From contig NZ_CP062231.1 in NCBI RefSeq assembly GCF_024707525.1, forward strand, positions 744,001 to 808,000: a stretch of 64,000 nt of DNA. The letters run 5' to 3'. Below the pieces are notes generated by a model. It saw only the letters and a program-made list of their open reading frames with translations. It was not told the origin of the DNA and made no database searches. Position 1 is the first letter of the stretch. Every line of letters starts with the position of its first letter. Made by a program: the position numbers and the translations under genes. Positions 1-64,000 of this stretch are shown here, piece after piece. Origin of the DNA: Rhizobium sp. TH2 (lineage in GTDB: Bacteria; Pseudomonadota; Alphaproteobacteria; Rhizobiales; Rhizobiaceae).

Positions 1-2
1 CG

Positions 3-242
3 ATCCTGGTCGAATCCACCGTGCGCCTCGGCTACTCGATCTTCGCGGTGGCGACGCTCTCCTTCATCGGCTTCGGCATCCAGCCGCCGTCACCGGATTG
101 GGGCCTGTCGATCTCGGCCAATTACGGCCTGATGAATGGCGGTTTCTGGTGGACGGTGGTGTTCGACAGCCTGGCGATCGCCTCGCTGGTGATCGGCGTC
201 AACCTGATGGCGGATGGTATCCAGAGTGCGCTCGATGACTGA
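3..242 (+). CDS. Peptide-type ABC transporter permease, 3' end only
   Basis: The reading frame is open from the window edge, so the 5' part is missing. The visible 79 residues contain a segment reading LSFIGFGIQPPSPDWG, which matches the conserved C-terminal loop of DppC/OppC-type inner-membrane permeases, followed by a last hydrophobic helix and a short charged tail. It would form half of the membrane channel of a dipeptide/oligopeptide-type importer. The stop codon overlaps by 8 bases the start of the downstream fused ATPase gene, which indicates one operon. The substrate cannot be told from the visible part. Confidence 0.9.
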   Translation: MLVESTVRLGYSIFAVATLSFIGFGIQPPSPDWGLSISANYGLMNGGFWWTVVFDSLAIASLVIGVNLMADGIQSALDD

Positions 243-2256
243 TGCGACCCCCACGCTGAAACTTGAAAATCTCGATGTCGAATATCGCGTGCGCGGCCGC
301 TCGCGGAAGGTGCTGAGCGATATCAATCTCGAGATCGGCCGCGGCGAGTGCTACGGCCTTGTCGGCGAATCCGGCTGCGGCAAATCCACCGCCGCCTATA
401 CCGTGCTGCGCTACCTGCCGCGCAACGGCTCCGTGCCACGCGGCCGGGTGCTGATCAACGGCGAGGACCTGCTCGGCTTCGATGGCGAGAAGCTGCGCGA
501 ACTGCGCCGCAAGTCCGTTGCCATGGTCTACCAGGATCCCGGCAAGGCGCTCAATCCGTCGATCCAGATCGGCAAGCAGGTCGCGGAGGTGTTCGAGCTT
601 CTCGGCGTGCCGAAGGCGGAATGGCGGAAGCGCACCGTCGATATCCTCAAGAAGGTGCGCATATCAGATCCCGCAAGCGTCATGGAACGCTACCCGCACC
701 AACTGTCGGGCGGCATGCAGCAGCGCGTCGCAATCGCCATGGCGCTGGCGAGCGAGCCATCACTTCTGGTGCTCGACGAGCCCACCACTGGCCTTGATGC
801 CACTGTCGAAGCCGACGTGCTGGACCTCATCGTCCAGCTTCGTCATGAGTTCGATACGTCCATCCTGTTCATCAGCCACAATCTCGGCGTCATCGCCAAG
901 ATGTGCGACCGCGTCGGCGTGCTCTATGCCGGCCGGCTGGTCGAGCAGGGCAAGACATCGGAGATTTTCCGCAACCCGCGTCATCCCTATACGGTGGGCC
1001 TGCTGCGCTGTCTGCCGCAGCGCGGCCGCTCGAAAGACGTCGCGCCGCTTACCACCATTCCCGGTTTCCTGCCGACCGCGGGTTCCGACATCAAGGGCTG
1101 TGTTTTCGCCGACCGCTGTCCGCTGGCCGATGAGCACTGTCGCAAGGTCGATCCGCCGCCATATCATGTCGGCGAGGGGCATTTCAGCAAGTGCCATTAT
1201 CATGAGCGGGCCGCCAGCCTGAACTTCGACACGGAGGCGGTCAGTACCAGCGGGTCGGAATCGACGAAGAAGATCCTTGAGCTCGTAGACGTCTCCAAGA
1301 CTTTTGGTCGCGGCGGTTCCACTTTCCGGGCATTGAACGATGTATCGTTCGACGTCATGGAGGGCGAGACGCTCGGCATCGTCGGCGAATCCGGTTCCGG
1401 CAAGACCACGCTCGCCCGCTCCGTACTCGGCATCGTGCCGGCCGACGAGGGCAGCACCATCCGGCTTGATGGCAAGCCCGTGGCGCCGCTGCTGAAGAGC
1501 CGCGCCCAGAGCGAAGTCAAGTCGCTGCAGATCGTGTTCCAGAATCCGGATTCGGCGCTCAATCGCTCGCATACTGTGCGCCGCATGATCGGCCGCACCA
1601 TCAGCCTGCTGACCGGCCTGGCAAGTACAGCCAAGGCCTCGCGCATCCTCGAACTCACCCGCGCGGTCAGGCTCGCCGACCGCTATCTCGACATGCGTCC
1701 GCGCCAGCTCTCCGGCGGCCTCAAGCAGCGTGTGGCAATCGCGCGATCCTTCTCCGGCGACCCGCGCGTCGTGGTTCTCGACGAGCCGACTTCGGCGCTT
1801 GATGTTTCGGTGCAGGCGGCGATCCTCAACCTGCTGGTCGAACTGCAGAAGGACAAACAGGTCAGCTATATCTTCATCTCGCACGATCTCGGCGTGGTGC
1901 GCTATCTCTCCGATCGCATCGCGGTGCTCTATCTCGGCCGGCTGATGGAGATCGGCAAGGCTGATGCGGTGTTCTCCGGCCCGCACCATCCCTATACCGA
2001 GGCGCTGCTGTCCTCCGTGCCGTCGGTCGATGGAACGCACCGGGAGCGGGTGAAGCTCAACGGCGAAATCCCGAGCGCCATGAACCCGCCCAGCGGCTGC
2101 GTGTTCCATACACGCTGTGTCCGCAAGATCGGCAAGATCTGCGAGGAACAACAACCACCGCTGCATGACACCGGCGATGGCCATCTCATCCGCTGTCACA
2201 TCCCGGCCGCCGAGCTGCCGCGCGCGCCGGTTGAAAGGGAAGTCGCCATCAACTAA
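235..2256 (+). CDS. Fused peptide-type ABC transporter ATPase (DppD-DppF-like)
   Basis: A 673-residue protein with two complete ABC ATPase domains in one chain. Domain 1 has Walker A GESGCGKST (about residues 44-52), signature LSGG (157) and Walker B ending DE (181-182). Domain 2 has GESGSGKTT (about 384) and LSGG (492). Each half ends in a Cys-rich oligopeptide-transporter tail (for example GCVFADRCP and GCVFHTRC), typical of DppD/DppF. It would power uptake of peptides or related solutes through the upstream permease. I chose ATG 235 rather than the in-frame ATG 214 because it overlaps the permease stop by 8 bases, as usual for coupled genes. A second transporter with the same fused design lies at 54054-59086. 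Confidence 0.93.
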   Translation: MTDATPTLKLENLDVEYRVRGRSRKVLSDINLEIGRGECYGLVGESGCGKSTAAYTVLRYLPRNGSVPRGRVLINGEDLLGFDGEKLRELRRKSVAMVYQDPGKALNPSIQIGKQVAEVFELLGVPKAEWRKRTVDILKKVRISDPASVMERYPHQLSGGMQQRVAIAMALASEPSLLVLDEPTTGLDATVEADVLDLIVQLRHEFDTSILFISHNLGVIAKMCDRVGVLYAGRLVEQGKTSEIFRNPRHPYTVGLLRCLPQRGRSKDVAPLTTIPGFLPTAGSDIKGCVFADRCPLADEHCRKVDPPPYHVGEGHFSKCHYHERAASLNFDTEAVSTSGSESTKKILELVDVSKTFGRGGSTFRALNDVSFDVMEGETLGIVGESGSGKTTLARSVLGIVPADEGSTIRLDGKPVAPLLKSRAQSEVKSLQIVFQNPDSALNRSHTVRRMIGRTISLLTGLASTAKASRILELTRAVRLADRYLDMRPRQLSGGLKQRVAIARSFSGDPRVVVLDEPTSALDVSVQAAILNLLVELQKDKQVSYIFISHDLGVVRYLSDRIAVLYLGRLMEIGKADAVFSGPHHPYTEALLSSVPSVDGTHRERVKLNGEIPSAMNPPSGCVFHTRCVRKIGKICEEQQPPLHDTGDGHLIRCHIPAAELPRAPVEREVAIN

Positions 2257-2281
2257 GGGCGATTTCGACTTTTCATATCCG

Positions 2282-2303
2282 TGAAACCGGCGTAGGATTT
2301 TCA
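2282..2303 (+). promoter_or_regulatory. Candidate operator, TGAAA-N5-GTAGGA-TTTCA
   Basis: An imperfect palindrome with outer arms TGAAA and TTTCA around GTAGGA, 23 bases before the oxidase start. A nearly identical element lies at 3631-3653 before the first permease gene. It is probably a binding site for the XRE-cupin regulator encoded at 6556; this is inferred from position and repetition only. Confidence 0.45.
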
Positions 2304-2325
2304 AATACTGCCGCCGGGTGAAAAC

Positions 2326-3606
2326 ATGCAGGGATTCTTTGAACCGCTCTGGGCCGATGGCGTGCCGCGCCCCGCCTATAACGCGCCGATCGCCGCTCGG
2401 GAAAGCTGCGATCTGCTGATCATCGGTGGCGGCTTCATGGGGTTGAGCGCAGCCCGTCATGCTGCGCGCGCCGGTCTCTCCGTGCGTGTCATCGATAGCA
2501 GGCGCATCGGCGAGGGCGCCAGCGGCCTCAACGGCGGGCAGGTCATCCCCGGCATCAAGTTCAATCCCGACTGGATTCTTGAGCATTTTGGCGAGGAGCA
2601 GGGTGCGCGGCTCAATGCCTTTGCCGAGACGACGGCCGATGTGCTGTTCGACGCGATCGAACAAGAGAAGCTGGATGTGCCGTTCGAACGCAGCGGCTGG
2701 ATCCAGGCCTGCCACACCGAGACGGCGATGGAGAATGCCGAGGAACGCTACCGGCAATGGTCGGTGCGGGGCGCCAATGTCGAGATGCTCGATTCCACCG
2801 CGATCAGCCGACTTGTCGGGACCAGCAACTATTTCGGCGGCTTCCATGACAAACGCGCCGGCGTGGTTCAGCCGCTCGCCTTCACAATGGAATTGGCGCG
2901 GATCGCCAGGGAAGCTGGCGCGCTGATCACTGAGAATACGGCATGCACCGCGCTTCGCAAGCAGGACGGTCAGTGGGTTGCGACGACCAGCGGCGGCGGC
3001 GAGATCCGCGCCCAAAACGTCATCCTTGCGACCAATGCCTATACCGATCGCCTGGTCCCCGGACTCGCGCAGACTCTGGTGCCGCTCCATTCCTTCCAGG
3101 TGGCGACATCGGTGTTGCCGGATGAGCTTCAGCGTTCGATCCTGCCCGGCAAGCAGGCGGTGTCGGATTCGCGTCGCATCGTCATTTATTATCGCAAGAG
3201 CCCGGATGGACGGCTGGTGCTTGGCGGGCGAGGGCGCATGTCGCTCCCCCAAAGCGAGGCGGATTGGGCGCATCTCGAACACGGGCTCACGCGCATCTTT
3301 CCGGCACTCGGAAATATCGCGATCGAAAAGCGCTGGTTCGGCCGGGTGGCGATGACGGCGGATGGCCTGCCGCATATCCACGAGCCGGAAAAGGGCTTGC
3401 TGACACTGGTCGGTTGCCAGGGCCGAGGCGTGGCGATGATGACCGCGATGGCCAGGAATTTCGTCGATTACATCCTGACCGGTGACGGCAAGCAGCTGCC
3501 GTTCCCAATCTCGCCGATCCGGCCGATCCCGTTCCACGCCTTCCGCCAGATCGGCGTGGCCGCGACCATCGCATGGTATCGCATGCTGGATGCCGTTGAG
3601 CGCTGA
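2326..3606 (+). CDS. FAD-dependent amine oxidase, gamma-glutamylputrescine oxidase (PuuB/OrdL) type
   Basis: A 426-residue member of the DAO flavoprotein family. Residues about 28-60 form the ADP-binding beta-alpha-beta fold with the dinucleotide motif IIGGGFMGLSAA and an acidic residue at the end of strand 2 (VIDSRR); a GLNGGQV segment follows, as in PuuB-like oxidases. The likely reaction is oxidative deamination of a (gamma-glutamylated) diamine to an aldehyde with release of peroxide and ammonia. It leads a cluster with a polyamine-type ABC importer, an XRE-cupin regulator and an aldehyde dehydrogenase, which fits oxidation of an imported polyamine followed by aldehyde oxidation. No PuuA-like glutamylpolyamine synthetase is in the window, so the exact substrate stays open. 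Confidence 0.85.
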   Translation: MQGFFEPLWADGVPRPAYNAPIAARESCDLLIIGGGFMGLSAARHAARAGLSVRVIDSRRIGEGASGLNGGQVIPGIKFNPDWILEHFGEEQGARLNAFAETTADVLFDAIEQEKLDVPFERSGWIQACHTETAMENAEERYRQWSVRGANVEMLDSTAISRLVGTSNYFGGFHDKRAGVVQPLAFTMELARIAREAGALITENTACTALRKQDGQWVATTSGGGEIRAQNVILATNAYTDRLVPGLAQTLVPLHSFQVATSVLPDELQRSILPGKQAVSDSRRIVIYYRKSPDGRLVLGGRGRMSLPQSEADWAHLEHGLTRIFPALGNIAIEKRWFGRVAMTADGLPHIHEPEKGLLTLVGCQGRGVAMMTAMARNFVDYILTGDGKQLPFPISPIRPIPFHAFRQIGVAATIAWYRMLDAVER

Positions 3607-3630
3607 ATTCGCTTGACTGCTTCTCAAAAA

Positions 3631-3653
3631 TGAAAATGATGTAGGAAATTTCA
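3631..3653 (+). promoter_or_regulatory. Second candidate operator, TGAAA-N5-GTAGGA-N2-TTTCA
   Basis: This repeats the element at 2282-2303 with one extra base before the right arm. It lies 20 bases before the PotB-like gene and 13 bases after a TTGACT hexamer (3613-3618) that could be a -35 box. The arrangement suggests that the transporter genes have their own regulated promoter. Confidence 0.42.
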
Positions 3654-3672
3654 CGAACTAGAAAGCGGATCG

Positions 3673-4560
3673 ATGAACACTATCGTTCCTGCCGCGCCGC
3701 CACTCACATCGGGTTCGTCTCGCAACTTCCGCGTTGCGATGCTGGCACCGGGCGCGCTGGTGACCTTCGTGCTGATTCTCTTCGCGCTTGGGCTTGTCCT
3801 GTTCCTCGGCTTTCGCGTCAACGACGGCTCGCTGACTGGCGCGGGTTTCACCTTTGGCAATTTCGTCATCGTCCTGACCGATCCGCTTTATGTGACCGTC
3901 GCGATCCGCTCGCTCGTCATCGCCGGATTGGTGACGCTGGCAACCGTCGTCACCGCCTATCCGGTCGCCTATTATCTCGCCTTCCATGCCGGCCGCCATC
4001 GCGGGCTTCTGCTCTTCCTGGTCACGTTGCCGTTCTGGACGAGCTACCTGCTCAGGGTCTTCGCCTGGAAGATCGTGCTCGCCTATAATGGCGTGCTGAA
4101 CTCCGCGCTGCTTGCCACCGGCGTTCTCTCGGAGCCGTCGCTCGCTTTCCTCAACACGCCCGCCGCCGTTGTGCTCACGCTGGCACACGCCTATGCGCCG
4201 TTCGCCATCCTGCCGATCTATGTGGCGCTGGAGACGATCCCGAAATCGCTGCGCGAAGCCGCGTCGGACCTCGGCGCCCGCCCGGCGTACACCTTCCGGA
4301 AGGTGATCCTGCCAATGTCGATGCCCGGCGTACTGGCCGGCGCGCTGGTCGTCTTCGTGCCCACTGTCGGCGATTATGTGACGCCCGCCATGGTCGGCGG
4401 ACCGGCCAGCACCATGATCGGCTCGATGATCCAGGCCCAGTTCGGCAAGGCCAATGACTGGCCCTTCGGCGCGGCGCTTTCCGTCTCGGTCATGCTGTTG
4501 ATCCTCGCCATGCTGCTGATTGTCCGCTTTGCCGACCGCAAGTTCGGGAGCCGCACATGA
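3673..4560 (+). CDS. Polyamine-type ABC transporter permease (PotB-like)
   Basis: A 295-residue inner-membrane protein with about six hydrophobic segments. The cytoplasmic coupling loop reads EAASDLGARPAYTFRKVILP, the EAA motif of binding-protein-dependent permeases. Length and sequence style fit PotB/PotH permeases of spermidine/putrescine importers. It overlaps the next permease gene by four bases (ATGA), so the two are translationally coupled and form the channel together. Neighbouring oxidase and dehydrogenase genes support a polyamine or related amine as substrate, but the transporter alone does not prove it. Confidence 0.9.
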   Translation: MNTIVPAAPPLTSGSSRNFRVAMLAPGALVTFVLILFALGLVLFLGFRVNDGSLTGAGFTFGNFVIVLTDPLYVTVAIRSLVIAGLVTLATVVTAYPVAYYLAFHAGRHRGLLLFLVTLPFWTSYLLRVFAWKIVLAYNGVLNSALLATGVLSEPSLAFLNTPAAVVLTLAHAYAPFAILPIYVALETIPKSLREAASDLGARPAYTFRKVILPMSMPGVLAGALVVFVPTVGDYVTPAMVGGPASTMIGSMIQAQFGKANDWPFGAALSVSVMLLILAMLLIVRFADRKFGSRT

Positions 4561-5381
4561 GCGCGCGCGCAAATCACGGCGGCGGCGGCGGTTGGCTTGG
4601 CGTCTATGTGCTGGCCTATCTGGTCTTTCTCTATCTGCCCGTTGCGCTGATCCCGATCTTCTCCTTCAACGATTCCATCCAGGCGGCCTTCCCGCTGAAA
4701 GGCTTCACAACCGCGTGGTATCAGCAGCTCGCCGGCAATGACGCCTTGACCGGTGCGGTCATGACCAGCCTAACGATTGGCCTCGTCGCGGCCTCGATCG
4801 CCACGCTCTGCGGCACCACCATCGCCTATATGGATACCCACTGCACTTCGCGGCTGGCGGGCATCATTTCCGGCATCGCGCGGCTGCCGATCCTGATTCC
4901 TGGCGTCATCGTCGGCATTGCGCTGCTGATCTTCGTCAACCTGATCGGCCTTGGGCCATCGCGTACGGCAATTGTCGCCGGACACGTTCTTGCCGGCTTG
5001 CCGACCACTGTCGTAGTCATGCGCGGCCGTTTCGCCTCGATCCCGAAAAGCATTCCGGAAGCGGCGGAGGATCTTGGTGCCAGGGAGTGGCTGGTGTTCT
5101 GGCGCATCATGCTGCCGCTCAGCCTGCCGGCGATCGGCTCGGCCTTCATGCTGGCCTTCCTGATCAGCTTCGACGAGTTCATCATCGCCTTCTTCCTCGC
5201 CGGCACCGAACCGACGCTGCCGCTCTATATCTGGACGCAGCTTCGCTTTCCGAAGTCGCTGCCGGTGGTGATGGCGCTCGGTACCGTCATCCTCGTCGTG
5301 TCGATCGTCATCGCGACGGCGGCCGAACTCCTGCGTAACCGCGGGCTCGCTGGCGCCCGCATCAAGCCAGCCGCAGCATGA
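4557..5381 (+). CDS. Polyamine-type ABC transporter permease (PotC-like)
   Basis: A 274-residue inner-membrane permease with six predicted hydrophobic segments and an EAA loop (EAAEDLGAREWLVFWRIMLP). The segment SFDEFIIAFFLAG is typical of PotC/PotI permeases. It pairs with the PotB-like protein encoded directly upstream, whose stop codon it overlaps. The binding protein follows 40 bases downstream in the same operon. Confidence 0.9.
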   Translation: MSARANHGGGGGWLGVYVLAYLVFLYLPVALIPIFSFNDSIQAAFPLKGFTTAWYQQLAGNDALTGAVMTSLTIGLVAASIATLCGTTIAYMDTHCTSRLAGIISGIARLPILIPGVIVGIALLIFVNLIGLGPSRTAIVAGHVLAGLPTTVVVMRGRFASIPKSIPEAAEDLGAREWLVFWRIMLPLSLPAIGSAFMLAFLISFDEFIIAFFLAGTEPTLPLYIWTQLRFPKSLPVVMALGTVILVVSIVIATAAELLRNRGLAGARIKPAAA

Positions 5382-5421
5382 CTAAAATCCATAACAAGAA
5401 CCGACAGAGAGGAGAATGAAC

Positions 5422-6489
5422 ATGACAAAGCACATCAACAGGACAAGCCTTCTCAAGAAGGCCACGGTCGCGGCGCTTGCGCTGGCGGTTTCCGCCGGTG
5501 CGGCACTCGCCGACGGCAAGCTTAAGTATTTCACTTGGTCCGGCTATGAACTGCCGGAATTCAACAAGACATTCCTTGCGAAAAATCCCGACGGCATCGA
5601 ATTCTCGATGTTCGGTGATGACGACGATGCCTTCACCAAGGTCAAGGCGGGCTTCCGCCCTGATATCGCCCACCCCTGCTACGACAAGGTGGCGCGCTGG
5701 AACAAGGAAGGCCTGCTGCAGCCGATCGACACCAAGCGGATCAAGAACTGGGACAGCATCTTCCCCGTCTTCCGCAATCTGCCTGACATTCAGGCGGGAG
5801 ATGGCAAGGTGTGGTTCGTGCCGTGGGACTGGGGCAATACCTCGATCCTCTACCGTACGGATCTGGTGGAGAATCCCGAGCAGAGCTGGAACCTGCTGTG
5901 GGACAAGAAATATGCCGGCCGCATGGCGACCATCGATGCGGTTCACGACACGCCGATCGTGGCAGCTCTGTTGGTTGGCGTGAACCCCTTCGACATGAAG
6001 GAAGGCGATATCGACAAGGTCGCCGCGAAGCTGCGCGAACAGCGCCCGCTCGTGACCGCCTATACGACGGACATGACCTCGGTGGAACAGTCGCTGTCCT
6101 CAGGCGAACTGGTCGCAGCCATGACCTGGAATGCGTCCGCCAATGCGCTGAAGAAGCAGGGCGTCAAGGTCGAGTTCATGAAGCCGAAGGAAGGCATGCT
6201 GACCTGGACCTGCGGCTTCGTCATTCTCAAGGATTCGACCAATGTCGATGCGGCCTATGACTTCATCAACTCGCGGCTTGAAACCGACTCCGGCAAGTAC
6301 CTGATCGAGGCCTATGGCTACGGCTCATCGACCAGCACAGCATTCGCAGCCGTGCCGAAGGAAACGCTCGACGCCATCCAGCTTCCCGCCGACCCGGAAG
6401 CCGTGCTGAAGACGACGATCTTTACCGGCCCGATGAAGCAGAACGACGACATGGCCAAGATGTTTGAAAAGGTGAAGGCGGGCGGCTAA
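5422..6489 (+). CDS. Polyamine-type periplasmic binding protein (PotD-like)
   Basis: A 355-residue extracellular solute-binding protein. Residues 1-30 form a signal peptide (Lys/Arg-rich start, then an Ala/Leu core ending AALA-DG). The mature start KLKYFTWSGYELPEF resembles PotD/PotF proteins, in which this first strand carries a substrate-binding Trp. ATG 5422 is preferred over ATG 5416 because GGAG (5411-5414) lies 7 bases upstream of it and only 1 base from the other. It would capture the amine in the periplasm and deliver it to the PotBC-like channel. Confidence 0.9.
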   Translation: MTKHINRTSLLKKATVAALALAVSAGAALADGKLKYFTWSGYELPEFNKTFLAKNPDGIEFSMFGDDDDAFTKVKAGFRPDIAHPCYDKVARWNKEGLLQPIDTKRIKNWDSIFPVFRNLPDIQAGDGKVWFVPWDWGNTSILYRTDLVENPEQSWNLLWDKKYAGRMATIDAVHDTPIVAALLVGVNPFDMKEGDIDKVAAKLREQRPLVTAYTTDMTSVEQSLSSGELVAAMTWNASANALKKQGVKVEFMKPKEGMLTWTCGFVILKDSTNVDAAYDFINSRLETDSGKYLIEAYGYGSSTSTAFAAVPKETLDAIQLPADPEAVLKTTIFTGPMKQNDDMAKMFEKVKAGG

Positions 6490-6501
6490 GCTCGTTTCAA
6501 A

Positions 6502-6523
6502 CCGGGCGGCGCGCGTCGCCCGG
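6502..6523 (+). terminator. Intercistronic hairpin after the binding-protein gene
   Basis: Arms CCGGGCG (6502-6508) and CGCCCGG (6517-6523) pair perfectly over seven bases with an 8-base loop. There is no T-run, so it may protect the 3' end of the abundant binding-protein message or attenuate read-through, rather than act as a full terminator. Confidence 0.5.
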
Positions 6524-6555
6524 CAATCGATACTTGACGTGGGATTCAGGACGGC

Positions 6556-7176
6556 ATGGGCGATGAATTGGAAGAGATGATCGAAAAGCCTGTGCGCGAC
6601 GCGAACGACGCGGATATACTGGTCGGCCGGCGGGTGAGGGCGCTCCGGCTGGAACGCAACCTCTCGCTTGCCGATCTCGGTAGCAAGGCGGGCATCTCTA
6701 TCGGTGCGCTCAGCCAGATCGAACGCGGGATATCGTCCTTGCGCGTGCGTGTCATCTGGCCGCTCGCTGCCGCGCTGGGCGTCGAACCGAGCGCCTTGAT
6801 CGGCGACGGCGGTGAGCCGTCCAACGATCTCTATTGCGTACGATCGGGCATGCGGCGAACGTTGCCCGTTCATTCCGAAGGCATTGCCAAGTGGCTGCTG
6901 TCGCCGCCGGGCGCCACGCTCACCGGCATGATCGTCACCGTGGAGCCGAATGGCGGCACGGCCGAGGCCTATGCCCATGTCGGTCACGAATTCGGCTATG
7001 TGACGGCAGGTGAGATCGAACTGGTGATCGACGGCACCACCTACAATCTGAAACAGGGCGATAGTTTCGCTTTCAAGAGCACGCTGCTCCATGCATTTCG
7101 CAACAATGGCAGCGTGGCGTGCGAGATCATCTGGATCAACACGACCAAGCCCTCCGAGGTGCGTGATAATGCCTGA
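6556..7176 (+). CDS. XRE-family regulator with C-terminal cupin domain (PuuR-like)
   Basis: A 206-residue DNA-binding protein. Residues about 22-80 form an HTH_3 domain (VGRRVRALRLERNLSLADL, then SIGALSQIERG). Residues about 125-200 form a cupin barrel (the GHEFGYVTAGEIEL and LKQGDSFAF segments). This two-domain design matches PuuR and related regulators of polyamine and amino-acid catabolism, where the cupin senses a ligand. It lies between the binding-protein and ATPase genes and overlaps the latter by 8 bases. Likely targets are the paired palindromes at 2282 and 3631. Confidence 0.9.
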   Translation: MGDELEEMIEKPVRDANDADILVGRRVRALRLERNLSLADLGSKAGISIGALSQIERGISSLRVRVIWPLAAALGVEPSALIGDGGEPSNDLYCVRSGMRRTLPVHSEGIAKWLLSPPGATLTGMIVTVEPNGGTAEAYAHVGHEFGYVTAGEIELVIDGTTYNLKQGDSFAFKSTLLHAFRNNGSVACEIIWINTTKPSEVRDNA

Positions 7177-8251
7177 CGCATTGCTTGAGCTGTCGGCGGT
7201 CCGCAAGACCTTTCCCGGCGGCGTCATCGGGCTCGATTCCATCGATCTCGATATCGCGCAGGGCGAGTTCCTCAGTCTGCTCGGCCCTTCCGGCTGCGGC
7301 AAGACCACGACGCTCAGGGTGATTGCGGGTTTTGAAGCGCCGACTTCAGGCACGCTCAGGCTCGATGGCCAGGACATTACCGGATTGCGACCCTATGACC
7401 GGCCGGTCAACACCGTCTTCCAGGACTACGCGCTGTTTCCGCATATGAATGTCGCCGAAAATGTCGATTTCGGCCTGTCGCTCCGCAAGCTGCCAGCCGG
7501 CGAACGGAAGAAGCGGGTTGCAGATGCGCTCGACCTCGTGGGCTTGGCCGACAAGATCGGTGCGCGAGTGCTGGAACTCTCGGGCGGCCAGCGGCAGCGT
7601 GTGGCGCTCGCCCGCGCCATCGTCTGCGAGCCGCGCGTGCTGCTGCTGGACGAACCGCTTTCGGCGCTTGACGCGCATCTGCGCGAGCAGATGCAGATGG
7701 AACTCAAAAGCCTGCAGGCCCGCCTCGGCACGACCTTCGTCATGGTCACCCACGATCAGACCGAGGCGCTGTCGATCTCCGATCGCATCGTCGTAATGCA
7801 TAAGGGCCGGATCGAGCAGGCGGCAACGCCGGCCGAGCTCTATGACCGGCCGGCGACCAAATTCGTCGCCGGCTTCATCGGCACGATGAACCTTCTGCCG
7901 GCGCGCTTTCTCGGGCGTGAATGGAACGCCCTGCGCTTCGAAAGCGATGGCCTGCGCTTCGGCATCGCGGCGGAGGATCATCCTGCGATGGAGGCTGGCG
8001 CCGCGACCACCGTCGGCATCCGGCCCGAGGACTTCATCATTGTCCCGGATGGCACGCCGGATTCATTTGCGGCCGAGGTTTCGAGCGTCGTATTCCACGG
8101 CAAGGCGCTGCGCGTGCATGCGCGCGCCGGCGCGGAGACGAAAATTGTCGTGGATTTGCCGCGCCAAGGCGAGGGTCGCGAATGCAGGCAGGGCATAATT
8201 TTAAATATCGGCTTGCGCTCCGGCGCCTCTTGCCCGCTTTTGCCGGCCTGA
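7169..8251 (+). CDS. Polyamine-type ABC transporter ATPase (PotA-like)
   Basis: A 360-residue ATPase with Walker A GPSGCGKTT (from residue 39), signature LSGGQRQR, Walker B LLLLDEP, an H-loop VTHDQTEAL and a C-terminal TOBE-like region, as in PotA. It supplies energy to the PotBCD-like importer encoded just upstream. I placed the start at ATG 7169, not the in-frame ATG 7091, because homology begins there (LLELSAVRKTF) and the codon overlaps the regulator stop by 8 bases. Its separation from the other transporter genes by the regulator gene is mildly unusual. Confidence 0.9.
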   Translation: MPDALLELSAVRKTFPGGVIGLDSIDLDIAQGEFLSLLGPSGCGKTTTLRVIAGFEAPTSGTLRLDGQDITGLRPYDRPVNTVFQDYALFPHMNVAENVDFGLSLRKLPAGERKKRVADALDLVGLADKIGARVLELSGGQRQRVALARAIVCEPRVLLLDEPLSALDAHLREQMQMELKSLQARLGTTFVMVTHDQTEALSISDRIVVMHKGRIEQAATPAELYDRPATKFVAGFIGTMNLLPARFLGREWNALRFESDGLRFGIAAEDHPAMEAGAATTVGIRPEDFIIVPDGTPDSFAAEVSSVVFHGKALRVHARAGAETKIVVDLPRQGEGRECRQGIILNIGLRSGASCPLLPA

Positions 8252-8286
8252 TAGAAGAGCATCAAACATAAGAACGGGAGACTGAA

Positions 8287-9714
8287 ATGAGCAACCACCT
8301 GAAATTCTACATCGATGGCGCATGGGTCGATCCCGTCGTGCCGGCCAAGCTCGACGTGATCAATCCGGCGACCGAAGAGGCCTATACCCAGATTTCCGTC
8401 GGCACCAAGGCCGATGTCGATAAGGCCGTGGCGGCTGCCAAGCGCGCCTTCAAGACTTTCTCGCTCGTGTCGCATGCCGATCGCGTGGCGCTGCTCAAGC
8501 GCATCCTCGAAATCTATAACGAACGCTTCGAGGATATCGCGCAGGCCGTGTCCGATGAAATGGGCGCGCCGATCGGGTTTGCCCGCGACGCACAGGCCTG
8601 GGCCGGTCGCGCGCATATGGAATCGACCATCGCTGCACTCGAAAACTACGAATTCAGCGAGAAGCGCGGCGCAACCATGGTGGTCAAGGAACCGATCGGC
8701 GTCTGCGCGCTGATCACGCCGTGGAACTGGCCGCTCAACCAGATCGTCTGCAAAGTAGCGCCCGCGCTCGCCGCAGGCTGCACCGTGGTGCTGAAGCCCT
8801 CTGAAATCGCCCCGATCTCCGGCGTGGTCTGGTCCGAGATCATGGATGCCGCCGGCGTGCCGAAGGGCGTCTACAACATGGTCAATGGCAACGGCCCGGA
8901 CGTTGGCCAGGTCATGGCCGGCCATCCCGATGTCGACATGGTATCCTTCACCGGCTCGACCCGCGCCGGCATCATCGTCGCCAAGACGGCGGCCGATACG
9001 GTCAAGCGCGTGGCGCAGGAACTCGGCGGCAAGTCGGCCAACATCATTCTCGAAGATGCCGATTTCGCCACCGCCGTCGCCAAGGGCGTCGAAGGCTGCT
9101 TCGGCAACACAGGCCAGTCGTGCGACGCGCCGACTCGCATGCTGGTGCCGAAGGGCCGCCACGATGAAGCGCTCGGCATTGCCAAAAAGGCCGCCGAAGG
9201 CTTCAAGACCGGCGATCCGAAGGCCGAAGGCACCGATCTCGGTCCGGTTATCAGCCAGCTTCAGTTCGACAAGATCCAGCGTCTGATCCAGACCGGCATT
9301 GATGAAGGTGCGACCGTCGTCGCCGGCGGTGTCGGCCGTCCGGACGGCCTGAACCGCGGCTATTACATCCGCCCGACCGTGTTCGGTCACGTGACGCCTG
9401 AAATGACCGTGGCACGCGAAGAAATCTTCGGACCGGTCCTCTCGGTCATTTCCTACGACAACGAGGATCATGCCGTCGAGATCGCCAACGACTCGGTCTA
9501 CGGCCTCGCCGCCTACATCCAATCGGAAAACAAGGACCATGCACGCAAGGTCGCCGCGAAGATGCGCGCCGGCACGGTGAACTTGAACTACCCTGATTGG
9601 GATACGTTCTCGTCCTTCGGCGGCTACAAGCAGTCGGGCAATGGACGCGAATATGCCGATTTTGGCATCCACGACTTCCTGGAAATCAAGAGCATCGTCG
9701 GCTACGGCGATTGA
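8287..9714 (+). CDS. NAD(P)-dependent aldehyde dehydrogenase
   Basis: A 475-residue ALDH-superfamily enzyme of normal length. Seen: the cofactor and oxyanion segment TPWNWPLNQ with Asn147, the general base in QELGGKS (Glu245) and the catalytic Cys279 in NTGQSCDAPTR. In this operon it most likely oxidises the aminoaldehyde made by the FAD oxidase, as PuuC does in the Puu pathway. A GGGAG ribosome site precedes the start. It is the last gene of the polyamine locus; a hairpin at 9751-9769 follows inside the converging gene. Confidence 0.92.
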   Translation: MSNHLKFYIDGAWVDPVVPAKLDVINPATEEAYTQISVGTKADVDKAVAAAKRAFKTFSLVSHADRVALLKRILEIYNERFEDIAQAVSDEMGAPIGFARDAQAWAGRAHMESTIAALENYEFSEKRGATMVVKEPIGVCALITPWNWPLNQIVCKVAPALAAGCTVVLKPSEIAPISGVVWSEIMDAAGVPKGVYNMVNGNGPDVGQVMAGHPDVDMVSFTGSTRAGIIVAKTAADTVKRVAQELGGKSANIILEDADFATAVAKGVEGCFGNTGQSCDAPTRMLVPKGRHDEALGIAKKAAEGFKTGDPKAEGTDLGPVISQLQFDKIQRLIQTGIDEGATVVAGGVGRPDGLNRGYYIRPTVFGHVTPEMTVAREEIFGPVLSVISYDNEDHAVEIANDSVYGLAAYIQSENKDHARKVAAKMRAGTVNLNYPDWDTFSSFGGYKQSGNGREYADFGIHDFLEIKSIVGYGD

Positions 9715-9744
9715 TCGCCAGTTGTTCCACGGCCACGTGAAAAA

Positions 9745-12309
9745 TCAGGTCCGCCAGCTCTGCTGGCGGGCCAATTTTGTGACGGCTTCGAAGTCCAGCG
9801 GGCGGGCGAGGGCATAACCCTGCAGCAGGTCGCAGCCGAGATCCTGCAGGATGCGGATATGTTCGCGCGTCTCCACGCCTTCCGCCACGACCCTGATGCC
9901 GAGCGACTTGCCGATCTCGATGATCGAGCCGACCAGCTTGCGCTGTTCCGTGGTCTCCGTGATTGGCTTGATCAACGCGCGATCGATCTTCAGGGTACCG
10001 GGGCCGATCTTCAAAAGGCTGACAATCGAGGCATGGCCGGTGCCGAAGTCATCGATCTCGATGCCGATCCCGAGCTTTCGGATGGCCCGAAGATTGTCGT
10101 TCACCGCTTCGTCGCAATCGTCGAGGAAGATCGATTCCAGCAGCTCAAACGAGACGGTGCCCGGTACGATCTTCAGGCTCTTGAGCTTGCGACTGAGCGC
10201 CGGGTCATTCAGGCGGCGGGACGAAACGTTGACCGAAATCTTCGGGATCGAAATGCCGGATGCCTGCCAGGCGGCGTAATCCTTGAGCGCGCGTTCGAGG
10301 ATGATGCCATCGATGGCCGATACCACGTCGAGGTCCTCGGCCACTTGGAGGAACCTATCCGGCGCCAGCAGGCCGTTGGTCGGATGGTTCCAGCGCGCCA
10401 GCGTCTCGGCGCCTGAAATGTCGAGGCTCTGCGCATGGAACTGGAGCTGGTAGTACGGCACGAACTCGCCGCGCTCGAGGCCGGACAGGATGTCGTCAGA
10501 CACGCGCTTGGTATTGATCACGTCGTTCTGGATGGCGACCGAGAAGAATTCGAAGCGGTTGCGGCCCTGGGTCTTCGCGCGATAGAGGGCGATGTCGGCG
10601 TTCAGCAGCAGTTGCTTGGCGTCGATCGCGCCGCCGCCCGCATAAGCGATACCGATCGAAGCGCCGATGCGGCAGACGTGGTTCTCGAAACTCACTGGAT
10701 CGCAGAGCCGCTTGATGATGCGGCTCGCGAGCTTGCCGAGCTTGTCCTCGGAGCCGTCATAGCGCGACAGGATCACGAATTCATCGCCGCCGATACGCGC
10801 CACGAAATCACCCGGTCCCATGTTCTCATTGAGAACTTTTGCCGTGTGGATCAGCATGTGGTCGCCGGCGAGATGGCCGAGCGTATCGTTGATCTGCTTG
10901 AAGCGATCGAGATCGAGATGGATCACAGCCATGCCCGAACCGTTGGCGAGGCAGTCGGCGGCGCGCTGGCTCAGCGTCTCGTCGAGATAGCGGCGGTTCG
11001 GCAATGCGGTCAGGAAATCGTGCAGCGCGTTATGTTCGATCTCGGCCTTGGTTACTTCGAGCTCATGGTTGCGCGCTTCGGCCAGGCGATTGGCTTCGGC
11101 GAGTTCCTGCTGAATCGTCACGTCCTGGGTGGCATCCCAGTTGGCGCCAATGATACGCGTATCGCCGCTGTCGAGGTTGAATGGCGCGACACGCGCCCGG
11201 ATGTGGCGGATGCTCCCGTCGCCGCGTATGATTCTGAACGCATTCTCGAAGGCCGTGCCGCCCTTGCCCGCATACGCCTCGACCTTGGCAACGGCCCGCT
11301 CCCGGTCATCGGGATGGATCATCTCCTGCCAGTCGTCGGCGTTTTGCAGCAATGGCTGACCCTTTATGCCATATATCTCCTGCAGGCGCTCGTCCCAGAG
11401 GCTGGTGCTCTTTTCGACATCGACCTCGAAGACGCCGATCCGCGAGACCTCGAGCGCGAGGTCCAGCTTGCGGGAAAGCTGCAGCAGCGCCTCTTCGGTC
11501 GCCTTGCGGGCGCTGACATCGGTGTCGGTGCCGACGATGCGGGCGGGCCTGCCATCCTCGAACCAGTCGATGCAGGCGCCGCGGCACTCGATCCAGATGT
11601 AATGGCCAGCGCTATGCCGTTCGCGATATTCGAAGATTTGCTTGAAATCGCCGCCTTCGCCCTGCTTGCGGATTTCCTCCAGAACCATCTCACGGTCGTC
11701 GGGATGGACGCTCTCGATCCATGTCTCCATGTCGGCGGCGATGATGGCATCCGGTGCGAAGCCGCGCATCGTTTTCCAGGTCTCGGAATAGTAGAACTGG
11801 CCTGTCGCGAAATTGTGGTCCCAGACGCCGAGGATGGAGCCGACCAGCGCATGGTTCCAGCGCTGTGCCCAGCTTTGCATCTCGGCTTCGGTCCGCTTCT
11901 GGCGGTCGATATCGGTGAGCTGGACGAGGATCTCGGCGGCATCGCCGTGGACGGTGAGACTCGCGGTCGAGATCTGCGCCAGCATCCAGACATCGCTGCA
12001 ATCGGCGCGCAACAGGCGAATCTCGATCGCCTGTGCATTTTGCGGTGCAAGCCGGAGCCGGTTGATACTGAATTCGAGCGTGTGACGGTCGTCCGGATGA
12101 ACCAGTTCGGCAAGCGAGCGGGAATCGCGAAGAAAGGCAGCGCAGGCCTGGTTGCAGTAGAGGATGCCGCAGTCAGCGGAGATCAATGCAAGGCCGCCCG
12201 GGGCGCTATCGATCAGCTCCGCCAGGAACGCGCGCCCGCCCGAAATGCCGGCAGGCGAAATCTTCTCTTGATGCGGCTTCAAACTCACACTCACAACACG
12301 TTTGCGCAA
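9745..12309 (-). CDS. PAS-PAS-PAS-GGDEF-EAL cyclic-di-GMP protein
   Basis: An 854-residue cytoplasmic protein with no clear membrane segment. Three PAS/PAC-like domains occupy about residues 25-410 (typical HPDDRE segments). The GGDEF domain (about 430-590) has an intact RIGGDEF active site. The EAL domain (about 600-850) reads ETLARW at the signature and keeps DDFGTGHAS and KIDRALI. Both synthesis and breakdown of c-di-GMP are therefore possible, with the PAS domains as sensors. The start is uncertain: the frame opens with TTG 12309 and no good ribosome site is visible. The neighbours do not suggest a partner. Confidence 0.88.
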   Translation of the reverse strand: MRKRVVSVSLKPHQEKISPAGISGGRAFLAELIDSAPGGLALISADCGILYCNQACAAFLRDSRSLAELVHPDDRHTLEFSINRLRLAPQNAQAIEIRLLRADCSDVWMLAQISTASLTVHGDAAEILVQLTDIDRQKRTEAEMQSWAQRWNHALVGSILGVWDHNFATGQFYYSETWKTMRGFAPDAIIAADMETWIESVHPDDREMVLEEIRKQGEGGDFKQIFEYRERHSAGHYIWIECRGACIDWFEDGRPARIVGTDTDVSARKATEEALLQLSRKLDLALEVSRIGVFEVDVEKSTSLWDERLQEIYGIKGQPLLQNADDWQEMIHPDDRERAVAKVEAYAGKGGTAFENAFRIIRGDGSIRHIRARVAPFNLDSGDTRIIGANWDATQDVTIQQELAEANRLAEARNHELEVTKAEIEHNALHDFLTALPNRRYLDETLSQRAADCLANGSGMAVIHLDLDRFKQINDTLGHLAGDHMLIHTAKVLNENMGPGDFVARIGGDEFVILSRYDGSEDKLGKLASRIIKRLCDPVSFENHVCRIGASIGIAYAGGGAIDAKQLLLNADIALYRAKTQGRNRFEFFSVAIQNDVINTKRVSDDILSGLERGEFVPYYQLQFHAQSLDISGAETLARWNHPTNGLLAPDRFLQVAEDLDVVSAIDGIILERALKDYAAWQASGISIPKISVNVSSRRLNDPALSRKLKSLKIVPGTVSFELLESIFLDDCDEAVNDNLRAIRKLGIGIEIDDFGTGHASIVSLLKIGPGTLKIDRALIKPITETTEQRKLVGSIIEIGKSLGIRVVAEGVETREHIRILQDLGCDLLQGYALARPLDFEAVTKLARQQSWRT
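9751..9769 (+). terminator. Hairpin terminator candidate after the aldehyde dehydrogenase
   Basis: CCGCCAGC and GCTGGCGG pair perfectly around a 3-base loop, followed by AATTTTG. The element lies inside the last codons of the opposing GGDEF-EAL gene, so one sequence serves both coding and termination. Confidence 0.5.
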
Positions 12310-12422
12310 ATGTGATATAGATCGCTTAAATAGCTCTTAACCCGACAGAATTTCCCGAGATTTCACGGATTTCGGGGGAGTTGACGATCGTCAAGCTCAT
12401 ATGAAAATGGGCGATACCGTGC

Positions 12423-12569
12423 TCAGCCGAGCGTGAAGATGCAGGCGGTGACGAAGATGAACGCGAGCGCGACGCCTGCGGCAAGCAGGACATTTTCCTT
12501 GCGGGGCCGAGCGAAGAGAACCTGATTGCGATTGCCGGTGGCGGCGGATGTCGCGGAATGAATCTTCAT
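12423..12569 (-). CDS. Small single-pass membrane protein, 48 residues
   Basis: The ORF is open further upstream, but the ATG at 12569 is the only start with a good ribosome site (AAGGAAG, six bases upstream). The product has a polar, basic N-terminal half (about 28 residues) and one hydrophobic helix (LLAAGVALAFIFVTACIF) ending almost at the C terminus. I do not recognise a family. Topology would be N-in with a tail-anchored helix. Confidence 0.6.
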   Translation of the reverse strand: MKIHSATSAATGNRNQVLFARPRKENVLLAAGVALAFIFVTACIFTLG

Positions 12570-12863
12570 CTGTCTTCCTTCACTATCTGCGGTCGGCGCT
12601 CGTTCCAACTTAGCCGAAGCGCCTGAGCTCCAGACGCGGACCACGGGGCGTCCGTCCAGCCTCGTTTGATAGTGCATATTACTTACTCTATCAAGTATGT
12701 AGAGATTAGGATTTCCAAATTTCGATGGAATGCGGAAAAGCTGTTCCAAATCGTCCATGTGGACAAAAAAATCCGGACCACTGGGGTCCGGGCGCCAACG
12801 GGGCGGAAGTCAGAGTGGGCCAGGGGCGACGGCGACGCCGTCGCAAACTGGAATTTGAATGGG
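12570..12863. other. Gap between two small genes
   Basis: About 290 bases. The left part carries the ribosome site of the 48-residue gene and an AT-rich stretch near 12680-12720 with an inverted pair CTCTA-N9-TAGAG that may be its promoter region. The right part holds the terminator at 12765-12792. I see no convincing gene on either strand. Confidence 0.5.
12765..12792 (-). terminator. Rho-independent terminator of the 60-residue gene
   Basis: CCGGACC (12773-12779) pairs with GGTCCGG (12785-12791). On the minus strand the hairpin is followed by seven T residues (12771-12765). It lies about 70 bases past the stop codon of the gene at 12864-13046. Confidence 0.75.
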
Positions 12864-13046
12864 TCAGAAGAAACGGTGGGCGTGAAGCGCGAAAATCGCG
12901 GGTTCCTCTGCCTCGCGCTCCTTGGCAGGTTCCATGACCGTGATCTTGTATTCGGTCTTCCTAGGCTTTTCCGTCAGCGGCACGGGGGGCATCTGCGCCT
13001 GCTTGGGAAAGAAGAAGCCCATGGCGAATCCGTTCATCATCAACAT
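12864..13046 (-). CDS. Small hypothetical protein, 60 residues
   Basis: The ORF extends further 5', but ATG 13046 has a strong GGAGG ribosome site eight bases upstream and gives a 60-residue product starting MLMMNGFAMGFFFPK. The rest is polar with many Pro, Glu and Lys residues and ends ALHAHRFF. No family is recognised. It has its own terminator, and a GTCTATAAAA element lies 55 bases upstream of its start. The same element lies 56 bases upstream of the 62-residue gene at 13781-13969, which suggests shared control. Confidence 0.6.
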   Translation of the reverse strand: MLMMNGFAMGFFFPKQAQMPPVPLTEKPRKTEYKITVMEPAKEREAEEPAIFALHAHRFF

Positions 13047-13100
13047 CTGAAGTCCCTCCAGGAAACCGGAATCGTTAACAACGCCATTAATGCACCCAAA

Positions 13101-13110
13101 GTCTATAAAA
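13101..13110 (-). promoter_or_regulatory. GTCTATAAAA element upstream of the 60-residue gene
   Basis: Reads GTCTATAAAA on the plus strand (TTTTATAGAC in the direction of the gene), 55 bases before ATG 13046. In the gene direction it falls between TTGATT and ATTAAT hexamers spaced 17 apart, a plausible promoter. The same decamer recurs at 14025 and 15667, and its 7-base core on the other strand at 15571. Confidence 0.45.
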
Positions 13111-13131
13111 TCAATATGGAATGTCGGAAAA

Positions 13132-13168
13132 AATGAAAAATGCGCCGGCAAGGTTTCGACGGCGCATT
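13132..13168 (-). terminator. Rho-independent terminator of the Rrf2 gene
   Basis: AATGCGCCG (13139-13147) pairs perfectly with CGGCGCATT (13160-13168). On the minus strand the hairpin is followed by a T-rich run (TTTTTCATTTTTT). It lies 32 bases past the Rrf2 stop codon. Confidence 0.8.
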
Positions 13169-13199
13169 CAAGACGTTGAAATATAACGCGATATTGGCC

Positions 13200-13661
13200 C
13201 TACGAAGCCGCTTCCTCAAGGATGAGTCCGGCGGATGAGGCGGCATATTGGCCCGAAACCAGGCGCTCCAGCGTCATGTTGTCGAGGATTTCGGCGACCG
13301 CGTCGCGGACCTCGGTCATCGATTTGCGCACAAGACAGGTCTTCGGATCGCGGCAGTCGTCACAGAGCTCGAGCGCCGTGCGGCTGGCGCAGCGAATGGG
13401 CGCCAGGGGACCGTCGATGACTCGGATGGCATGGCCGATGCGGATCTCGGAGGCGGGACGCGACAACGAATAGCCGCCCATCGGACCCTTCTTCGAGCGC
13501 ACGATACCCGCATTGCGCAGTTCGAGCAGAATAGTGTCGAGGAACTTCTTCGGGATATTGTGGGCGGTCGCGATTTCGTTGCTGAATGCGGTCTCGCCCG
13601 GTGCGAGGCTGGCCAAGGCGATCAACGCCTTGAGGCCGTACTTTCCTTTATTCGTAAGCAT
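13200..13661 (-). CDS. Rrf2-family transcriptional regulator
   Basis: A 153-residue protein with the Rrf2 winged helix (LTNKGKYGLKALIALA at the N terminus and the wing KKGPMGGYSLSRP). Behind it is a Cys cluster: C, then C-DD-C, then RDPKT-C. Several Rrf2 proteins (IscR, NsrR, RirA) hold an Fe-S cluster on three Cys residues in this region, so a redox, iron or sulfur signal is likely, but the spacing here is not that of classical IscR. The surrounding genes with GTCTATA motifs are the likely regulon. A perfect 8-bp inverted repeat (ACTCTCTT at 13691, AAGAGAGT at 13721) lies 30 bases before its start and might be an autoregulatory site. Confidence 0.88.
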   Translation of the reverse strand: MLTNKGKYGLKALIALASLAPGETAFSNEIATAHNIPKKFLDTILLELRNAGIVRSKKGPMGGYSLSRPASEIRIGHAIRVIDGPLAPIRCASRTALELCDDCRDPKTCLVRKSMTEVRDAVAEILDNMTLERLVSGQYAASSAGLILEEAAS

Positions 13662-13780
13662 AATTTACCCAGATTCCGCCCGATTTCACAACTCTCTTAC
13701 TCCGGTTCGGGCCGCTAAAGAAGAGAGTCACTCGAATTGATTGATAATATGGGTAAAGACGTGACGAAATTCAGCGCTTT

Positions 13781-13969
13781 TCACGAAAAAAGTGAAGGCG
13801 ATCGGCGGAAATGGGCCCCGATTGCGCTCTGGGCGTCATGCATCGAGCGGAAAGAGCGCCCGTCGAGGCCCATGACGCTGAATTTTACCGCCATGAATTT
13901 GAGCGAATCGGCAAAGGGGACAAGGATACCGACCGGAACGCCGGCATATTCGACAACCTGTTTCTGCAT
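13781..13969 (-). CDS. Small hypothetical protein, 62 residues
   Basis: A short gene with an AAGG ribosome site about 10 bases before ATG 13969. The product begins MQKQVVEYAGVPVGILVP and has a regular mix of hydrophobic and charged residues, unlike a chance frame. No family is recognised. It lies between the Rrf2 gene and the flavoprotein gene, and the AT-rich GTCTATAAAA element at 14025 is 56 bases before its start. Confidence 0.55.
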   Translation of the reverse strand: MQKQVVEYAGVPVGILVPFADSLKFMAVKFSVMGLDGRSFRSMHDAQSAIGAHFRRSPSLFS

Positions 13970-14024
13970 GACTAAGCCGCCTTGGAATCGAGTTCACGAT
14001 GCTTGACGGGGACAAGATGATATA

Positions 14025-14034
14025 GTCTATAAAA
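14025..14034 (-). promoter_or_regulatory. GTCTATAAAA element upstream of the 62-residue gene
   Basis: Reads GTCTATAAAA on the plus strand inside a strongly AT-rich stretch (about 14020-14100). On the minus strand a TTGACA hexamer lies just upstream of it. Its spacing to the start codon matches that of the 13101 copy to within one base. Confidence 0.48.
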
Positions 14035-14143
14035 ATTGTCAATTATAAATTTGTTTAGATTGGAAATTTTTTCGAACATTAGAAGAATTTTTTGTGACTA
14101 TCGGAACCATTTTTCGCCATTCGCGGCAGGAAAGAATGACGTT

Positions 14144-15499
14144 TCACGCCGCCAGGGCGATCTTGCCGGCAATCTTCTTCGCCTGCACACGGATATCCGG
14201 CACGGCGAAGATCTCGAAGAACTGCCCGACGGTCATCGGACCCATGGCATAGACGTTCGAGCGGGGCGTGCCTTCCGGAGAAAGGAGTTCGGACTTGGCG
14301 CTCACGGCAAGTCCCAGGCCTTGCGCATCGGCGGCGATCAGCCCGTTTGCCGCCATCTTCTTGAGCAGCGGCACCTTGGAGATCGAACACTTCTCCATGC
14401 CGGTACAATTGACGATGCGGTCGAAATGAATGTCCCGCATCTCGTGGGAGTGCCGGTCCAGGTAGGTGGCGACCACATGGTCGTCGCTTTTATGGATTTC
14501 CTGCAGCCAGCCCGAATGGATCGATACCTGGCCCTCGTGCCGCATCGTGTGGACGACATCGGCGATCTCGGGCGCCATGCGATGGCGGTGAACGCTCCAC
14601 CAGGCATTGGCGTGACGGAAGAAGCGCGCGCGCTCCGTGGCGTCGAGTTCCTGCCATACCGACTGCGTCATCGGCCGGAGCGCATCGATGACCATGCGCC
14701 AGTCATGCACGTTGCGTGCCTGGCGGCGAAGCAGCTGGAGCATTTCGGACAGCGTCCTGCTGCCGGGCTCGAAGGCGGGCTCGGCCGGATCGCTGCGCGG
14801 CACGACATGCACCTGTGGCAGCAGGCCATGACGGGAGAGGATGTGGATCTTGCCCCGGTGGCCCTGCTTCTTGAGCGAGACGACCTGATCGACGGTGGTG
14901 AGCCCCGAGCCAAGCAGAAAGATCGTCGCATCGGGATCGATCTCCTCGAGCCAGTCGTCCGCCCAGGCATTGATGGTGATATGCGACCGGGCCAACGGAT
15001 CGATGGCACTCTGGGCGATCGGCAGGCCCGAAGGCGTGCCGCCAAGACAGAAGACTGTATGCGCGGCCTGTACCTGCTCACCGTTCGACAGGCTGAACAC
15101 CTGACAGTCAGCCTCCAGCTGCTCGCAATTGATCGCCTCGGCATCGGCGAATGTCACGCGCGCCCAATTGTCCTTCTGTTGCAGGCTGGTGGCGAGTGTT
15201 TGCTGGACGTAGCGGCCAAAAAGCTGGCGCGGCACGAAATCTTCCTTGCCGAATCCATGGCCGCTCGCGGCCAGCCATTCGACGAGATGGTCGGGCCGGT
15301 CGGCATAGAGGCTCATCCGGCCGGCGGGCACGTTGAGGCGGTGGTTCTCTTCCTTTGTGGAATAGGCGACGCCGAGACCGTATTTGGACCGATTTCCGAC
15401 AAGCGAGATGGTCTTGGCCGGTGGCAGGTTCTCGAGCAGGTTGATGACCATGGCCGTGGCGGAGAAACCTGCGCCCAAAACCGCGACGTCCGAGTTCAT
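14144..15499 (-). CDS. FAD/NAD(P)-binding oxidoreductase (NAD_binding_9 type)
   Basis: A 451-residue flavoprotein. The N terminus reads SDVAVLGAGFSATAM, a Rossmann dinucleotide fold, followed by the GVAYST and LNVPAGRMSLY segments seen in the PF13454-type FAD/NAD(P)-binding proteins. The chemistry and substrate of this group are poorly known. ATG 15499 is chosen over the upstream ATG 15550 because GGAGGGACGCA precedes it and homology starts there. The Rrf2 regulator and a second flavoprotein flank it; a GTCTATA-containing palindrome lies 72 bases upstream. Confidence 0.8.
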   Translation of the reverse strand: MNSDVAVLGAGFSATAMVINLLENLPPAKTISLVGNRSKYGLGVAYSTKEENHRLNVPAGRMSLYADRPDHLVEWLAASGHGFGKEDFVPRQLFGRYVQQTLATSLQQKDNWARVTFADAEAINCEQLEADCQVFSLSNGEQVQAAHTVFCLGGTPSGLPIAQSAIDPLARSHITINAWADDWLEEIDPDATIFLLGSGLTTVDQVVSLKKQGHRGKIHILSRHGLLPQVHVVPRSDPAEPAFEPGSRTLSEMLQLLRRQARNVHDWRMVIDALRPMTQSVWQELDATERARFFRHANAWWSVHRHRMAPEIADVVHTMRHEGQVSIHSGWLQEIHKSDDHVVATYLDRHSHEMRDIHFDRIVNCTGMEKCSISKVPLLKKMAANGLIAADAQGLGLAVSAKSELLSPEGTPRSNVYAMGPMTVGQFFEIFAVPDIRVQAKKIAGKIALAA

Positions 15500-15570
15500 T
15501 GCGTCCCTCCGAGAGCCGCGTCCAGCGCGGAAATCCTGGCCCATATTCATGCTTCAATTCTTGTTCTATG

Positions 15571-15577
15571 TATAGAC
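15571..15577 (-). promoter_or_regulatory. GTCTATA element in a TATGT-ATAG-ACATA palindrome
   Basis: On the plus strand TATGT and ACATA arms flank ATAG, giving a perfect 5-bp palindrome (15567-15580). It faces the 14144-15499 gene, 72 bases before its start. Confidence 0.42.
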
Positions 15578-15666
15578 ATAATTTTCCAAACTGCGCCATG
15601 CGTTTCCCTTCAAGGGAATTGGCTAGGCCGCGTGCGTTCCTAGCAGTCTCACGAAATTGGCTTATT

Positions 15667-15676
15667 GTCTATAAAA
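15667..15676 (+). promoter_or_regulatory. GTCTATAAAA element upstream of the DAO-type oxidase
   Basis: Third exact copy of the decamer, followed by ATTATATACTAATAT, which could hold a -10 box. It lies about 130 bases before the gene at 15805. Confidence 0.42.
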
Positions 15677-15804
15677 ATTATATACTAATATTGGGCGCAC
15701 TTTATGGAGCCCCGCGCGTTTTTCCGGGAACCGATTGAACAGTCACGCGTTTTGAAGCGCATGAGGCCATCGGGCCAATCCGGTCAGGGGATCACTTTCC
15801 GTAG

Positions 15805-17049
15805 ATGTCAGTCACAAAGAAGCGCGATCTTCACACAGACACGCCCTTGTGGTCGCTGACGCCTCGAATCGGGGTGCGTTCGCATGCCGTCCCGCTGAAA
15901 CAATATTACGATGTCGTCATAGTGGGCACCGGAATCAGCGGCGCGCTGATGGCGCATGCGCTGGCGGACGGTACGCGGTCGCTGCTCGTCATCGACAGGC
16001 GCAAGCCGGTCGGCGGATCCAGTCTTGCAAGCACGGCGATGATCCAGCACGAGATCGATGTGCCGCTTGGCAAACTTCAGCAAAGGATTGGCAAGGCGAA
16101 GGCGAAGCGGGTCTGGGCTCGCTCCATGGATGCCGTCGAAAAGCTGGCGTCGAAGATTGAATATCTGAATATCGGTTGCGGCTTCGCGCGAAAGCGCGCG
16201 CTGTTTCTCTCGGGCGACGAGATGGGCTGGCGTGCTTTGCGGGATGAGGCTGGCCTGCGCAACGGCGCTGGCTTCGATGCGCAATTCATCGATGCGGCAG
16301 CACTTCGATCGGGTTACGGCATCGACCGCACAGGCGCCATCCTCACCGACTGTTCCGCCTCCGCCAATCCGGCCCAGATGACTGCCGAGTTTTTACGTCA
16401 AGCGGTGAGAGGCGGAGCGGAACTGGTATGCGGCCCTGAAGTAATGGACATTTCCAGCAAGAGCGGCGAAGTCGAGTTGGTGCTCTCCTCGGGTGAGACA
16501 CTGCGCTGCGGCAATGCTGTGTTCTGTACCGGCTATGAATTCCTCGACAGCGTTGCGAGAGCCGACCATTCGATCATCTCCACCTGGGCGATCGCCACGC
16601 GCGCGAACGCGCCACGGCCCGAATGGCTGGATGATTGTCTGGTCTGGGAGGCTGCCGATCCGTATCTCTATATGCGCACCACATCGGACGGGCGGATCGT
16701 CGCGGGTGGCGAGGACGAGGATGATCCGAGAGCCCATGAGGACCAACGCAAGCTGAAGGCCAAGCAGAAGACGATCGCGCGCAAGGTCAGCACCTTGCTG
16801 GGATGCCAAATCGGCGAGATTGAATTTGCCTGGGCCGGTGCTTTTGGAGTAACCCCGACTGGACTGCCGATTATCGACGAAGTGCCTGGCATGAGACACG
16901 TGTTCACCGTGATGGGCTATGGCGGAAACGGCATTACCTTCAGCCAGATCGCTTCGGAAATCATATCAGCGAAACTGTCGGGGCATCGGGACAAGGATTT
17001 TGATCTGTTCCGCTTCGGCGCCGCACCGGCGCCGCGCAAGGCGGCATGA
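15805..17049 (+). CDS. FAD-dependent oxidoreductase of the DAO family
   Basis: A 414-residue flavoprotein with the dinucleotide motif VVIVGTGISGALMAHAL at about residues 36-52 and the acidic end of strand 2 (LVIDRR), followed by a GGSSLASTAM segment near the flavin. The C-terminal part carries the GYGGNGIT flavin-pyrophosphate segment of DAO enzymes. The substrate is probably an amine or amino acid, but nothing nearby defines it. The exact start is uncertain because the ribosome site is weak; about 30 residues precede the fold. Confidence 0.8.
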   Translation: MSVTKKRDLHTDTPLWSLTPRIGVRSHAVPLKQYYDVVIVGTGISGALMAHALADGTRSLLVIDRRKPVGGSSLASTAMIQHEIDVPLGKLQQRIGKAKAKRVWARSMDAVEKLASKIEYLNIGCGFARKRALFLSGDEMGWRALRDEAGLRNGAGFDAQFIDAAALRSGYGIDRTGAILTDCSASANPAQMTAEFLRQAVRGGAELVCGPEVMDISSKSGEVELVLSSGETLRCGNAVFCTGYEFLDSVARADHSIISTWAIATRANAPRPEWLDDCLVWEAADPYLYMRTTSDGRIVAGGEDEDDPRAHEDQRKLKAKQKTIARKVSTLLGCQIGEIEFAWAGAFGVTPTGLPIIDEVPGMRHVFTVMGYGGNGITFSQIASEIISAKLSGHRDKDFDLFRFGAAPAPRKAA

Positions 17050-17066
17050 GGGGCTAGACGCTGTAA

Positions 17067-18572
17067 ATGACCACGTCAAAGACGAACTTCATCAGGTCGA
17101 CCGTCATAGCGCTCGCAGCGGGTGCGCTGCTGCTGATCGCGATCATCGGCTCTACCCTCTATCTCGTCTATCAGACGCAGAGTTACGCCGAAGGCGCGAT
17201 CACCTCGCGCCGGGTGCGAAGCACTGCCGCCGATCTGCTCCTGACCGTCCAGAAAGCCGAAACCAGCCAGCGCGGCTACCTGCTCACTTCGGACATGACG
17301 TTCATCGATTCCTACCGGCAGGCATCGGCCGACATGATCAGCAAGGAACTTATTTTCGAGGAAGCGATCAGCAGCAATCCCTTCATCAAGGTCGATCTGC
17401 CACAGTTCCAGAAACTGGTGACGAGCAAGGTATCCGAACTCCAGCAGACCATCGAACTTTCCGAGAGCGGCCGTCGCGACGAGGCGATGGATGTCGTCAG
17501 GAGCGGCCTCGGGCGGACCCAGATGTCGGAGATCGAATCGGTGTTGCAGGGTGTCATTGATGCTGGTGACGCACGTATAGCCGATCAGGTCGCCGCCCAG
17601 GTCCGAATGGCCGGCATCCTGCGCGTGGTGACGATCTGCGGAGCGATCTCCATCGCATCGCTTCTCATCGGCGTCGTTCTGATTATCTCGCGTTATGTCA
17701 AGGAGATCCAGAATGCGCAGGCGGAACTCGGCGAGATGAACTCCAGCCTGGAAGGCCGCGTCCATGAACGAACCGAGGACCTGATGCAGGCCAACCAGGA
17801 AATCCAGCGCTATGCCTATATCGTCACTCACGATCTCAGGGCGCCGCTGGTCAATATCATGGGCTTCACGGCGGAGCTCGACGGCGCACTGAATGCCATC
17901 CGCAGCTATTTCAAGACCGAAGATGGCGACCAGGGCAATGTCAGCGACGATGTCCGCAATCAGGCGCGTCTGGCGGTCGAGGAAGACCTGCCGGAGGCGA
18001 TAGGCTTCATCCGCTCCTCGACGCGCAAGATGGATGGTCTGATCAACGCCATCCTCAAGATTTCGCGCGATGGCCGACGTCAGCTTCAGCCGGAGCCGGT
18101 CGATCTTGGCGCTGTGGTGCGGACCAGCGGCGAGGCCGTCCAGCACCAGATCGACGAGGCGGATGGTGCGCTCGAAATCTCGGTCAACGTCAAGGATTTG
18201 ATCTCTGACAGGTTCTCGATCGAGCAGGTTATTGGCAACCTGTTCGACAACGCCGTGAAGTATCGCGAGCCGTCCCGCCCGCTGGAACTGTCGGTCAAGG
18301 CATTCGCGATCAATCGCTTCAAGATCGGTATCGATATCAGCGATAACGGGCGCGGAATCGCACCCGAGGACCACGAGCGCGTCTTCGAGCTTTTCCGCCG
18401 GTCGGGCTCCCAGGACAAGTCAGGGGAGGGCATCGGTCTGGCTCATGTCCGCTCCCTGGTCCGCAACATGGGAGGCGAGATCAAGGTCAAATCCGAGCTT
18501 GGAAAAGGCACGACCTTCATGATACGCCTACCCCACGATTTGAGCCAGTTTGTCAGGAGTACGGGCCAATGA
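17067..18572 (+). CDS. CHASE3 sensor histidine kinase
   Basis: A 501-residue membrane kinase. A transmembrane helix (about residues 11-33) is followed by a CHASE3-type periplasmic domain (QKAETSQRGYLLTSD) and a second helix (about 185-210). A HisKA domain has the phospho-acceptor His255 in YIVTHDLRAPL, and the ATPase domain shows DNAVKYR and DNGRGIAPEDHERVF. It would sense a periplasmic or membrane cue and pass phosphate to the receiver encoded next, whose start overlaps its stop (ATGA). A third overlapping gene completes a tight operon. Confidence 0.92.
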   Translation: MTTSKTNFIRSTVIALAAGALLLIAIIGSTLYLVYQTQSYAEGAITSRRVRSTAADLLLTVQKAETSQRGYLLTSDMTFIDSYRQASADMISKELIFEEAISSNPFIKVDLPQFQKLVTSKVSELQQTIELSESGRRDEAMDVVRSGLGRTQMSEIESVLQGVIDAGDARIADQVAAQVRMAGILRVVTICGAISIASLLIGVVLIISRYVKEIQNAQAELGEMNSSLEGRVHERTEDLMQANQEIQRYAYIVTHDLRAPLVNIMGFTAELDGALNAIRSYFKTEDGDQGNVSDDVRNQARLAVEEDLPEAIGFIRSSTRKMDGLINAILKISRDGRRQLQPEPVDLGAVVRTSGEAVQHQIDEADGALEISVNVKDLISDRFSIEQVIGNLFDNAVKYREPSRPLELSVKAFAINRFKIGIDISDNGRGIAPEDHERVFELFRRSGSQDKSGEGIGLAHVRSLVRNMGGEIKVKSELGKGTTFMIRLPHDLSQFVRSTGQ

Positions 18573-19006
18573 AAGCGGCAGGCCGCGAAGTAACGATCGT
18601 GATGGTCGAGGACGATGAAGGCCATGCGCGCCTCATCGAGAAGAACGTCCGTCGCGCCGGCGTCCACAATGAGATTATTCCATTCACCGACGGCACAAGT
18701 GCGCTGAAATATATTCTCGGCGCCGATCTTTCGGGCGAGGAAAGCAAGAACCGCTATCTCCTCATCCTGCTTGATCTCAACCTGCCCGACATGTCGGGAA
18801 TCGATATTCTCGAAAAGGTGAAATCCAATATCCATACCAAGCGGTTGCCGGTCATTATCCTGACGACGACCGATGACGAGCGCGAGATCCAGCGCTGTTA
18901 TGATCTCGGTGCCAATGTCTACATCACCAAGCCTGTCGATTATGAGGGCTTCGCCAACGCAATCCGCCAACTGGGCCTCTTCTTCTCGGTGATGCAGATA
19001 CCTTGA
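18569..19006 (+). CDS. Single-domain response regulator
   Basis: A 145-residue receiver with no output domain. The acidic pair is in VEDDEGHARL, the phospho-acceptor is Asp69 in ILLDLNLPD, and the conserved Lys is in YITKPVD. It resembles Rcp1-type receivers that partner phytochrome-like kinases. It overlaps both flanking genes, so it likely relays phosphate between the CHASE3 kinase and another protein. Confidence 0.9.
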   Translation: MKAAGREVTIVMVEDDEGHARLIEKNVRRAGVHNEIIPFTDGTSALKYILGADLSGEESKNRYLLILLDLNLPDMSGIDILEKVKSNIHTKRLPVIILTTTDDEREIQRCYDLGANVYITKPVDYEGFANAIRQLGLFFSVMQIP

Positions 19007-20043
19007 ACGCCACAATCACAAAGATTCTTTACATCGACGATGACGACGGTCTTGTCCGCCTCGCGAACAAGACCTTTTCCCGCATGGGCTGCGAAGTGGT
19101 GCATGCGCCGGACCACGACGCCGGCCTGGCGAAACTTGGGGAAGGCGGCATCTCCGTCATCATTCTCGACCATTATCTTGAGGGCACGACCGGGCTCGCC
19201 TTCCTGCAGGCAATGCGCGAGCGCGCCATCGAAGTGCCTGTCGTCTATGTGACCGGCTCTAGCGAGGCGACGGTGGCGATCGAGGCACTGAAGGCTGGTG
19301 CCGAAGACTACGTGATCAAGACCGTCGGCGAGGATTTCTGGGCGCTTCTGATCAGTGCGGTCAAGCAGGCGCTCGACAATGCCGAACTGCGCGCCGCAAA
19401 GCGACGGGCCGAACAGGAAATCATCGAGGCCAAGGAACGCGCCGAGATACTCCTCACCGAAGTCAATCATCGCGTGGCAAACAGTCTGGCGCTGGTTGCG
19501 GCGCTGATCCGCATGCAGGCTTCGTCCAGCCCGGACGCCGCCGTCAAAGCGGCCCTGTCCGAAACGCAGGCGCGGATATCGGCGATCGCCGGCATGCATC
19601 GCAGCCTCTATACCTCCGATGATGTTCGCATCGTCGAGATGAACCGTTATCTCTCGACGCTGGTCTCGGAACTGGCGGATTCGCTGGAAAAGGGCAGGCG
19701 CAAATCGCGCATCATCAGCCGCCTTGACCGCGTCGATCTGTCTTCGGATCGCGCAGTCTCGGTCGGCATGATCGTGACCGAGTTGCTGACCAACGCAATC
19801 AAATATGCCTATCCGCAGGAAACCGACGGCGAGATACGGGTTACCCTGGAAAAGCACGACAACGACACGGCGACCCTCGCGGTCGAGGACGATGGGATCG
19901 GCTTTACCGAGGCGGATACGTCATCTGGAACCGGCCTCGGTTCGCGTATCGTCGCCTCCATGGCCAAGACAGTCGGCACCGGGATCAACTATATCCAGCG
20001 CGAACGCGGAACCCGCGCCGAAGTGCAGATTTCACTCAACTGA
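19003..20043 (+). CDS. Receiver-HisKA_2 histidine kinase
   Basis: A 346-residue cytoplasmic protein. An N-terminal receiver (Asp56 in IILDHYLEG) is joined to a HisKA_2-type dimerisation domain with His156 in EVNHRVANSL and an ATPase domain (ELLTNAIKYAYP, VEDDGIGF). The start is TTG 19003, which overlaps the previous stop codon as TTGA. HisKA_2 and HWE kinases are the usual phosphodonors of PhyR in the alphaproteobacterial general stress response. The gene ends 70 bases from ecfG, so this operon is a good candidate input for that pathway, which is an inference from family and position. Confidence 0.9.
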   Translation: MNATITKILYIDDDDGLVRLANKTFSRMGCEVVHAPDHDAGLAKLGEGGISVIILDHYLEGTTGLAFLQAMRERAIEVPVVYVTGSSEATVAIEALKAGAEDYVIKTVGEDFWALLISAVKQALDNAELRAAKRRAEQEIIEAKERAEILLTEVNHRVANSLALVAALIRMQASSSPDAAVKAALSETQARISAIAGMHRSLYTSDDVRIVEMNRYLSTLVSELADSLEKGRRKSRIISRLDRVDLSSDRAVSVGMIVTELLTNAIKYAYPQETDGEIRVTLEKHDNDTATLAVEDDGIGFTEADTSSGTGLGSRIVASMAKTVGTGINYIQRERGTRAEVQISLN

Positions 20044-20064
20044 GCATGAGCACCAAAACCGAAA

Positions 20065-20087
20065 CGCCGCGCTCTTAAAGCGCGGCG
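20065..20087 (-). terminator. Terminator between the kinase gene and ecfG
   Basis: CGCCGCGCT and AGCGCGGCG pair perfectly around CTTAA. On the minus strand a T-rich stretch (GTTTCGGTTTTGG) follows, so it mainly serves ecfG; it may also act on the plus strand. Confidence 0.7.
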
Positions 20088-20112
20088 CCCATATTCTCGG
20101 CTTCATCTGCCG

Positions 20113-20688
20113 TCAGCTGTTGCGGGCAAAGGTCTTGCTGGTCACGGCGAGCGAATGCGAATCGGGGCCGAAGTCGGCATCACCGGTAATCTTCAGCATT
20201 TCGGCGAGCCGTGTCCGCGCGCGGTTGACGCGGCTCTTGATCGTGCCGACCGCGCAGCCGCAGATGACCGCAGCTTCCTCGTAGGCAAAGCCTGACGCGC
20301 CGACCAGAATGATCGCTTCACGCTGGTCATCCGGTAGTTTTTCGAGCGCCGCCTTGAAGTCGTTCAGATCGAGGATGCCGTGCTGGCTCGGATTGTTGGA
20401 TAGCTGTTCGGTGAAGTAGCCGTCCGAATCCTGGATCTCGCGACCGCTTTTCCGGGCCTGGCTGTAGAATTCATTGCGCAGGATCGTGAAGAGCCACGCC
20501 TTCATGTTGGTGCCGTGTTCGAAGGATTCCTTCTTGGCCCAGGCCTTCATGATCGTGTCCTGCACGAGGTCGTCGGCATAGTCGTGGCGCTTGGAGAGCG
20601 AGACCGCAAATGCGCGGAGGCTGGGCAGGCATGCGAGCATGGATCGCTTGAAATCGCGCTCGATTGCGTCGGGCGAGACATCCGTCAT
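20113..20688 (-). CDS. ecfG: General stress ECF sigma factor (EcfG/RpoE2 type)
   Basis: A 191-residue sigma-70-family factor with only regions 2 and 4. Region 2 shows DYADDLVQDTIMKAW and the DNA-facing MKAWLFTILRNEFYSQARK; region 4 shows LPDDQREAIILVGASGFAYEEAA and the helix GTIKSRVNRARTRL. This is the EcfG pattern of alphaproteobacteria. It starts four bases inside the end of nepR, whose product would hold it inactive. The shared promoter at 20928-20952 fits the EcfG consensus exactly, so the operon is autoregulated. Confidence 0.94.
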   Translation of the reverse strand: MTDVSPDAIERDFKRSMLACLPSLRAFAVSLSKRHDYADDLVQDTIMKAWAKKESFEHGTNMKAWLFTILRNEFYSQARKSGREIQDSDGYFTEQLSNNPSQHGILDLNDFKAALEKLPDDQREAIILVGASGFAYEEAAVICGCAVGTIKSRVNRARTRLAEMLKITGDADFGPDSHSLAVTSKTFARNS

Positions 20689-20882
20689 TTGAACTCCTCG
20701 ACCGCATCGTTTCTTTTTGCCGCCCGCTCGGCCAGGTCAAGCTTTTCGAGAAGATCAAGGAAGCGGTCGGGTATGGCCTCTTCCTGGAGCGAATCGTAAT
20801 ATTCCCTCAAGCGCTTCGGGATTTCGGCATAGGCGCCGGATATATCCGCGGAGCGTTTGCCCCTGATATGGTTGTCTTTCAT
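20685..20882 (-). CDS. nepR: Anti-sigma factor NepR
   Basis: A 65-residue protein with the NepR core EAIPDRFLDLLEKLD and a polar N-terminal extension. In the known mechanism NepR binds EcfG until phosphorylated PhyR, whose N-terminal part mimics a sigma factor, takes NepR away. ATG 20882 is chosen over the preceding TTG 20885. The gene overlaps ecfG by four bases, and phyR lies 2.4 kb away with stress genes between them. Confidence 0.95.
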   Translation of the reverse strand: MKDNHIRGKRSADISGAYAEIPKRLREYYDSLQEEAIPDRFLDLLEKLDLAERAAKRNDAVEEFK

Positions 20883-20927
20883 CAACTTTTCTACTCACGT
20901 TGCAACGTTTTTACCGCTGACGCCAAA

Positions 20928-20952
20928 AACGTGCCAATGTGGCATATGTTCC
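20928..20952 (-). promoter_or_regulatory. EcfG-type promoter of nepR-ecfG
   Basis: On the minus strand GGAAC (20952-20948), a 16-base spacer, then CGTT (20931-20928): an exact match to the known EcfG consensus. The -10 box is 45 bases before the nepR start. Confidence 0.9.
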
Positions 20953-20996
20953 ATGGCCTTGAAAATAATTCTTCAGCTTCGTTTTCAGCCTTCGCC

Positions 20997-21021
20997 GGAA
21001 CAAAATGCCGCATCAATCGAT
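20997..21021 (+). promoter_or_regulatory. EcfG-like promoter of the DUF1328 gene
   Basis: GGAAC, 16 bases, then CGAT in place of CGTT, ending 31 bases before the DUF1328 start. One mismatch in the -10 box. Confidence 0.65.
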
Positions 21022-21052
21022 TATATGCACAGTCAACCGCAGGAGAAGACCG

Positions 21053-21217
21053 ATGCTCTACTATGCACTTCTATTTCTTGTTGTTGCGATCATCGCAGGC
21101 GTTCTGGGCTTCACTGGAATTGCAGGTGCCTCGGCGAGCATCGCACAAATTCTGTTCTTCGTCTTCCTCGCCCTAATGGTCGTTTCGCTGTTGATGCGGG
21201 CCGGCCGGCGCACCTAA
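21053..21217 (+). CDS. DUF1328 small membrane protein
   Basis: A 54-residue protein with two hydrophobic helices ([19 protein letters not shown] and [19 protein letters not shown]) joined by TGIAGASAS, the pattern of the DUF1328/YtjA family. ATG 21053 has an AGGAGAAG ribosome site; the longer reading from 21005 adds an unlikely hydrophilic stretch. The near-consensus EcfG promoter and its place between ecfG and phyR suggest a role in the general stress response. A strong terminator follows. Confidence 0.88.
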
Positions 21218-21242
21218 GATCAAGACTGTTACTCCAGAGATC

Positions 21243-21268
21243 AAACCCGCCGCATGCCGGCGGGTTTT
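21243..21268 (+). terminator. Terminator of the DUF1328 gene
   Basis: AAACCCGCCG and CGGCGGGTTT pair perfectly over 10 bases around CATGC and end in a T-run. Confidence 0.85.
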
Positions 21269-21295
21269 CCATGCGCGATTTTATTACGAAAAGGA

Positions 21296-21324
21296 CAAAT
21301 AAAAGCGGGGCCAAATGGCCCCGC
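21296..21324 (-). terminator. Terminator of the CsbD gene
   Basis: GCGGGGCCA (21305-21313) pairs with TGGCCCCGC (21316-21324). On the minus strand it is followed by TTTTATTTG, 24 bases past the CsbD stop. Confidence 0.8.
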
Positions 21325-21347
21325 CTCGCGGTATTTGAGAAAATTGA

Positions 21348-21545
21348 TCAGTGGCGGCTCAGCCAGGTATCGATGTCGCGCTCGGCGTCTTCCTGCGCGG
21401 TGCCGTAGCGCTCCTGGAGCTTGCCGGCGAGCTCCTTGCGATTGCCCTGGATGACGTCGATGTCGTCGCCGGTGAGCTTGCCCCAGTTCTTCTGGACCGA
21501 ACCCTTGAACTGCTCCCAATTGCCTTCTACCTGGTTCCAATTCAT
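21348..21545 (-). CDS. CsbD-family stress protein
   Basis: A 65-residue hydrophilic protein of the CsbD/YjbJ type: MNWNQVEGNWEQFKG at the start, then WGKLTGDDIDVIQG, and a helical GKLQERYG repeat. These proteins are abundant in stressed or stationary cells; the molecular role is unknown. An AAGGAA ribosome site lies before the start, and an exact EcfG promoter lies upstream at 21601-21625, so it belongs to the general stress regulon. Confidence 0.92.
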   Translation of the reverse strand: MNWNQVEGNWEQFKGSVQKNWGKLTGDDIDVIQGNRKELAGKLQERYGTAQEDAERDIDTWLSRH

Positions 21546-21600
21546 CTCGTGTTCCTTTCATGAGGTTGAAACAAAGAGCGGAATTTTCGCTCGGTTTGAC

Positions 21601-21625
21601 AACGGCGCCGCGCGTAAAGAGTTCC
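21601..21625 (-). promoter_or_regulatory. EcfG-type promoter of csbD
   Basis: On the minus strand GGAAC, exactly 16 bases, CGTT. The -10 box lies 55 bases before the csbD start codon. Confidence 0.9.
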
Positions 21626-21671
21626 CCAAAATCGCGACTCCAGGAAGTCTCAAATTTCTTTTGGAACCCCC

Positions 21672-21696
21672 GGAACTTTTGTCTGCGCAATCTGTT
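21672..21696 (+). promoter_or_regulatory. EcfG-like promoter before the candidate small RNA
   Basis: GGAAC, 16 bases, TGTT: one mismatch from CGTT. Transcription would start about 21703, exactly where the first hairpin begins. Another GGAAC at 21663 has no matching -10 box. Confidence 0.55.
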
Positions 21697-21702
21697 TTTG
21701 TA

Positions 21703-21825
21703 TCGCGAACCTGCTTCCCCTGACAGGTTCGCCCCTCCGGCGTCACCGCTCCCCGCCCGCAGGTGGCGCCCCCAGAAGGAGAGAAGCGTTATTCCGTCCC
21801 CCCGAAACGCTTCTCTCCTTCTTAC
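21703..21825 (+). ncRNA. Candidate stress-controlled small RNA with three C-rich hairpins
   Basis: Three stems follow one another with short links. Stem 1: GCGAACCTG (21705) with CAGGTTCGC (21724), loop CTTCCCCTGA. Stem 2: GGCGTCACC (21739) with GGTGGCGCC (21762), nine pairs including one G-U, loop with CCCC and CCC. Stem 3: 17 perfect pairs (21774-21790 with 21806-21822), loop ATTCCGTCCCCCCGA. All three loops are C-rich and could pair with purine-rich ribosome sites. An EcfG-like promoter ends seven bases before the first stem. Caulobacter has a general-stress-sigma-dependent RNA, GsrN, that uses a C-rich loop; this may be a functional analogue or relative. The 3' end lacks a clean T-run (CCTTCTTACTT). 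Confidence 0.65.
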
Positions 21826-21857
21826 TTCCAAGCAAACCCCGGCTGATTGTCTTCGAC

Positions 21858-21882
21858 GGAACAATGCGTCCGGCACCGCGTT
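21858..21882 (+). promoter_or_regulatory. EcfG-type promoter of the small-membrane-protein/DUF883 operon
   Basis: GGAAC, exactly 16 bases, CGTT. It ends 62 bases before the 25-residue gene and probably serves the whole run of genes to 23148. Confidence 0.88.
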
Positions 21883-21944
21883 ACTGCGACACCGCCGGCG
21901 GCTCTGCCGCAATGGAATTGAGAAGTCTGGAGTGACGATGAAGC

Positions 21945-22022
21945 ATGAAGCCGATTCTACTATGGCTGATAGGCATTCCCGTGCCGATCATATTTTTCCT
22001 CTACATCGTGGGCTGGCTCTGA
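21945..22022 (+). CDS. Very small membrane protein, 25 residues
   Basis: An ATG with GGAG about 12 bases upstream opens a frame coding for MKPILLWLIGIPVPIIFFLY and five more residues. It is one continuous hydrophobic helix with an IPVPI kink and a single Lys near the N terminus. It lies just below an exact EcfG promoter and 41 bases before the DUF883 gene. Short stress-linked membrane peptides of this style occur in proteobacterial genomes, but I cannot name a family. An alternative ATG at 21938 opens a different frame with no such pattern. Confidence 0.6.
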   Translation: MKPILLWLIGIPVPIIFFLYIVGWL

Positions 22023-22063
22023 TCGCCGCCCATGCGACCCACTAACCAATCAGGAGAACGATC

Positions 22064-22405
22064 ATGGCACTTTCGAAAGCCGCAAATGATGCAAAAGCCA
22101 GCGCCAACGAAACCTTGTCGCAACTCGAACTGGAACAGCGTCTCGACGACCTGAAGAGCGAGATCGCATCGATCACCAAGACGCTCTCGGCGCTTGGCGG
22201 GCAGAAGGTCGAGGACTATCGCGCCGGCATGGAACGGCTGGCAGCGGATGCGGTTTCCGCGTCGCTCAAGGCGTTCGACTCGGCCCGTTCGGAGGCCGTA
22301 TCGCTCGAGGAAACCTTCGAGGAGCATGTGCGCGCCCATCCGCTCCGGTCGGTCGGTATCGCGGCTGGCATCGGCTTCCTGTTCGCGCTCATGAGCCGCC
22401 GCTGA
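22064..22405 (+). CDS. DUF883 (YqjD/ElaB-like) membrane-anchored protein
   Basis: A 113-residue protein. Residues 1-85 are a long amphipathic, probably coiled-coil helix region (LSQLELEQRLDDLKSEIAS). It ends with AHPLRSVGIAAGIGFLFALM, the tail anchor of the DUF883 family. In E. coli the YqjD group is stationary-phase induced and tethers ribosomes to the inner membrane; whether this protein does so is unknown. AGGAGAA precedes the start. The next gene begins two bases after its stop, and the same DUF883-holin pairing exists in E. coli as yqjD-yqjE. Confidence 0.9.
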   Translation: MALSKAANDAKASANETLSQLELEQRLDDLKSEIASITKTLSALGGQKVEDYRAGMERLAADAVSASLKAFDSARSEAVSLEETFEEHVRAHPLRSVGIAAGIGFLFALMSRR

Positions 22406-22407
22406 TC

Positions 22408-22824
22408 ATGGCCGAACTCGTCGCCGCACTTACCGGACGCATACGGGCTTCAGGCCAGCAACTGGTCCTGACGCTGATCGCCTACGCGATCGTGGCGCTC
22501 CTGCTTCTGTCGGCCTATGTGGCGTTCATGTACGCGCTCGGGCTGGCAATTGCAGCGGAGTTCAGCCCGGTTATAGCCGCGCTCTCGATTGCGATTGCGA
22601 CGCTGGTCATAGCGCTCGCCATCGTGGTCTGGCTGAAGGTTCGCGGCCGCAGACTTGAGCGGCGCCGGGCGATCTATGCGAGAAGCGCCGTCAATGCCGG
22701 CTCGGCCGCCGCGATGGCGACCATGGTCCCCATGATGATCCGGGCAAGCCCGGTTGGGTCCCTCGTCGCGGTCGCCGTGCTGGCTTATGTCGTATCCCGC
22801 GCCGGACAGCGTGACCGGCGCTGA
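22408..22824 (+). CDS. Phage-holin-family (YqjE-like) membrane protein
   Basis: A 138-residue protein with two strong adjacent hydrophobic helices (about 18-43 and 48-75), a basic stretch (KVRGRRLERRR) and another hydrophobic region at about 95-130. This fits the putative Actinobacteriota holin X/YqjE family, which in proteobacteria sits beside DUF883 genes and is not a phage lysis protein. The spacing of two bases to the DUF883 gene indicates translation coupling. Confidence 0.8.
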   Translation: MAELVAALTGRIRASGQQLVLTLIAYAIVALLLLSAYVAFMYALGLAIAAEFSPVIAALSIAIATLVIALAIVVWLKVRGRRLERRRAIYARSAVNAGSAAAMATMVPMMIRASPVGSLVAVAVLAYVVSRAGQRDRR

Positions 22825-22899
22825 AGCAAGGCCCTTCCGCTCTCGGGCGGAAGTCTCTGAAGTTTTTGTAAAACCATCAAGAGGCTCAAGGAGGCCAAC

Positions 22900-23148
22900 A
22901 TGCTCGACAAGATCCAGAGCCCTGAAGTCAGGGAAATCATGAACGATCCGAATCTGACCCATCACGACAGAATCAAGAAGCTGATGAAGATTCGCGATGA
23001 CGCGCGCGCAGAACAGCGCATGGCGTCGGAAGGCCCGACCGTCGATGACGACGGCCTGAATTCGAAGCTGCGCGATGTCGAAATGCTGCTCGACAAGCTC
23101 GGCGAGACGCCGGCCGTCGAGGAAGGCAAGGGCGCCAACACGCTTTGA
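22900..23148 (+). CDS. Small hydrophilic protein of the stress operon, 82 residues
   Basis: Starts MLDKIQSPEVREIMNDPNLT after an AAGGAGG ribosome site. The composition is highly charged and mostly helical, with a second helix DDGLNSKLRDVEMLLDKLG, and has no Cys and no membrane segment. I do not recognise the family. It is probably co-transcribed with the DUF883 and holin-like genes from the EcfG promoter at 21858, since no closer promoter is seen. A perfect terminator follows. Confidence 0.75.
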   Translation: MLDKIQSPEVREIMNDPNLTHHDRIKKLMKIRDDARAEQRMASEGPTVDDDGLNSKLRDVEMLLDKLGETPAVEEGKGANTL

Positions 23149-23155
23149 TCCATTT

Positions 23156-23186
23156 GGCCCGCGGGAAATTGACCCGCGGGCCTTTT
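23156..23186 (+). terminator. Terminator of the DUF883 operon
   Basis: GGCCCGCGGG and CCCGCGGGCC pair over 10 bases around AAATTGA, followed by TTTT. Confidence 0.88.
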
Positions 23187-23237
23187 CATGTTCCCTGTCG
23201 AGGGAGCAAATAAAAGCCGGAAAAATTTGACGAAGCT

Positions 23238-23262
23238 GGAACCTTAATCGGGTCCGCTCGTT
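23238..23262 (+). promoter_or_regulatory. EcfG-type promoter of phyR
   Basis: GGAAC, exactly 16 bases, CGTT, ending 50 bases before the phyR start. PhyR is therefore under positive feedback. Confidence 0.92.
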
Positions 23263-23312
23263 AGTAAGCAGGTTAACTTTTACTGTACGTGTAAGCAGGG
23301 GAGAATTCATCA

Positions 23313-24119
23313 ATGTCATTGACCGCACGGGTCGCAGCCCATCTTCCGTTCCTGCGGCGCTATTCACGCGCCGTGACTGGATCGCAAACATCGGGCGACG
23401 CTTATGTCGTTGCGACGCTGGAAGCGCTCATCGCCGATATTTCCATCTTTCCCGCAGCTTCGTCGGATCGCGCAGCGCTTTACAAGCTCCTGGTGACGAT
23501 CCTCAAGTCATCGACGGTGGACGTGCCCGCTGTCTCCTCGCACTATGCCTGGGAGAAGAAGGCCATGGCCAATCTTTCGGCTGTGCCGACGATGGCGCGC
23601 CACGCCTTCCTGCTGGTCTCGGTGGAGGGCTTCACGCTCGCCGAAACGGCGGAGATTCTCTCGGTCACGCCAGAGGAAACCGCCGATCTGCTCGACGATG
23701 CCGCCAAGGAAATCTCGCGCCAGATCGCGACCGATATCCTGATCATCGAGGACGAGCCCCTGATCGCGCTCGATATCGAGCAGATCGTCAAGGATCTCGG
23801 CCATACCGTCACCGGGATCGCCCGCACCCACAAGGAGGCCGTCGAACTCTACAAGAAGACATCGCCGGGGATGATCCTCGCCGATATCCAGCTCGCCGAC
23901 GGCAGTTCGGGCATCGACGCGATCAACGATATCCTCAAGATCGCCAGCATCCCCGTCATCTTCATCACGGCATTCCCCGAACGGTTGCTGACAGGCGAAC
24001 GCGCGGAGCCGACATTCCTCGTGACCAAACCTTATAATCCGGACATGCTGAAAGCTCTGATCAGCCAGGCCCTGTTCTTCAATGAAAGCTCGACGGCAGG
24101 TGAAGCGCTCTCGGCATAG
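23313..24119 (+). CDS. phyR: Anti-anti-sigma response regulator PhyR
   Basis: A 268-residue protein with a sigma-factor-like N-terminal domain (about 1-140, including VTPEETADLLDDAAKEI in the sigma-4-like part) and a receiver domain (about 145-260). The acidic pocket is in LIIEDEPLIALD, the phospho-acceptor is Asp191 in ILADIQLAD, and the Lys is in LVTKPYN. Phosphorylation opens the sigma-like part so that it binds NepR and frees EcfG. The start has a GGGGAG ribosome site. An exact EcfG promoter lies upstream and an HWE kinase gene follows. Confidence 0.96.
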   Translation: MSLTARVAAHLPFLRRYSRAVTGSQTSGDAYVVATLEALIADISIFPAASSDRAALYKLLVTILKSSTVDVPAVSSHYAWEKKAMANLSAVPTMARHAFLLVSVEGFTLAETAEILSVTPEETADLLDDAAKEISRQIATDILIIEDEPLIALDIEQIVKDLGHTVTGIARTHKEAVELYKKTSPGMILADIQLADGSSGIDAINDILKIASIPVIFITAFPERLLTGERAEPTFLVTKPYNPDMLKALISQALFFNESSTAGEALSA

Positions 24120-24165
24120 AAGTGTAGACATTTTGACGAGATCCATCAGCCACTGAACGGGCGGC

Positions 24166-24189
24166 GCGACCGACGGACATGTCGGTCGC
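24166..24189 (+). terminator. Hairpin after phyR
   Basis: GCGACCGAC and GTCGGTCGC pair perfectly over nine bases around GGACAT, followed by a pyrimidine-rich run. Confidence 0.65.
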
Positions 24190-24237
24190 CTCTTCATCTC
24201 TGGCTATTGCATAGGTCGCAGCGCTGCGAGGTGATGT

Positions 24238-25299
24238 GTGGTTCAAAGATTTCTGTGGCACGCCCAGGATCTGAAGGAAGACAGGCTCAATTCGTTCTTC
24301 ATTTCCGCGCTCGTGGACATGCGGGCCAGCCTCATCCTGCAAGATGACGGCGGGAGCTATCTTTGCGTCACCAGCCTACCCGATTGCTGGACCGTCGATC
24401 GCAATTCCACGCCCGCCGATACCAGCATTTTTGGGCCCGAGATCGCGTCCCAGCTTGCCGAATCCCGGCAAAGGGCGCAACGCACCGGCAATACCGACCA
24501 GATCGAAATCCATCTCGCAGAGGACCGTGTCTTCGAGTTCCGGGTTTTGCCGGTGTTGCCGCGCATAGGCGATGGGCAGATGATCACGACGATCATCGAC
24601 CGCACCGAGGATCGTCGCCGTGAAAAAGTATTGCAGCAGCTTCTGCGCGAGGTCAGTCATCGCTCGAAGAACCTGCTCGCGATCATCCAGAGCATCGCCA
24701 CCCAGACATCGCAGCATGCCGATTCGATCGAGGCCTATGTCCAGAAGTTCCGGGGGCGCATCTTCTCGCTCTCCCGCTCGCAGGACCTGATCACGGATTC
24801 CGGCTGGCGCGGCGCCTATATAAGGGAACTGCTCGAACAGCAGGTCGGATCATACGTCAATGGCAAGATCGACCTTGTGCGCTTCGAGGGGGTCAACGCC
24901 CTGCTGGCGCCCAATGCCGCGATGCATCTGGGCTTGGCCTTCCATGAGTTGGTGATTAACACCATCACCCACGGCACCATCCTGAAAACCGCCGACACGA
25001 TCCACGTCCAATGTTCAATGCGGACGAAAGATGGCGTGAAGTGGCTGCAGGTTGTCTGGGATGAACCGATCGCGCGGGATCGCTATTTCCTCGGGGATCG
25101 TTTAACCGCGCCGAAATCCCGCTTCGGCCGCGCCATTCTCGAGCGCGTCGTGCCGATCTCGGTCAACGGCACAGCCGCATATTCGATCACCGATACGGGG
25201 ATCAAGTACACGCTCGATTTTCCCGTCGATATCGACGAGAGCCTCAGGGCCGTTCCCGCGAGTTCGCAATCAGCCGGAAAACGAAATCGATCTTCCTGA
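24238..25299 (+). CDS. HWE-family sensor histidine kinase next to phyR
   Basis: A 353-residue cytoplasmic kinase. An N-terminal PAS-like sensor (about 15-125) leads to the HWE dimerisation domain with His141 in REVSHRSKNLLAI, and an ATPase domain with the N-box FHELVINTITHG. GTG 24238 is the start, with GAGG five bases upstream. Kinases of this family beside phyR are known PhyR phosphodonors, so this is the likely dedicated input kinase. It seems to have its own promoter because a hairpin separates it from phyR. Its last 56 bases overlap the converging metallopeptidase gene. Confidence 0.9.
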   Translation: MVQRFLWHAQDLKEDRLNSFFISALVDMRASLILQDDGGSYLCVTSLPDCWTVDRNSTPADTSIFGPEIASQLAESRQRAQRTGNTDQIEIHLAEDRVFEFRVLPVLPRIGDGQMITTIIDRTEDRRREKVLQQLLREVSHRSKNLLAIIQSIATQTSQHADSIEAYVQKFRGRIFSLSRSQDLITDSGWRGAYIRELLEQQVGSYVNGKIDLVRFEGVNALLAPNAAMHLGLAFHELVINTITHGTILKTADTIHVQCSMRTKDGVKWLQVVWDEPIARDRYFLGDRLTAPKSRFGRAILERVVPISVNGTAAYSITDTGIKYTLDFPVDIDESLRAVPASSQSAGKRNRSS

Positions 25300-26311
25300 C
25301 GATGGCATCGGTCAGCACGAACGGATAGAGATCGGGCTGGCCCAGGCTGCGATTGATGCTGTTGATGGCGACCGTGAGCGGTATCCAGGCGGCAATAATC
25401 TGGTCGATGCCAGTTGCCTCATAAGGATCGACATCGGTGGGGTGAATTCCACCGGCCGGCGTCTCGCCGGGATAGATGCCGTAGACGCGAGCCGTCTCCA
25501 GACCGTCCACCATGTGAAAACAATGCGCCCATGTCTCAGCGAAATCCTCCCACGGGTGGGATGATGCATAGGCGCTGATGAAGGTCTGCTGCCAGCCCAC
25601 GGGCGCGCCATTGGCATAGTGGTTCCGCAGCGCCAGCTGATAATCGATATCCGGATCGCCGAACGCTTCGCTGAAAGCCCCGATGCCGCCCCGGTCCTTG
25701 ACCAGCAGATCCCAGTAGAAATGACCGACCTCGTGACGAAAATGGCCGATCAGCGTACGGTAGGGCTCGCCCATCATCGTCCGCCGGCGCTCGCGCTCGG
25801 CGTCGTCGGCTTCGGCGATGTTGATTGCGATCAGGCCGTCGTTATGGCCGGTGAGAATGGGCTCGATCACGCCATTTCCGTCGGCCTGATCGGCGAGAAA
25901 CTCGAAAGCGAGCCCACGCTCGGGATCGTCGGCACGGCGCGGCATCGGAAGTTGCCAGCGCGTGAGCGAATAAAACAGGTGCTTCTTGGCCTGCTCGATC
26001 TTGCGCCAGTTGTCGTGGTTTTCCGCAATCGAGAGGTCGGGAATGGTCAGGTTGAACCGGCAGGCCAGGCAGAAGGCGTCGTCCCGTTCTACCGGCACCA
26101 GCCAGTTGCAGGCGCCCTCCGCCGCGTTCTCGCAGAAAATGTAAGGGCGGCTCGGGTCGGCAAGTGCCGTCCAGTCGCCGTCGTCGGTCAATGCCAGCGC
26201 CGACATGTCGAACAGCCGGTGCAGATAGCCGATCCGGCTGTTGCAGGCGAGGCAGACATCGTTGTTGAAATGGATCGTATTACCGCAATTCTGGCATTTG
26301 AAAAGTTTCAT
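25244..26311 (-). CDS. Zinc-ribbon putative metallopeptidase (DUF2248/COG4307)
   Basis: A 355-residue protein. An N-terminal zinc ribbon (CQNCG, then CLACNSR; a further CLAC near residue 95) is followed by a large domain with the zincin motif HEVGH in GHFRHEVGHFYWD and an acidic region EDFAETWAH. This is the pattern of the PF10005-type putative zinc-binding metallopeptidases; substrates are unknown. ATG 26311 is chosen because the zinc ribbon begins right after it; the upstream extension from 26443 has no recognisable fold. A 7-bp hairpin (26386-26407) lies in the leader. Confidence 0.82.
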   Translation of the reverse strand: MKLFKCQNCGNTIHFNNDVCLACNSRIGYLHRLFDMSALALTDDGDWTALADPSRPYIFCENAAEGACNWLVPVERDDAFCLACRFNLTIPDLSIAENHDNWRKIEQAKKHLFYSLTRWQLPMPRRADDPERGLAFEFLADQADGNGVIEPILTGHNDGLIAINIAEADDAERERRRTMMGEPYRTLIGHFRHEVGHFYWDLLVKDRGGIGAFSEAFGDPDIDYQLALRNHYANGAPVGWQQTFISAYASSHPWEDFAETWAHCFHMVDGLETARVYGIYPGETPAGGIHPTDVDPYEATGIDQIIAAWIPLTVAINSINRSLGQPDLYPFVLTDAIVRKIDFVFRLIANSRERP

Positions 26312-26462
26312 GGATTTCCGTTCGGACGCTCGGGAGAAGTCGGACGGACACTGCGCGTTTGCTTGAAGATGTTCAAGGCTAGAAGTCCGCGCTTTCGAAC
26401 GCGCGGAGCTGGCCGCGAGTTCCATCCATGCGCTGGATTTCACGGCTTTGGCGACTGGCGGT

Positions 26463-26488
26463 ATCGCCTGACTTTGAAGTCAGGCGAT
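26463..26488 (-). terminator. Hairpin overlapping the end of the sugar ATPase gene
   Basis: ATCGCCTGACTT and AAGTCAGGCGAT form 12 perfect pairs with a two-base loop. It overlaps the stop codon at 26480-26482. No T-run follows on the minus strand, so it may stabilise the operon 3' end. Confidence 0.6.
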
Positions 26489-27481
26489 CACCTTTCCCTC
26501 TGAGTCGAACCGATGCATCTTGGCGCGGTCCGGTGTCGCGTAGACCACTTCGTCGGCGGCATAGGGATGCTCTCCGAACAGCCGTGCCGTGATCAGTCCG
26601 ACCTTCTCGGACTCGATGTAGACGATCGTGTCGGCGCCGAGATGCTCGACATGGACGATCTTGCCCTGCCAGTCGCCGCTCTCATGCGACAGCGTCATAT
26701 GCTCCGGGCGGACGCCGATCGTGGCGGCGCCCGTTTCGTCTATGCGGCCGGCCTCGATGAAATTCATCTGCGGCGAGCCGATGAAGCCGGCGACGAAGAG
26801 ATTGGCGGGCCTGTTGTAGAGTTCCATCGGCGAACCGATCTGCTCGATCCGACCGGCACTCAGCACCACGATCTTGTCGGCCAGCGTCATCGCCTCGACC
26901 TGGTCGTGGGTGACGTAGATCATCGTCGCCTTGAGGCGGCGATGCAGGCGGGCGATCTCCAGCCGGGTCTGGACGCGCAGTGCCGCGTCGAGATTGGACA
27001 GCGGCTCGTCGAACAGGAAAAGGGTTGGCTCGCGCACGATGGCACGGCCGATGGCGACGCGCTGACGCTGGCCGCCGGAGAGTTCGGCCGGGCGGCGTGC
27101 GAGATAGGGACCGAGCGACAGCAGGTTCGAGGCGTTCGCCACGCGTGCTTCGATCACATCCTTTGCTTCACCCGCCTGCTTGAGGCCGAGGGCCATATTG
27201 TCCTTGACGGTCAGGTGTGGATAGAGCGCGTAGGACTGGAACACCATGGCAATGCCGCGCTTGGCGGGCGGCACCGACGACACTTCCTTGCCGTCGATGA
27301 TGATCGAACCCGACGTGATGTCCTCGAGGCCGGCGATCGCGCGCAGCAGCGTGGATTTTCCGCAGCCCGATGGGCCGACGAAAATCACGAACTCGCCGTC
27401 CTTGACCTCGAGATCGATGCCCTTGAGGACTTCGACCGGGCCAAAGGACTTGCTGACGGATTTGAGTGTAAGGTTACCCAC
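26480..27481 (-). CDS. Sugar ABC transporter ATPase (UgpC/MalK type)
   Basis: A 333-residue ATPase with Walker [10 protein letters not shown], signature LSGGQRQR, Walker B LFLFDEP and a TOBE-containing C-terminal regulatory part (GIRPEHMTL-like GVRPEHMTL). It is the last gene of the leftward arm of the amino-sugar divergon and would energise the permeases encoded at 29019-30837. MalK-type ATPases can serve more than one sugar importer. Confidence 0.92.
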
Positions 27482-27503
27482 TAGGGTTCTCCGGGTTATC
27501 AGT

Positions 27504-28562
27504 TTAGAGGTTGACCATCTGGCCGGTGCGGACGCTTTCGTCGGCGGCCAGGCAGATGCGGAGCGATTGCACCGCGTCGTTCATGTGGCGGGTGAGATCG
27601 ATGTCCTCGCGGATCGCCTTCAGCACATAGGCCTGTTCCAGATCGCAGAGTTCATGATGGCCGGGTTCGCCCGCCATCTGCAGCATCTGGTCGGGTTCGG
27701 CAAAGCCGCTGCCGTCGGCATTGGTCCTGGCGCGGTGCAGCCGGATGGTCGAGGTCTTGGTGTGGGTATCGATATCGTCGGACTTGGCATTCGGGTCCAT
27801 GACGATCGAGACGCAGCCGTTCGGGCTCATCACATCCTTCACGAAGAAGGCGGTCTCGGAGATCATCGGACCCCAGCCGGCCTCGTACCAGCCGATCGAA
27901 CCGTCGTCGAACATCACCTGAAGATGGCCGTAATTGTACATGTCGGGCGCGATCTCGTTGGAAAGGCGCAGGCCCATGCCCCGCACCGAAACAGGCTTGG
28001 CATCGGTGATCTGGCACATCACATCGACATAGTGCACGCCGCAATCGACGATCGGCGGCGTCGTCTGCATCAGCGCCTTGTGCGTGCCCCAGGTCTTGCC
28101 GACGGATTGCTGGTTGAGGTTCATGCGGAAGACGAAGGGCCCGCCGAGCTCGCGGGCAAGCGAGATGAGCTTCACCCAGGACGGATGGTGGCGCAGGATG
28201 TAGCCGACCACCAGCTTGCGGCCATTGGCCCTGGCGCATGCGACGACGCGTTCGGCGTCGGCCACCGTCGTCGCCAGCGGCTTTTCGACGAAGACATCGG
28301 CGCCCGCTTCCATCGCCATGACTGCAAAATCGGCATGGCTGTCGGAATAGGTGTTGATCGAGCAGAGCTCGGGCTTCAATTCCTTCAACGCATCTTCGAA
28401 CGAAGGCCGGATCGCATATTTCTCCATGCCATCGGGCAGCTCGACCTTCGAGCGATTGACGAGCCCGACAATCTCGAAGCCCGGATTGTTGTGATAGGCG
28501 AGCGCATGGCTCATGCCCATATTGCCGAGGCCGGCGACCAGGACTCTAATGGGAGTCGGCAT
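27504..28562 (-). CDS. Gfo/Idh/MocA-family NAD(P) oxidoreductase
   Basis: A 352-residue sugar dehydrogenase-type protein. The N terminus [19 protein letters not shown] is the Rossmann fold, and the family motif EKPLATT sits at about residues 95-101. ATG 28562 has AAGGAAAC upstream and overlaps the end of the DUF4304-like gene by 17 bases. In the amino-sugar operon it may modify an unusual sugar such as a ketosugar, lactyl or anhydro derivative before entry into the MurQ-NagA route. The reaction is not evident from sequence. Confidence 0.88.
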
Positions 28563-29022
28563 TTTCAGTTTCCTTATGAGCAAATACAGCTTGCTTGACG
28601 GCGGCTCCGATGCGCTCGGCGAGTTCGAGCGACTTGGCTTCGTTGGCGCATTCCGCCAGATGGGCGAAGGCGTGTCGGAAGGTTTCTTCCCTGATGGCCC
28701 GGTGCCTCTCGGCATCGTTCATCGCAACCTCCAAATCCAGCGCTTTGCTAAGCGCAGATTTGCGTTCTCCCAGCACCAGTGAATCCGCCCGCCAGAGGAT
28801 ATGAAGACCGGAGAACTTGGGCCGCTTCGATGTTGCCAGCCGCGTAAACGTAACTCCAGCATTCAGGTAGTGTTGCGGCCCCCATGCCGACCTCTGAAGG
28901 TTCAGCACGCAAATGACCTCGGGATGCTCCTTGTAGAAGTAGACTTTACCGACTGGCTTGTAGCCGTTCGCGCGTGCTTCTTCGGTGACGGCATCGAGCA
29001 CGATATCTCGGTCGGCAGTCAT
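28546..29022 (-). CDS. DUF4304-like protein inside the sugar transporter operon
   Basis: A 158-residue soluble protein. The N-terminal half, with NGYKPVGKVYFY, VICVLNLQRSAWG and YLNAGVTF, fits the pattern of DUF4304 proteins; this assignment is from memory and moderate. The C-terminal half is helical and charged. ATG 29022 overlaps the permease stop codon by four bases, and its end overlaps the oxidoreductase gene, so it is translated with the operon. DUF4304 genes are usually found elsewhere and have no known function; its place in a sugar importer operon is odd. Confidence 0.65.
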   Translation of the reverse strand: MTADRDIVLDAVTEEARANGYKPVGKVYFYKEHPEVICVLNLQRSAWGPQHYLNAGVTFTRLATSKRPKFSGLHILWRADSLVLGERKSALSKALDLEVAMNDAERHRAIREETFRHAFAHLAECANEAKSLELAERIGAAVKQAVFAHKETENADSH

Positions 29023-29876
29023 TTCACTGCTCCTGCCGTAATGCCGCGGATAAGCTGCCGCGAGAAAATGAGATAGAGGACGAGGACGGGCGCGATGGCG
29101 AGCGAGAGCGCCGACAGCACCGCGTTCCAATTGGTGACGAACTGGCCGATGAATATCTGCGAGCCGAGCGTGATCGTCTTGGTCGCTTCGGACGGCGCCA
29201 GGATCAGCGGGAACCATAGATCGTTCCAGATCGGGATCATCGAGAAGACGGCGACCGTCGCCATGGCGGGACGGATCAGCGGCAGTACCAGGCGTATGAA
29301 GATCTTATACTCCGAAAGCCCGTCGATACGCCCAGCGTTCTTCAGGTCGTCGGACACCGTCTTCATGAATTCCGAGAGAATGAAGATCGCGAGCGGCAGT
29401 CCTTGCGCCGTGTAGACCAGGATCAGCGCCGTCAGCGTATTGACCAGGCCAGAGGCGACCATGCCCTGCAGGATACCGATCGTGCCGAGCCGGATCGGGA
29501 TCATGATGCCGAGGGCCATGTAGAGGCCGAGCAGCGTGTTGCCCCTGAAGCGATATTCCGAGAGCGCGAATGCCGCCATCGCACCGAACAGCAGCACCAG
29601 CGCGATCGAGACGATGGTGACGACAAGCGAATTCTGCATGTAATGCACGAAATCGCCCTGGCCGAGCACGGTCGTATAACCGATCAGGTCGAAGGTCGCG
29701 GGCTTGTCGCCGATACCAGGGAGCGGCGGCTGCATGGGATTGCGGAAGATCGCGTTGCGCGATTTGAAGGAGTTCATGATCGTCAGGATCACCGGAAACA
29801 GCGCGATCGCGGTGTAAGTGATCAGCACCGCGTGTGCCGCTGCCGATCTGCCGAGGGAGGAACGAGCCTTTGACAT
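29019..29876 (-). CDS. Carbohydrate ABC transporter permease (MalG/UgpE type)
   Basis: A 285-residue inner-membrane permease with about six helices and an EAA-type loop (NAGRIDGLSEYKIFIRLVLP). It forms the channel with the UgpA-type permease encoded 10 bases upstream. Family and operon place it in a CUT1-type sugar importer, here probably for an amino sugar or a muropeptide-derived sugar. Confidence 0.92.
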   Translation of the reverse strand: MSKARSSLGRSAAAHAVLITYTAIALFPVILTIMNSFKSRNAIFRNPMQPPLPGIGDKPATFDLIGYTTVLGQGDFVHYMQNSLVVTIVSIALVLLFGAMAAFALSEYRFRGNTLLGLYMALGIMIPIRLGTIGILQGMVASGLVNTLTALILVYTAQGLPLAIFILSEFMKTVSDDLKNAGRIDGLSEYKIFIRLVLPLIRPAMATVAVFSMIPIWNDLWFPLILAPSEATKTITLGSQIFIGQFVTNWNAVLSALSLAIAPVLVLYLIFSRQLIRGITAGAVK

Positions 29877-29886
29877 ATCGCGATCC

Positions 29887-30837
29887 TCAGAACTGGTAGT
29901 GGCGCATGCGCCGCTGGATGGTGAAGAGATAGAAGCTGACGCCGGCGAGGATGATCAGGAACATCACCGCCGCGATCGTCGCACCCATCGAGCGGTCGCC
30001 GAGCTGCAGCTGGAAACCGAAGAAGGTGCGGTAGAGCAGCGTGCCCAGGATATCCGTCGATCCATCAGGCCCGGCCAGCGCCCCCTGTACGGTATATATC
30101 AGGTCGAAGGCGTTGAAATTGCCAACGAAGGTGAGGATCGAGATAATGCCGATGGCGGGCAGGATCAGCGGCAGCTTGATCTTCCAGAACTGGCTCCAGC
30201 CGGTGATGCCGTCCATCTCGGCCGCTTCCAGCACCTCGTCGGGAATATTGAGCAGCGCCGCATAGATCAGCATCATCGGGATGCCGACATATTGCCAGAC
30301 CGAGATCAGCGATACCGTGATCAGCGCCGAACTCGGCTTGCCGAGCCACGGGCCGAAGATGAATTTCAGGTGTGCGAGGTCGAGCAGATAGGGCGTCACG
30401 CCCCAGATCGGCGATAGGATCAGCTTCCAGATGAAGCCGACAATGACGAAGGACAGCAGTGTCGGCAGGAAGATGGCCGTGCGGTAGAAGGTGGCAAACC
30501 TGAGCTTCGGCACCGAGAGCAGAGCCGCCAGCGCGATGCCGATCGGGTTCTGCACCACCATGTGGATGATGAAGAAGATGACGTTGTTCCGGAGCGCGTT
30601 CCAGAAATCCACCGACCACTTCTCATCACCAAACAGGGTGACGAAATTGCCGAGGCCGACGAAGACCCTCTGGCTGTCGACCACGTTGAACAACGACAGC
30701 CACAGCGTGCCAGCCAGCGGGATGATCATCACCGCCGAATAGATGAGGAATGCCGGGAGCATGAAGACGATGATGTGCCAGCGGAACGGGCGCCGCGCAG
30801 GTCTTTGCATGCTCTCCATGTCCTGGATCTCGGCCAT
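29887..30837 (-). CDS. Carbohydrate ABC transporter permease (MalF/UgpA type)
   Basis: A 316-residue permease with a short cytoplasmic N terminus, six predicted helices and the loop EAAEMDGITGWSQFWKIKLP. I chose ATG 30837 (GGAAG eight bases upstream) over ATG 30852, which lacks a ribosome site; a later ATG at 30822 is also possible. It pairs with the MalG-type permease just downstream. Confidence 0.9.
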   Translation of the reverse strand: MAEIQDMESMQRPARRPFRWHIIVFMLPAFLIYSAVMIIPLAGTLWLSLFNVVDSQRVFVGLGNFVTLFGDEKWSVDFWNALRNNVIFFIIHMVVQNPIGIALAALLSVPKLRFATFYRTAIFLPTLLSFVIVGFIWKLILSPIWGVTPYLLDLAHLKFIFGPWLGKPSSALITVSLISVWQYVGIPMMLIYAALLNIPDEVLEAAEMDGITGWSQFWKIKLPLILPAIGIISILTFVGNFNAFDLIYTVQGALAGPDGSTDILGTLLYRTFFGFQLQLGDRSMGATIAAVMFLIILAGVSFYLFTIQRRMRHYQF

Positions 30838-30952
30838 CGCCTGGTCTTCCATATCTTGTGTTTTGAAATTGCCCGCTCAAGCGCGAGATTATGGCGCAAG
30901 CGCGCATGCTTGTCATGGCGATCCGTCTTCTGACGGCGCCTTACATACTTGC

Positions 30953-30985
30953 AAAAGTGGCGGCGCATGCGGGATGCGCCGCCAC
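30953..30985 (-). terminator. Attenuator hairpin between binding-protein and permease genes
   Basis: GTGGCGGCGCAT and ATGCGCCGCCAC pair perfectly over 12 bases around GCGGG; four T residues follow on the minus strand. Such hairpins often let the binding protein be made in excess over the membrane parts. Confidence 0.8.
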
Positions 30986-31001
30986 CATCATGTGAGCGAG
31001 A

Positions 31002-32261
31002 TTACTTCGCCGGCTTGTACCAGCTGTCGAGGCCCTTCTGGAGCTTCTCGGCGGCAACGGCCGGCGTATCGGTGCCGTTGATCACGTTTGCCGATTCAAC
31101 CCAGGTTTCGTTTTCCAGGTTCGGCGTGCCGCGCGACAGGATCTGGTAGGTCGAGCGGATCGTCGACTTGCACTTTTCGCGCCAGGACACGAATTCCTGC
31201 GCCAGCGGATCCTGCATCTTCACCGGGGTCTTGTTCAGGCTGAAGAAGCCCGGCAGCGAATTCGCATACAGATCGGCGAATTCCGGCGACGAGATCCATG
31301 TGAGCAGCTTCTTGGCTTCTTCCGGATGCGCGCTCTTGGCGTTCATGCCGACGGCAATGTCGGTATGGTCGGAGATGAAGCAAGGATCGCCATCCTTCGG
31401 CACCGGCGGCAGGAAAGCGCCCATCTTGAACTGCGCCTGGGTGTTGAAGCCACCGATTTCCCACGAGCCGGCGGGATAGATCGCCGCGCGGCCGAGCGTG
31501 AAGAGGTTCTGGCTGTCGGGATAAGTCTGGGCTTCGAAACCGTCGCCGAGATAGGGCTTCCACTTGGCAAGCACTTCATAGGGCTTGACCCAGCCCGGAT
31601 CGGTCAGCTTCTGGTCGCCCTTGATCAGCGCGAGACGGCCTTCTTCTCCGCCCCAATAGTTCGGACCGATATTCTGGTAGGCCATGGTCGCGGCTTCCCA
31701 GAGATCCTTGGTGCCCATCGCCATCGGGATGTAATTGCCATCGGCCTTGATCGCGTCGAGGACCTTGAAGAATTCCTCTTCGGTCTTCGGCGGCTCCAGG
31801 CCGAGCGCCGCGAAGGCATCCTTGTTGTATATGAAGCCGTGGATCACCGAGGCCATCGGCACGCAGAAGGTGGCCGCGCCGTCGTCCGTCGACCAGGCCG
31901 ACTTGGCAACCGGCTCGAAATTCTCCATGCCGGGGTTGGCCGAGATATCGGCGAGGTAGCCCTTCTTGTAGAGATCGAGCGAGGCGTCGAACGGGCGGCA
32001 GGTGATCAGGTCGCCGGCGGAGCCGCTTTCGAGCTTGGCGTTGAGCGCCGCATTGTATTCGGTCGGAGCCGACGGAGAGAACACAACCTTGATGCCGGGG
32101 TTCTTGGCTTCGAAGGCCGGGATCAGCTTGTCCTTCCAGATCGAAAGGTCGTCGTTACGCCAGCTCTCGATGGTCAGCGTCACGTCTTCCGCATGCGCCA
32201 CGCCCGAGAGCCCAGCGAGAGCGGTCGCTACAAGAAGCGCCTGTTTGAATGCACGGGTCAT
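31002..32261 (-). CDS. Carbohydrate ABC transporter binding protein
   Basis: A 419-residue extracellular solute-binding protein (family 1). The signal peptide MTRAFKQALLVATALAGLSG ends near VAHA-ED. The mature part has IESWRNDD and NPGIKVVFS segments typical of CUT1 sugar-binding proteins. It follows murQ by 54 bases and precedes the permeases. It probably captures an amino sugar or MurNAc-containing fragment in the periplasm, an inference from the catabolic genes around it. Confidence 0.9.
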   Translation of the reverse strand: MTRAFKQALLVATALAGLSGVAHAEDVTLTIESWRNDDLSIWKDKLIPAFEAKNPGIKVVFSPSAPTEYNAALNAKLESGSAGDLITCRPFDASLDLYKKGYLADISANPGMENFEPVAKSAWSTDDGAATFCVPMASVIHGFIYNKDAFAALGLEPPKTEEEFFKVLDAIKADGNYIPMAMGTKDLWEAATMAYQNIGPNYWGGEEGRLALIKGDQKLTDPGWVKPYEVLAKWKPYLGDGFEAQTYPDSQNLFTLGRAAIYPAGSWEIGGFNTQAQFKMGAFLPPVPKDGDPCFISDHTDIAVGMNAKSAHPEEAKKLLTWISSPEFADLYANSLPGFFSLNKTPVKMQDPLAQEFVSWREKCKSTIRSTYQILSRGTPNLENETWVESANVINGTDTPAVAAEKLQKGLDSWYKPAK

Positions 32262-32315
32262 CTTTTCATTCTCCCAATTTTAGCAATCGCCCACTGTGGC
32301 CGATGCTGGTTCCTG

Positions 32316-33215
32316 TCACGATCCTGCCTTTGCCTTCTTGAGGGCGCTGCGCAGATTCTGGTTACAGCTTTCGAGCAGCTTGCCGGCGGATTGGGCGCCA
32401 TCCGCGCCCGCGGCCAGCAGGACCGCAATCTTCACCGAGCCATCCGCTTCCTCGAGCAGATGACCGGCCTTTTCGATATCCGTGCCCGCGATGACCGAAA
32501 CGATGCGACGTGCGCGATCGCGGAGCTTGTCGTTGTCGGCACGCAGGTTGACCATGAAGCCGTCATGCACATGGCCGAGATGCACGGCAGTCAGCGTCGA
32601 GATCATGTTGAGCGTGATCTTCTGGGCCGTGCCAGCGCCCATGCGGGTCGAACCAGCCACCGCTTCCGGAGGAGTCTGAAGGAGGATGGCGACATCCGCG
32701 CCGTTGAGCAGTGGCGTATCCGCATTGTTGGCGATGCCGATCACCGACGCACCGTGCGCCTTGGCGACGGCGGCCGCACGAACCGTGTAGGGCGTCGAGC
32801 CGCTGGCGGAAACGCCGATCAGGCAATCCCTGGCCGACACATTCGCGTTGGTCACATCTTCTTCGGCGAGAACCTCGTCGTCCTCATAGCCGCCCGCGAG
32901 CAGTTCGAGACTATCGGCTCCACCGGCGAGAAGAATAAGGGCCTGTTCCGGCGCGATGCCGAACGTTCCCGGCAGTTCGAGGCCATCGGAGAGCGCCATC
33001 AGGCCGGAGCTGCCGGCACCCGCATAGATAAGGCGTCCGCCGGAAGCGATTTTCGACGCCGCCAGCCGGGCGGCATTCTCGATAGAGGGGAGGGCGTTGC
33101 GGACGCTTTCCACGGCTGAAAGCTGGCCGTCGAGGAGCACGGAAAGGATTTCCGACGGCGGCAGGCCGTCCAGTCCTTCTGCTTGTCTGTGGCGTGCTTC
33201 CGTGGTGGCGGCCAT
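32316..33215 (-). CDS. murQ: N-acetylmuramic acid 6-phosphate etherase MurQ
   Basis: A 299-residue SIS-fold enzyme, the usual length. It shows the phosphosugar site AGAGSSG, the segment LELPGTFG with the catalytic Glu position, YEDDE for the second Glu, SASGSTPY, and TRMGAGTAQK followed by LNMIST. It cleaves the lactyl ether of MurNAc-6-phosphate to GlcNAc-6-phosphate and D-lactate in the cytoplasm. It is the first gene of the leftward operon with an ABC importer, and it diverges from a sugar kinase gene. A TGGTATT-repeat operator lies 25 bases before its start. Confidence 0.92.
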   Translation of the reverse strand: MAATTEARHRQAEGLDGLPPSEILSVLLDGQLSAVESVRNALPSIENAARLAASKIASGGRLIYAGAGSSGLMALSDGLELPGTFGIAPEQALILLAGGADSLELLAGGYEDDEVLAEEDVTNANVSARDCLIGVSASGSTPYTVRAAAVAKAHGASVIGIANNADTPLLNGADVAILLQTPPEAVAGSTRMGAGTAQKITLNMISTLTAVHLGHVHDGFMVNLRADNDKLRDRARRIVSVIAGTDIEKAGHLLEEADGSVKIAVLLAAGADGAQSAGKLLESCNQNLRSALKKAKAGS

Positions 33216-33240
33216 TGTTCTCCCCTTGTCCTAACGCGAT

Positions 33241-33258
33241 AATGCCAAAAAAATACCA
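33241..33258 (-). promoter_or_regulatory. Candidate GntR operator before murQ
   Basis: On the minus strand this reads TGGTATTTTTTTGGCATT, 17 of 18 bases identical to the mirrored copy at 33385-33402. It lies 25 bases before the murQ start codon. Confidence 0.6.
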
Positions 33259-33384
33259 CTTGTCCAGAGAAATTTACAATTATGTCATTTAGGTGTTCGC
33301 GGTAAATTAGAGAAATCAGAAAAATGTAACAAATTCATCATGATAAAAAATATCCAGCGTTTGGCGAAAATCGCCCTTGGTTAA

Positions 33385-33402
33385 TGGTATTTTTTTGGTA
33401 TT
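33385..33402 (+). promoter_or_regulatory. Candidate GntR operator before the sugar kinase gene
   Basis: TGGTATT, four T residues, TGGTATT: a direct repeat with an 11-base period, one helical turn. It overlaps a possible -10 box TATTAT (33399-33404) that lies 16 bases after TTGGTT (33377-33382). GntR proteins of the HutC/NagR group often bind sites containing TGGTAT. The start codon is 20 bases further on. Confidence 0.62.
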
Positions 33403-33422
33403 ATGTTTTCGAGGAGCAGATC

Positions 33423-34301
33423 ATGCCTGATTATCTCATTGGAATCGACGGAGGCGGCACCAGCTGCCGGGCGGCTGTGGCAACAGCCGATGGTATCGTC
33501 ATGGGTTCCGCCAGGAGTGGTCCAGCCAACATTCTCACCGATCTCGATGGTGCGCTCGAAAACATCATCAAAGCAGCAAAATCGGCCTTTGCCAATGCCG
33601 GGCTCGATCCGGAAAGTATTTATGGTTCACGCGCGCTGCTCGGCCTCGCGGGCTCGAATGTCAGCGACGTCGCCGACAGGTTGATGGCGAAGCTTCCCTT
33701 CAAGCATTCGGAGATCGTCTCCGATGGTCTGATCGCACTGCAGGGCGCGTTCGGCGATGCGGATGGCGCCATCGCGATCATCGGCACCGGCACCATCTAT
33801 CTTAGCCGCAAGGCAGGTCGGGTCCGCTATTTCGGCGGCTGGGGCTTCATCGTTGCCGACCAGGGCAGCGGCGCCCGGCTCGGCCATTCCCTGTTGCAGG
33901 AATGCCTGCTGGTCAGCGATGGCATCCGCCAGGGTTCGGCGCTGACATCCGATGTGCTGTCGGAATTCGGCAATGACGCTTCGAAACTCGTGGCCTTCGC
34001 GCGTTATGCGGCGCCATCGGATTTCGGCCGCTATTCGCCGAAGATATTCGAGGCCGCCAATTCCAATGATCCAGTCGGTCTCAAGCTGCTTCGCTCCGGT
34101 GCCGCCGCGATCGACGAGGTCCTCGATGTCGTGGTCCGTGAAGGCGGCGACAGGATCTGCCTGCTCGGCGGCCTGTCTCCCTTCTATCCGCCATGGCTGG
34201 CGGAGGCGCACCGGGCGCGGCTCGTGGAGGCGCGAACCGATGCTCTGAGCGGTGCTGTGTCGCTCGCAGTATCCCGCCTCAGTGCAAAGGTGGGCGCATG
34301 A
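33423..34301 (+). CDS. BadF/BadG-type N-acetyl amino-sugar kinase
   Basis: A 292-residue ASKHA-fold kinase. The phosphate-1 loop GIDGGGTSCRAAVA is at residues 5-18, and later segments IIGTGTIY and GWGFIVADQGSGARLG are typical of GlcNAc kinases of the BadF/BadG group. A characterised relative, Clostridium MurK, phosphorylates both GlcNAc and MurNAc. With murQ beside it, a dual GlcNAc/MurNAc kinase is likely. ATG 33423 has GAGGAG upstream; the 13-residue extension to 33384 overlaps the operator and is rejected. It overlaps the GntR gene (ATGA). Confidence 0.85.
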   Translation: MPDYLIGIDGGGTSCRAAVATADGIVMGSARSGPANILTDLDGALENIIKAAKSAFANAGLDPESIYGSRALLGLAGSNVSDVADRLMAKLPFKHSEIVSDGLIALQGAFGDADGAIAIIGTGTIYLSRKAGRVRYFGGWGFIVADQGSGARLGHSLLQECLLVSDGIRQGSALTSDVLSEFGNDASKLVAFARYAAPSDFGRYSPKIFEAANSNDPVGLKLLRSGAAAIDEVLDVVVREGGDRICLLGGLSPFYPPWLAEAHRARLVEARTDALSGAVSLAVSRLSAKVGA

Positions 34302-35053
34302 CCAGCGTCTCCGCGTTTCTCTCACCAGACGACCTGCAATTCGCCGGCACCGGCCCGCTCTATATGAAGCTGCAGCAGGCGCTCGAAGTCGCGATCAAAT
34401 CCGGACGTCTGAAGAGCGGCGAGGCGCTGCCGCCGGAGCGCGATCTTGCCGAATATGCCAATATCAGCCGCGTGACTGTCCGCAAGGCCGTGGACGAGCT
34501 GGTGCGCGAGGGCTTTCTCGTCAGGCGCCATGGCTCGGGCACTTTCGTCGCCAAGCCGATGGCCAAGGTCGAGCAGCCGCTGTCGCGCCTGACATCCTTC
34601 ACCGAGGACATGTCGCGGCGCGGGCTATCGACACGTGCGGAATGGCTGGAGCGCGGCCTGTTCACGCCGTCACCGGATGAGATGGTGATGCTTGGCCTGC
34701 CGGCAGGTGGACTTGTGGCTCGGCTGGGACGCCTGCGCATCGCTGACGACAATCCGCTCGCCATCGAACGCGCCAGCATCTCGGCCGAGTTCCTGCCCGA
34801 TCCGGAAAGCGTCGGCGACTCGCTCTACGCGGCGCTTGAAAAGCGCGACGTGCGGCCGGTGCGCGCCATCCAGCGCCTTTCCGCCTGCAATATCAAGGAG
34901 CAGGATGCCGCCCTGCTCGACGTGGTGCCGGGCTCGGCCGGGCTCGCCATCCAGCGTATTTCCTACCTGCCTTCGGGCAAGGTGGTGGAACTCACCCGCT
35001 CGCTCTATCGCGGCGATGCCTATGATTTCGTGGCCGAACTCACCATCGGCTGA
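34298..35053 (+). CDS. GntR-family regulator, HutC/NagR type
   Basis: A 251-residue regulator. The winged helix (about 20-85) shows LPPERDLAEYANISRVTVRK and RRHGSGTFV; the C-terminal UTRA ligand domain (about 100-245) follows. Close relatives such as NagR/YvoA and DasR respond to glucosamine-6-phosphate or GlcNAc-6-phosphate. It likely represses both arms of the divergon through the mirrored sites at 33241 and 33385. ATG 34298 overlaps the kinase stop. Confidence 0.9.
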   Translation: MTSVSAFLSPDDLQFAGTGPLYMKLQQALEVAIKSGRLKSGEALPPERDLAEYANISRVTVRKAVDELVREGFLVRRHGSGTFVAKPMAKVEQPLSRLTSFTEDMSRRGLSTRAEWLERGLFTPSPDEMVMLGLPAGGLVARLGRLRIADDNPLAIERASISAEFLPDPESVGDSLYAALEKRDVRPVRAIQRLSACNIKEQDAALLDVVPGSAGLAIQRISYLPSGKVVELTRSLYRGDAYDFVAELTIG

Positions 35054-35064
35054 CAGAGAGTGAA

Positions 35065-36093
35065 ATGATGACCGAAACCCACATGCGGCGCGAGATCAAC
35101 GAGATTCCGGAGGCCTGCGCGCGCCTGCTCGATAAATCCGGTGCCGCGCTGAAGGGCGCCGGTGCCGCACTGGCAGCCAAGGATCCGGCCTTCCTCTGCA
35201 CCATCGCCCGTGGTTCGTCCGACCACGCGTCGCTGTTCATCAAATATGCGATCGAACTGACGACCGGTCGCGCCGTCGCCTCGCTGGGGCCGTCGCTGGC
35301 CTCGATCTATGATGTGAAGCTCTCGCTCGGCCAGGCAGCGGTGTTTTCAGTATCGCAGTCGGGCCAGAGCCCGGACATCATTTCGCTGGTGAAATCCGCC
35401 GGTGACGCGGGTGGCCTGACGGTCGCCCTGACCAACACGCCGGGCTCGCCGCTCTGGGACCATTCGGATGTGAAGATCGATATCGCAGCCGGTCCGGAAC
35501 TCGCGGTCGCCGCGACCAAGTCCTATGTCAATTCGGCGGTCGCGGGTCTCGCGATCCTCGCCGAATGGACCGGTAATCAGGACTTGAAGCAGGCCGTCAA
35601 CGCGCTGCCCGAGCATTTTGCCAAGGCGCTGGCACTCGACTGGCAGGCCCTGTTTCCGGCGCTGGAAAAGAACGAGTCGCTCTATGTGCTCGGCCGTGGC
35701 CCGGCGCTGGCGATCGCCTCGGAAGCCGCCCTCAAATTCAAGGAAACCGCCGACTATCATGCGGAAGCCTATTCCTCGGCCGAAGTCCTTCATGGACCTG
35801 TCGCATTGGTCGATCGCACCTTCCCGGTCCTGGCATTCGCTGCCCGTGACGCGGCGGAAGCAAGCGTCTCCGGCATCGCCGAGGATCTCGCCGGCCGTGG
35901 CGCGCCCACCTTCCTGACCTCGGATCGCGCGGCCAAATCGACACGTCTGCCCTTCGTCGCCACCGGCCATCCGATCACCGATGCGCTTTGCCTGATCGTG
36001 CCGTTCTACGGTTTCGTCGAGGCGCTGTCGCGGCGCAGGGGTTATGATCCCGACAAGCCGGCGGCACTCAACAAGGTGACCAAGACGCAATGA
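35065..36093 (+). CDS. SIS-domain glucosamine-6-phosphate deaminase (NagB-II type)
   Basis: A 342-residue protein with two SIS domains, like the isomerase half of GlmS but without the glutaminase. It shows SQSGQSPD in the first SIS and ALKFKETADYHAEAY with SAEVLHGP in the second. NagB-II enzymes convert glucosamine-6-phosphate to fructose-6-phosphate and ammonia. It precedes and overlaps nagA (ATGA), which supplies the substrate. A sugar isomerase of the AgaS group is the main alternative. Confidence 0.87.
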   Translation: MMTETHMRREINEIPEACARLLDKSGAALKGAGAALAAKDPAFLCTIARGSSDHASLFIKYAIELTTGRAVASLGPSLASIYDVKLSLGQAAVFSVSQSGQSPDIISLVKSAGDAGGLTVALTNTPGSPLWDHSDVKIDIAAGPELAVAATKSYVNSAVAGLAILAEWTGNQDLKQAVNALPEHFAKALALDWQALFPALEKNESLYVLGRGPALAIASEAALKFKETADYHAEAYSSAEVLHGPVALVDRTFPVLAFAARDAAEASVSGIAEDLAGRGAPTFLTSDRAAKSTRLPFVATGHPITDALCLIVPFYGFVEALSRRRGYDPDKPAALNKVTKTQ

Positions 36094-37235
36094 GCATCAA
36101 GGCGATCACGGGCGGACGCATTTTCGACGGCGATGTCTGGCACGACGGCAAGAGCCTGATTGTCGATGGCGGCAAGATCGCGGCCGTGACCAGCGAGATT
36201 CCGGCCAGCGCCGAGCGCGTAGATGCGGATGGTGCGCTCATCATTCCCGGCTTCATCGACCTGCAGGTCAATGGCGGCGGCGGGGCGATGTTCAACGACC
36301 AGCCGACGCCTGACGGCATTAAGCGTATCATCCGCGCGCATGCGAAATTCGGCACGACGAAACTTCTGCCGACGCTGATCACCGATAACAGGGAGATCAC
36401 GGCGGAAGCACGGAAAGCAGGCAGGGAAGCGGCGGCGCGCAATATGCCCGGTTTCCTTGGCATACATCTCGAAGGCCCGCACCTCTCGGTGTCCCGCAAG
36501 GGTGCCCACGATCCGAAACTCATCCGGCCGATGGAGACCGCTGATCTCGATGCGTTGCGGGCGTACCGCAAGGAAGCGGGACTGCTGCTGACGACGCTTG
36601 CGCCCGAAAGCGTCTCGCTCGATCAGGTCCGCGCGCTCGCTGCCACGGGCGTGACGGTCAGCCTCGGCCACACCGACACGACCTGCGCCAACGCGCTCGA
36701 TTATTTCGCCGCCGGCGCGCGGATGGTGACGCATCTCTTCAACGCCATGAGCCCGCTCTCCCACCGCGAACCGGGTCTGGTTGGCGCGGCGCTGCATTCG
36801 CAGTCGGCCTTCGCCGGCATGATCGCCGATGGTTTCCATATCGATCCGGTGTCCATGGGCGTGGCGCTACGGGCCAAATCAGGGCCGGGCAAGATCTTCA
36901 TCGTCACCGATGCCATGTCGACAATAGGCACCGACGAGACGGGGCTGATGCTCAACGGCCGCCAGGTGTTCCGCGAGGGCGGTCGGCTGACGCTGGCCGA
37001 TGGCACGCTGGCGGGCGCCGATATCGACATGCTGAGTTCGGTGCTCTTCGTCCATCGCGCGCTCGGCTATCCGCTGGAGGAAGCCATCCGCATGGCCTCG
37101 CTCTATCCCGCCGAGGCGATGGGCCTGGCCGATACCCATGGCAGTCTGCGACCGGGCCGCGTGGCCGACTTTATTCTGCTCGAACCGTCGCTTTCGATCC
37201 GTTCGGTCTTTATCGACGGCGAGGAACTGGGGTAG
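36090..37235 (+). CDS. nagA: N-acetylglucosamine-6-phosphate deacetylase
   Basis: A 381-residue amidohydrolase. Seen: PGFIDLQVNGGGG, the metal-binding Glu in GIHLEGPHLS, His in SLGHTDTT and THLFNAM, and the catalytic Asp in VTDAMS. It removes acetate from GlcNAc-6-phosphate, the product of MurQ and of the GlcNAc kinase. Length and motifs match NagA throughout. It overlaps the deaminase gene by four bases. Confidence 0.94.
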   Translation: MSIKAITGGRIFDGDVWHDGKSLIVDGGKIAAVTSEIPASAERVDADGALIIPGFIDLQVNGGGGAMFNDQPTPDGIKRIIRAHAKFGTTKLLPTLITDNREITAEARKAGREAAARNMPGFLGIHLEGPHLSVSRKGAHDPKLIRPMETADLDALRAYRKEAGLLLTTLAPESVSLDQVRALAATGVTVSLGHTDTTCANALDYFAAGARMVTHLFNAMSPLSHREPGLVGAALHSQSAFAGMIADGFHIDPVSMGVALRAKSGPGKIFIVTDAMSTIGTDETGLMLNGRQVFREGGRLTLADGTLAGADIDMLSSVLFVHRALGYPLEEAIRMASLYPAEAMGLADTHGSLRPGRVADFILLEPSLSIRSVFIDGEELG

Positions 37236-37277
37236 TCTTTCGCGGGAGGACAGCAGGTCTTCCCCGAGGAGGACACC

Positions 37278-38183
37278 ATGACGCCAAAACCGGACTTTGC
37301 TCGCCACGGCCGCGAACTGGCACCGAACCAGACCTCGCAGCTTGTCGTGATCGATATCGAGAGCGGCGGGCAGACTATCGTCTTTACGGCCGACGAGATC
37401 ATCGAGGCGCCGAACTGGACGCCGGATGGTCAAACCCTGATCTTCAATACCGGTGGCGAGATCTGGCGGATCGATACAGAGGGAAAGACTGCGCCTCAAC
37501 GCATCGACACAGGACGCCTGCACGACCTCAACAACGATCACGTCCTGTCACCCGATGGCCGGACGCTCTATCTGAGCTCCAACGACGGCCATCTCTATTC
37601 TGTCCCGGTCACGGGCGGCGAGCCGGTACGCGTCTCCAATCAGCATGACACGCCCTTCCACTATTACCTCCACGGCATTTCGCGGGATGGCGAGACGCTC
37701 GCCTATGTGGCGGTGGAAGGCGCCGGCGAGGGCCGGCGCATCAACATCTTCACCATCCCGTCCAAGGGTGGACCGGACACGCGCCTGACCGATCTCGCAA
37801 AGCCGCATGACGGGCCGGAATATTCGCCGGATGGAGAATGGATTTATTTCGGCTCCGAGCGCGCCTCCGAATTGCCTGGCCATTCGCAACTATTCCGCAT
37901 GCGGCCGGATGGCTCCGGCGTCGAGCAACTGACCTTCGACGATCGCGTCAACTGGTTTCCGCATCCCTCGCCGGATGGCAGGCAGATCGTCTATCTCAGC
38001 TATCCCCCCGGCACGCTTGGCCACCCGCCGGACAAGGCCGTTATCCTCCGATTGATGACGCCGGAGGGCCTGAATATCCGCGATGTCGCGGCTTTCAACG
38101 GCGGCCAGGGGACCATCAACGTCAACAGCTGGGCGCCGGATTCCCGCCGGTTCGCTTATGTCGCCTATCCCTTTGGAAGCTGA
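37278..38183 (+). CDS. TolB-like beta-propeller protein
   Basis: A 301-residue protein built from PD40/WD40-like repeats: SPDGRTLYLSSND, SPDGEWIYFGSER and SPDGRQIVYLSYPP among them. No signal peptide is seen, so unlike TolB it is probably cytoplasmic. A GAGGAGG ribosome site precedes the start, 42 bases after nagA. Similar proteins occur in sugar-catabolic operons and may bind or process a sugar polymer, but no activity can be assigned. Confidence 0.78.
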   Translation: MTPKPDFARHGRELAPNQTSQLVVIDIESGGQTIVFTADEIIEAPNWTPDGQTLIFNTGGEIWRIDTEGKTAPQRIDTGRLHDLNNDHVLSPDGRTLYLSSNDGHLYSVPVTGGEPVRVSNQHDTPFHYYLHGISRDGETLAYVAVEGAGEGRRINIFTIPSKGGPDTRLTDLAKPHDGPEYSPDGEWIYFGSERASELPGHSQLFRMRPDGSGVEQLTFDDRVNWFPHPSPDGRQIVYLSYPPGTLGHPPDKAVILRLMTPEGLNIRDVAAFNGGQGTINVNSWAPDSRRFAYVAYPFGS

Positions 38184-38406
38184 CGCAAAAATTGTCATCG
38201 AGCGCGAATAAAATAGCCGCAATCGACGTCAGACTATTCACGGGGAGTTTCCGCGAACGGCCGAAGAATGCCGTCGTCTCTCCGGCTCGCTTTATCATGG
38301 GGTGCTGGATGGATTTGGCTGTCTGCATTGGGGCAGGCGGTTGACTCGTCCAACTGAAGACTAAAGACTGTTTTTAAGATTTCGCCGTCATTGGGAGCTG
38401 ACCGCC

Positions 38407-41400
38407 ATGCGCGTCTTTATCCGTTTCACTCTCTTGCTCGCTGCACTTCTCTTCTCGATATCTACGTCGTTTGCCGCCGAAAGCGCGCGAACGGTCGTGA
38501 CGGTCAAGGATGCCGATTATTTCGGCTTCGACCTCCGTTCCGAGCAGGAAGTGACGCTCGAACAGTGCCAGAATATCTGCATCGGCGACAAAGCCTGCAA
38601 AGCCTTCACCTACAACACGAAGGCGCAGTGGTGCTTCCTGAAATCCGATTTCAACAAGATGAACCCGTTCCCGGGCGCCGTCGCGGGCAAAATCGTCACC
38701 GAGGTGGCCGAGCCCGATATCGGCGCCGCCCCGCCGCTCGATTTCATCAACGAATACACTTTGGGTGAAGCCGAGCGCTTCAAGGATAAGCTCGTGACCC
38801 CTGACGGCTATCAGGGCGTCGGGCTCGAAAGCGCAATCACAATGGCGCGCCAGGCTGTGAATTCAGGCGCGATCGACCAAGCGATGATCGCCTTCAAGGC
38901 CGCCTTGACGCTCGACCCTGAAAATGCCGACTTCTGGGCGGAAATGGCCAATGTCTCGACCCGCATCAACAACAATTACGAGATCAACTCCCAGGGCCTG
39001 AGCGCCTCCATCAACGCCTACAACCTGACGCACACCAAGACCTCGCGCGCCAAGGCATTGGCGATCCTGGCGAAATCGCTCGAAAACAATTCGAGCTATC
39101 GCGCCGGCCTCAACGCCTACAAGGCCAGCCTGAAGCTGGTCGATGACGGCACGGTCCGCGTCGCCTATGAAGACCTGCGCTTCCGCCAGGGCTTCCGCGT
39201 CACCGGTAATACGATCGACAATGACAGCGCCAATCCGCGCGCCTGCATCCAGTTCTCGGAAGATCTGGTCAAGGAGGGCGTGGATTATTCCTCCTTCGTG
39301 ACGCTCGATGGCGTGGCACCCAAGGCGCTCGACGCCAAGGGATCGCAGATTTGCGTCGAAGGCCTGCAGCATGGTCAGCGTTACAAGATCGCCGTCCGCG
39401 AGGGCCTTCCCTCGTCGGTCGAGGAATCGCTGCTGGCACAGGTCGATATCGACGCATACGTCAAGGATCGCAGCCCGAGCGTCCGTTTCACCGGCGACAG
39501 CTTCGTGCTGCCGAGCACCGCCCGTCACGGCATTCCGCTCGTCTCGATCAATTCCGACAGCGCCGACCTGAAACTCTACCGGATCGGCGACCGCAACATC
39601 ACCTCGCTGCTGCAGAATTCGCAGTTCCTCAGCCAGATGGACGGCTACAACGCTACGCGCATCGAAGAACAGCAGGGCGAACTCGTCTGGAAGGGCTCGA
39701 TCGACATCAAGCCCGAGCTGAACAAGGAAATCATCACCAGCTTCCCGGTCGATGAAGCACTGCCCGAGCGCAAGCCGGGCGTCTATGTGCTGACCGCCAT
39801 CTCCAAGCAGTCCAATGCCAGCGATTGGGAAGCCAAAGCCACCCAGTGGTTCGTGGTCTCCGATCTCGGCATCTCGACATATGCCGGCACCGATGGCCTC
39901 AACGTCTTCGTCCGCTCGCTGTCGACCGCCAAGCCGGCCGCCAATATCAAGCTGACGCTGCTCGCCAAGAACAATGAAATCCTCGGCACTGCGAACACCG
40001 ATGCCGACGGCCGTGTGATGCTTTCGGCGGGCCTGATACGCGGCACTGCCGCCATGACGCCTGCATTCCTGACCGCGACCGATGGCGCCAAGGACTATGT
40101 GTTCCTCGACCTGACGCGCGCGGGCTTCGATCTCTCCGATCGCGGCGTCACCGGCCGTCCGGCTCCGGGCGCGATCGATGTGCTGTCCTGGACCGAACGC
40201 GGCATCTACCGCGTCGGCGAAACCGTGCATGTCGCCGCCCTGGCGCGTGACATCTCGGGCCAGGCGATCGAAAAGCTGCCGCTCACCTTCGTCTTCCTGC
40301 GTCCCGATGGCGTCGAGGATCGCCGCATCGTATCCAGTGGTGGGCAGCTCGGTGGCTATTCCGTCGATCTCGCGCTGCAGGACAGTTCCATGCGCGGCTC
40401 GTGGGTGATGCAGGTCTTCACCGATCCCAAGGAGCCGGCGATCAGCACGGTCAGCTTCCTGGTCGATGATTTCGTGCCCGATCGCACGGAATTCACCATG
40501 ACGGCTGCCGACGAGGCGATCACCGCCGGCCAGCCAGAGGCGATTTCCGTCGATGGCCGCTATCTCTATGGGGCGCCGGCTGCCGGCCTTGAGCTCGAAG
40601 GCGATGTGGCCATCAAGCCGACCCGCACCCGCAACGAGTTCCCGGGCTACATGTTCGGTCTCGCCGACGAGGAATCGTCCGATGGTACGACGGTGGCGCT
40701 CGAGAACCTCGAAGCCCTGGATGACGAAGGCAGGACGAGCTTCGAAGTGATGCTGCCCGACCTGCCATCGACGACGCAGTTCCTCAACGCCAATATCACC
40801 GTGCGCATGAGCGAGCCCGGCGGCCGGGCCGTCGAGCGTTACATGACGCTGCCGGTCAATTCCGGCAACGAGATGATCGGCATCAAGCCCGAATTCCAGG
40901 GTGACCTCGCCGAGAATTCGATCGGCAATTTCCATGTCATCGGCCTTGATGCCACTGGCAAGAAGACGCCGATGACCGGTCTCAAGTGGAAGCTCCTCCG
41001 CATCGAGCGCCAGTATCAGTGGTACCGCGATGGTGGCACCTGGCGTTATGAGCCGATCTCCTCCAGCCAGCAGATGCAAACCGGCACGCTCGACCTGACG
41101 GCGGACGGCGGCAAGATCTCGGTGCCCGCAACCTGGGGCCGCTACCGCCTGGAAATCGAATCGGCAGCCACTGACGGTCCGACGTCCAGCCTGGAATTCG
41201 ATGCCGGCTGGTATGTCGAAGCAACCTCGACCGAAACGCCGGATGGCCTTGAAATCGCGCTCGACAAGGAAAACTACAAGGTTGGCGACATCGCCAAGCT
41301 CAAGATCTCGCCGCGCTTTGCCGGCGAGGCGCTGATCAATGTCGGCACTGAAAGCGTGCTGATCTCCAAGAACGCCACCATCGCCAAGGAAGGCGGCGAG

Positions 41401-43848
41401 ATCGAGATCCCGGTCACCGCCGATCTCGGTTCCGGTGCCTATATCACCGCGACGCTCTTCCGTCCGGGCGATTCCCAGGACAGCCGCATGCCGATGCGTT
41501 CCATCGGCATCAAGTGGCTGGACGTGGATCCGGGCGAAAACAAGCTCGCGATCACGCTCAATGCTCCGGAACAGACCCTGCCGCGCCAGCCGCTCGAAAT
41601 CGCGGTCGACGTCAAGGGTGCCGGCGCCAATGAGGAAGCCTACATCACGCTTGCCGCGGTCGACGTCGGCATTCTCAACCTGACGAGCTATGCGCCGCCG
41701 GATCCGGACGGCTGGTATTTCGGCCAGCGCATGCTGGGTCTCGAAATCCGCGACCTCTATGGCCGCCTGATCGATGGATCGCTTGGGCTTACCGGCCGGC
41801 TTCGCACCGGTGGTGATGGCAACGGCGCGCTGGATGCCAGCCCGCCGACCGAAAAGCTCGTGGCCTTCTTCGCGGGCCCCGTGAAGCTCGATGCGCAGGG
41901 CAAGGCGGTCGTCAAGTTCGACATCCCGCAGTTCAACGGCACGGCCCGTCTGATGGCGGTTGCCTGGACCAAGACCGGCGTCGGCCACGCCGTCAAGGAC
42001 GTGGTGATCCGCGATCCGATCGTCGTGACTGCCAGCTTGCCACGGTTCCTGGCGCCGGGAGACGAAGCACAGTTCCGTCTCGATATTGCCAATACTGATC
42101 TTCCATCGGGCGATTACAAGCTCAGCCTGATCTCCAACCCCTCGGTCTCGATCATCCCCGATGTGACGGCCAAGACGATCAAGCTCGAAGCCAAGGGCAA
42201 GTCGGACTTCACCATCCCGATCAAGGGCGGCCTGGCGGGTGACGGTGTCATCACGGTCAAGGTCGAAGGACCGAACGGGTTCTCGATCGAGCAGGCGCTC
42301 AACGTCAATGTTCGTCCTTCGACATTGCCGCTCACCGAACGCCGGCTGGTGCGGATCGATCCGGGCCGCAGCCTGTCGCTGGACAGCCAGTTGCTCGCCG
42401 ACAGCATCATGCAGGGTGCCTCGGTCAGTCTGAACCTGACGCGCTCGCCCGCCTTCGACGTGCCGGCGCTACTGATGACGCTCGACCGCTACCCCTATGG
42501 CTGCGCCGAGCAGACGACGAGCCGCGCGATGCCGCTGCTCTATCTCTCTGAACTCTCCAAGTCCTCCGGCATTGCCGAGGATGCAGCGACGAAGAAGCGG
42601 GTGCAGGAGGCGATCTACCGCGTCCTTTCCTACCAGTCGTCCTCGGGTAGCTTCGGCCTGTGGTCGCCCGGCTCCGGCGACATGTGGCTCGATGCCTATG
42701 TCACCGACTTCCTGACCCGTGCCCGCGAACAGAAGTTCGAGGTTCCGGAACAGGCTCTGGTGCAGGCGCTCGACAATCTCGAAAACCAGCTCGGCTATGA
42801 CAATAACGTCTCCGTGCGCGGCAACGAGATGGCCTATGCGCTCTATGTGCTGGCCCGCAATCGCCGCGCGGCGATCAGCGACCTGCGCTACTATGCCGAC
42901 ACGATGCTGAAGGACTTCCCGACCGAACTCGCCCGTGGCCATATCGCCGCGTCCCTGGCGCTCTATGGTGACCGTGAACGTTCTGAACGGATCTTCGCAA
43001 GCGTTGCCAACATGTCGAGCATGCTGGTCAATGTCAGCCTGGCACGCTCCGACTATGGTTCCGCGCTGCGCGACGATGCGGCGATCCTGGCGCTGGCGGC
43101 CGAAAGCCGTCCGCAGAGCGCGGTCGTGCCGGAACTCGCCAAGCTCGTGGCCCGCGATTGGGAACGCACGACGTGGCTCTCCACCCAGGAACAGACCTGG
43201 ATGGTGCTTGCCGCCCGCGCGATCAAGGATGGCGACCAGGATATCCGAGTCTCGGTCAATGGAACGCTCAAGCAGGGCGGTTTCCAGAGCCGGATGTCGG
43301 GTGAGCAACTGCTCGCAAACCCGCTTGAAGTGGTCAACACGGCCAATGAACCGGTAACCGCGGTGATCACCTCGGTCGCTTCGCCCAAGACTCCGCTGAC
43401 CGCTGGTGGCGACGGCTTCGAAATCTCGCGCGCCTATTACACGCTCGATGGTGAAGAGGCCAATGTCAGCGAAGCCACGCAGAACGAACGCTATGTCGTG
43501 GTTCTCACGGTCAAGCCGAAGAACGACCTCCAGACCCGGATGATGGTCACCGACCTTCTGCCGGCTGGTTTCCAGATCGACAATCCGGGCCTGGTCAACA
43601 GCGCCAGCCTCGGCACGTTCGACTGGCTGCCCGAGACGGAAGCCGCTCACCTCGAGTTCCGTTATGACCGGTTCCTGGCGGCCATCGACCGCTATCCCGG
43701 CGACCGGAGCGATGTGACGCTGGCCTATGTCGTCCGTGCGGTCACACCCGGCACCTACGACCATCCAGCCGCAAGCGTCGAGGACATGTATCGTCCTCAG
43801 CTCTACGCCCGCAGCGCAGCCGGCAAGATGAAGGTGGTGGCGCCGTAA
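38407..43848 (+). CDS. Bacterial alpha-2-macroglobulin (YfhM type) with N-terminal PAN domain
   Basis: An 1813-residue periplasmic protein. A signal peptide (about 1-23, ending SFA-AE) lacks a lipobox. Then comes a Cys-rich PAN/apple-like domain (about 30-95: EQCQNICIGDKACKAFTYN) and TPR-like helices (about 140-230). The long macroglobulin body follows, with the thioester motif PYGCAEQTTSR at Cys1366 and an alpha-alpha toroid after it. It would trap invading proteases by covalent capture. The pbpC gene follows 23 bases later, a classic pairing in which the trap guards while the transglycosylase repairs the wall. E. coli YfhM is a lipoprotein; here no lipid anchor is visible. Confidence 0.92.
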   Translation: MRVFIRFTLLLAALLFSISTSFAAESARTVVTVKDADYFGFDLRSEQEVTLEQCQNICIGDKACKAFTYNTKAQWCFLKSDFNKMNPFPGAVAGKIVTEVAEPDIGAAPPLDFINEYTLGEAERFKDKLVTPDGYQGVGLESAITMARQAVNSGAIDQAMIAFKAALTLDPENADFWAEMANVSTRINNNYEINSQGLSASINAYNLTHTKTSRAKALAILAKSLENNSSYRAGLNAYKASLKLVDDGTVRVAYEDLRFRQGFRVTGNTIDNDSANPRACIQFSEDLVKEGVDYSSFVTLDGVAPKALDAKGSQICVEGLQHGQRYKIAVREGLPSSVEESLLAQVDIDAYVKDRSPSVRFTGDSFVLPSTARHGIPLVSINSDSADLKLYRIGDRNITSLLQNSQFLSQMDGYNATRIEEQQGELVWKGSIDIKPELNKEIITSFPVDEALPERKPGVYVLTAISKQSNASDWEAKATQWFVVSDLGISTYAGTDGLNVFVRSLSTAKPAANIKLTLLAKNNEILGTANTDADGRVMLSAGLIRGTAAMTPAFLTATDGAKDYVFLDLTRAGFDLSDRGVTGRPAPGAIDVLSWTERGIYRVGETVHVAALARDISGQAIEKLPLTFVFLRPDGVEDRRIVSSGGQLGGYSVDLALQDSSMRGSWVMQVFTDPKEPAISTVSFLVDDFVPDRTEFTMTAADEAITAGQPEAISVDGRYLYGAPAAGLELEGDVAIKPTRTRNEFPGYMFGLADEESSDGTTVALENLEALDDEGRTSFEVMLPDLPSTTQFLNANITVRMSEPGGRAVERYMTLPVNSGNEMIGIKPEFQGDLAENSIGNFHVIGLDATGKKTPMTGLKWKLLRIERQYQWYRDGGTWRYEPISSSQQMQTGTLDLTADGGKISVPATWGRYRLEIESAATDGPTSSLEFDAGWYVEATSTETPDGLEIALDKENYKVGDIAKLKISPRFAGEALINVGTESVLISKNATIAKEGGEIEIPVTADLGSGAYITATLFRPGDSQDSRMPMRSIGIKWLDVDPGENKLAITLNAPEQTLPRQPLEIAVDVKGAGANEEAYITLAAVDVGILNLTSYAPPDPDGWYFGQRMLGLEIRDLYGRLIDGSLGLTGRLRTGGDGNGALDASPPTEKLVAFFAGPVKLDAQGKAVVKFDIPQFNGTARLMAVAWTKTGVGHAVKDVVIRDPIVVTASLPRFLAPGDEAQFRLDIANTDLPSGDYKLSLISNPSVSIIPDVTAKTIKLEAKGKSDFTIPIKGGLAGDGVITVKVEGPNGFSIEQALNVNVRPSTLPLTERRLVRIDPGRSLSLDSQLLADSIMQGASVSLNLTRSPAFDVPALLMTLDRYPYGCAEQTTSRAMPLLYLSELSKSSGIAEDAATKKRVQEAIYRVLSYQSSSGSFGLWSPGSGDMWLDAYVTDFLTRAREQKFEVPEQALVQALDNLENQLGYDNNVSVRGNEMAYALYVLARNRRAAISDLRYYADTMLKDFPTELARGHIAASLALYGDRERSERIFASVANMSSMLVNVSLARSDYGSALRDDAAILALAAESRPQSAVVPELAKLVARDWERTTWLSTQEQTWMVLAARAIKDGDQDIRVSVNGTLKQGGFQSRMSGEQLLANPLEVVNTANEPVTAVITSVASPKTPLTAGGDGFEISRAYYTLDGEEANVSEATQNERYVVVLTVKPKNDLQTRMMVTDLLPAGFQIDNPGLVNSASLGTFDWLPETEAAHLEFRYDRFLAAIDRYPGDRSDVTLAYVVRAVTPGTYDHPAASVEDMYRPQLYARSAAGKMKVVAP

Positions 43849-43871
43849 GGCGCCCCACGGGTCCCACAGCA

Positions 43872-45953
43872 ATGACTATCAAACGGACGCTCACGATCCT
43901 GACCCTGATCCAGGCGGTTTTCGCCGCCGGGATCACCTGGGCCATTGCCTGGGCCGACCAGGCCTATCCGCCACCGCTCGAGCAGGCGCTGGTGAATTCC
44001 CGTGAAGTCCTGGATGCCGACGGGCGCCTGCTCCGTGCATTCACGACGCCGGACAGCCGCTGGCGGCTGAAAGTGTCTGCTGCCGATGTCGATCCGCAAT
44101 TCATCCGCATGCTGATCGCCTATGAGGATCAGCGTTTCTACGACCATCGCGGCATCGACCTCTGGGCGCTCGGCCGTGCTGGCTTGCAGCTCGCCACCCA
44201 TGGCCGGATCGTGTCCGGCGGCTCGACATTGTCGATGCAGGTCGCGCGGCTGAGCGAGCCGCGTGAAGGCCGCTCCTTCTCGTCGAAGTTTCTGCAAATG
44301 GCGCGTGCCGTGCAGATCGAGCGGCGTCTTTCCAAGGCCGAGATCCTCGACCTGTATCTCAACCTCGCGCCCTATGGCGGCAATCTCGAGGGCGTCCGTT
44401 CCGCAAGCCTTGCCTATTTCGGCAAGGAACCGCGCCGGCTTTCGGTGGCCGATGCTGCACTCCTCGTCGCGCTGCCGCAGCTGCCCGAACGCCGCCGGCC
44501 CGACCGTTTCCATAAGAACGCGGAAGCGGCGCGCGAGCGCGTGCTGCGGCGCATGGCCGTTGCCAGTGTGATCGGCGATGGCGAGGCGGACCGCGCCATC
44601 ATCTTCCCCGTGCCGAAGAAGCGGAAGGCGCTGCCATCGCTGGCCGCGCATCTCTCCGAGGCGGCGCTGCGCAAGTGGCCCGAACGTACCGCCCACAAGA
44701 CGACGCTCCGCCGCGATGTACAACAAGCGCTGGAGCAGGTTGCACGCGAGGCCTCCAAGAAGCTCGGCCCCAAGCTCTCCGTCGCTATCGTCATGGCCGA
44801 CGTCAAAACGGGCGAGATCCTCGGCGAGGTCGGCTCGGCCGACTATCTCGATGCGACCCGCTCAGGCTGGATCGACATGACCCGCCAACTCCGTTCGCCC
44901 GGCTCGGCGCTCAAGCCCTTCGTCTACGGTCTTGGTTTCGAAGAGGGCATCATCGCCCAGCAGACCATTATCGAAGATCGTCCGGCCGACTTCTTCGGCT
45001 ACCGGCCGAAGAATTTCGACATGACCTACCAAGGCGACGTGACGATCCGCGAAGCGCTGCAGAAGAGTCTCAACGTGCCGGCCGTGCGTATCCTCGATGC
45101 GATCGGGCCGTCGCGGCTGCAGGTGCGTTTCCGTCGCGCCGGCGTCAAGCTGGTGCTGCCGGTGGGCGAAGCGCCTGGCCTTGCCATTGCACTCGGTGGC
45201 GCGGGAATCACGCTCAAGGACCTGGTGCAGCTTTATGCCGGCCTCGCCAATCGCGGCAGGCCGGTCAAGCTCGGTGACGGCGTGCATGAAGACCCAGACA
45301 AGATCGAAAGCGCGCCGATCCTCGATTCCGTGGCCGCCTGGCAGATCGCCGACATCCTTTCGGGGGTGAAGCCGCCGGTCGGATCGGTCGATAGCGGCAT
45401 CGCCTACAAGACCGGCACTAGCTACGGCTATCGCGACGCCTGGTCGGTCGGCTTCGATGGCCGCCATGTCGTGGGTGTCTGGATCGGCCGCGCCGACAAT
45501 GGCGCTATCCCGGGCCTGGCTGGATACAAGTCGGCGGCGCCGATCCTGTTCGAGGCCTTCAGGCGGTCCGGTGTGGCGATCGTCGCCCTGCCGACGGCGC
45601 CTGCCGGAGCGCTGCGGTTAAGCGAACGGGAGTTGCCCGCCAGCTTGAAGCGCTTCTCGCATACGGGATCGGGCCTGATCTCCTTCTCCGCCAAGGAACC
45701 GGCGCCGCAGATCGTCTATCCGCCCGAAGGCGCCGAAGTGGATCTCGGCTTCGCGATGGGCGATGCGACACCACTCGCAATCAAGCTCCAGGGCGGACGC
45801 CCACCTTTCCGCTGGCTCGCGAACGGTGTCGCCATGCCCGATGTCACGCGCAAGCGCGTCTTCAACTGGCGGCCGGACGGATCCGGATTCTCGACACTCA
45901 CGGTCATCGATGCGACAGGTCGCGCGGCAAGCGTTCGCGTTTTCTTGAATTGA
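43872..45953 (+). CDS. pbpC: Penicillin-binding protein 1C
   Basis: A 693-residue bifunctional class A PBP. One N-terminal membrane anchor is followed by the transglycosylase domain (Glu85 in AYEDQRFYDH, then GGSTLSMQVARL). The transpeptidase has Ser345 in SPGSALK, SLN in LQKSLNVPA and KTG in YKTGTSYG. A BiPBP_C-type beta domain (about 610-690) ends the chain. It polymerises glycan at the periplasmic face. Its place directly after the alpha-2-macroglobulin gene supports joint action in envelope defence or repair. Confidence 0.94.
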   Translation: MTIKRTLTILTLIQAVFAAGITWAIAWADQAYPPPLEQALVNSREVLDADGRLLRAFTTPDSRWRLKVSAADVDPQFIRMLIAYEDQRFYDHRGIDLWALGRAGLQLATHGRIVSGGSTLSMQVARLSEPREGRSFSSKFLQMARAVQIERRLSKAEILDLYLNLAPYGGNLEGVRSASLAYFGKEPRRLSVADAALLVALPQLPERRRPDRFHKNAEAARERVLRRMAVASVIGDGEADRAIIFPVPKKRKALPSLAAHLSEAALRKWPERTAHKTTLRRDVQQALEQVAREASKKLGPKLSVAIVMADVKTGEILGEVGSADYLDATRSGWIDMTRQLRSPGSALKPFVYGLGFEEGIIAQQTIIEDRPADFFGYRPKNFDMTYQGDVTIREALQKSLNVPAVRILDAIGPSRLQVRFRRAGVKLVLPVGEAPGLAIALGGAGITLKDLVQLYAGLANRGRPVKLGDGVHEDPDKIESAPILDSVAAWQIADILSGVKPPVGSVDSGIAYKTGTSYGYRDAWSVGFDGRHVVGVWIGRADNGAIPGLAGYKSAAPILFEAFRRSGVAIVALPTAPAGALRLSERELPASLKRFSHTGSGLISFSAKEPAPQIVYPPEGAEVDLGFAMGDATPLAIKLQGGRPPFRWLANGVAMPDVTRKRVFNWRPDGSGFSTLTVIDATGRAASVRVFLN

Positions 45954-46026
45954 TTTTCGTCAAGCAGGAGTTGCGGCGGCCCATAGACTGCGTATCATTG
46001 TCGTTGACTGATTTGCGGCGGATGCA

Positions 46027-47043
46027 ATGGAAAGCGTATTGGGTACCTGGGATGCTGCGGACGGAGATGGCGCGATCGTGATCGAGCCGGCTCCCGGTCC
46101 GTTGCTTGGTGTCGATTTCTCACGAGGCCTGCCCGGACTCGATGATCTCGCGACCTTCGTGCATCCCGACGACCTGGCCGGTCTTCGCCGCGCCGTCCTC
46201 GATCTCCTCGGTGGAAGATCGAAAGCGATGATCGTGGAGTTTCGCGTCCGGCATGCCGATGGGAATTGGATCTGGATCGAGGCGAGCGGCCGCCTGAAAG
46301 GCAAAAATCTCTCCGGCGTCTGGGCAGATATTTCCGTCCGCATGGCCTCTCTTGCGCGGAAGGACGAAGCCGTCTCGCGCGTACATCAATTTGCCGCCGC
46401 CGCGTCGCACGATCTGATCGGGCCGCTCCGTCATATCGCCATGTATGGTGATCTCCTTTTGGAGGATTTCGGCACCGGCACCACCCAGGAAAAGCGCCAG
46501 ATGCTGGTCACCATGGCTGAGAAGGCGCGTCAGCTGCAGGTGCTGACCAAACGCCTCATCGCCTTTTCGACCGGCACGGCGGCGCCTGAATTTCGCGCGG
46601 TGCCGCTCGATGAGACCCTGCGCGACGTCTCGCAAATGCTCGCCGACCCCCTGGAACAATCGAAGGCAAAACTGTCGTGGGGAGACCTGCCCACCGTCAC
46701 GGGTGATCCGGTCCTCATCGAGAAGGTCTTCGCCAACCTCATCGCGAACGCGCTGGAATGGGCAGGGGGACACTCGCCGGAAATCCAAATCTCCGCTTCG
46801 ACCTCAGGCAGCAATGCCATCATCCTGGTCGCCGACAACGGCACGGGCATCGACCCGCGCTATGCCACACGGATTTTCGACGCGTTCTGGAGCGTGCCCA
46901 AGCAGAACGGAGAGAAGGGAGCCGGCCTCGGCCTATCGGTGTGCAAGTCGATCCTGCACGCGCTGGAAGGCGATATCAGGCTGCGGCGCAGTTCCCGTGA
47001 AGATGGCAGCGTTTTCGAGATCACGCTGCCCCTGAACAGGTGA
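46027..47043 (+). CDS. PAS sensor histidine kinase, soluble
   Basis: A 338-residue kinase. A PAS_3-type domain (about 20-115, with HPDDLAGL and ADGNWIWIEASG) is followed by a HisKA domain with His128 in AASHDLIGPLRH and an ATPase domain (NLIANALEWAGG, DNGTGIDP, GAGLGLS). No membrane helix is visible. The stop codon abuts the stop codon of the converging receiver gene with no base between, so these two probably form a cognate pair transcribed toward each other. Confidence 0.9.
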   Translation: MESVLGTWDAADGDGAIVIEPAPGPLLGVDFSRGLPGLDDLATFVHPDDLAGLRRAVLDLLGGRSKAMIVEFRVRHADGNWIWIEASGRLKGKNLSGVWADISVRMASLARKDEAVSRVHQFAAAASHDLIGPLRHIAMYGDLLLEDFGTGTTQEKRQMLVTMAEKARQLQVLTKRLIAFSTGTAAPEFRAVPLDETLRDVSQMLADPLEQSKAKLSWGDLPTVTGDPVLIEKVFANLIANALEWAGGHSPEIQISASTSGSNAIILVADNGTGIDPRYATRIFDAFWSVPKQNGEKGAGLGLSVCKSILHALEGDIRLRRSSREDGSVFEITLPLNR

Positions 47044-47487
47044 CTATTTCATGTCCTCGCGCCAGGCCTCGGGAACCTTGTAGCTCACATATTCGCTGAT
47101 GATGTGGCGTAGCGCGTGATAGTCGATCTCGTCCTTGCCGATGCGGAAATCGACGCCGAAGTCCTCGAACTCCTGGAAATAGGAATCCGAAATGTCGGAA
47201 GAGACGACACCGATCGGGCCGGTATAGCCGATCTCGCGCAGGCGCGGCACGGTCTCGCGGAAGTCGTTGTTGGGCAGCAGCCGGTTATCGACCAGAATCA
47301 GTTCGAAAGGCACCTGCTTGGTGCGCTCGACGGCTTCCTCGATGGACTGGGCGAACTCGGCATCGATCACATAGTCCGGCGCTGCCTTCATCTTTTGCTG
47401 CAGCACCTTGAACTCGAGAATCTCGTCATCGACCATGAGAATCTTGATGCGCTCGCTGTCCGGCGCTGTTTTGACGGTGGCATTCAT
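47044..47487 (-). CDS. Single-domain response regulator
   Basis: A 147-residue receiver. Acidic residues lie in LMVDDEILEF, the phospho-acceptor is Asp67 in LILVDNRLLP, and a Lys is present in RIGKDEID. The region between shows VVSSDISD in place of the usual Thr-rich strand. ATG 47487 (GAGAG five bases upstream) is preferred to ATG 47499. No output domain is present. Confidence 0.87.
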   Translation of the reverse strand: MNATVKTAPDSERIKILMVDDEILEFKVLQQKMKAAPDYVIDAEFAQSIEEAVERTKQVPFELILVDNRLLPNNDFRETVPRLREIGYTGPIGVVSSDISDSYFQEFEDFGVDFRIGKDEIDYHALRHIISEYVSYKVPEAWREDMK

Positions 47488-47544
47488 TTGAGCTCTCATC
47501 CCTCAATTCATTTGCATCATACGCTTCCGTAAGGCTCTCGTCTC

Positions 47545-48240
47545 TTAGTGGACGATGCCTTTGCGTACTGCGATGGCGATCATGTGAACGCGGTTGACGG
47601 CTTTCAGTTTCCGCGCGGCCGATGTGATGTGCGAGATCACGGTGTGTTCGGACAGGCCGAGGATGATGGCGATCTCGGCCGATGTCTTGCCCTCGCTCGT
47701 CCATTTCACCACTTCCACCTCGCGCGCGGTCAATTGCGAGGAGGCTTCTCCGACCAGGATCTTTTCGTGGAACTTGGCGAAGATGCGCATCGAATCAAGC
47801 ATCAGTTCGGCGAGTTCGCGCCTGCCCGGTGGTGGCCTTTTGCCGGCGAGCATCAGCCAGTAGCGCTTTCCCTCGGGGCTGTGCAGCGGCAATGCCAGCG
47901 CGCAATTAGCCGATGACGCTTCCGAATCACCGGTGAGGCTTTCGAACGAGAGGCCGGAGGTGAACGGTGAGGCCGACGAATGCATGCGGCTATGGACCTC
48001 GCCCTTGTCGTCGGAAAGGGCGCGCGCTAGCGCCGGTCGTTCGTGGTCGGGAATGTTGGTCAGCAGGAAACTGGAGAGCGGATCGTATCGAGAGCCCCGG
48101 TCCGTATGTTGAACCAGGACGAAATACTCGAAGCCTGAGGCACGGCACACGGATTTGTATAGACGGAAGAAGTCCGTCCGGTTGATGGCGCGATCCATCT
48201 CCGGCCCTGCATGAAGCGGGATATCCATCATATGGTTCAT
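47545..48240 (-). CDS. LuxR-family transcriptional regulator
   Basis: A 231-residue protein. The N-terminal part (about 20-150) resembles the autoinducer-binding fold (FFRLYKSVCRASGFEYF). The C-terminal GerE-type HTH (about 168-228) shows LTAREVEVVKWTSEGKTSAEIA and SEHTVISHI. No luxI-like synthase is visible, so it is an orphan or solo LuxR protein that may sense another ligand. It borders the receiver gene and the gene-free region with the candidate RNA. Confidence 0.88.
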   Translation of the reverse strand: MNHMMDIPLHAGPEMDRAINRTDFFRLYKSVCRASGFEYFVLVQHTDRGSRYDPLSSFLLTNIPDHERPALARALSDDKGEVHSRMHSSASPFTSGLSFESLTGDSEASSANCALALPLHSPEGKRYWLMLAGKRPPPGRRELAELMLDSMRIFAKFHEKILVGEASSQLTAREVEVVKWTSEGKTSAEIAIILGLSEHTVISHITSAARKLKAVNRVHMIAIAVRKGIVH

Positions 48241-48529
48241 TCTCTGTCTCTTCCTGCTGTTTCAGATCATCACGCAGATCGGAAAAAATATGGTTAACGG
48301 CATCTTATTGATTTTCGTCAGGCCCTTGACGCCTTGGGTTGCAGAATTTGCCCTTCTCCCAACATCTTGGGATTTTCACGCGAAGTAGGAATCGCTAAAA
48401 GACTGCAAGAGAGTTGATTTGGTGCAGACGACATTTAGGGGTCGAGTTGTAGCAACCTGGCGGACATCAAACCTCCCAAAGTTCGGAATTGTTACAGCGT
48501 CTCCGTACTGGTTTCTGTGTATAGTTGTG

Positions 48530-48840
48530 GGTTTTTTGGGGGACACCTGAAACCTTGGACAATACTGCAGGACTTGAATGAGAGAGTTGGCTCACTGTGC
48601 CCACCGGGGTATACGGGCATGAAGTGGATTGGCGGATCCATTGAGCCAGCTCTCTCAGAACAAGTTCCCGATATGCCGAGACTTGACCGATTGCATTCCG
48701 GATTGCCCATCTCCTCCCAGGCATTTCCGGTGGTCTGGATTTCCAAACCGATCCGGACGTTACAAAGGGCCGGAACAGAGTTCCCAAGTTTTTCACATTG
48801 GGCACAGGTGTTGACAAACTGTTCCGGCTCTCTTTTTTCC
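48530..48840 (+). ncRNA. Candidate structured RNA with a three-way junction and terminator
   Basis: At least seven stems can be drawn. P1 is 16 pairs (48579-48594 with 48642-48657) and closes a junction holding P2 (48597-48602 with 48615-48620) and P3 (48625-48629 with 48636-48640). P4 is 48661-48666 with 48680-48685. P5 is 48698-48707 with 48720-48730, nine pairs and one small internal loop. P6 is 48733-48740 with 48751-48758. P7 is 12 pairs (48767-48778 with 48819-48830), encloses hairpin 48783-48787/48798-48802, and is followed by six T residues. The strand follows from the T-run. A TATAGT box at 48520-48525 would start transcription near 48532. It does not show the signatures I know for RNase P, tmRNA, 6S or SRP RNA. 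Confidence 0.6.
48767..48838 (+). terminator. Terminator ending the candidate structured RNA
   Basis: GGGCCGGAACAG pairs with CTGTTCCGGCTC (one G-U pair), with a small hairpin in the loop, then TCTTTTTT. The large loop is unusual for an intrinsic terminator. Confidence 0.6.
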
Positions 48841-49083
48841 TCACACGACGCACGGGCGGCACCAAGCCAATATCCGGACCTCACATCCCAAGATCTACCT
48901 CAAATCTCCGACGGCCACCCGGTGCGAATTCTCCAGTTGCATCCAAAAGGCGTGTTCGCGATTCACTAAGCGCAATTCTCGTTTGCATTTTGTCAAAGTC
49001 AATCGAAAATTCGCTCTAGCTAATTTAAAAATCGTTACCGGAATCAAGTTCTTATTCAAAATGAAACACGCCCGCGGCTGTAT

Positions 49084-49485
49084 TCAGGCAATCTCGCGGC
49101 GCGAGATCAACTGTTGACAAAGCGCAAGATCTAACGGTTTGCCGAGAATGAAATCGGCGCCGGCTTCCTCCGCGGCCTTTCTGTCATGAGGGTCGTCGCC
49201 ACCGCTGCAGCTTGCCAGCAGCACGCTGGCGAGCTGGCGATTTGCCCGGATCAACCGGAAAAGCTCGGGTCCGTCGGTTATCGGCATGTAGTAATCGGCC
49301 ACCAGCATGAGCGGCAGAGCTTCGCCGCGTGCGGCGCGGCGCTCCATGTCCATGATCGCGGCAATCCCGGTGCTGAAAGTTTTCAAGGCAAAGGAAAATC
49401 CGCCCTCGCGCATCTGGTAATTGGCGAGGAACAGGTCGTCGGGACTGTCGTCCACGTAAAATATCTCGGCAGTGCCTGATGTCAT
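49084..49485 (-). CDS. Single-domain response regulator
   Basis: A 133-residue receiver with FYVDDSPDDLF, phospho-acceptor Asp64 in LMLVADYYMPITDG and Lys in ILGKPLD. ATG 49485 is chosen over the TTG at 49527, which has no ribosome site. It diverges from the large membrane kinase gene at 49740 and is a candidate partner of the nearby kinases. Confidence 0.87.
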   Translation of the reverse strand: MTSGTAEIFYVDDSPDDLFLANYQMREGGFSFALKTFSTGIAAIMDMERRAARGEALPLMLVADYYMPITDGPELFRLIRANRQLASVLLASCSGGDDPHDRKAAEEAGADFILGKPLDLALCQQLISRREIA

Positions 49486-49739
49486 GCTGGGAACCTGATC
49501 GCGGGGGGCGTTTATTGCAAGCGCCAATTGTAACTGTTCGCCGTATTCTTTCTTATCGAGAATTTGACGCCGGCGGCGCTGGCGGTCACCGATAGCACAC
49601 TATGCTGCAACAGGCGATTGCGGCGCAGCGCCGCCTTCTGATACCGTCGCCCGCAGATTGCTTCGAGAGAGAGCTCGACGGCGGAGGATAGGCCGGTGGC
49701 TCGGGCAGGAAATCCATCGAGGATGGGCGAAATAGCGTG

Positions 49740-51851
49740 ATGGAAAAGGCTGCCGGACAAAACATTCTGCCGGAGCATTCCCGGCTGAACATGGCCCGAG
49801 CCGCCGCAGCCGTCGCCACGGCGCTCGGCGCGCTGGTTCTGGTCGCTTGGCTGTTCGGCATTCGTGTCCTCATCCCGATTTCCGACAACGTGCCGGGCAT
49901 GTCCTTCAATACCGCGATCAGCCTGTTTCTATGCGGCTTGAGCGCGGCTGCCTCTCTGTCGGCAAACCTGAAGTTCCGGCGGTTGAGCGGCTATCTCGTT
50001 CTGGTCCCGCTTTTTCTCACCTGTGCCCAGATACTCGAACTCGTATCGAACAATCCGGTTGGCGTGGGGCGCATTTTCTCCCGGTTTCTAGTGTCGCCTG
50101 AACTTCTCGCCGACTTCAAGGGCGGCATGTCGCCCAACACGTCCGTCGCCATTCTCGCCTTCTGTTTGACCCAGGTCTATATCGCTTTCATCGCCCGGGC
50201 GCCCGATGCGCTTGCGCTCACGACCGGCGGCCTGATCGCCTCGGGGCTGGGATTTACATCCGTCTTCGGCTACGTGTTCGGCTTGGAATTCACCTATAAG
50301 TGGCGTGATTTCGCAGGCATGGCACTGCTCACGGCGGTCGCCATCTGGCTGCTCGGTGTCGTATTGCTGCTGCAGGCGCGTCACCCGGCGCTCAGACAAT
50401 CCTCGCGCCTGCATTTCGCCGTCTCTTCGGCGTTCTGCCTCTTCGGTCTGCTGTTCGACCTCAGCACGCCGCCCTTCATCGGCTCCAACGTCATCTATAT
50501 CCCGGTGGTTCTCAGCGCGATCTGGTTCGCGGACCGCCGCATCGCGTTCTCGTTCGCGCTCATCTGCGCGGTGTTCTCGTTTCTCGCCTATATCTCCAAG
50601 GTCGAATACCACGACGATTTCTTCCAGCGCTTTGTCGGGCGATCGTTCGGTATTGCGACGCTCTTCATCGTCGCGGCGCTGATCTATTATTTCAAGATCG
50701 CCGTCCAGCAGGGCGAGGTCGGCAGGACTGCCTTCGCCGCGCTCATGAACAATTCGCCGGACGCGGTCATCACGATCGATGACCATGGCAAGATCAGCGG
50801 CTTCAACCCGTCCGCCGAGACGCTGTTCGGCTACAAGGAGCAGGACCTGCTCGGCCAGAACGTCAATGTCCTGATGCCCGAACCCTATCATTCCGCCCAT
50901 GACGACTATCTCGAGCACTATGCCGAGACGGGCGAAAAACGCATCATCGGCACGATTCGTGAAGTGAGCGGCAGGCGCAATGACGGCTCGACCTTCCCGC
51001 TCGATATTTCGATCTCGGTGTTGTCGGAGGGCAGCGAGAAACAGTTCGTCGGCATCCTGCGCGACCTGAGCAGCCGCAAGAAGCAGGAGGAGACGCTCCG
51101 GCAGGCGCTCAACCGGCTCGGCGCCTACGCTGCCGACCTCGAGCGGTCCAATCAGGAGCTCGATGAGTTCGCCTATATCGCCTCACATGACCTCAAAGAG
51201 CCGTTGCGCGGCCTGCATAACCATTCGCGCTTCCTGCTGGAGGATTACGACGCCATCCTCGACGCCGATGGAAAGCGCCGGCTCAACCGCCTGGTCTATC
51301 TCAGCCAGCGGATGGAAAAGCTTGTCAACGACCTGCTCTATTTCTCGCGTATCGGGCGGCAGGAACTGGCGGTCCAGAAGACCGATGTCAATGTGGTGAT
51401 CCGCGATATCCTGGCGACCAGCGAGCAATTCCTGGAAGAAAACCATGCAAAGGTGGTGGTCAATGGGGCTCTGCCCGTCATCACCGTCGATGCCGTGCGG
51501 ATCACGGAAGTGTTCCGCAATCTCATCGTCAATGGCGTCAAATACAATGACAAGCCGGAAAAGATCGTGGAGATCGGCTTCCTCGATGCCGAGACCGATG
51601 ACGCCGGCAAGCCGGTGCGCAATGTTTTTTATGTCCGCGACAACGGCAAAGGCATTGCGCCGGAATTCTATCAGGATATCTTCAGGATATTCAAAAGGCT
51701 GGAGAAAGCCGAGACTGAAGGTGAGGGGACGGGCGTCGGGCTGACCTTCGTCCGCAAGATCATCGCCCGCCATGGCGGCAAGATCTGGCCCAGGTCGCAA
51801 CCCGGCACCGGGACGACGTTTTTCTTCACATTGGCGATGGAGCAGGAATGA
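49740..51851 (+). CDS. Membrane sensor histidine kinase with PAS domain
   Basis: A 703-residue protein. The N-terminal third (about 20-325) has eight or so hydrophobic helices, a MASE-like membrane sensor. A PAS domain (about 340-455: NNSPDAVITIDDHGKI, with ETLFGYKEQDLLG) follows. A HisKA domain has His483 in YIASHDLKEPLRG, and the ATPase domain shows DNGKGIAPE and GTGVGLTF. It overlaps the next receiver gene. Such kinases often phosphorylate small receivers like the one at 51848. The start codon could also be GTG 49737. Confidence 0.9.
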   Translation: MEKAAGQNILPEHSRLNMARAAAAVATALGALVLVAWLFGIRVLIPISDNVPGMSFNTAISLFLCGLSAAASLSANLKFRRLSGYLVLVPLFLTCAQILELVSNNPVGVGRIFSRFLVSPELLADFKGGMSPNTSVAILAFCLTQVYIAFIARAPDALALTTGGLIASGLGFTSVFGYVFGLEFTYKWRDFAGMALLTAVAIWLLGVVLLLQARHPALRQSSRLHFAVSSAFCLFGLLFDLSTPPFIGSNVIYIPVVLSAIWFADRRIAFSFALICAVFSFLAYISKVEYHDDFFQRFVGRSFGIATLFIVAALIYYFKIAVQQGEVGRTAFAALMNNSPDAVITIDDHGKISGFNPSAETLFGYKEQDLLGQNVNVLMPEPYHSAHDDYLEHYAETGEKRIIGTIREVSGRRNDGSTFPLDISISVLSEGSEKQFVGILRDLSSRKKQEETLRQALNRLGAYAADLERSNQELDEFAYIASHDLKEPLRGLHNHSRFLLEDYDAILDADGKRRLNRLVYLSQRMEKLVNDLLYFSRIGRQELAVQKTDVNVVIRDILATSEQFLEENHAKVVVNGALPVITVDAVRITEVFRNLIVNGVKYNDKPEKIVEIGFLDAETDDAGKPVRNVFYVRDNGKGIAPEFYQDIFRIFKRLEKAETEGEGTGVGLTFVRKIIARHGGKIWPRSQPGTGTTFFFTLAMEQE

Positions 51852-52279
51852 TGGCCCTGGCGAACGGAGCGCAGACGATTCTGATCGTCGAGGACAGTGA
51901 GGACGACTTCGAGGCGACCATGCGCGCCTTCAAGCGGACCAACCTCAAGAACCCGATCCGCCGGGCGGCCTCGGGCATGGAAGCACTGTCGATGTTGCGG
52001 GAGGGCGAAGGCCGCCCCGGCCTCGTCCTGCTCGATCTCAACATGCCCGGCCTCGATGGGCGGCGCATCCTCGCCATCATCAAATCCGATCCCGTGTTGC
52101 GGAAAATACCCGTCGTGGTGCTGACGACATCGAGCGACGAGCGCGACATCGAGGAATGCTACGTCCTCGGCGCCAACACCTATATCCAGAAGCCGGTTGA
52201 TCTCGACGGCCTTTTCGCGGCGGTCCAGCGCCTGAAGGAATACTGGTTCGAGATTGCTCTCCTGCCTCGGGAGGATTGA
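51848..52279 (+). CDS. Single-domain response regulator (Rcp1-like)
   Basis: A 143-residue receiver with LIVEDSEDDFEA, Asp63 in LVLLDLNMPGLDG, the TTSSDER switch strand and Lys in YIQKPVD. Its ATG overlaps the kinase stop codon and an ATG at 51851 is an alternative. The hybrid kinase gene starts directly after its stop. Probably the phosphate acceptor of the 49740 kinase. Confidence 0.9.
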   Translation: MMALANGAQTILIVEDSEDDFEATMRAFKRTNLKNPIRRAASGMEALSMLREGEGRPGLVLLDLNMPGLDGRRILAIIKSDPVLRKIPVVVLTTSSDERDIEECYVLGANTYIQKPVDLDGLFAAVQRLKEYWFEIALLPRED

Positions 52280-53869
52280 ATGGCGGGGCCGACGACAATC
52301 CTCATCATCGATGACAGCGAAGACGACCGCGAGGTCTTCCGGCGCATGCTCACGCGTGGCACGTCCGTGCCCTATCGCGTGCTGGAAGCGGCCACCGGCG
52401 AGGAAGGTATCGTGCTGTGCCGCGATCAACTACCGGACTGCATCCTGCTGGACTACTCCCTGCCGGGACGCAACGGCGTGGCGGTGCTCGAGGAGATCCG
52501 CAAGTTCAACCCCTTCGTTGCCGCCATCATGCTGACGGGGCAGGGTAACGAGATGGTCGCGGTCGATGTCATGAAGGCCGGCGCGCAGGATTACTTCGTC
52601 AAGGACGCGATTTCCCAGCATGAGCTCGAGCGGGCGATCGCCCATGCCATTACCCAGCAGGACCTGGCAAGCAAGCTCGAACAACAGCGCCAGTCGCTCG
52701 AGATTTTTACACGTGCGATGGCGCATGATCTGAAGGAGCCGCTAAGGACCATCAAGTCCTTCGGCAAGATCATCCAGGGCTCGGCCGATCTGTTGCCGGA
52801 GAACGGCGAGTTGATGGACTATGTGCTGAAGGCCGCGGACAACATGGAGAGCCTGATCAACTCCATATCGCGCTATACGCGGCTTGAATCACAGGGCAGG
52901 ATTCAGCCCAGGGACGTTTCGCTCATCGACGTCCTCAAGCAGGTCAGGACCAATCTCAGCCAGCAGATCGAAAGCCGCGATGCCATCGTCATCGAACACG
53001 ACCTCGGCACGATGGCGGGTGATGCCTTGTTGATCGCGCAATTGCTTCAGAACCTGATCTCCAATGCCATTCATTATTGCAGGGACGTGCCCCCGCGTGT
53101 GACGGTTTCGATGGAACGGGTCGATGGCGCGCTTCGCCTGACCGTCGCCGACAACGGACCCGGTATCGCACCCGAATATCGGGAGGTGATCTTCAAGCCG
53201 TTCAGGCGTCTTGTCGGTCGGGAGGTCGAGGGCTCGGGGCTGGGCCTGGCGATCTGCCGCCGCATCGCCGAACTGCACGGTGCCACGATCCACTGCGAGG
53301 ATGCGCCGGGCGGCGGAACCGCTTTCGTCACGGCGTTTCCCGCACAGGCCGAACCCGAGCGAGTGGACCATGCCACCGGCGCCGGCACTATCATCGGAGC
53401 ACAGGAAACATCGGCGTTGCGGGCTGGCGGCAGGATGGCTGACGTGCTGCTGGTGGAGGATAGCCCGGCGGATGTGCATCTGACGCGGATTAAGCTGATG
53501 GAAATGGAAAAGGTGCATTTCCATCTGCATGTCTCGACGAACGGCAAGGAAGCGCTGAGCTGGCTGGAGAGCCGTCTTGCGGAAAGGGGCGGCCTCCCGG
53601 TCGATCTCGTCCTGCTCGACATCAACATGCCGCTGATGGATGGTTTCCAGGTGCTCGACAATCTCGGCGCCGATCCGCGGTTCAGGGCCATACCGGTCTG
53701 CATGCTCTCGACCTCCAGCGACGAGAACGATTTGCGGCGCGCGCATGACCATGGCGCGCGAGGCTACATGGTCAAGCCCGCGAGCCGCCAGCAACTCACG
53801 GAGGCGCTGGAAAAGATCGGCAATCTCCGGTTGGTCGAAGATCAGGGCGTGACGACGCTCGTCGCCTGA
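52280..53869 (+). CDS. Hybrid receiver-kinase-receiver protein
   Basis: A 529-residue soluble protein with three parts: an N-terminal receiver (Asp58 in CILLDYSLPG), a HisKA/ATPase kinase core (His149 in AMAHDLKEPLR; DNGPGIAPEY; GSGLGLAIC) and a C-terminal receiver (Asp447 in VLLDINMPLMDG). An Ala/Gly-rich linker joins the core and the last receiver; this receiver starts with its own Met (ADVLLVEDSPAD), as if a separate Rcp1-type gene had been fused. It forms a phosphorelay with the two genes upstream in the same tight operon. Confidence 0.9.
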   Translation: MAGPTTILIIDDSEDDREVFRRMLTRGTSVPYRVLEAATGEEGIVLCRDQLPDCILLDYSLPGRNGVAVLEEIRKFNPFVAAIMLTGQGNEMVAVDVMKAGAQDYFVKDAISQHELERAIAHAITQQDLASKLEQQRQSLEIFTRAMAHDLKEPLRTIKSFGKIIQGSADLLPENGELMDYVLKAADNMESLINSISRYTRLESQGRIQPRDVSLIDVLKQVRTNLSQQIESRDAIVIEHDLGTMAGDALLIAQLLQNLISNAIHYCRDVPPRVTVSMERVDGALRLTVADNGPGIAPEYREVIFKPFRRLVGREVEGSGLGLAICRRIAELHGATIHCEDAPGGGTAFVTAFPAQAEPERVDHATGAGTIIGAQETSALRAGGRMADVLLVEDSPADVHLTRIKLMEMEKVHFHLHVSTNGKEALSWLESRLAERGGLPVDLVLLDINMPLMDGFQVLDNLGADPRFRAIPVCMLSTSSDENDLRRAHDHGARGYMVKPASRQQLTEALEKIGNLRLVEDQGVTTLVA

Positions 53870-54053
53870 ACGGTTCCGCGAAACCCTGTAGACAACTCCG
53901 GTAAGACGCGACGTGGGCATCATTGTGCCCGCCGGGAGCGCCTTCGTTATTGCAATACGAAATGGCGCGCATAGTATCGCCGGCCATGGGGCCGCCGCTC
54001 ATTATCCGGCATCGGCTTCCAAGCGGACGGCAGGTAAAAAACAGGGGAACCAT

Positions 54054-55640
54054 ATGTCAGACGAACTTTCTTATCTCAGCATGCGCGTTGCATCCGGCAG
54101 GCTGAGCCGCCGCGAGTTTCTCGGTCGAGCGGCGGCGCTCGGCGTTAGCGCGACTTTCGCCAATGGCCTGCTGTCGACCGCCGTCCAAGCGGCTGGCCCG
54201 GTCAAGGGCGGGACTTTGAAGGCCGGCATGCAGGGCGGCACGTCCACGGACAGCCTCGACCCAGCGACATGGCAGAGCCAGGTTCCGGCCATGCTGGGAT
54301 GGCAGTTCGGCGACGGATTGGTAACGCTCTCGCCGACCGGTGAAATCGTGCCGCGCGTCGCCTCGGAATTCAGCTCGTCGCCGGACGCCAAGACCTGGAC
54401 CTTCAAGATCCGCAAGGGCGTCACCTTCCACAACGGCAAGGACGTGACGCCGCAGGACGTGCTTGCGACGCTCGAGCGCCATTCGGACGAAAAATCGAAA
54501 TCCGGCGCGCTCGGCCTGATGACCGGCATTGCCAGCATGAAAGTCGATGGCGACACCGTGGTGATCGGCCTCAAGGAGGCCAATGCCGACCTTCCCTACC
54601 TGATGGGCGACTATCACCTGATGATCCAGCCGAATGGCGGCAAGGACAATCCGACCGAAGGCATCAGCTGCGGCCCCTACAAGGTCGTCGCCAACGAGCC
54701 CGGCGTGCGCCATGTGCTTGAGAAATACGATGGCTACTACAATGCCGATCTTGGCCATGCCTCGACGATCGAAATCATCGTCATCAACGATGCGACCGCC
54801 CGCATCTCTGCTCTGCAGAGCGGCCAGGTCAACATGATCAACCGCGTCGAGCCGAAGATCGTCGATCTCATCAAGCGCGTCCCTGGTGTCACGATCCGCA
54901 CCGCATCCGGCCGCGGCCACTATGTGTTCATCAACCATTGCAACACGGCACCCTTCGACAACCTCGATCTGCGTCTGGCACTGAAATATGCGATGAACCG
55001 CCAGGAAATGGTCGACCGCATCCTGATGGGCTACGGTTCCATCGGCAATGATATCCCGATCAACAAGGCCTATCCGCTGTTCGCCGATGACCTCGAACAG
55101 CGTTCCTTCGATCCCGAAAAGGCGGCGGCGCATTACAAGAAATCCGGTCATTCCGGCTCGGTCCTGCTGCGCACATCCGATGTCGCCTTCCCGGGCGCGG
55201 TCGATGCGGCTCAGCTCTACCAGCAGTCCTGCGCCCAGGCCGGCATCACGGTGGAAGTCAAGCGCGAACCGGGTGACGGCTACTGGTCGGAAGTCTGGAA
55301 CAAGCAGCCTTTCTCCACATCCTATTGGGGCGGCCGTCCGACCCAGGACCAGATGTATTCCACCGCCTATTATTCCAAGGCCGACTGGAACGACACGCGC
55401 TTCTTCAACGAGAAGTTCGACCAGATGCTTCTTGTCGCTCGTGCGGAACTCGACAACACCAAGCGCAAGGGGATCTATCGCGACATGGCGACGATCCTGC
55501 AGGCCGAAGGCGGCCTGATCTCGCCGATGTTCAACGATTACATCGACGCGACTGGCCCTGGCGTCGAAGGCTGGGTCGAGGATCCCAACTACGAACTGTC
55601 GGGCGGCTACGCCCTTCAGCGTTGCTGGCTCGCGGCGTGA
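54054..55640 (+). CDS. Peptide-type ABC binding protein with Tat signal
   Basis: A 528-residue family-5 extracellular solute-binding protein. The N terminus carries a twin-arginine signal (SRREFLGRAAALG at about 18-30) with a hydrophobic core ending VQA-AG, so it is probably exported folded. The body has the family signature TFKIRKGVTFHNGKDVT. ATG 54054 has AGGGGAA upstream; the earlier in-frame start at 53913 adds an improbable extension. It begins an operon with two permeases and a fused ATPase. Substrate could be peptide, but other ligands are common in this family. Confidence 0.92.
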   Translation: MSDELSYLSMRVASGRLSRREFLGRAAALGVSATFANGLLSTAVQAAGPVKGGTLKAGMQGGTSTDSLDPATWQSQVPAMLGWQFGDGLVTLSPTGEIVPRVASEFSSSPDAKTWTFKIRKGVTFHNGKDVTPQDVLATLERHSDEKSKSGALGLMTGIASMKVDGDTVVIGLKEANADLPYLMGDYHLMIQPNGGKDNPTEGISCGPYKVVANEPGVRHVLEKYDGYYNADLGHASTIEIIVINDATARISALQSGQVNMINRVEPKIVDLIKRVPGVTIRTASGRGHYVFINHCNTAPFDNLDLRLALKYAMNRQEMVDRILMGYGSIGNDIPINKAYPLFADDLEQRSFDPEKAAAHYKKSGHSGSVLLRTSDVAFPGAVDAAQLYQQSCAQAGITVEVKREPGDGYWSEVWNKQPFSTSYWGGRPTQDQMYSTAYYSKADWNDTRFFNEKFDQMLLVARAELDNTKRKGIYRDMATILQAEGGLISPMFNDYIDATGPGVEGWVEDPNYELSGGYALQRCWLAA

Positions 55641-55656
55641 TCCGGACGGACCGGAT

Positions 55657-56616
55657 ATGTCATCGCCCATCGTAAAACTCATTGCCCAGCGCGTCGCGCT
55701 GGGCATACTCCTCCTTTTCGCCGTATCGGTGCTGATCTTCGCCGGAACGCAGATCCTGCCCGGCGACGTCGCGCAATCCATTCTCGGCCAATCGGCGACG
55801 CCCGTCTCGCTGGCGAATCTGCGCGAGGAGATGGGCCTGAACGATCCCGCCTATGTCAGGTATTTCCGCTGGCTGTTCGGTATTCTGCAGGGTGACCTCG
55901 GCACTGCGCTGACCAGCAAGCTCGACATCGCGACATCGATCAAGGGCCGGCTGTGGAACACGCTGTTCCTCGCCTTCTGGGCGGCTGTTGTCTCGATCCC
56001 GCTGGCGATCATTCTCGGGCTGCTCGCCGTCCGCTACCGCAACGGACCGGTCGACAAGCTGATTTCCGGCCTTGCGCTCGCTTCGACCTCGGTGCCGGAA
56101 TTCTTCATCGGCTATCTGCTGGTCTATTTCTTCGCCGTGAAATTTCAGGTCTTTCCCGGCATTTCAACCGTCTATGACGGTATGCCCTTCCTTGAGAAGA
56201 TGAAGGCCATCGCGCTGCCGGCCACCGCGCTGACACTGGTCGTGCTTGCGCATATGATGCGCATGACACGCGCCGCGATCCTCAATGTCATGCAATCGGC
56301 CTATATCGAAACCGCGGAACTCAAGGGCCTGACTGCCTTCGAAATCATCTGGAAACATGCCTTCCCGAATGCCATCGCGCCGATCATCAATGTGGTGATG
56401 ATCAATCTCGCCTTCCTCGTCGTCGGCGTGGTGGTGGTCGAGGTGATCTTCGTCTATCCCGGCATGGGGCAGTATCTGGTGGACCATGTCGCCAAGCGCG
56501 ATGTGCCCGTGGTGCAGGCCGTCGGTCTGATCTTCGCCGCTGTCTATATCTTCCTCAACGTGGTGGCAGACGTGGCGTCGATCCTCGCCAATCCGCGCCT
56601 GCGGCATCCAAAGTGA
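55657..56616 (+). CDS. Peptide-type ABC permease (DppB-like)
   Basis: A 319-residue permease with about six helices. The N terminus ends in the typical FAGTQILPGDVAQSILG segment, and the coupling loop is TAELKGLTAFEIIWKHAFPN. It starts 16 bases after the binding-protein gene and pairs with the DppC-like permease encoded next. Confidence 0.93.
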   Translation: MSSPIVKLIAQRVALGILLLFAVSVLIFAGTQILPGDVAQSILGQSATPVSLANLREEMGLNDPAYVRYFRWLFGILQGDLGTALTSKLDIATSIKGRLWNTLFLAFWAAVVSIPLAIILGLLAVRYRNGPVDKLISGLALASTSVPEFFIGYLLVYFFAVKFQVFPGISTVYDGMPFLEKMKAIALPATALTLVVLAHMMRMTRAAILNVMQSAYIETAELKGLTAFEIIWKHAFPNAIAPIINVVMINLAFLVVGVVVVEVIFVYPGMGQYLVDHVAKRDVPVVQAVGLIFAAVYIFLNVVADVASILANPRLRHPK

Positions 56617-56625
56617 GGGCGCACC

Positions 56626-57456
56626 ATGCTTAACATAAGACGTGTTCCTCCCGGCGCCCTGATCGGCCTGATCCTCACCGCGTTGTTTCTGCTGGTGGCG
56701 ATTTTCGCGCAGGTGATCGCGCCCTATGGACTGGGCGAGATCGCCGGTGGCGTCTGGGAGCCGATGTCGGCAAAATTCCCGCTCGGCACCGACAATCTCG
56801 GACGTGATCTCCTCTCCCGCATGATCTATGGCGCCCAGACCACGATTTTCATCGCCGTGCTCGCGACGCTGATCTCGTTCTCGATGGGCGCGATCCTGGG
56901 CTTCGCGGCCGCTGTTGCGGGCGGCTGGTTCGACATGACCATGTCGCGGCTCGTCGATCTCCTGATGGCGATCCCGACGCTGATCTTCGGCCTGGTCGTG
57001 CTCTCGGTCCTGCCATCGACGCTGATGACGCTGATCCTCGTAATGGGTGTGCTGGATTCCACGCGTGTCTATCGTCTCTCGCGGGCGGTGGCGGTCGATC
57101 TCAACGTCATGGATTTCGTCGAGGCGGCCAAGCTGCGCGGCGAGGGCAAGTGGTGGGTGATCTTTGCTGAAATCCTGCCCAATGCGCTCTCGCCCCTGGT
57201 TTCGGAATTCGGCCTGCGCTTCATCTATGCCGTGCTCTTCCTCTCCGCGCTATCCTTCCTCGGGCTCGGCGTCCAGCCGCCAGCGGCGGACTGGGGCGGC
57301 ATGGTCAAGGAGAACAAGGACGGCATCGTCTTCGGTATTCCGGCGGCCCTGATCCCGGCCGCTGCGATTGCGGCGCTCGCCATCTCCGTCAATCTGGTCG
57401 CCGACTGGATCCTGAACCGGACCACCGACCTCAAGGGAGGGCGCGGCAATGGCTGA
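56626..57456 (+). CDS. Peptide-type ABC permease (DppC-like)
   Basis: A 276-residue permease with the DppC features PLGTDNLGRDLLSRMIYGA near residue 50 and SFLGLGVQPPAADWGGM near the C terminus. Its stop is overlapped by 8 bases by the ATPase gene. The same C-terminal segment occurs in the partial permease at the left edge of the window, so the two importers are paralogous. Confidence 0.93.
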   Translation: MLNIRRVPPGALIGLILTALFLLVAIFAQVIAPYGLGEIAGGVWEPMSAKFPLGTDNLGRDLLSRMIYGAQTTIFIAVLATLISFSMGAILGFAAAVAGGWFDMTMSRLVDLLMAIPTLIFGLVVLSVLPSTLMTLILVMGVLDSTRVYRLSRAVAVDLNVMDFVEAAKLRGEGKWWVIFAEILPNALSPLVSEFGLRFIYAVLFLSALSFLGLGVQPPAADWGGMVKENKDGIVFGIPAALIPAAAIAALAISVNLVADWILNRTTDLKGGRGNG

Positions 57457-59086
57457 TACCTTGCTCGATATCCGCAACCTCCGCATCGAGGCGACCGTCT
57501 ATCCGCCCGGCGAGCAACCCCGCACGGCGACCATTGTCGATGGCGTCTCGCTGACCTTGGAGAAGGGCAGGGTGCTCGGCCTGATCGGCGAATCCGGCGC
57601 CGGCAAATCCACCATCGGGCTGTCGCCGATGGGCTACGGCCGGGGCGGCGTCCGCATTACCGGCGGCGAGGTCATCCTCAACGGCCGGAACATTCTCGAG
57701 CAGGGCAAGAACGGCATCCGCAAGCTGCGCGGCCGTGAAGTCTGCTATGTCGCGCAATCGGCGGCCGCCGCCTTCAACCCGGCGCAGCGGCTGATGGACC
57801 AGGTGGTGGAATCCTCGCTCAAGCACGGCGTCGCCAACCGGGCCGAGGCCGAGAAACGCGCGATAGCTCTGTTCAAGAAATTGAGCCTGCCCGATCCCGA
57901 GAATATCGGCCGGCGCTATCCGCACCAGGTCTCCGGCGGTCAGCTTCAGCGCGTCATGACGGCCATGGCGCTTTGCCCGGAACCCGACCTGATCGTCTTC
58001 GACGAGCCGACGACCGCGCTCGACGTGACGACCCAGATCGATGTGCTGGCTGCGATCAAGGATGCGATCCGGGACACCGGCGTCGCAGCACTCTACATCA
58101 CACACGATCTCGCCGTGGTCGCCCAGGTTGCTGACGACATCATGGTGCTGCGTCACGGCAAGATGGTGGAGAAGGGCACGACCTACGAGATCATCAAGCA
58201 GCCGAAAGAGCCCTATACGCAGGCGCTGGTCTCGGTTCACCATATCGAGCACGAGGAGAAGCAGCCGACACCGAAGCCGATCCTGTCGGTGAAGAACGTC
58301 ACTGCCGCATATGGCAATGGCATCGTCAAGGTGCTCAAGCATGTCTCCGTCGATATCCATCCCGGCCAGACGCTGGCCGTGGTCGGCGAATCCGGCTCCG
58401 GCAAATCGACGCTCGCCCGCGCCATCACCGGCCTCCTGCCGCCAGAACAGGGCGAGGTGATTTTCGATGGCCGCAAGCTTTCGAACCGGCTGACCGACCG
58501 CACCAAGGACGATCTCCGCCAGCTCCAGATGATCTACCAGATGGCCGATGTGGCGATGAACCCGCGCCATACGGTGGGCACGATCATCGGGCGGCCCCTG
58601 ACCTTTTATTTCGGCCTCCGGGGTGGCGAGCGCGACAAGCGCGTCAAGGAGCTTCTCGAAGAGATCGAGATGGGCACGGGCTTCATCGATCGCTATCCGG
58701 CTGAGCTTTCAGGTGGGCAAAAACAGCGCGTCTGCATCGCCCGCGCGCTGGCCGCCAAGCCCAAGCTGATCATCTGCGACGAGGTGACATCGGCGCTCGA
58801 CCCGCTGGTGGCCAACGGCATCCTGAAGCTTCTGCTCAACCTGCAGAAGATCGAGCAGGTCGCCTATCTCTTCATCACCCACGATCTCGCCACGGTGAAG
58901 TCGATCGCCGATTCCATCGCCGTCATGTATCGCGGCGAAGTGGTGCGCTATGGGGCGAAGAGCCATGTACTGACGCCGCCGTTCGACGACTATACCGACC
59001 TGCTGCTGTCATCGGTTCCAGAGATGGAGATCGGCTGGCTGGAGACGGCCATCGCGGGCCGGAAGATGGCGAGCGCGGGGAATTAG
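57449..59086 (+). CDS. Fused peptide-type ABC ATPase (DppD-DppF-like), short form
   Basis: A 545-residue double ATPase. Domain 1 has Walker A GESGAGKST, signature VSGGQLQR and Walker B LIVFDEP. Domain 2 has GESGSGKST, LSGGQKQR and LIICDEVTSALD, in which Val replaces the usual Pro. The second Q-loop reads MIYQMADVAMNP instead of the usual Q-D/N-P form. Compared with the 673-residue protein at 235-2256 it lacks both Cys-rich tails. It would energise the permeases encoded just upstream. Confidence 0.9.
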   Translation: MADTLLDIRNLRIEATVYPPGEQPRTATIVDGVSLTLEKGRVLGLIGESGAGKSTIGLSPMGYGRGGVRITGGEVILNGRNILEQGKNGIRKLRGREVCYVAQSAAAAFNPAQRLMDQVVESSLKHGVANRAEAEKRAIALFKKLSLPDPENIGRRYPHQVSGGQLQRVMTAMALCPEPDLIVFDEPTTALDVTTQIDVLAAIKDAIRDTGVAALYITHDLAVVAQVADDIMVLRHGKMVEKGTTYEIIKQPKEPYTQALVSVHHIEHEEKQPTPKPILSVKNVTAAYGNGIVKVLKHVSVDIHPGQTLAVVGESGSGKSTLARAITGLLPPEQGEVIFDGRKLSNRLTDRTKDDLRQLQMIYQMADVAMNPRHTVGTIIGRPLTFYFGLRGGERDKRVKELLEEIEMGTGFIDRYPAELSGGQKQRVCIARALAAKPKLIICDEVTSALDPLVANGILKLLLNLQKIEQVAYLFITHDLATVKSIADSIAVMYRGEVVRYGAKSHVLTPPFDDYTDLLLSSVPEMEIGWLETAIAGRKMASAGN

Positions 59087-59096
59087 CGACAGTAGA

Positions 59097-59257
59097 AAGA
59101 CCCCGCCCCAACCCCTCCCCACAAGGGGGAGGGGCTAACCCAGCCGCACCGCCTCAACCCCGTCAACGTTGCAACGAGCGGCAACGTTTCTGTGGGGCGG
59201 CGCCGAGCCAGAGGTTAAGTCCCTCCCCCCTGTGGGGAGGGGTTGGGGCGGGGTCTT
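59097..59257. repeat. Long GC-rich inverted repeat element
   Basis: The left arm (59097-59133) and right arm (59221-59257) are 37-base inverted repeats with one mismatch. Each arm is itself partly palindromic (CCCCTCCCCACA with GGGGGAGGGG). Between them is a second hairpin, AACGTTGC-N8-GCAACGTT. Elements of this composition are scattered in Rhizobiales genomes and behave like non-autonomous repeats. It fills the gap between the ABC operon and the phosphodiesterase gene and could also end transcription. Confidence 0.8.
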
Positions 59258-59291
59258 CCTTTCTTAAAAAACACGACAGAGGACAACCACC

Positions 59292-60131
59292 ATGCCGCTA
59301 AAATCCAAACTCCTGCTCATCATCCTCGATGGCGTCCCCTATCGAAATTTCCGCACCTTCATGGGCAATCTCGAGGGCTGGGTGAAGCATGGCGATGCCC
59401 AGGTCTGGAAGATGCGGTCGGTGCTGCCGTCGACATCGGCCTGCTGCTATGCCTCGATCCACACCGGCGTGCCGCCGCAGGTCCACGGCATCCTCTCGAA
59501 TGAAGTTCGCTTCCGCCTCAGCCAGCCGGACATCTTTTCGGAGGTGACCAAGGCCGGCGGCAGGACCGGTGCGGTAACCCATTCCTACTGGTCGGAATTC
59601 TTCAACCGCTATCCGTTCGATCTGGTGCGCGACATGGAATATGACGAGCCGGAGGGTCCGATCACCCATGGCCGGTTCCACACCATGACCGGCTACAATC
59701 TCATCAACCAGATGACGCCGAGCGACACCGACCTGTTCGCCACGCTGACCATGCTGACCGAACGCCACGCCATTGACTACGGCATCCTGCACACCTGTAC
59801 GCTCGATTCCATGGGCCACCGCTTCGGCCATGACACGCGTGAAATGGACCATGCGCTGTTCGTCATGGACGCCCAACTCGCCGCCTTCCTGCCGCGTTGG
59901 CGCGAGGCCGGCTACGAGGTCATGGTCTGCGCCGATCACGGCCAATCGCCGCGCGGCAACCATGGCGGCCATGCGGATGAGCAACAGGATTTCGCGATGT
60001 ACTATTTCGGCGAGGGTAGGGGCCCCGAGCACGACACCCTGCTCGACCAGTTGAGCCTGGCGCCGACCATCCTCAATCGATTGGGTGTACCGCGGCCATC
60101 GACGATGAAGGCCGAGCCATTTCTGACTTGA
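59292..60131 (+). CDS. Alkaline-phosphatase-superfamily phosphodiesterase
   Basis: A 279-residue protein of the nucleotide pyrophosphatase/phosphodiesterase type. Metal and nucleophile segments are visible: IILDGVPYRN (Asp), PSTSACCYASIHTG (likely Ser/Thr nucleophile), TLDSMGHRFGHD (Asp and His), CADHGQS and GNHGGH. No signal peptide is seen, so it is probably cytoplasmic. Its natural phosphodiester or phosphonate substrate is not evident. It follows the peptide-type ABC operon across the inverted repeat and may handle the imported ligand. Its last 59 bases overlap the converging esterase gene. Confidence 0.82.
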   Translation: MPLKSKLLLIILDGVPYRNFRTFMGNLEGWVKHGDAQVWKMRSVLPSTSACCYASIHTGVPPQVHGILSNEVRFRLSQPDIFSEVTKAGGRTGAVTHSYWSEFFNRYPFDLVRDMEYDEPEGPITHGRFHTMTGYNLINQMTPSDTDLFATLTMLTERHAIDYGILHTCTLDSMGHRFGHDTREMDHALFVMDAQLAAFLPRWREAGYEVMVCADHGQSPRGNHGGHADEQQDFAMYYFGEGRGPEHDTLLDQLSLAPTILNRLGVPRPSTMKAEPFLT

Positions 60132-61086
60132 CCGGCGGATGCAGGGGGTGGGTCCATTCCTTGCGGCCGAGCATCTTGATGGCATCGACGATGCGGCTGA
60201 AACTTTCGCGCGCCCGCGCGACGGTGTGCCGGGCGCGGAGATAGCCGTGCACCAGTCCCGCTTCCTCGTGCCACCATGCCTTGCCGCCGGCAGCCAGCAT
60301 CCGGTCGCGATAGGCCTCGCCGTCGGATGACAGCGGATCGCATTCGGCCGATATGATCACGGTCGGCGGTAGGTTGGTGAAATCCCCGTCCGCGAGGGGC
60401 ATGTAGGACACGTCGCCGGTTGCGTCCTTTCCGCCGGTACGGATATCCTTGTAGAACGTGAGATCGCGCATGGTCAGCATCGGCGCATCCGGATGCTTGA
60501 CGTAGGAGCCTTTCGTCATGTCGCCGCCGAGACCTGGATAGATCAGCATCTGCCCGATAGGCTTTCCAGGATGCTTGCGGGTGGCGTGAGCGACCGCCGC
60601 GGCGAGATTGCCGCCGGCGCTGTCGCCTGCAAGCACGATCGGAATATCGTATCCGTCCGCGACCCATTCGAAAGCAGCCAGTGCGTCGTCAAAGGCAGCA
60701 GGATGCTTGTGCTCAGGCGAAAGCCGGTAATCGACGGAAACCACTTCGAAGCCGGTGCGATAGCAGATCTCGGCGCAGACATCGTCGTGGCTTTCCAGGC
60801 CGCCGACGACGAAACCACCACCGTGATAATAAATGACGACGGCGTGGGCATCGTATTTCATCGCGCGATAGCGCCGGACAGGGATATTGTGGTCGCGGAG
60901 CGCGATCACCTTGGTCTCGGCCGAGACGCCTTCGGGATAGCCGGTGAAGAATTCCCGGCACATGCGGTCGTAGACCGCGCGCTGCTGGTCGATCGTGTAG
61001 TCGATCGTCTCGGGTGGATAGAAGGAGTTCGTCCGGTCGATGAACGCCCAGGTTTCCGCGTCGATCAGTTTTTCGTAGTCGGTCAT
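60073..61086 (-). CDS. Alpha/beta hydrolase of the hormone-sensitive lipase family
   Basis: A 337-residue esterase-type enzyme. It has the oxyanion motif YYHGGGF, the nucleophile elbow GDSAGG, Asp in ECDPL and His in GLVHGY, all in the family order. It probably hydrolyses short-chain esters or related bonds. ATG 61086 with GAGGGGG upstream is preferred to ATG 61113. The C-terminal tail of about 20 residues lies in the overlap with the phosphodiesterase gene and is low in complexity. Confidence 0.9.
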   Translation of the reverse strand: MTDYEKLIDAETWAFIDRTNSFYPPETIDYTIDQQRAVYDRMCREFFTGYPEGVSAETKVIALRDHNIPVRRYRAMKYDAHAVVIYYHGGGFVVGGLESHDDVCAEICYRTGFEVVSVDYRLSPEHKHPAAFDDALAAFEWVADGYDIPIVLAGDSAGGNLAAAVAHATRKHPGKPIGQMLIYPGLGGDMTKGSYVKHPDAPMLTMRDLTFYKDIRTGGKDATGDVSYMPLADGDFTNLPPTVIISAECDPLSSDGEAYRDRMLAAGGKAWWHEEAGLVHGYLRARHTVARARESFSRIVDAIKMLGRKEWTHPLHPPVKSEMARPSSSMAAVHPID

Positions 61087-61191
61087 CGGCAATTCCCCCT
61101 CGTTGGCTATCATTGCATATCAAGGTTTGAGGTGCCAGCAATGTTCCAATTGAGACGCGTTCTGAAGGGCTTACGTCCCGCTTATTGCTGA

Positions 61192-62283
61192 TCAGACGGC
61201 GAGCCTGACGAAGGGAATCTTGCGGATCGCCCATGCGACTGCGAACGACCCTGATGTGCCGAGCGCTGTAAGCAACAGGAACTTGACCAGCGCCGGTGCG
61301 GGGAGGTTTTCCAGGAGGATCGCGATCGTCACGATGACAGGCGGATGGACGATGAAGGCGCCATATGTCTGCCGCGCGAGCCCGCCCCAGCGCTTGTCGG
61401 GTTCGTTGAACCTGAGATGGAAGATCCACAGCATGCCTGCGATGATGCCCCAGGCCACGACAGGCTCCCAGAAAGCATAGAAGACCGCCGGGAATGAAAA
61501 GCCGGTGGCGAAATTCGTCTGGCCGATCTGTTCGCCCACGATCAGCGCAATTGGCAGCAGCGGAATGGCGACCGCCGCTGCGATCACCCAGGGCATGGCG
61601 TGCTTGCGTTTGACATCGGCGAGCCAACCGTAGCGTTCCGCAATGCAGCCGAGCGCAAACAGGAAGACATAGGAGGCGAAATAGCCGAGCTGAAGCTCGA
61701 GCACCTCTTCCCCCACCGGCACGAATTGCCGGATGATCAGGGCTGCGGCGCCGACACCAAGGGCAGCGAGGATCCATGTCCGATGTCCGGGAATAGGCTT
61801 TCGCGGCGCGGGCTTCACGGGCACCAGCTTCCGCCAGGCGACATAGGCGAGCGAGCAGAGCAACAGCGCATAGGCAAACCACATCGGGCCGATCACGAAA
61901 CGGCCTTGCGCAATGATGCCGAACCATTCGCCCGCGAAATCCCAGCTCCGCGTCCGGGCGATCGCCACCGTCAGCGGACCGATGATGAAACCGAAGAACA
62001 GGGTCGGCAGGCCGAGCCTTATCAGCCGGTCGCGGGTGAAATCGGGCCAGCCCTTGCGATCATGGGAGCTCGGCGTCAGGTAGCCCGAGATCAGGAAGAA
62101 GAAGCCCATGAAGAAGGCCTGGTTGACGGCTGCGAGCAGGGTCAGGACGAGACTGGACGTGCTCTTGTCATCCACCAGTCTCAGGAACCATCCGCCGCTG
62201 GCGCCATAGGTGATGGCGCTATGATGCGCGATCACCAGGATCGTCAGAACGATCCTGATCCGGTCCAGATAATATGCGCGCAT
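61192..62283 (-). CDS. Membrane acyltransferase family 3 (OafA/OpgC-like)
   Basis: A 363-residue polytopic membrane protein with about ten helices. The N terminus has YYLDRIRIVLTILVIAHHS, the conserved His-containing first helix, and SGYLTP and RDRLIRLGLPTL follow as in acyltransferase-3 proteins. It likely transfers acetyl or succinyl groups to a surface polysaccharide or glucan. The frame opens with GTG 62313, but ATG 62283 with GAGGGA upstream fits the family better. The SGNH hydrolase gene lies upstream on the same strand, a frequent pairing for O-acetylation and de-acylation. Confidence 0.85.
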   Translation of the reverse strand: MRAYYLDRIRIVLTILVIAHHSAITYGASGGWFLRLVDDKSTSSLVLTLLAAVNQAFFMGFFFLISGYLTPSSHDRKGWPDFTRDRLIRLGLPTLFFGFIIGPLTVAIARTRSWDFAGEWFGIIAQGRFVIGPMWFAYALLLCSLAYVAWRKLVPVKPAPRKPIPGHRTWILAALGVGAAALIIRQFVPVGEEVLELQLGYFASYVFLFALGCIAERYGWLADVKRKHAMPWVIAAAVAIPLLPIALIVGEQIGQTNFATGFSFPAVFYAFWEPVVAWGIIAGMLWIFHLRFNEPDKRWGGLARQTYGAFIVHPPVIVTIAILLENLPAPALVKFLLLTALGTSGSFAVAWAIRKIPFVRLAV

Positions 62284-62345
62284 GCGAAAAACGTCCCTCG
62301 AACTTCGGCGCACAATTTACGGAAAGGGCGGCAGGAATCAATGCG

Positions 62346-63098
62346 TTAATTGATCTCGTCGCGCAGTGCGGAGTAAATCACCTCATATCCCGGCCGCTTG
62401 AAATGGCCGAAATCGTCGGCATAGTTCTCACAACGGTTTTTCGGCTCGTCGGGCGTGAGGTTAAGCGTGCTCTGCGCCTCGCCGTAACGGCCGCAGGTCA
62501 TCCGCATGGCATCGACTTCGAAGTAGCGGGTTCTTTCGACCGTCGCGATCCAGCGGCGGACCTCGTGGTTGATCGACTTGCGCGCATCGTCGCGGAAATG
62601 GAAATCGAAGCCACGCGGCGGGATGCCCATGACATGCACGGTCGCGCCCGGCCATGTCTCATGCGTCCTGCCCACCACCGCCTGGATGCCGGCGACGATC
62701 GCGCAGGACGGCAGTTTCTCATCCGTAAGATTGTTGGTGCCGATCAGCACGACGACTTCGCGCGGATGCAGGTTGGTCGCGCCGAGCTTTTGCAGTTGCC
62801 AGAGAATATGCTGTGTCCGGCTGCCGCCGACGGCGAAGTTCCAGACGCTACCCTTGCCGAACTGGGTCTCCGCGAGATCGCGCGGCCAGAAGGCAAGAAG
62901 CGAGTCGCCGAGCAGGATGGTGTCCGCCTGGCTCGGCGGAGCCGCCAGCAGACCAGAGGCCTTTTCGAGCGCGCTGGTCCATTGATAGATCACAGGCGAC
63001 GTCGTGATCTCGATCGCATAGCGATTGCATTCCGATGCATGGGTGCTGAAAGCGCCAAGCACGACCAAACATGCAGCAACGAATAGAGTCTTCAACAC
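62346..63098 (-). CDS. Secreted SGNH/GDSL hydrolase
   Basis: A 250-residue protein with a signal peptide (MLKTLFVAACLVVLGAFSTH, cleavage near ASE). The SGNH blocks are all present: LLGDSLLAF (Ser), VGGSRTQ (Gly), LIGTNNLTD (Asn) and DDFGHFKRP (Asp and His). It would act in the periplasm or outside on acyl esters of carbohydrates. The start is GTG 63098. The acyltransferase gene follows 62 bases downstream, which suggests opposite activities on the same polymer. Confidence 0.87.
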   Translation of the reverse strand: MLKTLFVAACLVVLGAFSTHASECNRYAIEITTSPVIYQWTSALEKASGLLAAPPSQADTILLGDSLLAFWPRDLAETQFGKGSVWNFAVGGSRTQHILWQLQKLGATNLHPREVVVLIGTNNLTDEKLPSCAIVAGIQAVVGRTHETWPGATVHVMGIPPRGFDFHFRDDARKSINHEVRRWIATVERTRYFEVDAMRMTCGRYGEAQSTLNLTPDEPKNRCENYADDFGHFKRPGYEVIYSALRDEIN

Positions 63099-63193
63099 CC
63101 GCCCCGAAACAGAGTAACCACACTGCCTCCCACGGCAATCAATCTGCCATTGCCGGCCGGCTTGGGCAAGAGTCGTCTCCTCCCAAGAAATTG

Positions 63194-64000
63194 CTATGCG
63201 GTCTGCCGGAGCATCATACCCGTGGCGAAACGGGCCTCGTTGACGAGTATGTCGGCAAGCGCTTCGGCCGGCACCGGCTTGCCGTAGAGATAGCCCTGCA
63301 ATTCGTCGCAGCCGCAGAGTCGGAGGATCATGGCCTGCTCCTCGCGTTCCACGCCCTCGGCGGTGACAGGCAGGCCGAGCGACCGGGCAAGCGCCGTCGT
63401 CGCCTGCAGTATGCTGCGGGCTTCGTCGCTCGTATCGATCTCGGCGACCATGGATCGGTCGATCTTGAGGCGGTCGAATCCGAACTGGCGGAGATAGCCG
63501 ATGCTGGAGAAGCCGGAACCGAAATCATCGAGCGCGATCTTGACGCCCAGCGCCTTGAGCCGGTCGATCGACTGGCTCGCACGTTGCGGGTTCTGGATAA
63601 GATAGCCCTCGGTGAGCTCGAGCGTCAGGCGGGAGGGTTCGATCCCTGCTTCGTCCAGAATCCGGGCCACTTGTGTGGCGAATGTCGGGTTCCTGAGCTG
63701 GACCGGCGAGATGTTCACGGCGATCACGATGTCCCCCCAGTGCTTCGCCTTCTCGCAGGCCTGCTCCAGCACGAAAATGCCGAGTGGCTCGATCAGCCCG
63801 GTCTTTTCCGCCACGGGAATGAAGACGTCGGGCGATACCGGTCCGCGGGCGGGCCGGCTCCACCGCACCAGCGTTTCGACGGATGTGACCCGGAGTGTCG
63901 CGGCGCTGACGAGAGGCTGGAAGACGACGGTGAGTTGGCGGCGGTCGATCGCCACCCTGAGTTCGGCTTCCAGCGCGAGGATCATTTCGCGGTCGCTGTC
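63194..64000 (-). CDS. EAL-domain protein, 5' end outside the window
   Basis: At least 269 residues of an EAL phosphodiesterase domain, open at the window edge; the frame continues upstream with DSDRE, as in GGDEF-EAL fusions. The signature reads VETLVRWSRP, and later catalytic segments LELTEG, DDFGSGFSS and KIDRSMV are intact, so c-di-GMP hydrolysis is likely. The N-terminal part cannot be described. Confidence 0.88.
   Translation of the reverse strand, partial: DSDREMILALEAELRVAIDRRQLTVVFQPLVSAATLRVTSVETLVRWSRPARGPVSPDVFIPVAEKTGLIEPLGIFVLEQACEKAKHWGDIVIAVNISPVQLRNPTFATQVARILDEAGIEPSRLTLELTEGYLIQNPQRASQSIDRLKALGVKIALDDFGSGFSSIGYLRQFGFDRLKIDRSMVAEIDTSDEARSILQATTALARSLGLPVTAEGVEREEQAMILRLCGCDELQGYLYGKPVPAEALADILVNEARFATGMMLRQTA

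Follow-up and report, generated by a model that had tools for sequence, protein, structure and literature searches.

A putative EcfG-dependent small RNA with three C-rich hairpin loops at the general-stress locus of Rhizobium sp. TH2

The small RNA GsrN of Caulobacter acts with a C-rich 5' loop on the katG leader and raises KatG, and for R. etli, S. meliloti, Brucella (B. abortus) and others, GsrN-like RNAs have been predicted at the loci of the general stress response (PMC5869019). ReC64 of R. etli, which is encoded downstream of phyR-tcrY, has been assigned to EcfG1 by microarray, 5' RACE and a reporter fusion (PMC3892343), and a Northern blot also exists for this RNA (PMC2881028). Moreover, SmelC601 and other sRNAs of S. 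meliloti carry predicted RpoE2 promoters (PMC7143759). The element reported here had been likened to GsrN in a preliminary description, and the comparison is apt as to kind, since EcfG-dependent C-loop RNAs do occur at such loci (PMC5869019, PMC3892343). The predicted RNA shares with GsrN a general-stress sigma promoter, a length of about 100 nt, an exposed C-rich 5' loop and a terminal hairpin; however, the two are likened by description, and a single C-rich targeting loop is described for GsrN (PMC5869019), whereas three are predicted in our case. With ReC64 it shares the EcfG promoter, the location at a general-stress locus and the non-coding character (PMC3892343), but it is placed between nepR and phyR beside csbD instead of downstream of phyR-tcrY, and its predicted length of about 125 nt exceeds the 88 nt reported for ReC64. 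The likeness to SmelC601, taken from its table entry, consists in being a small RNA with a predicted RpoE2 promoter (PMC7143759). Repeated hairpins, anti-Shine-Dalgarno loops and a link to stress are further known from the RFM RNAs SmelA075/SmelA099 and from RS0680a, which differ from the RNA described here in being present in several copies per genome (PMC3927594), as opposed to a single copy behind an EcfG-type promoter.

The window, i.e., the whole stretch of 64,000 nucleotides that was analysed and to which all positions refer unless stated otherwise, comes from a genome of 6.4 Mb in 4 contigs, which sits in a genus of which 9 genomes were compared. The genes for the general stress sigma factor EcfG (20113–20688, minus strand; Pfam sigma-70 regions 2 and 4) and the anti-sigma factor NepR (20685–20885, minus strand; PF18557) are accompanied by csbD for a CsbD-like protein (21348–21545, minus strand; PF05532), a gene for a DUF883-family protein (22064–22405, plus strand; PF19029) and phyR, coding for the anti-sigma antagonist response regulator (23313–24119, plus strand; PF22029, PF22233 and PF00072); a DUF1328 gene is also present at this ecfG-nepR-phyR locus, as judged from a Pfam match. 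The candidate sRNA lies between nepR and phyR in the gap between csbD and the DUF883 operon, with csbD oriented divergently from both. Three EcfG-type boxes were found by motif scan within 282 bases, namely upstream of csbD (GGAAC-N16-CGTT, 21601–21625, minus strand), upstream of the sRNA (21672–21696, plus strand) and before the DUF883 operon (a perfect GGAAC-N16-CGTT, 21858–21882, plus strand). In the window as a whole, the pattern GGAAC-N16/17-NGTT occurs 9 times versus 2.1 times expected, a number reached by none of 100 shuffles. The stems had been said to fill the entire gap between csbD and DUF883, which does not hold because the gap also accommodates the csbD and DUF883 boxes. A small ORF starts at 21945.

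Within the genus, a cluster of DUF1328, csbD, the RNA and DUF883 with a varying gene set is found between nepR and phyR (20685–23313 in the window). Among the family loci outside the genus, phyR follows directly after nepR in 31 of 32, and the remaining one (L109) stops before phyR and carries a DUF1328 gene after nepR. A further hairpin (about CTGGAAACCGC-loop with CCCCTCAA-ACGGTTTCCAG) trails the DUF1328 gene in 6 of 46 loci (L013 at 6979, L014 at 7023, L127 at 6322, L130 at 6155, L132 at 6412 and L135 at 6250, in loci oriented with ecfG on the minus strand).

The promoter of the sRNA, read directly and recovered by the motif scan, is GGAAC-N16-TGTT, with one mismatch to GGAAC-N16/17-CGTT. 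Its presence had been noted before, together with a gap of seven bases to the first stem, which actually amounts to 8. The predicted transcript of about 125 nt (21703–21830, plus strand), with its 5' end deduced from the promoter and its 3' end from the last hairpin, folds into three consecutive hairpins on this strand. Hairpin 1 (21705–21732; loop CTTCCCCTGA) is closed by 9 pairs (21705–21713 with 21724–21732), and hairpin 2 (21739–21770; loop TCCCCGCCC) by 9 pairs (21739–21747 with 21762–21770), a one-base bulge and 2 further pairs next to the loop. Hairpin 3 (21774–21822; loop ATTCCGTCCCCCCGA), the probable terminator, contains 17 pairs (21774–21790 with 21806–21822) including a AAGGAGAGAA/TTCTCTCCTT core. 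Folding therefore confirmed the earlier count of 9, 9 and 17 pairs, apart from stem 2 being 9+2, and both folding and direct reading bore out that all three loops are C-rich, the respective C-runs being CCCC, CCCCGCCC and CCCCCC. The fold thus predicted exposes a C-rich loop close to the 5' end and finishes in a terminal hairpin. Its minimum free energy of -62.2 kcal/mol compares with a shuffled mean of -31.4 (sd 3.3), corresponding to a z-score of -9.46, and none of 200 shuffles was as low. Loops of this type are uncommon: among 510 hairpins of at least 9 pairs, counted on both strands of 10 general-stress loci that include the RNAs themselves, CCC occurs in the loops of 25 and CCCC in those of 3. 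Stem 3 is followed by a poor U-tract in the window (TTCTTACTTCC), and no terminator was called at stem 3 by a simple scan, which covers loops of 3–8 bases and would miss hairpin 3 anyway. Frame and stop counts across the region gave no decision on coding, but small indels between relatives speak against an encoded protein.

The ecfG locus is present in all 9 genomes of the genus, which include Rhizobium setariae KVB221 (G001), Rhizobium sp. SG_E_25_P2 (G003) and the metagenome-assembled genomes Rhizobium sp. LANL01E (G005) and Rhizobiaceae bacterium HKST-UBA62 (G008). An EcfG box followed by three C-loop hairpins upstream of DUF883 was found in 8 of these 9 genomes (the window and G002–G008), with 0 or 1 mismatch in the boxes of the seven other intact members. 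A fold z-score was obtained for each of the eight intact members except G002, which was folded without one; besides that of the window, the values are -7.44, -4.73, -4.94, -5.42, -7.61 and -6.33. The element of R. setariae is degenerate (fold z 0.17, box AGAAC by eye) and gives a weak match at the right place (E 1.8) with the seven-sequence covariance model described below. In the relatives compared, the C-runs stay in the loops while the flanking letters change. When the three closest sequences are aligned with plain MAFFT, both partners change in 6 of 37 pairs, a number reached by 7 of 500 shuffles and compared with 0 to 2 for slid structures. In an alignment of seven sequences to the model (A5), which favours the structure because it is fitted to it, 92.5% of the cells pair and 17 of 37 pairs change on both sides; none of 500 shuffles reached either the pair count or the covariation score, slid structures gave 0 to 5, and the number of further pair types was reached by 29 of 500 shuffles. 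The genus members compared are few and related. Compensatory changes and conserved C-rich loops in relatives had been set as a test of the proposal, and both were found (17 of 37 pairs and 8 of 9 genomes, respectively), so the identity of the element as an RNA is well supported.

Some further features were noted within the genus. The AAGGAGAGAA/TTCTCTCCTT core of stem 3 (21776–21785 and 21811–21820) is unchanged in 7 of 9 genomes while the other stems vary, and its 3' arm is anti-Shine-Dalgarno-like; the core may have a sequence-specific role. One locus of the HKST-UBA62 genome (L169) contains a stretch that looks like an RNA, is rich in CCTCCTCCC and has a strong terminator; we take it to resemble anti-Shine-Dalgarno hairpin RNAs. 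In the LANL01E genome (L056, L057), the ecfG match is split into three pieces, one with an internal stop, which is possibly an assembly error.

The combination of promoter and loops was also scored in 46 ecfG loci outside the window's own. Of 388 boxes of the type GGAAC-N16/17-CGTT, in which up to one mismatch was tolerated in the -10 part, 18 precede two or more hairpins with C-rich loops; of 1600 random 150-base pieces drawn from 20 of the loci, 7 satisfied this rule for hairpins. Seven of the 18 places represent the genus members' versions of the window-type element, nine are situated past phyR on the opposite strand (eight of them beyond the kinase too; L120 is the least typical), and two are located elsewhere (L015, L129). 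A covariance model built from three sequences (R1) matched 6 of 394 family genomes, all within the genus, and a single place in its own genome; in the seven R1-matched sequences of the genus (the window and six relatives) the box is found at -31 or -34 from the model start. A second model from seven sequences (R3), which begins downstream of the promoter, reached further and yielded 13 places outside the genus at E ≤ 0.02, at 12 of which an EcfG box with no more than one mismatch precedes the model start by 24 to 31 bases. Within the family, these are L117 of G029 (E 1.4e-5 when 51 loci were searched) as well as matches in G226 (E 2.9e-5), G283 (L195, E 6.7e-4) and G106 (E 0.012) in a search of 257 family genomes; the box lies at -31 with CATT in L117, at -28 in G226 and at -24 in G106, and no EcfG box was found upstream of L195. 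Five further R3 matches in the family outside the genus (E 0.045 to 0.36) lack an EcfG box. In another family of the order (f34), R3 matched 9 of 18 genomes at a threshold of E ≤ 0.05 (worst 0.002), all nine belonging to one genus; these three-hairpin RNAs (L181–L183, L188–L193) all have perfect GGAAC-N16-CGTT boxes, eight at the window's position of -31 and one at -26. Order-wide and class-wide searches with R3 returned 4 of 397 genomes (the window's own and three of f34) and 1 of 289 (the window's own), respectively; these are lower bounds, since weak matches are lost to the stricter filters applied whenever more than 40 genomes are searched. With boxes recurring in the relatives and at 12 of the 13 outside places, the assignment of the promoter to the general-stress (EcfG) type, as originally proposed, is well supported.

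These data also bear on whether the hairpins are chance or DNA-level palindromes, such as terminators or repeats, with no function as RNA. Stem 3 is indeed palindromic and gives a partial match on both strands, as would be expected in that case, but the single place of the R1 model in its own genome, the covariation of paired positions and the EcfG boxes at -24 to -31 of 12 of 13 outside-genus matches render such an origin very improbable. The window element very likely represents a real EcfG-type sRNA of about 125 nt, and comparison of the sequences indicates that it is conserved and probably functional.

A different alternative is a function as an attenuator-like 5' leader of the DUF883 operon instead of a free sRNA. 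In all nine loci of the genus, the RNA is encoded upstream of the DUF883 gene and on its strand, and the weak U-tract after stem 3 in the window would suit a leader. The DUF883 operon possesses its own perfect EcfG box downstream of hairpin 3 (21858–21882), however, suggesting that the sRNA is probably a separate unit, and a corresponding box with at most one mismatch was seen by eye in G002–G006 and G008, with none noted in G007. Moreover, the relatives in G226, G106 and G637 adjoin genes other than DUF883. In G029, G226 and G106 they are found about 4, 3 and 1.4 kb, respectively, beyond the kinase adjoining phyR, along the strand of phyR in the first two and against it in G106, while the RNA of G637 (f34) lies between hisG and a dienelactone-hydrolase-like gene (names by eye from translations), with no match to the window's stress-locus proteins in the 17 kb examined. 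In G106, an aldehyde-dehydrogenase-like ORF follows closely downstream on the strand of the RNA, which might conceivably serve as its leader; for DUF883 we regard such a role as unlikely, given the operon's own EcfG box and the location of relatives beside other genes elsewhere. In G468 (f34), weak EcfG and PhyR matches were observed about 4.5 kb off the RNA. In summary, structure, C-rich loops, promoter and independence from the DUF883 operon are supported by the comparison of sequences.

An RNA at the position of ReC64 beyond phyR is present in many members of the family, as seen in an alignment of ten (A4; L104, L106, L111, L112, L114, L116, L118, L121, L122 and L124), from which the model R2 was derived (further loci L137–L166); these RNAs are equated with ReC64 by their position. 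They resemble the window RNA in their C-rich loops and terminal hairpin, which has a CAGCCAGTG-like terminator stem, but their 5' part consists of a long stem enclosing a small hairpin, as opposed to the plain hairpin of the window RNA. Because the RNAalifold structure of A4 is partly spurious, R2 consists largely of a sequence profile together with hairpin 3. At E ≤ 0.01 it matched 101 of 394 genomes, 59 of them above 49 bits and the others at 35 bits or less, many with hairpin 3 only. Among the best 30 places, 24 had not been used in the model, although many of their genomes are probably related to those that were, and an EcfG box with no more than one mismatch is located at -27 to -29 in 23 of these 24. 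These boxes often read TGTT or CATT, which suggests that the TGTT of the window is an accepted promoter variant. R2 matched neither the window RNA nor the G029 locus, indicating two sequence-distinct types in a similar niche; the R2 matches listed include neither G106 nor G226. Conversely, R3 gave weak matches to two ReC64-position RNAs (L130, E 0.41; L114, E 0.72). Two R2 matches in the window's own genome look like ordinary terminators behind coding regions and were rejected as ReC64-type copies. C-loop RNAs of other sequence were seen at about the ReC64 position in L105, L108, L115, L125, L130 and L133. In a promoter scan of Caulobacterales, a candidate with C-rich loops was found in L031, and a stricter rule on a shorter stretch of six Caulobacterales loci left a sole candidate in L039.

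At the gathering threshold, Rfam 15 gave no matches in the window or in 10 loci, and six of the ten A4 loci were likewise searched with no match at this score. A search of 601 bases with E up to 10 yielded sub-threshold matches alone, of which 6C RNA (RF01066), an RNA of hairpins with C-rich loops, is nearest in kind. Membership in this family was rejected at 21.8 bits versus a gathering score of 47 (E 1.5). Literature searches among open-licence PubMed Central papers listed no description of the window RNA.

By analogy with GsrN, base pairing of the loops with G-rich sites in mRNAs appears the most likely mode of action. GsrN itself works via the katG leader and raises KatG, so a pairing with Shine-Dalgarno sites is one option among several. 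The window nepR carries TCAGGGG, complementary to CCCCTGA of loop 1, a site that is absent in the genus relatives. Around the nepR start (about -50 to +60; 20840–20950 in the window; nepR starts of L097–L100 and L103), 6 of 9 genus genomes have G-runs of at least 4, against a background of 866 of 5400 pieces of 110 bases taken at random from these loci; these G-runs represent a lead and not a result, because they occur at different places and in related genomes. Of six katG loci compared (L171, L173 and L174, whose flanks lie downstream of katG, left out), one has a G-run of at least 4, namely that of the window's genome, within the first codons. No pairing site was found in a conserved position at either katG or nepR, so pairing is proposed from the conserved loops and the parallel with GsrN. 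The failure to find such a site would also suit an RNA that binds and titrates a protein, be it Hfq or another C-rich-binding protein, instead of pairing with mRNAs, and the retention of the C-runs amid changing flanks fits a generic C-run binder as well as a G-run target. On the other hand, we know of no such C-rich-binding protein in this group. Furthermore, GsrN with its similar loop works by pairing (PMC5869019), and titration consequently seems an improbable main function. A stand-alone, trans-acting sRNA of the general stress response that pairs with mRNAs via its C-loops is the reading we consider likely.

We infer the following course of events, from transcription under stress and the transcript ends to the pairing mechanism, the targets and the help of Hfq. 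PhyR would free EcfG from NepR, and the freed EcfG would transcribe the sRNA under stress from the promoter at 21672–21696. The transcript would start near 21703, with the two C-loop hairpins forming at once, and end behind the third. The very stable stems would hold the C-runs open at their tips, from where they may nucleate base pairing with mRNA leaders or ribosome-binding sites that contain G-rich stretches. Stress mRNAs paired in this way would be altered in translation or stability, in the manner of GsrN with its single such loop, and Hfq may help in the process.

The window RNA is a sequence-distinct, three-loop form of the already known EcfG-dependent C-loop RNAs. A farther-reaching reading, which we put forward tentatively and hold to be somewhat doubtful, is that of an uncatalogued class of EcfG-dependent RNAs occurring in at least two families of the bacterial order, in which every hairpin, the terminator included, can show a C-run on fast-changing stems, resulting in a multivalent binder of G-tracts. 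If true, the fast turnover of the stems would defeat sequence searches while promoter spacing and loops persist, the gene would move around or leave the stress locus, and many mRNAs would be retuned at once during stress instead of a few dedicated targets, perhaps with nepR among them, as the G-runs in the start region in 6 of 9 genomes may hint. The RNA points to a family absent from Rfam 15, and the finding helps to explain why sequence searches miss such RNAs. The alphaproteobacterial stress response has so far been described mainly at the level of transcription, and the finding extends the under-studied RNA arm of this response.
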